Part shown: positions 1-20,737 of the stretch, in pieces
Position numbering within the stretch: the stretch's first letter is position 1
Layout of the letters: every line of letters starts with the position of its first letter
Source: Tannerellaceae bacterium
Lineage (GTDB): Bacteria > Bacteroidota > Bacteroidia > Bacteroidales > Tannerellaceae
DNA: 20,737 bases
Reading direction: 5' to 3'
Assembly (NCBI GenBank): GCA_031265595.1
Contig: JAISCM010000068.1
Coordinates: forward strand, 1-20,737
The notes under the pieces: model-generated
Told to the model about the DNA's origin: nothing
Seen by the model: only the letters and a program-made list of their open reading frames with translations
Database searches by the model: none
Position numbers and translations under genes: made by a program

Positions 1-1073
1 CTTCTGTTCGTGCCGTCGTAATATTCTATTTCGCGCCCATCGAAAGCCGGGCCGAAACTATAGTCGGAAGCGCCGATCAACGAAGGCTTTCCCTTGCCAT
101 TGTAATAGAACTGGCGGTAGTTGTCGTACGTATAGTAATTACCGTTTGCATCTTTTTCTCCGTAATTTACGTTCGGAGGAACGGCGCCATTGCCAAATTC
201 ATTCTGTAAATCAGGCGTAGCAGTAACCAGGTCCATACCGAACGTCTGCGATACGTTGATACCCAATCCCTGTCCGGCCCTGCCGTTTTTTGTGGTAACC
301 ACCACGGCTCCGTTCAAACCGCGCGAACCATAAAGCGCTGTTGCCGCAGCTCCTTTCAGTACGGATACCGATTCAAAATCGTCGGGGTTTAAGTTCTTCA
401 GTTCGTTACCGAAGTCATTGGCCTGCCCCGACCAGTCCGGGTCTCCCTGTTTGATTGCATTGTCTAAGATAACGCCATCTACCACGTAGATAGGCTGGTT
501 GTTCTTTCCCAGCGTAGAGACGCCACGGATAAGGATCTTTGTAGAACCGAACATCCCCCCGTCTGAGTTGGCTATTTCAACCCCCGCTACTTTACCCTGC
601 AAAGCAGCTACAGGGTTGATAAGGTTTGCATTAAGGCCGTCTCCGCTGATTTCTTTCATGGCATACCCCAATGACTTTTCCGAACGCTTCATCCCTAAAG
701 CCGTTACCACCACCTCATCGAGCGCCAGCGCGTCTTCTATGAGCATAATGTTTAGATGGGCCTGCCCTTTTACTACAAACTCCTGCGGCAGGTATCCGAT
801 GAAAGACACAATAACGGTCTGTCCCTCTTCTACCTCAAGAACAAATTGCCCGTCCATATCGGATATGGTTCCCCGGGCCGTTCCTTTGATAGCGATCGAA
901 GCTCCGGCAATAGGGCCTAAAGCGTCTTCTACAGTTCCGGAGAGTTTCCTTGTCTGTTGAGACGCCTCCAGTTTGTCATGGATCGTCAGGGCGCCGGATG
1001 CATGCATATTTCCTGCCATGCCACACATTACAGCCACTAACAATGTACTAATCAATCTTGATTTTCTTCTCAT
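1..1073 (-). CDS. SusC/RagA-family TonB-dependent outer membrane receptor, N-terminal part (runs off left edge)
   Basis: Reading from an ATG at 1073 leftwards, the frame stays open for 357 codons to the window edge. Seen: a signal peptide (about residues 1-26, MRRKSRLISTLL...), then a carboxypeptidase-regulatory-like domain (about 43-115, with KLSGTVEDALGPIAGASI), a TonB-box-like DEVVVTALGM, and a plug domain with the SusC/RagA hallmarks LQGKVAGVEI, IRGVSTLG, PIYVVDG and ALYGSRGLNGAVVVTTK. The family is an outer-membrane barrel of about 1000 residues that imports glycans or peptides with a SusD partner. Only the plug and the beginning of the barrel are in view. There is no STN domain, so sigma/FecR signalling is not expected. 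It is divergent from the regulator at 1299, which is the likely controller. A susD gene presumably lies beyond the left edge. Substrate unknown. Confidence 0.95.
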   Translation of the reverse strand, partial: MRRKSRLISTLLVAVMCGMAGNMHASGALTIHDKLEASQQTRKLSGTVEDALGPIAGASIAIKGTARGTISDMDGQFVLEVEEGQTVIVSFIGYLPQEFVVKGQAHLNIMLIEDALALDEVVVTALGMKRSEKSLGYAMKEISGDGLNANLINPVAALQGKVAGVEIANSDGGMFGSTKILIRGVSTLGKNNQPIYVVDGVILDNAIKQGDPDWSGQANDFGNELKNLNPDDFESVSVLKGAAATALYGSRGLNGAVVVTTKNGRAGQGLGINVSQTFGMDLVTATPDLQNEFGNGAVPPNVNYGEKDANGNYYTYDNYRQFYYNGKGKPSLIGASDYSFGPAFDGREIEYYDGTNR

Positions 1074-1100
1074 AAATGGATCGTTTAAAATAAATAGGCG

Positions 1101-1140
1101 TTGTTATTAAATTATAAATTCGCATCTTGTTATTAAGATG
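1101..1140. repeat. Direct repeat and small palindrome in the susC leader
   Basis: TTGTTATTAA occurs twice, at 1101-1110 and 1127-1136, 26 bp apart start to start. The second copy is embedded in a perfect palindrome, CATCTT-GTTATT-AAGATG (1123-1140). The sites lie just downstream of the predicted susC start of transcription. They could be binding sites for the divergent AraC-type regulator or a leader hairpin. This is an inference from position. Confidence 0.4.
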
Positions 1141-1146
1141 TTTTGG

Positions 1147-1154
1147 CAAAACTA
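1147..1154 (-). promoter_or_regulatory. -7 box for the leftward susC
   Basis: On the minus strand this reads TAGTTTTG, an exact match to the Bacteroidetes -7 consensus TAnnTTTG. No good TTTG -33 box lies about 20 nt upstream, so the promoter may need an activator. It would start transcription near 1140, giving a leader of about 65 nt that begins at the hairpin 1123-1140. Confidence 0.4.
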
Positions 1155-1220
1155 TTAAAATGTATTTACCCTTCTGATAAACAACGTATCATTCATATCG
1201 TTGTAAAGTTTTGCGTACAA

Positions 1221-1255
1221 TTGGGCTATGTTAATGTGTAAAATTACTATATTTG
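1221..1255 (+). promoter_or_regulatory. Promoter of the divergent regulator gene
   Basis: TATATTTG at 1248-1255 matches the Bacteroidetes -7 consensus TAnnTTTG exactly. TTGG at 1221-1224 is a weak -33 candidate 23 nt upstream. Transcription would start near 1262, leaving a leader of about 37 nt before the ATG at 1299. The start codon is preceded by an A-rich stretch (CTGAAAAAAATG) and no Shine-Dalgarno sequence, as is usual in this phylum. Confidence 0.5.
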
Positions 1256-1298
1256 GCCCTCAGAAAGCCTTTAGACAAAATACGAATAACTGAAAAAA

Positions 1299-3104
1299 AT
1301 GAAAAGAAATATACATTTACCGTTAATAGCATTAGCTCTCGTTGTTAATTTCACAGTGGCCGGACAGGAGATTTATTCAGTATTATCCCATACTTCCGGG
1401 CCTGTGCTGCCTTACGATAAGAATATGTTCAGCCCGCCATTCGCCTCTTCCGCTTATCTGGCCTGTCTGTTGTTGCTGGCGGTAGTTATTGTTCTAATTA
1501 TACGAACAAGGAAGAGCCGGGATCTGCTGAAAGCCTCCCTGGAAAGAGAAAGAAAAGAGGTGGCAAGGATAGAAGAACTGAATAAAAACAAGATGGATTT
1601 ATTCGTCAATGCCTCCAACGAGTTCCGTATCCCCCTGGCCATTATTATATCCCTTATCGGCCGTATGCCAGAGCTTTCGCCGGGCGGAAAAAACAAATTA
1701 GAGAAAATCAAAAGGCAGGTGTCGCGCCTGGAAGACCTTGTGACTGAGATGCTCGACTTCCGGGAAATGGAACAAAACAAACTCCGCCTGCAAATCGGGA
1801 AGTACGACCTGGTAACGTTCATACAAACCATTTATTCAAACTTCAGCGATTATGCCTCCGAGAAGGAAATAAGCTTTAAATTCAATCAACGTACCGAGTA
1901 TGCTCCCGTATGGTTTGACCAGCGCCAGATGCAGAAAGTATTTTATAATCTGACGTCGTTTATCTTTAAAGCCTCCTCACCCAAAGATACGGTTGCCGTC
2001 TCCATCCACAGCATAACCGGCTACTGGAAAGTACAGATCACGCAAATAGCCGGAAGCAGGAATAAGAAAGAATGGGATGGCCTGATGCTGCCCGACGGCG
2101 ATATCGGGATCGCTTTCAGTAAAGGAATCCTTTCCTTGCATAAAGGTTCGGTCAGCATTTCGCGCGAAGAGGATAAAATCATCCTGATCGTATCGATCCC
2201 TACAGGTATCGCCCATCTCGACATGGAAGATATACAAGACGAGCCGGAAGCATCCGGACAATCGCAGCCCTTCTCTCTCTCCGGCAGGATGGCGGAAGAC
2301 GACGCGGAGCTATTGCCGGAATCGGAATCGGAATCGGAAACAGAAAAAAAGGCGTATAAAATGGTATTGGTAGAAGGCGATGACGAGATGCGCCACTTAT
2401 TGAAAGAAGCCTTTTCCATGCAGTATGAAGTAGCAGCGTTCGACAATGCCGGCAGCGGATACGCCTACATTATAGAAGAAAAGCCGGATATTATTATCTG
2501 CGAAATAAATATGCCGGAAGTATCGGGCATTGAGATGTGCGCCAAACTGAAATCGAATATTTACACCCACCATATACCGGTTATTTTAGTAACCTCTCAA
2601 CCTTCCGACCGGCAGTATATGGAAAGTATCCGGAGTGGCGCGGAATATTACTTCGTCAAACCATTTAATATACGTATTCTGTTCCTTCGTTGCAACTATC
2701 TGATAAGGAACCGGCAACTCATCTTGCAACAAAAGCTGGGACTACAGGAGGAGATGCTTGAAATGGCAACCAACGAGCGGGAACAGAAGTTTTTGGCCGC
2801 CGCCCACTTAGTAGTAGAAGAGAATAGCAACAACCACGCCTTCGATACAAAAATGTGGTATGAGAGACTGGGAATAGGACGAACCCGCTTCTTTAACCGC
2901 ATAAAGGATATAACAGGGATGACGCCAAACGATTACCTGATTTACCTGAAGATGCATAAAGGGCAACAGTTGCTGAAGGAAGACAACGGATTTACAATTG
3001 CCGAGATAGCCTACCGGTTAGGATTCAGCCATCCGGCTTATTTCAGCAAATGCTTTAAAAAACAATTCGGTATTACGCCGCAGGAATATAAGCGCAACAA
3101 CTAA
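1299..3104 (+). CDS. Degenerate hybrid two-component regulator (HTCS-derived), membrane-anchored, AraC-type output
   Basis: The 601-residue protein has a signal peptide (1-22), a short periplasmic piece (23-48), a PPF...AYL membrane segment (about 48-68), a coiled linker, a HisKA-like region (about 93-157), an HATPase-like region (about 205-302), a receiver-like domain (about 354-468) and an AraC HTH pair (about 500-600, with AEIAYRLGFSHPAYFSKCFKK and ITPQEYKR). True HTCS proteins are about 1300-1400 residues with a large periplasmic propeller sensor; that part is absent here. Catalytic positions are lost. The phospho-accepting His is N107 (FVNASNEFR instead of the usual ISHEFR). The second N-box Asn is F221. 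The ATP-lid glycine motifs are eroded. The receiver phospho-acceptor Asp is E402 (CEINMP), and one of the acidic pair is G360. Receiver K454 and the HTH look intact. The frame is uninterrupted, so it is probably a functional phosphorylation-independent regulator of the divergent susC. Confidence 0.85.
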   Translation: MKRNIHLPLIALALVVNFTVAGQEIYSVLSHTSGPVLPYDKNMFSPPFASSAYLACLLLLAVVIVLIIRTRKSRDLLKASLERERKEVARIEELNKNKMDLFVNASNEFRIPLAIIISLIGRMPELSPGGKNKLEKIKRQVSRLEDLVTEMLDFREMEQNKLRLQIGKYDLVTFIQTIYSNFSDYASEKEISFKFNQRTEYAPVWFDQRQMQKVFYNLTSFIFKASSPKDTVAVSIHSITGYWKVQITQIAGSRNKKEWDGLMLPDGDIGIAFSKGILSLHKGSVSISREEDKIILIVSIPTGIAHLDMEDIQDEPEASGQSQPFSLSGRMAEDDAELLPESESESETEKKAYKMVLVEGDDEMRHLLKEAFSMQYEVAAFDNAGSGYAYIIEEKPDIIICEINMPEVSGIEMCAKLKSNIYTHHIPVILVTSQPSDRQYMESIRSGAEYYFVKPFNIRILFLRCNYLIRNRQLILQQKLGLQEEMLEMATNEREQKFLAAAHLVVEENSNNHAFDTKMWYERLGIGRTRFFNRIKDITGMTPNDYLIYLKMHKGQQLLKEDNGFTIAEIAYRLGFSHPAYFSKCFKKQFGITPQEYKRNN

Positions 3105-3123
3105 TGCGCAGAGAGGGGTGCGA

Positions 3124-3582
3124 TTACGGTTCGGATAAGAGATGGTCGAGGAAATCGTCTAATTCGGCGTCTAAATCTTTTAATAAAGGATCGTCTAAAC
3201 GGAAGACGTCGTTGTCGATAAAAAGAAGCTCTTCTATTTCTACAAAGTTATCGTCTACCAGATTGATAGAGAAAGGTTTCAGAAAACAAGAGCGGTCGAA
3301 CATATTCTTGGAGGCAAGCGTAGTAAGTACCGTCTTTACAAGGGACGCCACTTTTTTGTTGAATGCGTCGTGCTCTTCCCTGCTGTTTACCCAGTCGAAG
3401 ATCACCACTTTTTCCAGCAGGTTCTCTTCTTCATCAAAGATTTGCAGCTCGCCGCTTTCTGCATCCGCCATGACATGTAAATCGCAAACAGGGCCTGCGG
3501 ACTCGCTTTTTGTCAGCTTTTTAATAACAGACGTAAACGTATTTTCTATTACGGATTGAACTTTTGCGTTATTTGCACTCAT
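3124..3582 (-). CDS. Small acidic cytoplasmic protein, unknown function
   Basis: The protein has 152 residues, starts MSANNAKVQSVIENTF, and has no signal peptide or membrane segment. The middle (DLHVMADAESGELQIFDEEENLLEKVVIFDW) looks like a beta-rich module. The C-terminus is strongly acidic (LLKDLDAELDDFLDHLLSEP). I do not recognise a named domain. The gene is convergent with the regulator, whose stop is only 19 bp away, and lies 63 bp downstream of the lipoprotein gene, with its own promoter match in that gap. The opposite strand is also open over most of this length, but the minus frame has the better start, promoter and an ordinary protein composition. It is probably a conserved hypothetical protein of Bacteroidales. 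Confidence 0.8.
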   Translation of the reverse strand: MSANNAKVQSVIENTFTSVIKKLTKSESAGPVCDLHVMADAESGELQIFDEEENLLEKVVIFDWVNSREEHDAFNKKVASLVKTVLTTLASKNMFDRSCFLKPFSINLVDDNFVEIEELLFIDNDVFRLDDPLLKDLDAELDDFLDHLLSEP

Positions 3583-3614
3583 GCTATTTTAAATTCTCTT
3601 TTTGTAGAATAGAA

Positions 3615-3622
3615 CAAAAGTA
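3615..3622 (-). promoter_or_regulatory. -7 box before the small acidic protein gene
   Basis: The minus strand reads TACTTTTG, an exact TAnnTTTG match, in the 63-bp gap between the lipoprotein stop and the ATG at 3582. It would give a leader of about 25 nt. No clear -33 box was found. It suggests the gene can be transcribed apart from the valS run. Confidence 0.35.
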
Positions 3623-3645
3623 ATACTATTTTATAAATAAACGAG

Positions 3646-4680
3646 TTATTCTTCTCCAATTTGCAGCGTCAGCTTCTTTTCGGATTGAATCCGTTTGGCG
3701 AGCGTTTCTTTATAGAGATGTTGCAATTTCGTGTACGAGTCGTTTTCTCCGGCGTTCTTTTCATATAGCTCATGCGCTTCGGTAGCCAGCAGAAGCGCTT
3801 TATCTAAGCCTCCGGTCAGTTCATGCGCCAGGGCAACGTTGGAGGCTGCTTTTGCTTTGTTTTTCCAGCCGGAACTATTGTTGTAGATATACAACCATTC
3901 CTCCAGGGCTTCGCTCCATTTATTGCCGGTGGCGTAGGCCGATGCTTTTTTCCAGTGGGCGCCCAGTCCGGTAAAGAACCATCGGCTCTCTCTGTCCCAA
4001 TGCGGCACAAATACCGGATGCGCTTTATTCCCGATATAAGCCCCTGCTATCCGCAGTGCATTATCGGGCAGCGGGAGTAGTTGATCCAGGGTTCCTATAT
4101 CGTAAGCCTCTTCGTTCCAAAAGAGGCTATCTGCCAGCAGAATTGTAGCATGCGGCGATTCTTTGGATGGCAGATAGCTTCGGACGATTCCTTTCATTTC
4201 AATAGCGATCGTCCCGTAGGCATAGCCTTCCGGGAAAGTGAAAATTTCCTTTTTCATATTGAAAAGCAGGCGGTCTATGGATATAACGGCGTCGGCTCCG
4301 GTTTCTTCGCAGAGCGCCTGCACCTCCTCTTGTGTAAGTTTTATGTCGAGGAGGTAGGAGTTGTCTTTACGCATGTTTTCATCAAAGAGAAGTACATCGC
4401 TGAAAAAGTCTGTTTCAACAATCGCTTCACCCAATGCCCGGCAGGCATCGAATAAGGCGCTGTCGGCATACGCTTTGCAGGTATCTTGCAGCACGCCGGC
4501 TATCTTGTATTCATAACCGTTATCCGGCAGTTGAGGAACTGCATGGTTCACGATCAACACTTTCCCTATAGGGCCGGGATACGTGATCTCGGCCGGGTTG
4601 AATGTTTCTATACCTACAAAGCGCATCTGGCTGCATGCTGTAAATAAGCATAAGACGAACAGGCAAACGGTACTTCTCAT
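3646..4680 (-). CDS. DUF6340-type lipoprotein with C-terminal TPR-like helices
   Basis: The protein has 344 residues. It starts with a lipoprotein signal peptide ending LFTACS, with the lipid-carrying Cys at 16, so it is membrane-anchored and extracytoplasmic. The N-terminal two thirds is an alpha/beta domain (IGKVLIVNHAVPQLP; EETGADAVISIDRLLF, where the latter looks like a nucleotide-free Rossmann-like strand pattern). The last 110 residues are helical, with TPR-like spacing (WSEALEEWLYIYNN, ASNVALAHELTGGLDKALLLATEAHELY). From memory this fits the Bacteroidetes DUF6340 lipoprotein family; function unknown. It starts 9 bp after the sugar isomerase-like gene and is probably co-transcribed from valS. 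Some short open frames on the other strand here are shadows. Confidence 0.8.
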   Translation of the reverse strand: MRSTVCLFVLCLFTACSQMRFVGIETFNPAEITYPGPIGKVLIVNHAVPQLPDNGYEYKIAGVLQDTCKAYADSALFDACRALGEAIVETDFFSDVLLFDENMRKDNSYLLDIKLTQEEVQALCEETGADAVISIDRLLFNMKKEIFTFPEGYAYGTIAIEMKGIVRSYLPSKESPHATILLADSLFWNEEAYDIGTLDQLLPLPDNALRIAGAYIGNKAHPVFVPHWDRESRWFFTGLGAHWKKASAYATGNKWSEALEEWLYIYNNSSGWKNKAKAASNVALAHELTGGLDKALLLATEAHELYEKNAGENDSYTKLQHLYKETLAKRIQSEKKLTLQIGEE

Positions 4681-4689
4681 ACAATCATA

Positions 4690-5544
4690 TTATGCTAAAT
4701 CGCTGACCGCTTTAAAGTAACCGATAGATTCGGCAATTCCGAGGAAAGGATCTTTCATGTCTTTCTCGTATTCGAGGCTGCACATACCGGTATAATTTAC
4801 TTCCCGCATCATCTTTACCAGGGCGGGGAAATCTATTTTTCCACGTCCGATCTCTATGCCGGTACCTGCTTTTGTCGAGTCGGTTACGTCTTTTATATGC
4901 ATGTCGAATACGCGTGACTGATACTGTTTCAGGTCGGCCACCGGGTCGCATCCGTTGCGTAAGTCGTGCCCGATATCCAAGCACATACCCATACGGCGAT
5001 CCAGGTCTTTCGTATGATTCCACGCATCGGTTGCATCCGGGTATTCCTTGATGTCGGGGCCATGCAGGTGGATGGCATAATGGAAGTCGTATTGCTGCAC
5101 TTTTTCATTTACATACGGGAGCAGGTCGTAATTCGGTACGCCTACAATTAATTTAACGCCTACCCGTTTGGCATATTCAAAGCCACGGTCTACCTCTTCT
5201 TTACTCTTCATATAGATAGGGCCTACGGCGTATCCGGTTACCTGATGCGCGGCACATTTTTCGTGGAAGGCTTTTATCTGTTCATCCGTACTGTTGAAAG
5301 GCAGGTGGAAATCTTTGATGCACAGATAATGAACGTCCAGGCGCTGCAAGGTCTTCAGCGTAATGTCTAAATCGAAATGAACGAATGTGTAGCCGGCCAT
5401 ACCCAGGTGAAACGGGTTGACGGCTTTTTCGGCCTTTGCTTTCGCCCGGTTGTCGGCTGTTGCAGCATTCGCTATGCCCGAAGCGCCGAGTATAAGGGCG
5501 CCGGCCAGACTTTGCTTGAAAAAGGTTCTTCTTGTATTTCCCAT
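4690..5544 (-). CDS. Exported sugar phosphate isomerase/epimerase-like TIM barrel (xylose isomerase-like)
   Basis: The protein has 284 residues. It begins MGNTRRTFFKQSLAGALILG, a twin-arginine signal (R5-R6, then FF and a hydrophobic run) ending near ANA-A (26-28), so it should be exported folded by Tat. The rest fits the xylose isomerase-like/AP endonuclease-2 barrel (PF01261). Likely metal-site motifs are IHLHGP (about 158-163), CLDIGH (D190, H193), DMHIKD (H216) and SLEYE (E258/E260). Exported members of this family in Bacteroidetes are common beside sugar-processing loci, but the substrate cannot be read from the sequence. The gene starts 5 bp after the valS stop, so it is almost certainly co-transcribed with the tRNA synthetase, an unexpected partner for an exported enzyme. 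Confidence 0.85.
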   Translation of the reverse strand: MGNTRRTFFKQSLAGALILGASGIANAATADNRAKAKAEKAVNPFHLGMAGYTFVHFDLDITLKTLQRLDVHYLCIKDFHLPFNSTDEQIKAFHEKCAAHQVTGYAVGPIYMKSKEEVDRGFEYAKRVGVKLIVGVPNYDLLPYVNEKVQQYDFHYAIHLHGPDIKEYPDATDAWNHTKDLDRRMGMCLDIGHDLRNGCDPVADLKQYQSRVFDMHIKDVTDSTKAGTGIEIGRGKIDFPALVKMMREVNYTGMCSLEYEKDMKDPFLGIAESIGYFKAVSDLA

Positions 5545-5549
5545 GATAA

Positions 5550-8171
5550 TTAGTTGTTTAATGAAACAATAGTTTCTTCTATACTTTTTATTTTGCTTTC
5601 GGTATCTGCTTGTTTTTTACGTTCCATCTCAATTACCTTTGCCGGCGCTTTGCTTACAAAGCTTTCGTTGTTCAGCTTCACCATCACCGACTGAAGGAAT
5701 CCTTTCAGGTAGGTAAGCTCTTCTTCCAGTTTGGCTAACTCTTCTTCTACATTGATCAGGCTGCCTAACGGGATGGCGTATTCGGTGGTACGTACTAAGA
5801 AAGAAACGGCCCCCGCTGCTTTTTCTTCTACCTTTGCGATGCTTGTGAGGTTGCACATTTTTGCAATGACCGGATTGAACGAACTATCGTGTTCGCCCGA
5901 TACCTGTAGGGCAACCGGTTCTTTATTCGGTATACTCTTTTGTAAACGTACGGTACGGACGCCGCCGATGATCTCTTTCACTATTTCAAAAGCGCCCAGG
6001 TAGCTGCTATCAGTTTGCTGGGGCTGAGGCGCCGGCGATACCATGATGCTTTCTCCTTTTTCGCGCGGCTCCAGGGCTTGCCAGAGTTCTTCCGTAATAA
6101 AAGGCATGAACGGATGTAGCAGCCTGAGCAGCGAATCAAAGAAGCCGAGCGTAGCCTGGTAGGTAAGTGCATCGATGGGTTGTTCAAACCCCGGTTTGAT
6201 CAATTCCAGATACCAGGCAGAAAACTCGTCCCAGAATAGTTTGTAGACCGTCATCAGCGCCTCGTTCAGACGGTATTTATCGTATAAGCCGTCCATCTCT
6301 GCAATGGTTTTGCTTAATTGCATCTTAAACCATCTGACGGCAATGGCGGAAGCTTCGGGCTGCGGGATCGTATCATCTACCGTCCAGCCTTTTACTAAGC
6401 GGAAAGCGTTCCATATCTTGTTGTTGAAGTTGCGCCCCTGCTCGCATAAGCTTTCGTCGAAAGGCAGATCGTTGCCGGCAGGGGAGGTGAGGAGCATCCC
6501 CATACGCACGCCGTCGGCCCCATACGTATTCATCAATCCGATCGGGTCGGGCGAATTGCCTAACGATTTAGACATCTTCTGTCCGATCTTATCCCGTACG
6601 ATACCTGTAAAATACACATTACGAAAACAAGGCTGATGGCGATATTCATAGCCCGACATGATCATCCGCGCCACCCAGAAGAATATAATCTCGGGAGCCG
6701 TCACCAAATCATTGGTAGGGTAATAATAATTGATGTCTTTATTATCGGGATGATTAATACCGTCGAATACGGAAATGGGCCATAGCCAGGAGGAAAACCA
6801 CGTATCGAGGCAGTCCTCGTCTTGCCGTAGATCAGCCGGCTGAAGGTTGTTGTCGCCTGTTTTCTCCCGCGCTGCCTGCAAGGCTTCTTCCGCAGTTAAG
6901 GCAACTACAAATCCGCCTTCCGGCAAATAATAAGCCGGGATACGATGCCCCCACCATAGCTGGCGGCTGATGTTCCAGTCTTTGATGTTCTCCATCCAAT
7001 GACGGTACATATTCTTAAACTTAGCTGGATGAAATTGGATCGTATCATTTTCTACCGCCTCCAAGGCCGGCCTGGCAAGGCTCTCCATCCTAAGAAACCA
7101 CTGCATAGACAGCTTCGGCTCGATAGGCACGTTGGTACGTTCCGAGTATCCTACGCTGTTGGTGTACGCCTCGGCCTTTTCCATCAGGCCCGCCGCTTCC
7201 AGGTCTTTTTCTATTTTCCTGCGTACATCCAGGCGATCCATGCCTTCGTACTGCAAGCCGTAGGCGTTTAACGTACCATTGTCATTGAAAATATCAATTG
7301 ATTCGAGGTGGTGTTTTTCTCCCAGCAGGTAGTCGTTTACATCATGCGCCGGGGTTACTTTCAGAAATCCCGTCCCGAACTCCCTGTCTACGTACTCATC
7401 TTCTATAATCGGTATAACCCGGCCCGCGATGGGAACAATCACCTTCTTCCCTTTCAGGTGCGCCGTCTTCGGGTCGTCAGGATGGATGCAGACGGCTACG
7501 TCGCCGAAGATCGTTTCCGGACGGGTAGTGGCAATCACCGCATATCCGTCTTCGCCTTCCACCTCGTACCTTATATAATATAGCTTTCCGTGCTCTTCTT
7601 TATGGATCACCTCTTCGTCCGAAATAGCCGTCCGGGCGGCCGGATCCCAGTTCACCATCCGTACGCCCCGGTAAATCAACCCCTTGTTGTACAGATCGCA
7701 AAATACTTTGATGACGCTCTCGGAACGCGCTTCATCCATCGTAAAGCACGTCCTGTCCCAATCGCACGACGCGCCCAGTTTCTTTAATTGTTCAAGGATG
7801 ATGCCGCCATGCTTATGCGTCCATTCCCAGGCATGCCCGAGGAATTGTTCGCGCGCCAGGTCATTCTTGCCAATACCTTCTCCGGCAAGCTTGGCCACCA
7901 CTTTCGCTTCTGTAGCGATAGACGCATGGTCGGTTCCGGGCACCCAGCAAGCATTCTTACCCAGCATGCGCGCCCGTCGTACAAGTATATCCTGAATGGT
8001 ATTGTTGAGCATGTGCCCCATGTGTAGCACGCCGGTGACGTTAGGCGGCGGTATAACGATTGTATACGGCTCGCGGCCATCAGGCACAGACCTGAAAAAA
8101 CCGTTCTCCAACCAATACTGATACCATTTCCCCTCTACATCCGTGGGATTATACTTGCTCGCAATTTCCAT
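5550..8171 (-). CDS. valS: Valyl-tRNA synthetase
   Basis: The protein has 873 residues, the normal length for bacterial ValRS. This class I synthetase charges tRNA-Val in the cytoplasm. Seen: the ATP-binding HIGH signature as HMGH (50-53, in [15 protein letters not shown]), the CP1 editing domain (about 170-380, with [14 protein letters not shown] and [15 protein letters not shown]), the [12 protein letters not shown] block (about 401-412), [10 protein letters not shown] (about 456-465), the KMSKS loop intact (532-536), the anticodon-binding domain (about 590-740), and the C-terminal coiled-coil tRNA arm (about 808-873, [18 protein letters not shown]). All expected elements are present. It is the first gene of a run with the isomerase-like and lipoprotein genes (gaps of 5 and 9 bp). 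A promoter match lies about 80 bp upstream. Confidence 0.98.
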
Positions 8172-8248
8172 AACTCTTTTTCTTACTCTTATAATTAAAA
8201 TACCAACAACACTGTCTCCCTACGAAGCTTACACCCTGAAGGAATTGA

Positions 8249-8280
8249 CAAAAATAAGGAAAAAATCTCGCATTACCGAA
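8249..8280 (-). promoter_or_regulatory. Likely valS promoter
   Basis: On the minus strand, TATTTTTG (8256-8249) is an exact TAnnTTTG match. TTCG (8280-8277) sits 20 nt upstream as a 3-of-4 match to the -33 TTTG. Transcription would start near 8242, giving a leader of about 70 nt. The 202-bp gap (8172-8373) also contains a hairpin-forming pair, ATCCTT/AAGGAT (8330-8350), without a T tract. No tRNA-like T-box leader was recognised. Confidence 0.5.
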
Positions 8281-8373
8281 GAATACGGCAAAGAACGCGA
8301 GTTCTATCTTCTTTTGCCGGGCAAAGATAATCCTTTTTTCCCAAGGATAGGCAAGGCGTTAAACGGAATCTTT

Positions 8374-9753
8374 TCACACATCATTCAATGCGGCCATCAT
8401 GTTTCTCCTTCGTTTGTATGTATCTCTATATTTTTGGAGTAATTGATTGACCACTACATTACCTCCATCAAAAGTTCTCATGCGTTTCAACATCTGGGCT
8501 ACACAATCATAGGCAGAAGAATTAGCTACTAAAGCTTGCGTCTCTACATATTCGTGGTAAATAGCCAATATCTCTTTCTCGAAATATGGTTTTAAATGGG
8601 GCTCATATTGCTCTATGGCAACGGCGATCGTATCTCCCTTTTTACAATGGGTAAACAGACGTTTCCACATTTGATGCTCTACCATTACATTCGCTGCAAA
8701 GCTACTGAAATGAGTAGAGTTCTCAAATGAGGCAAGTATCCTCTCCACCGTATCAGTCCAATCAGTGGGGTTCGTGTGTGTTTTCACGATTTGATAATAT
8801 TTATCGCTTTCGTAATAACTTTCGTAAAGTATTTTTTCTGCCAGGAGCAATATGTTTTTCACATCTCCTTGCTTCAGGTATATTTCGAGCATTGATTCTT
8901 CCCAATCGCTTACTATTCCCGGATGATTTTGCACATTTGCTATCTCTATTCCTTTCCGGGCCAGGGCCAACGCCTCATCGTACAGGCCGGATTCCATTAG
9001 TTGAGCGAAGCGTATCTTTCGGACAGCATTCATTTCGAGATATTTCTCTATAAAGGCATGCGTATCTAAATCCCGGGATTGCATGAATTTGATTTTCCGC
9101 AAAACGATCGTTTTTTTTTGATAATCACTGGCTTCCTCTATCTGCCTGTCAAGATCGGCAAGCACATCTTCTGTTTCGCCAAGCTCTTCGCAGGCGGCAT
9201 CATACACATCGTTCAAGCTATCGCAACAATAATCGGAATAAAGGGAGTTACCCATTTCCTGTCTTACCCACTCGTATATTTCCTCTTTCAGTTTTTTAGG
9301 GATCTGTTTGCCGTGTAGTATCGCAACGATACATTCCGTTGCCATATCGAACGTCTGTCCGAGGGAGCCGCTCGAATCATCTACATTATCATAATTACGC
9401 GGGATAACCTCGGCGACCGACATGGCTATCCCCGCTGCCGGAGCATATTCTCCCTGTTCTATGAGATAATCGGCGTCCGACAGCATGGCGTCCAATTCGC
9501 TCGCGGCGTCGTAAGCGGCCTGATAGAAATCGTAATGTCCTCCTCGCCAACCCCGTCCTCTTTCAAAGTCGAAACAACTCTCCGCTCTCGCCCGCGAGGC
9601 CTCTCTATCTAAATCATCTCCTTTTCCGGGCATGATGGCCGCTTTTAATTGTTTGCAAAACTCCGCATTCGATTCAGCATAAGCCGATATAAACGAATAT
9701 ACAGCTTCTTGTTCTGCATACTGGAGCATTTTTAGTATTTCTTGTCTGTTCAT
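8374..9753 (-). CDS. Helical-repeat protein resembling the region of SWIM zinc-finger proteins, SWIM motif not seen
   Basis: The protein has 459 residues from the ATG at 9753 (MNRQEILKMLQYAEQEAV). A longer frame from a GTG at 9783 adds 10 residues, but that GTG sits at the predicted transcription start, so the ATG is preferred. No signal peptide or membrane segment is seen; it is cytoplasmic and almost entirely helical. The segments DADYLIEQGEYAPAAGIAMSVAEVIP, SGLYDEALALARKGIEIA and QGDVKNILLLAEKILYES look like TPR-type pairs. The end (YEPHLKPYFEKEILAIYHEYV...LLQKYRDTYKRRRNMMAALNDV) resembles, from memory, the C-terminal region of bacterial SWIM zinc-finger proteins. No CxC...CxH cluster is present, so it may be a partner or a derivative. 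Function unknown. Confidence 0.8.
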   Translation of the reverse strand: MNRQEILKMLQYAEQEAVYSFISAYAESNAEFCKQLKAAIMPGKGDDLDREASRARAESCFDFERGRGWRGGHYDFYQAAYDAASELDAMLSDADYLIEQGEYAPAAGIAMSVAEVIPRNYDNVDDSSGSLGQTFDMATECIVAILHGKQIPKKLKEEIYEWVRQEMGNSLYSDYCCDSLNDVYDAACEELGETEDVLADLDRQIEEASDYQKKTIVLRKIKFMQSRDLDTHAFIEKYLEMNAVRKIRFAQLMESGLYDEALALARKGIEIANVQNHPGIVSDWEESMLEIYLKQGDVKNILLLAEKILYESYYESDKYYQIVKTHTNPTDWTDTVERILASFENSTHFSSFAANVMVEHQMWKRLFTHCKKGDTIAVAIEQYEPHLKPYFEKEILAIYHEYVETQALVANSSAYDCVAQMLKRMRTFDGGNVVVNQLLQKYRDTYKRRRNMMAALNDV

Positions 9754-9788
9754 ATATGTAATATTATGGATTAGCTCTTTCACAGAAG

Positions 9789-9796
9789 CAAAGATA
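9789..9796 (-). promoter_or_regulatory. -7 box of the helical-repeat gene (decides the start codon)
   Basis: The minus strand reads TATCTTTG, an exact TAnnTTTG match. Transcription would begin about 7 nt further on, near 9782, which coincides with the alternative GTG start at 9783. The ATG at 9753 then has a leader of about 30 nt. No clear -33 box was seen. Confidence 0.45.
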
Positions 9797-9849
9797 CGTG
9801 TTTTTCTTTTACAATTTTCGGAAATCAGTTATACTCCCCGTCAGACACA

Positions 9850-9991
9850 GCCCGAAAGGGCGATATTTTCATAACCGTAGGTCATCGACCTGCGGCTGCG
9901 GAAGGCAGGACTCAACTCACAGTCTTGCCTTTCAGGCAATGAGCAGGGAAGGATTTCTTTCCGCAGGTAGATGACCTACGGTTATGAAAAT
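9850..9991. repeat. REP/BIME-like inverted repeat pair
   Basis: Two 31-bp arms (9865-9895 and 9961-9991) are inverted copies with a single mismatch, separated by 65 bp. Each arm itself folds back on itself: in the left arm CCGTAGGTC (9875-9883) faces GACCTGCGG (9887-9895) across ATC. The intervening 65 bp contains another stem, AAGGCA...TGCCTT with GACT/AGTC inside (about 9902-9931). Just outside lies GCCC-GAAA-GGGC (9850-9861), a 4-bp stem with a GNRA-type tetraloop. Hairpins in inverted pairs are the layout of REP/BIME elements mobilised by RAYT transposases. No transposase is in this window. Confidence 0.65.
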
Positions 9992-10143
9992 CCGACTTTT
10001 CAAGTCCATTATGCGCGGTTTGCTTATTGACTGAAGTTTCCCATCCTTTAAGAACCCTTGTGAAATAAGCAAAATATTCTCCGGATTTGCATAGAGAGAC
10101 AGGAAGATTAGGAAAGATAGTTGAATAAATACGGCATGAAATC

Positions 10144-10233
10144 GTTGGCCGACGGCTGTCGGCCAAATAACCGACGGCCGTCGACCAATTGGTCGACGGC
10201 CGTCGGTTAATTAGTCGACAGCCGTCGACCAAC
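10144..10233. repeat. 90-bp GC-rich nested palindrome (four related units)
   Basis: The whole segment is symmetrical about the point 10188/10189, with 45-bp arms differing at five positions. Its core, 10168-10209, is a perfect 42-bp palindrome built from CGACGGCCGTCGACCAA and its complement. The outer left unit, 10145-10166, is itself a 9-bp perfect stem (TTGGCCGAC/GTCGGCCAA) with loop GGCT. The outer right unit (10211-10233) is its inverted, slightly diverged copy. All four units are variants of one GTCGACGGCYGTCGRCCAA-like sequence. It is far more GC-rich than the AT-rich sequence on both sides. Confidence 0.8.
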
Positions 10234-10392
10234 AGAAAGGTGCAATCCTCTCTATTATTTCTATGACATCAACTGCGCCACTCCCAGGCATCAGCATAAA
10301 ACAGCCTTGCCATAAGGATTAACATTCTTTAGACCCGTGTTAAAACCTTGATGCAATCAGTTTTCAAAATATTTACCGTACTGGGGCTAATT

Positions 10393-10503
10393 TAATGTGA
10401 CGGTAATGTGACTATAGGGGTATATTCCATTTTCAATCCTCTTATAATCAACAATATCTAATGTGACGGTAATGTGATCGTAACGCAATCGTAGTGTGAT
10501 TGC
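10393..10503. repeat. 11-bp phased TAATGTGA repeats upstream of the FAD oxidoreductase gene
   Basis: The 19-mer TAATGTGACGGTAATGTGA occurs twice, at 10393-10411 and 10459-10477, 66 bp apart start to start. Each copy is two TAATGTGA units 11 bp apart. In the second copy the 11-bp rhythm continues through TAACGCAATCG (10481-10491) and TAGTGTGATTG (10492-10502). A spacing of 11 bp, and 66 bp as six times 11, puts the units on about the same face of the helix. They lie 110-220 bp before the start codon, so they could be operators of an oligomerising regulator, or simply a decayed tandem repeat. Confidence 0.6.
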
Positions 10504-10610
10504 ATGCAAAAGTCAATAATCTTTTTGGAAACAAATAATGCGTGTAATATCGGGACTATTTCGTATCTTCACCTCTTGAATATACTAATCGTTCTTACTA
10601 TTATACATTT

Positions 10611-12491
10611 ATGAAAACGAAATTATCTACACTCTGTTTGCTGTTCCTTTGCTGCGCTTCGTTTGTGGGGGGGCAGGGCAGTTTCGACCTGGTTATTGTT
10701 GGGGGGAATCCCGGAGGGTTGATGACGGCTATTTCGGCGGCGCGGCTGGGGAAGCGGTCGGTTATTTTGGAACGTACCGGTCATATCGGCGGACTTCCGG
10801 CTAATGGGTTGGGCGCTACGGATATTGCTACCCGCGCTGCTACTACGGGCTTATTCCGTGAGTTTGTAGATAGGGTGAAACAGTATTATATCGATACCTA
10901 CGGCGTGGATTCGGAACAGGTGAAGGTTTGCAGCGATGGGTATCACTTTGAACCGTCGGTTGCCGCCAGGGTCTTTGACGATATGTTGGCGGAGCAAGGC
11001 GATAAGATCACCATCCTGAAGATGCGCCAATTCGATGCCGAGAAGGAAAACATCGTACTCCGCAACAACCGGATTGAGAAGATATGTATCCTGAACCGCA
11101 CAACAGGCGAAACGGAGGAGTATACCGGCAAACTATTCATTGACGCCACCTACGAAGGCGACCTCGGGGCGGCAGCTAACGTACCCTTTCGCACCGGACG
11201 GGAAGGCAAAGAAGAATTTAACGAACCCGGCGCCGGCCGCGTCTATAAGTATTGGAGCGGAGAGGAAGCTGCCGGAAGTACCTTCCAGGCTGATAATGCC
11301 GTGCAATCGTACAACTACCGCTTGTGCTTAACCGATAACCCGGAGAACAGGGTGGCGATTCAGAAGCCGGCCAACTATAACCGGGAGGAGTTCGCCTCCC
11401 TCATAGAAGATGTGTGGACGGGGCGTAACACCAACATCCTCTTCAAAGACGTAACGCCCGCCATGATGGAAGAGAACCGCCGCCATATAAAAGCGGGCAA
11501 CCCTTCGATGATACCGGGCGACAGGTGGGCGATCCACAAAATCACCAATATCGTATACGTCCCCAACCAAAAGACCGACGCCAACAATCAGCACGACGCC
11601 TTTATATCTACCGACCTTCCCGAAGAGAACTGGCCCTGGCCCACCTCGTCGTGGGAATGGAGAGACCGGTTTGCCAACCGCCTTCGCGCGTATATCGAAG
11701 GCCTCTTCTGGTTTGCACAGAACGATCCGGAGCTCCCCGCCAACTTCCGCAAAGAAGCGAAAGCATGGGGATTGGCCAAAGACGAATATGCCGACAACGG
11801 ACATTTCCCCCGGCAGGTATACGTAAGGGAAGGACGGCGCTTCGAGGGGCTTTACTTCTTTACGGCCAACGACGCCATCCCTGTACAGACCGGAAGCCGG
11901 CCTCCTATCCATCAAAGCAGTATCACGGCCGGCCATTACGCTTTAGATTCGCATGCTGTCCGCAAAAGAGAAGCAGGGCGGGTGCATCTGGACGGATTCC
12001 TTAGTTACCCTGCGGCGGTATATACCGTGCCATACGAAGTGATGGTGTCCAGGGAGGTAGACAACCTATTATTCCCGGTACCGGTATCAGGATCGCACAT
12101 CGGCTTCTCAACGCTTCGCATGGAACCTTGCTGGATGGCATTAGGGCAGGCTGCGGGAGTGGCATCGTCTATTGCCATAGACGAACAGGTGAAGGTACAG
12201 AACGTCTCGCTATCTAAATTGCAGGAGCTATTGATCCGGCAAAAAGCCACCTTAATGTATTTCAAAGATGTGGAATACACCAGCCCCGACTTCCCCCTCG
12301 TACAATACATGGGCGTAAGAGGCTACCTGCCCGGTTGGGAAGCCAGGCTGCAAGACCCCATAGATAATGAAACACTAATTCAATGGCAGTTACTAAGCAA
12401 ACAACCCTTACACGAACAGATAGAAGCAGGCAAAACAACCCGCCTGAACGTATTACAGCTTCTCTACACGAAACTACATAAAGACAAATGA
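10611..12491 (+). CDS. Exported FAD-dependent oxidoreductase (FAD_oxidored type, PF12831)
   Basis: The protein has 626 residues. A signal peptide covers about residues 1-22 (LSTLCLLFLCCASFVGGQG). The FAD-binding Rossmann start is FDLVIVGGNPGGLMTAISAA (25-44), followed by GKRSVILE, whose Glu (54) is the ribose-binding acidic residue. The GGNPGG form departs from GxGxxG but is usual for this family (GGTPAG-type). Further family marks are HIGGLPANGLGATD (58-71), FIDATYEGDLGAAANVPF, and the C-terminal FSTLRMEPCWMALGQAAGVASS (about 500-521), which closes the FAD site. Substrate unknown; relatives are often found in glycan-use or sulfatase loci. It is the first gene of an operon with the metallophosphoesterase, which starts 1 nt after its stop. 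Codon use is GC-rich compared with the downstream module. G7 and G6 runs occur at 10667-10673 and 10701-10706. Confidence 0.9.
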   Translation: MKTKLSTLCLLFLCCASFVGGQGSFDLVIVGGNPGGLMTAISAARLGKRSVILERTGHIGGLPANGLGATDIATRAATTGLFREFVDRVKQYYIDTYGVDSEQVKVCSDGYHFEPSVAARVFDDMLAEQGDKITILKMRQFDAEKENIVLRNNRIEKICILNRTTGETEEYTGKLFIDATYEGDLGAAANVPFRTGREGKEEFNEPGAGRVYKYWSGEEAAGSTFQADNAVQSYNYRLCLTDNPENRVAIQKPANYNREEFASLIEDVWTGRNTNILFKDVTPAMMEENRRHIKAGNPSMIPGDRWAIHKITNIVYVPNQKTDANNQHDAFISTDLPEENWPWPTSSWEWRDRFANRLRAYIEGLFWFAQNDPELPANFRKEAKAWGLAKDEYADNGHFPRQVYVREGRRFEGLYFFTANDAIPVQTGSRPPIHQSSITAGHYALDSHAVRKREAGRVHLDGFLSYPAAVYTVPYEVMVSREVDNLLFPVPVSGSHIGFSTLRMEPCWMALGQAAGVASSIAIDEQVKVQNVSLSKLQELLIRQKATLMYFKDVEYTSPDFPLVQYMGVRGYLPGWEARLQDPIDNETLIQWQLLSKQPLHEQIEAGKTTRLNVLQLLYTKLHKDK

Positions 12492-12492
12492 T

Positions 12493-13662
12493 ATGAAACA
12501 CAAAACTTTCGGATTACTGATCCTCCTTATTTATCTCTGTACCGGTTCCGCAGGGGCGCAAGAAGATATAAAGATCACGCACGGGCCTTATCTGCAAAAC
12601 ATGAGCGACAACGAAGTAACGATCGCCTGGCTGACAAACAAGGGCGCCATATCCTGGGTAGAAGTGGCGCCGGATGATGGTACGCACTTTTATCTGATTG
12701 AACGCCCCAAGTACTTTGCCGCTAAAAACGGAGTGAAGCTGGAGGGTACGATCCACACCGTTAAACTGACCGGCCTGAAGCCGGGAACCAGGTACCGGTA
12801 TCGCGTCTTCTCGCAAGAAGTAACCGGCAGGCAAGGCCACCAGATATTCTATGGAAAAGTAGCTTCCACCGCTGCCTACCAGACAGGCCCCCTATCGTTT
12901 ACAACAAATGACCACACGAAAAAGGATATGACGTTTACCGTAATAAACGACATCCACGGACGGAGCGATATGATGAAAACGCTGCTGGAAATAGCCAAAC
13001 CTACCCTAAACGACCTTGTCTTCTTTAATGGCGACATGGTATCGTCTATGAATAACGAACAGGGGCTGTTCGATGGCTTTATGGACACAGGCGTAGAAAC
13101 GTTTGCCAAGGAAATACCCATGTATTATTGCCGGGGCAACCATGAAACGCGCGGCCCGTTTGCCACGAAATTTCAAGACTATTTCTCTCCGCTGAACCCC
13201 GAATTGTATTTTCTGGTAAGGCAAGGCCCCGTTTGCTTTGTAGTATTGGACAGCGGAGAAGACAAACCCGATACCGATATTGAATACAGCGGGATTACCG
13301 TATACGATGACTACCGCACACAGGAAGCGAACTGGCTCAAAGAAGCCCTCAAACAAAAAGAATTTACCGAAGCGCCGTTTAAAGTAGTGATCTGCCATAT
13401 ACCCCCCTTCGGCGGATGGCATGGCGAACAGGAAGTGCTGAATAAATTCGTCCCCCTGCTAAACGACGCCCAGATAGACATTATGCTATGCGGACATCTA
13501 CACCAACACATTAAAAAAGAAGCCGGCGAACAGGTTAAATTCCCCCTCCTGGCCAATGGAAACGAAGCCGTAATAAAAGGGAAAATAACCCGGAACGAGC
13601 TGGTACTGGATATCATTGGCCTCGACGGAAAGCCGGTAGACCGTATTGCTATCAGGAAATAA
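12493..13662 (+). CDS. Exported metallophosphoesterase, purple acid phosphatase-like
   Basis: The protein has 389 residues with a signal peptide (1-22, ending GSAGAQ). An N-terminal fibronectin-type/purple acid phosphatase-like beta domain (about 27-140, THGPYLQNMSDNEVTIAWLTN; HTVKLTGLKPGTRYRYRV) is followed by the calcineurin-like phosphoesterase core. All dimetal motifs are present: NDIHG (D153, H155), FNGDMV (D181), CRGNHE (N216, H217), VICHIPP (H302) and CGHLHQH (H335, H337). It should hydrolyse a phosphate mono- or diester in the periplasm; the substrate is unknown. The start codon is separated from the FAD oxidoreductase stop by a single nucleotide, so translation is probably coupled. 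The final ORF codons are followed within 18 bp by the sigma factor ATG, where base composition changes abruptly. Confidence 0.93.
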   Translation: MKHKTFGLLILLIYLCTGSAGAQEDIKITHGPYLQNMSDNEVTIAWLTNKGAISWVEVAPDDGTHFYLIERPKYFAAKNGVKLEGTIHTVKLTGLKPGTRYRYRVFSQEVTGRQGHQIFYGKVASTAAYQTGPLSFTTNDHTKKDMTFTVINDIHGRSDMMKTLLEIAKPTLNDLVFFNGDMVSSMNNEQGLFDGFMDTGVETFAKEIPMYYCRGNHETRGPFATKFQDYFSPLNPELYFLVRQGPVCFVVLDSGEDKPDTDIEYSGITVYDDYRTQEANWLKEALKQKEFTEAPFKVVICHIPPFGGWHGEQEVLNKFVPLLNDAQIDIMLCGHLHQHIKKEAGEQVKFPLLANGNEAVIKGKITRNELVLDIIGLDGKPVDRIAIRK

Positions 13663-13680
13663 ACGCAGTTGCCTTATCCA

Positions 13681-14271
13681 ATGAATGAAATTGATATACA
13701 ATACTTTGAAAGAATAAAAAATGGAGATGAAGCAGCTTTTAAGGTTGTTTACAATAAATACTATCCAAGGCTGTATTACTTCATTTTTGAGTTTATCCCT
13801 CAAAAAGATATTGTTGAAAACATTATTCAGGATACTTTCTTTGTACTATGGGAGAAAAGAAAAAATCTAAAAGATGATACAAACCTTTCTTCTTACCTAT
13901 TTTCTGTCGCCAAAAATAACTGTTTATATAAATTACGTGATAAAAAGTATCGTGAAAAACTATTTGTTTCCAAAAGTTTAGAATTATCTGAGATGGAATT
14001 GAATTATGAGGCATTGAATAAAATCGACATTTCAACCTTTACTTTCAAAGAAATAGAAAAAATTATAGAAGAAACTCTTGATCAACTGCCACCGCAATGT
14101 AGAAAAGTATTTGAGCTTAGCCGTTTTAAAGGAATGAAAAATGCTGAAATAGCAACGGAGCTCAATATTTCTGTAAAAACAGTAGAAGGGCATATTACGA
14201 GAAGTTTGAAACTATTCAAATATACGCTGAGGGATTATTTGCCACTTGTCTTTTATTTGTTTATTCGTTAG
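13681..14271 (+). CDS. ECF RNA polymerase sigma factor (Bacteroides expansion type)
   Basis: The protein has 196 residues from the ATG at 13681 (MNEIDIQYFERIKNGDEAAF). A TTG 12 nt earlier also keeps the frame open but is less likely. Sigma region 2 spans about 20-85 (AAFKVVYNKYYPRLYYFIFEF...IIQDTFFVLWEKRKNL...SSYLFSVAKN). Region 4 spans about 132-185 (LDQLPPQCRKVFELSRFKGMKNAEIATELNISVKTVEGHITRSLKLFK), with the helix-turn-helix at AEIATELNISVKTVEGHI. This is the family that pairs with FecR-type anti-sigma factors and STN-bearing SusC receptors, both of which follow here. There is no room for a promoter between the metallophosphoesterase stop and this start, so it is either read through from that operon or driven from inside its 3' end. 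It is very AT-rich compared with its upstream neighbours. Confidence 0.95.
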   Translation: MNEIDIQYFERIKNGDEAAFKVVYNKYYPRLYYFIFEFIPQKDIVENIIQDTFFVLWEKRKNLKDDTNLSSYLFSVAKNNCLYKLRDKKYREKLFVSKSLELSEMELNYEALNKIDISTFTFKEIEKIIEETLDQLPPQCRKVFELSRFKGMKNAEIATELNISVKTVEGHITRSLKLFKYTLRDYLPLVFYLFIR

Positions 14272-14285
14272 ATACATACAACTAT

Positions 14286-14315
14286 TTTGATCATTTCCGA
14301 AAAAAAATAAATTTG
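14286..14315 (+). promoter_or_regulatory. Housekeeping-type promoter of fecR
   Basis: TTTG (14286-14289), an 18-nt spacer and TAAATTTG (14308-14315) form the best two-box match to the Bacteroidetes consensus in the window. Transcription would start near 14322, only about 16 nt before the GTG at 14338. This favours the ATG at 14356 as the start of the FecR gene. Confidence 0.6.
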
Positions 14316-14355
14316 CAGCAAGGGTAAATGACTATTCGTGCAATATAACTATAGC

Positions 14356-15375
14356 ATGTCAATTATGAATAGTATCGAAAACATAGTAAATCTGGTAACA
14401 GGGGATCTGGATTCTGAAGACAAGAAGAAAATTCTTTCGGAAATCAGTACGAACGTGGAATCCAAAAAGGAATTCTACAAAATAAAGGCTGTGTGGGCTC
14501 TTTTTTCCTCTACAAAGAAAATGAATCAGTATGAAATGGAAAGAACATACATTGAACTACAAAGAAGAATCCACAGAAAGTCTTTTCATCCTAATTTGAG
14601 AATAAATCCATTTATTCGTTATGTGGCTGTTCTTATTGCCATTATCGGATCCTCTCTACTATTTATTAACTTAAATAAGCAAACCCGCTTCTTTGAAGAA
14701 GTAAAATATACAACTGTAATTGCAGATTATGGCCAGATATCAAAAATCATATTACCGGATAGCTCAGTAATATGGTTGAACTCTGGAACTACCATGACAT
14801 ATAACAACCGTTTTGCTATAACAAACAGGGATTTAATTCTTGATGGACAGGCGCATCTGGAAGTAAAAAAGGAGAATGATAATCCCTTAATTGTAGCATG
14901 TAAAGATTTAAGAATTAAAGTTCTTGGAACAACGTTTGATGTAAACGCCTATATGGATGACGAAATAATTCAGATCATATTAGAATCCGGCAAAGTTCAA
15001 TTATTACGAACAGATGACAACTCTTTCGATTATCAACTCAAACCGGGTGAAATAGCCCAATACAATGTACATTCAAAAAACGTTGCTATCGAAAAGATCA
15101 GCCCTTCCGATTATGCTTCCTGGAAAGATGGTTATTTATTATTTAATGAGACTCCACTGTGCGAAGTTATTGAACAACTGGAACGTAAATTCAATGTAGA
15201 TATTCATGTAATAGATACCGAAGTTTATAAATCTGTTTTCAATGCTAAATTTAATAAGGAGAGTTTATCTGAGATACTGAACTATATTGAGTATTCCTGC
15301 CCTATCAAATACAAGATCATAAAAAGGAATAATGAACCCACAGAAGAAATCGAGTTTTACTATCACCCTAAATAA
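14356..15375 (+). CDS. FecR-family anti-sigma factor
   Basis: The protein has 339 residues from the ATG at 14356; another in-frame ATG is at 14365, and a GTG at 14338 would add six residues. The N-terminal cytoplasmic sigma-binding part (about 1-80) is followed by one membrane segment (86-106, FIRYVAVLIAIIGSSLLFINL). A periplasmic FecR domain (about 118-218) carries ISKIILPDSSVIWLNSGTTM, and a C-terminal DUF4974 domain (about 258-325) carries YLLFNETPLCEVIEQLERKF. This is the standard layout: the protein holds the sigma factor until the STN domain of the SusC partner signals ligand. It sits 66 nt after the sigma gene and has its own promoter match in that gap, so its level may be set independently of the sigma factor. 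Confidence 0.95.
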   Translation: MSIMNSIENIVNLVTGDLDSEDKKKILSEISTNVESKKEFYKIKAVWALFSSTKKMNQYEMERTYIELQRRIHRKSFHPNLRINPFIRYVAVLIAIIGSSLLFINLNKQTRFFEEVKYTTVIADYGQISKIILPDSSVIWLNSGTTMTYNNRFAITNRDLILDGQAHLEVKKENDNPLIVACKDLRIKVLGTTFDVNAYMDDEIIQIILESGKVQLLRTDDNSFDYQLKPGEIAQYNVHSKNVAIEKISPSDYASWKDGYLLFNETPLCEVIEQLERKFNVDIHVIDTEVYKSVFNAKFNKESLSEILNYIEYSCPIKYKIIKRNNEPTEEIEFYYHPK

Positions 15376-15419
15376 CATAAAATGATTTTGCCTATGAAGA
15401 ACTAATCTGTTAATCAATC

Positions 15420-15445
15420 AAAAAGGAGATGCTGGTAACACCTCC
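15420..15445 (-). terminator. Rho-independent terminator of the antisense RNA
   Basis: On the minus strand, GGAGGTG (15445-15439) pairs over its full seven positions with CATCTCC (15431-15425), including one G-U. The loop is TTACCAG, and TTTTT (15424-15420) follows directly. On the plus strand the stem carries an A-C mismatch and no T run follows, so the signal is directional. Confidence 0.65.
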
Positions 15446-15496
15446 CTTAAGAATTCATGTGCCAATTATAAGCTTCGGCACAAGTATTATAGTAAA
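15420..15496 (-). ncRNA. Predicted cis-antisense small RNA over the susC leader (DonS-like)
   Basis: On the minus strand a promoter match (15530-15502) is followed by about 75 nt that contain a first hairpin (TGTGCC/GGCACA, 15482-15458) and then a terminator-like hairpin with five T's (15445-15420). Both stems fold better on the minus strand: in each, an A-C mismatch on the plus strand becomes a G-U wobble on the minus strand. The RNA would be complementary to the 5' leader of the susC mRNA. Antisense RNAs of this size and place, between an anti-sigma gene and a susC, are known in Bacteroides (DonS in B. fragilis) and repress the locus. Identity with that family is an inference from layout. 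Confidence 0.6.
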
Positions 15497-15501
15497 TTAA
15501 A

Positions 15502-15529
15502 CAAAAGTATGAAAAAAAAGAATCACAAA
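15502..15529 (-). promoter_or_regulatory. Promoter of the antisense RNA
   Basis: The minus strand reads TTTG (15529-15526), a 16-nt spacer, then TACTTTTG (15509-15502), an exact TAnnTTTG box. The spacer is a little short of the usual 19-21 nt. The -7 box overlaps the first base of the susC start codon, so sense and antisense transcription compete for the same site. Expected start near 15495. Confidence 0.5.
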
Positions 15530-18500
15530 ATGATTTCTGTGCTAAAATCAGCGCAGAAGTTGAAAACATTTAAAATGATGAGGATAATTGTTTTAGCATT
15601 ATTTGCAATAAACTTCCATTTATTAGCTGTAAATACCTATTCTCAGAGTACCTATCTAACGTTAGATATCAAAGATGCAACCATCAAAAATGTATTAAAC
15701 AACATTCAGCAAAATTCCGAATTCTTTTTTATATATGATGCCTCCGTGGTCAATGTACAAAAGACTGTTTCTATCAAAGTTAAAGATAAATTAATACCGG
15801 AAATCTTAGATGAAATATTCAAGGGGTCAACCATTGTTTATAAAATTGATGGACATCAAATAGCGCTTACAACGCTGAAAACGCTATCTGCTGAAACCCG
15901 GCAAACCGGGATAATCACGGGTAAAGTTACCGATTCTTATAATGACCCATTGCCGGGTGTTACTGTAGTGGTAAAAGGAAGTTCACAGGGCACAGTTACC
16001 GATATAAATGGTGAATATGTATTATCTGATATTCCAACAGGAGCTGTTTTACAATATTCATTTATGGGAATGAAAACACAGGAAGTCGTAATTGGGAATC
16101 AGACAGTTGTAAATATCGTACTACAAGAAGACCTCATCGGATTAGAGGAAATAGTGGCAATTGGATATGGGACGATAAAGAAAAGTGACCTGACAGGAGC
16201 AGTAAGCGCAATAAAAAATGAAGATTTCAATACGGGTTTAAATACAAACGTACAACAATTATTTCAAGGGAAAATAGCAGGAGCCCGGGTAATTCAGAAT
16301 ACGGGAGAGCCTGGCGGTGGTATATCGATGACGATTCGTGGGGCTAGTTCGATCAATGCCGGTACTGCACCACTCTATGTAATTGATGGAATACCAATGG
16401 ACAATGCCAGTGTTGTATCAGGAGGCGGGAATCTTTTCTCCGGGAGTTTCACTCCCCGTTCTCCTTTGGGAACTCTGAATCCGAACGATATAGAGTCTAT
16501 TGAAGTGCTAAAGGATGCATCAGCTTCGGCAATATACGGTGCGCGAGCTGCTAATGGAGTGGTGCTTATTACAACTAAAACGGGAAGAAAGGGTAAACTG
16601 ACAATCGATTATGATGCTTCTGTAGGCATCCAAAGCCCTTCGTATAAATACGCCTTGCTCAGCCCACAGCAATATATGGATGCCGTAAACGCTATCATTG
16701 ATGCAGGAGGTGCTTCCGATGCAGAAAGAGTATCCTTTAATGGTACAGGAACCGACTGGCAGGAAGAAATATTTAACAGAAATTCCTTTGTTACGAATCA
16801 TAATCTATCCATTTCCGGCGGTAGTGAAAATACCAATTATCTGACTTCATTGTCTTTTTTATCGCAACCGGGTGTTATTATAAACAATGACTTCAATCGC
16901 ATTACGGCAAGAGTAAATATTGACCACAATATAAATAATAGTGTAAAATTAGGAATCAGGCTCAGTAATACCTATACAGATGAGAAATACATCCCGTATG
17001 GTTCGGGATATAATGAATGGGCTGGCGTTATTAACTCCGCATTAAATTATGACCCTACATTGCCGGTAACAGATAAGGATGGAAAATATTCATTATCTAA
17101 CTGGATTGCCATTGATAATCCTCTATCTATTGCCAACGGAATTAATTCCAAATCAAACAGGTATAACACGATTGGTAACTTCTTTGCTGAATACTTTATT
17201 ATTCCTTCACTATCCGCAAAAATTAATGTGGGCGTTGAAACAACCTCTGAATTCAGGAAAACCTATCTGAGTCGCCTCTCCCTTTTAGGTGCAGGAACAG
17301 GAGGTACCGCCAATGTATTAACAGGAAACCGGTCAAGTTATTTACTTGAAGGATATTTGAATTATAAAAAGGATTTGAAGGATAGCTCGCTTAGTGCATT
17401 GCTTGGAGGTACCATTCAAAACTTTACGGCATTCAATTCCAATGGCTCAACGGCTAATTTCCCATCGGATGCAACAGGCGCCAATAATCTTGGACTGGGC
17501 GATCCTTTTTTCTCTGAAGTGAACAGTAATAAATCGGGTTATACGCTTAATTCTTTTTTTACCCGGCTCAACTACTCACTATACGACCGGTATCTGCTTA
17601 CAGGAACGTTGAGAGCAGACGGTTCTTCAAGATTCGGTAAAAATAACAAATACGGTATATTCCCCTCGGTTGCATTGGGTTGGAAAATCAGCAATGAAAA
17701 GTTCATGGAGAACATAACGTTTTTTAATTCTTTAAAATTACGAACCAGTTGGGGAGAAACAGGAAATCAGAATATAGGTAATTATCAATCGTTGAATACG
17801 TTTCAGGAAGGTCCCAAAGTAGTTTTCAACAATAACCTTACCTCAACGACCGCTTCTTCAAGAATACCGAATCCTGATTTGAAATGGGAAAAAACAGCCA
17901 AAACAGATATTGGCGTCGATTTCTCACTATTCAAAAACAGAATCGAAGGGAGTGTCGATTACTTCAACCAAAAGACATCGGATATGCTTATCAACCTACC
18001 TGTTGCGAAATCAACAGGGTATGCAAATATCCTACAGAACGTTGGAAGCATGCGGAATACCGGTTGGGAATTCACTCTTATAACCCGTAATATTACTAAT
18101 AAATCATTCACGTGGGAAACAAATATAAACTTAACCACGCTCAGAAATGAAGTCCTTGATATTGGAACTATTGAAAATATCATTTCAGACAATAATATAA
18201 TAACAAAAGGACTTCCCTTACGATCTTTTTATGGATATCAGGTAATCGGAACCTGGCAGGTAAATGACGATTACTCTGCCACAAAAGATGATATGGCTCC
18301 CGGAGATTATAAATTCAGGGATGTAAACGGGGATAAGATCATAACAGCAGACGACCGGGTCATTTTAGGTAATTCATTCCCAAAACTCACCTACGGAATG
18401 ACTAATTCATTTAGTTATAAAGATTTTCATTTAAGTTTTGTAATTGAAGGAGTTTCCGGTATAGAGAAATATAATGAAAATGTGGCAGAAACATTTAATC

Positions 18501-18859
18501 CGATAAATTTCAGAAGGAATAGAATTGCGGAGCCATTCTTAAATCGTTGGACACCAGAAAATCCTACCAATAAATACCCCTCGTTTGTAAGGCCTAAAAT
18601 TTTAGGAGACAAAGCAGGCGTAAGTTCATATACTATTATGGATGCTTCCTATATAAAATTGTCGAGTTTCCAAATAGCTTACGATTTCATAAAAAGAGGA
18701 AGAGTTGTAAACGCTGCAACAATTTATCTGACAGGACAAAATCTTCTTTTTATCTCAGACTTTATAGGAGACCCGTCAATCGATACTACTGATGGCGTTA
18801 GTGACAACGCTTATCCTCTTCCCCGAATTTTCACTTTAGGTATTAAATTAAGTTTTTAA
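15509..18859 (+). CDS. SusC/RagA-family TonB-dependent receptor with N-terminal STN signalling domain
   Basis: The protein has 1116 residues. A long N-terminal leader (signal peptide hydrophobic core about 25-40, cleavage near VNTYS-Q) is followed by an STN domain (about 48-122, LDIKDATIKNVLNNIQQ), a carboxypeptidase-regulatory-like domain (about 137-206), a TonB-box-like EEIVAIGYGT (213-222), a plug (about 222-355, LFQGKIAGARV, IRGASSINAG, PLYVIDGIP, AIYGARAANGVVLITTK), and the outer-membrane barrel ending in the aromatic LGIKLSF. The STN domain marks it as the signal-giving receptor for the upstream FecR/sigma pair. It imports an oligosaccharide with SusD (12 bp downstream). The start is preceded by an A-rich stretch without Shine-Dalgarno, and overlaps the antisense RNA promoter. 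All domains appear complete and the barrel end is intact. Confidence 0.97.
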   Translation: MKKKNHKMISVLKSAQKLKTFKMMRIIVLALFAINFHLLAVNTYSQSTYLTLDIKDATIKNVLNNIQQNSEFFFIYDASVVNVQKTVSIKVKDKLIPEILDEIFKGSTIVYKIDGHQIALTTLKTLSAETRQTGIITGKVTDSYNDPLPGVTVVVKGSSQGTVTDINGEYVLSDIPTGAVLQYSFMGMKTQEVVIGNQTVVNIVLQEDLIGLEEIVAIGYGTIKKSDLTGAVSAIKNEDFNTGLNTNVQQLFQGKIAGARVIQNTGEPGGGISMTIRGASSINAGTAPLYVIDGIPMDNASVVSGGGNLFSGSFTPRSPLGTLNPNDIESIEVLKDASASAIYGARAANGVVLITTKTGRKGKLTIDYDASVGIQSPSYKYALLSPQQYMDAVNAIIDAGGASDAERVSFNGTGTDWQEEIFNRNSFVTNHNLSISGGSENTNYLTSLSFLSQPGVIINNDFNRITARVNIDHNINNSVKLGIRLSNTYTDEKYIPYGSGYNEWAGVINSALNYDPTLPVTDKDGKYSLSNWIAIDNPLSIANGINSKSNRYNTIGNFFAEYFIIPSLSAKINVGVETTSEFRKTYLSRLSLLGAGTGGTANVLTGNRSSYLLEGYLNYKKDLKDSSLSALLGGTIQNFTAFNSNGSTANFPSDATGANNLGLGDPFFSEVNSNKSGYTLNSFFTRLNYSLYDRYLLTGTLRADGSSRFGKNNKYGIFPSVALGWKISNEKFMENITFFNSLKLRTSWGETGNQNIGNYQSLNTFQEGPKVVFNNNLTSTTASSRIPNPDLKWEKTAKTDIGVDFSLFKNRIEGSVDYFNQKTSDMLINLPVAKSTGYANILQNVGSMRNTGWEFTLITRNITNKSFTWETNINLTTLRNEVLDIGTIENIISDNNIITKGLPLRSFYGYQVIGTWQVNDDYSATKDDMAPGDYKFRDVNGDKIITADDRVILGNSFPKLTYGMTNSFSYKDFHLSFVIEGVSGIEKYNENVAETFNPINFRRNRIAEPFLNRWTPENPTNKYPSFVRPKILGDKAGVSSYTIMDASYIKLSSFQIAYDFIKRGRVVNAATIYLTGQNLLFISDFIGDPSIDTTDGVSDNAYPLPRIFTLGIKLSF

Positions 18860-18871
18860 AAAACTCAAGTT

Positions 18872-20341
18872 ATGAAAAATAAATATCATGTATTCGTTTT
18901 AATTAGTATACTTTCCATTTCAGCAATGATGAGTTGTGAAAGCAATTTAATGGAAAAACCTGATTCAGAATTGTCCAACAATACTTTTTTACCTTACAAA
19001 GAAGGGATAGAAAGTGTGCTGTTTGCAGCCTATGCCTATACAGCGAACTTATTTGATTACAACGATAACGACCGCTATGCCATTCAGGAAATGTGTACGG
19101 ATATTCTATGGCAATCCGGTGGCGGGGAAAATGGGCGAGCTATACAAATCATTCAATTTACCTGGGATGCAAGCCATGGATACTTACCCCGGTTTTACGA
19201 TATTCCTTATAAGGCTATCAATCATGCCAATATTGTAATTGAAAATATTCAAAATGTGAATGCCGATGATGAGTATAAAGCTAAAATTTTAGCAGAAGCA
19301 CGGTTCTTACGGGCAATCAATTATTATTATCTATGGGACTTTTTCGGCCCTGTCCCACTCAGGAAAAGTACAGAAGAAGCAGTTGAGTTACCACGTCCAT
19401 CAGAAGATGAGCTTCTTAATTTTATAGAAACTGAGTTGAAAGAAATATCCGGTATATTGCCCGATCCGGGGAAAGAGAGCGCTTATGGAAGAGCAAACAA
19501 TGGCGCTTCCCAATCATTCTTATGTAAATTTTATTTGAATACCAGGCAATGGCAAAAATGTGTAGACATGGCTGATGAAGTTATCTCGATGAATTACTAT
19601 CAACTGTTTCCGGTCTATACGGATATATTTAAGGTAGAAAATGACGGCAACAAAGAAATGATTTGGGTACGTCCGGCAAGTTCTCAGAGTACGGATGTAG
19701 GTAATAGATTTATTGCTGTTTCAACACCACCTAATTTCAAGAAAGATCCTGTCTCCGGAATAGAATGGCAAAACAATTGGCAGAATTTTGCTTCCGACTA
19801 TCGTTTATATGATAGTTTTGTAAATTCATTCGCTCCCAATGATATTCGTAGATCCCTTATTTTAACAAGTTATATAGATACGGAAGATAAAACAATTCAA
19901 ATGCTTGGTGATGATTATTCCATGTCATGGAAATACTGGCCCGATCCAAATGCCAACGGAAGCGATCATGGGAACGACCGTGTAGTGATCCGATATGCAG
20001 ATATACTGTTGTCAAAAGCAGAAGCGTTGAATGAACTAAACGGTCCAACCCAAGATGCAGTTGATTTGATCAATCTGATTCGGAACAGAGCAGAACTGCC
20101 GAATCTTATTTTGTCGGACTTTAACACAAAGGAATCATTAAAAGACCATATATTAAAGGAAAGAGGGTGGGAGTTTTATTCCGAAGAAAAGCGGCGTAGA
20201 GATTTAATACGGCACGGTAAGTTTGTTGAATTTGCCCATCAACGAGGTTATACCAATGTTCAAAGTCATCATCAGTTATATCCTATTCCGCAGTTTGTAA
20301 TGGACTCAAATCCTTTACTGATACAAAATGAGGGTTATTAA
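18872..20341 (+). CDS. SusD/RagB-family surface glycan-binding lipoprotein
   Basis: The protein has 489 residues. Its lipoprotein signal peptide ends SAMMSC with the lipid Cys at 22. The body has the SusD pattern: an early helical TPR-like part (EGIESVLFAAYAYT, IPYKAINHANIVIENIQN, AKILAEARFLRAINYYYLWDFFGPVPL), then DEVISMNYYQLFPVYTDIF, and the C-terminal IRYADILLSKAEALNELN...LINLIRNRAELP...ILKERGWEFYSEEKRRRDLIRHGKF. The last helices before the stop carry the usual HHQLYPIPQFVMDSNPLLIQNEGY ending. It caps the SusC barrel at the cell surface and delivers the glycan. It lies 12 bp after susC and 1 nt before the sulfatase, so it is in the same operon. Confidence 0.96.
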   Translation: MKNKYHVFVLISILSISAMMSCESNLMEKPDSELSNNTFLPYKEGIESVLFAAYAYTANLFDYNDNDRYAIQEMCTDILWQSGGGENGRAIQIIQFTWDASHGYLPRFYDIPYKAINHANIVIENIQNVNADDEYKAKILAEARFLRAINYYYLWDFFGPVPLRKSTEEAVELPRPSEDELLNFIETELKEISGILPDPGKESAYGRANNGASQSFLCKFYLNTRQWQKCVDMADEVISMNYYQLFPVYTDIFKVENDGNKEMIWVRPASSQSTDVGNRFIAVSTPPNFKKDPVSGIEWQNNWQNFASDYRLYDSFVNSFAPNDIRRSLILTSYIDTEDKTIQMLGDDYSMSWKYWPDPNANGSDHGNDRVVIRYADILLSKAEALNELNGPTQDAVDLINLIRNRAELPNLILSDFNTKESLKDHILKERGWEFYSEEKRRRDLIRHGKFVEFAHQRGYTNVQSHHQLYPIPQFVMDSNPLLIQNEGY

Positions 20342-20342
20342 A

Positions 20343-20737
20343 ATGAATAAATATTTGATAACAATTTCTTTTGGGTTGCCCTCTTTATTATCCTGCACAA
20401 ATAACGTGGGTAATAATAATAAACCCAATATACTACTTATTATGGCAGACGATATGGGATATTCTGATATAGGTTGCTATGGAGGAGAAATTAGTACCCC
20501 GAATTTAGACCAACTTGCTTCAAAAGGTATTCGTTTTACACAATTTTATAATACTGCCAGAAGTTGCCCTACCAGAGCATGTCTGATGACGGGTTTGTAT
20601 CCACACGAAGCTGGCGTCGGGCACATGACCGGATCAACTATGGGGCATGGATATCTTGGCAGCCTCAATGATTCATGTGTTACAATTGCAGAGGTACTTA
20701 CTAATGTTGGCTATTATACAGGTATGGTTGGGAAATG
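20343..20737 (+). CDS. Sulfatase lipoprotein, serine-type, N-terminal part (runs off right edge)
   Basis: 131 complete codons are visible of a protein that is normally about 450-550 residues. The lipoprotein signal ends GLPSLLSC with the lipid Cys at 18. NILLIMADDMGYSDIGCYGGE carries the metal-binding D36-D37. The active-site signature is S74-C-P-T-R78 followed by ACLMTG, i.e. the [C/S]-x-P-x-R...TG motif. The residue at the formylglycine position is Ser, so maturation would need an anaerobic radical-SAM sulfatase-maturing enzyme. HEAGVGHMTG resembles, from memory, arylsulfatases of the S1 family. It begins 1 nt after the susD stop. It implies that the module acts on a sulfated glycan such as mucin or a host or algal polysaccharide. 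Confidence 0.93.
   Translation, partial: MNKYLITISFGLPSLLSCTNNVGNNNKPNILLIMADDMGYSDIGCYGGEISTPNLDQLASKGIRFTQFYNTARSCPTRACLMTGLYPHEAGVGHMTGSTMGHGYLGSLNDSCVTIAEVLTNVGYYTGMVGK

Follow-up and report, generated by a model that had tools for sequence, protein, structure and literature searches.

The locus raises the question of whether the short gap between an anti-sigma factor gene and the susC homologue downstream of it encodes an antisense RNA directed against susC, and of what else this gap may contain. Open reading frames and Pfam matches were examined in a 20,737-nt stretch of DNA from a Tannerellaceae bacterium (the window). They place on the plus strand, in this order, an ECF sigma factor gene (13669–14271; Sigma70_r2, Sigma70_r4_2 and Sigma70_ECF), the anti-sigma factor gene fecR (14338–15375 in the ORF listing, stop codon TAA at 15373–15375; FecR and FecR_C), a susC homologue with an STN domain (15509–18859; STN, CarbopepD_reg_2, Plug and TonB_dep_Rec_b-barrel), whose leader would be opposed by the antisense RNA, a susD homologue (18872–20341; SusD_RagB and SusD-like_3) and the start of a sulfatase gene. 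By its gene order this is a PUL under an ECF sigma/anti-sigma pair, the setting of the DonS family of PUL-associated cis-antisense RNAs described from Bacteroides fragilis and B. thetaiotaomicron (PMC7366714, PMC10994844). In B. fragilis, antisense RNAs are reported at 15 PULs (work cited in PMC9723704), and for B. thetaiotaomicron 32 that are PUL-associated are reported (PMC10994844); according to PMC11697453, it is not known how DonS works. The closest relatives that we found are Tannerellaceae MAGs, represented by loci L001 (SusC 95 % identical) and L002 (SusC 77 %). The window also contains a second SusC gene, without an STN match and divergent from a histidine kinase/response regulator/AraC hybrid (3–1073, minus strand, and 1299–3104, plus strand), that is, a PUL of another regulatory type.

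The earlier note had read a complete minus-strand transcription unit between fecR and susC, and structure prediction agrees with that reading. The minus strand of positions 15420–15496 folds with −23.6 kcal/mol (z = −3.90), a value equalled or bettered by none of 200 shuffled sequences, vs −13 kcal/mol for the plus strand (z = −0.49; 57 of 200 shuffles equal or better); with its −7 box and its terminator followed by a T-tract, this confirms the observation. The predicted antisense RNA (15497–15420, minus strand) would be about 78 nt long, close to the 75 nt first proposed, its start having been placed at about 15497 by letting the −7 box span −12 to −5, as mapped in Flavobacterium psychrophilum (PMC9723704). 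This length, calculated from the sequence alone, is within the 78–128 nt of the DonS family (PMC7366714), and the lengths predicted for related antisense RNAs have a median of 85 nt (10–90 % range 76–122, n = 77). The terminator hairpin (15422–15448, minus strand) lies 61–87 nt upstream of the susC ATG, opposite the leader as in the DonS family. It ends in the T5 tract originally noticed (15424–15420), but its predicted stem has 12 pairs instead of 7 bp; three of these are G-U on the minus strand and A-C mismatches on the plus strand. A body hairpin with arms TGTGCCGA and TTGGCACA (15458–15482, minus strand) pairs 15482–15475 with 15465–15458 in 8 bp, one of them G-U.

As had been proposed, the putative promoter overlaps the susC start codon. 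The −7 box, TACTTTTG (15509–15502, minus strand), matches TAnnTTTG exactly, and its first T lies opposite the A of the susC ATG (15509–15511). The assignment of a TTTG as the −33 box was not supported: the candidate TTTTG (15526–15530, minus strand) is weak, being separated from the −7 box by a 16-nt spacer where about 20 nt is usual, and no conserved −33 column was visible in 56 related gaps. As a promoter for the primary sigma factor, this region thus combines an exact −7 box with an unconvincing −33 box. In the Bacteroidales gaps, a word resembling GTATTAAC or AGTATTCAC is enriched some 28 nt upstream of susC, and in the window it lies at 15483–15490 (about −26); it could be the −10 element from which the ECF sigma factor transcribes susC, or be conserved as the 5′ part of the antisense RNA.

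Single motifs of this kind are cheap, so the significance of the unit rests on comparison across gaps. An AT-rich gap might by chance combine an inverted repeat and a run of T with a promoter-like word, and counts within the window fit such a reading: CAAANNTATG, which combines the reversed −7 box with the susC start codon, occurs once vs 1.08 times expected, and a generic terminator scan of 13600–20737 yielded five sites vs 4.6 expected, the hairpin at 15422–15448 not among them. A search of the window against Rfam 15 returned no match above gathering score, and the six sub-threshold matches in 15300–15600 were all far under their gathering scores. We compared fecR-to-susC gaps recognised by HMMs built from a first set: 190 gaps, 183 of them unique, of which 171 were kept and 12 were dropped for lack of an ATG giving a gap of 80–400 nt (the next ATG was used when the first susC ATG was less than 80 nt from fecR). 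They comprised 116 Bacteroidales gaps, the window included, from genomes labelled Tannerellaceae, Tannerella, Prevotella, Dysgonomonas and Bacteroides, and 55 gaps of other Bacteroidota, from Pedobacter, Sphingobacterium, Arcicella, Fulvivirga, Aquimarina, Aureibaculum and Myroides records. With a cut-off of −10 kcal/mol or better, antisense terminators were found in 80 of the Bacteroidales gaps and in 41 of the 55 others, vs sense terminators in two and three gaps, respectively. The first set had given 49 antisense and no sense terminators in 65 gaps, with shuffled gaps reaching the cut-off in only 15 of 325 cases on the minus strand and one of 325 on the plus strand, and the pattern was replicated in a fresh set (97 loci, 82 gaps, 79 of them new) with 47 antisense vs three sense terminators in the 79 new gaps. 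By the same rule, the antisense terminator was absent from 50 of the 171 gaps and 32 of the 79. Among SusC loci for which no FecR was found, two of 14 had an antisense terminator, both STN-type, and none of the 11 among them without an STN domain (L129–L139) had one at this cut-off.

The strand on which selection acts was examined in hairpins chosen by Watson-Crick pairs only, of which a strong one was obtained in 117 of the 171 gaps. Irregular stem pairs were G-U on the minus strand in 99 cases vs nine on the plus strand (p = 2.6e-20), with 30 other mismatches, and a T-rich tail followed the hairpin on the minus strand in 85 gaps vs none on the plus strand. Because of the G-U asymmetry and the strand bias of the T-tails, these comparisons provide strong evidence that selection sees a minus-strand RNA, as the earlier note had argued from G-U pairs on one strand and mismatches on the other. 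The gap sequences themselves display the anatomy of the putative unit, its recurrence and the imprint of this selection, and against such numbers chance coincidence is hardly credible.

Comparison with orthologous gaps was necessarily narrower. In 123 family genomes, L001 was the only full-length match to the window gap, and five others gave short matches of 24–42 bases; paralogous gaps were therefore used in place of covariation among orthologues. In L001 the terminator carries a single change in an arm, by which a G-U pair on the minus strand becomes A-U, and another in the loop; the antisense terminator of L002 is stronger (−21.8), and its −7 box is that of the window. The body stem, also part of the unit as first described, is identical in L001, with a changed loop, and is missing from L002; it was rejected as a feature of the family.

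The overlap between promoter and start codon is tied to the terminator across the gap sets. The susC start carries CAAANNTATG in 63 of 116 Bacteroidales gaps, 23 of 55 other gaps and 34 of 79 further ones, and it does so preferentially where there is an antisense terminator: 56 of 80 gaps with one vs 7 of 36 without in Bacteroidales (p = 6e-7), 21 of 41 vs 2 of 14 in other Bacteroidota (p = 0.026) and 32 of 47 vs 2 of 32 in the fresh set (p = 2.7e-8). Among 530 distinct gene starts from the fetched loci, it was present at 44 of 84 SusC starts with FecR upstream and 32 of 130 other SusC starts, and at none of 118 FecR and 198 other gene starts. The bases shared by the −7 box and the susC start mean that the two units collide by design, which suits an explanation by transcriptional interference, in which the act of antisense transcription through the susC promoter and leader has the effect, the RNA itself is incidental, and the terminator only shields fecR. 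Interference would require a terminator but no conserved RNA, yet the terminator apex has the form RTG-loop-CAY in 52 of 121 hairpins vs 19.2 expected from shuffled stems, perhaps a site for loop-loop pairing, and a related small RNA, FopS, pairs with susC start regions (PMC11697453). We thus consider it unlikely that interference is the whole explanation.

The plus strand of the same gap contains another element, located outside the predicted antisense RNA. It is the word most enriched in the Bacteroidales gaps, GCCTATG (59 of 116 vs 0.6 expected), and in the window GCCT (15390–15393, plus strand) directly precedes a mini-ORF, ATG AAG AAC TAA (15394–15405, plus strand), coding for Met-Lys-Asn; another ATG in the same frame lies upstream, at 15382. 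Among the 64 gaps with GCCTATG (59 from Bacteroidales and five others), a stop occurred within five codons in 53 in the frame of this ATG, vs 15 in each of the other two frames. After clustering, the early stops numbered 41, 11 and 11 of 50 by frame (p = 2e-7 and 1e-8), and in the fresh set, in which GCYTATG was present in 31 of 79 gaps, they numbered 24, 9 and 9 (p = 5.5e-5 and 1.2e-4). This replicated enrichment indicates selection for early in-frame stops in the mini-ORF, which may have a regulatory role. The GCYTATG flavour is lineage-biased, since it occurred in 28 of 44 Tannerellaceae vs 3 of 35 Bacteroides-genus gaps of the fresh set. Taking the first ATG in gaps without GCYTATG, the in-frame preference was weaker, with early stops in 29, 14 and 14 of 46 Bacteroidales gaps and 13, 6 and 8 of 30 gaps of other Bacteroidota by frame.

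Upstream of the GCCTATG start, the region around −11 to −15 is rich in adenine (47–89 % per column), in line with the published start preference of Bacteroidota (PMC7366714). It could be argued that GCCTATG is an untranslated signal in DNA or RNA, whether as a piece of the susC promoter for the ECF sigma factor or as a site bound by a trans-acting small RNA. The conservation of GCCT goes beyond the known needs of a Bacteroidota start site; TAAC clusters 21–23 nt before the mini-ORF ATG in 28 of the 64 gaps, as a promoter element might, and the spacing to the hairpin is constant. A signal of this sort does not account for early stops enriched in the ATG frame only, at positions that vary codon by codon, nor for L001, where the mini-ORF is kept with TGA in place of TAA (in L002 there are four codons after the ATG, then TAG). 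On balance we regard an untranslated signal as doubtful.

Alternatively, the mini-ORF might lie in the 3′ tail of the sigma-fecR mRNA, unrelated to susC, considering that 18 nt separate it from the fecR stop in the window and only 4–10 nt in some gaps. Nevertheless, the distance from its start to the hairpin (28 nt in the window; median 29 nt, MAD 3.5, n = 48) is tighter than that to either fecR or susC (MAD 10 each). In addition, GCCTATG stands upstream of SusC genes for which no FecR ORF was found in the preceding 400 nt (L285, L289, L297, L298 and L303) or, in L016, in the preceding 700 nt, which argues that the mini-ORF belongs to susC leaders and makes an origin in the fecR mRNA distinctly improbable. 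In all, GCCTATG was present in 28 of 130 other SusC loci, a count in which nine are biased, since the motif or a resemblance to the window was how they were retrieved (L282, L285, L289, L297, L298, L301, L303, L308 and L058), and in which FecR was cut off or missed in some of the remainder; L282 and L295 are at contig ends.

A search of 247 Bacteroidales genomes for the pattern, with the stop placed one codon after the ATG, found 40 matches in frame and 50 and 26 out of frame, with no in-frame excess, a negative result that counts against the mini-ORF; most matches look chance-like and many genomes had none. G039 and G080 alone gave 4/0/0 and 3/0/0 by frame. With a looser pattern, eight PUL-rich genomes, which are those of the discovery set, yielded 45 matches vs 13 for a reversed control. 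GCCTATG outside the gaps in the fetched loci was somewhat skewed, with early stops in 37, 24 and 11 of 101 by frame, a set that includes some susC leaders beyond the gap rule. In L288 (G007:C127:27038-27058), which matched the pattern by chance, a nearly perfect inverted repeat, GCCTATGGATTA...TAATCCATAGGC, is found 62 nt upstream of an ORF of 103 aa resembling ribosomal protein S10; it is possibly an r-protein leader. One susC leader of B. thetaiotaomicron is only about 77 nt long (PMC11697453), too short to include a mini-ORF at this distance, and a search of the literature gave no description of a mini-ORF in susC leaders among the matches listed.

Overall, the best explanation, to which we assign a probability of about 0.75, is that the fecR-susC gap bears a DonS-type cis-antisense RNA that lowers SusC, together with a leader mini-ORF that may tune its effect. 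RNA polymerase with the primary sigma factor would start on the minus strand at the −7 box overlapping the susC start codon, producing while susC is not needed a transcript of about 78 nt that ends at its dedicated terminator. Since this RNA is the complement of the susC leader to within about 12 nt of the ATG, the two should pair, and SusC would stay low for as long as the ECF sigma factor is not released. With bases common to the antisense promoter and the susC start, transcription of susC and initiation of the antisense RNA would also hinder each other. A ribosome on the mini-ORF would abut the edge of the region of antisense pairing and may help or hinder pairing, or affect the fate of the leader. 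In B. thetaiotaomicron, correlations between antisense RNAs and susC are mixed and some pairs are positive (PMC10994844), which we count against this explanation. More tentatively, with the odds against it, the two elements could be a two-part RNA switch of Bacteroidota susC leaders, made of a DonS-type RNA and a mini-ORF about 30 nt before its terminator, of the GCCT-ATG type in Tannerellaceae and relatives and of other flavours elsewhere, such that the ribosome on the mini-ORF decides whether the leader is seized.

Known systems resemble this arrangement to different degrees. The predicted RNA shares with the DonS family, as described in the sources covered, a position opposite the susC leader of a PUL on the minus strand, its own promoter, an intrinsic terminator, a similar length and the ECF sigma/anti-sigma setting; with the recurrence of the unit and the association of promoter and terminator, this supports the DonS-type assignment first suggested and makes it a probable new member of the kind, with repression as its presumed effect. 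It differs in being found in Tannerellaceae and in the accompanying mini-ORF of the sense leader, which the DonS literature covered does not mention. The B. thetaiotaomicron small RNAs FopS and GibS likewise pair with translation starts of PUL mRNAs, FopS repressing a susC (PMC11697453), but those are trans-encoded, with several targets and imperfect pairing, whereas the RNA predicted here would be fully complementary in cis. An antisense RNA and a short reading frame also coexist in the copA-tap-repA leader of plasmid R1, where CopA blocks tap, to whose translation that of repA is coupled (PMC5717011). In contrast, the mini-ORF of the window ends at 15405, about 100 nt before the susC ATG at 15509, and the antisense RNA ends at 15420, 14 nt short of the mini-ORF; neither coupling nor antisense cover of the leader frame is seen there, so plasmid R1 is at most an analogy. 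In the literature covered we found neither the wide spread of these antisense units, nor the overlap of promoter and start codon as a rule, nor the mini-ORF.

These results point to a general anatomy, with the susC start codon within an antisense promoter, a terminator mostly 80–110 nt upstream and stems whose G-U pairs favour the antisense strand, which would predict which susC genes bear an antisense brake in Bacteroides and beyond. The frame-conserved mini-ORF adds a concrete element of the same leader and, if the two do form a switch, the translation state of the cell would feed into the control of glycan uptake.
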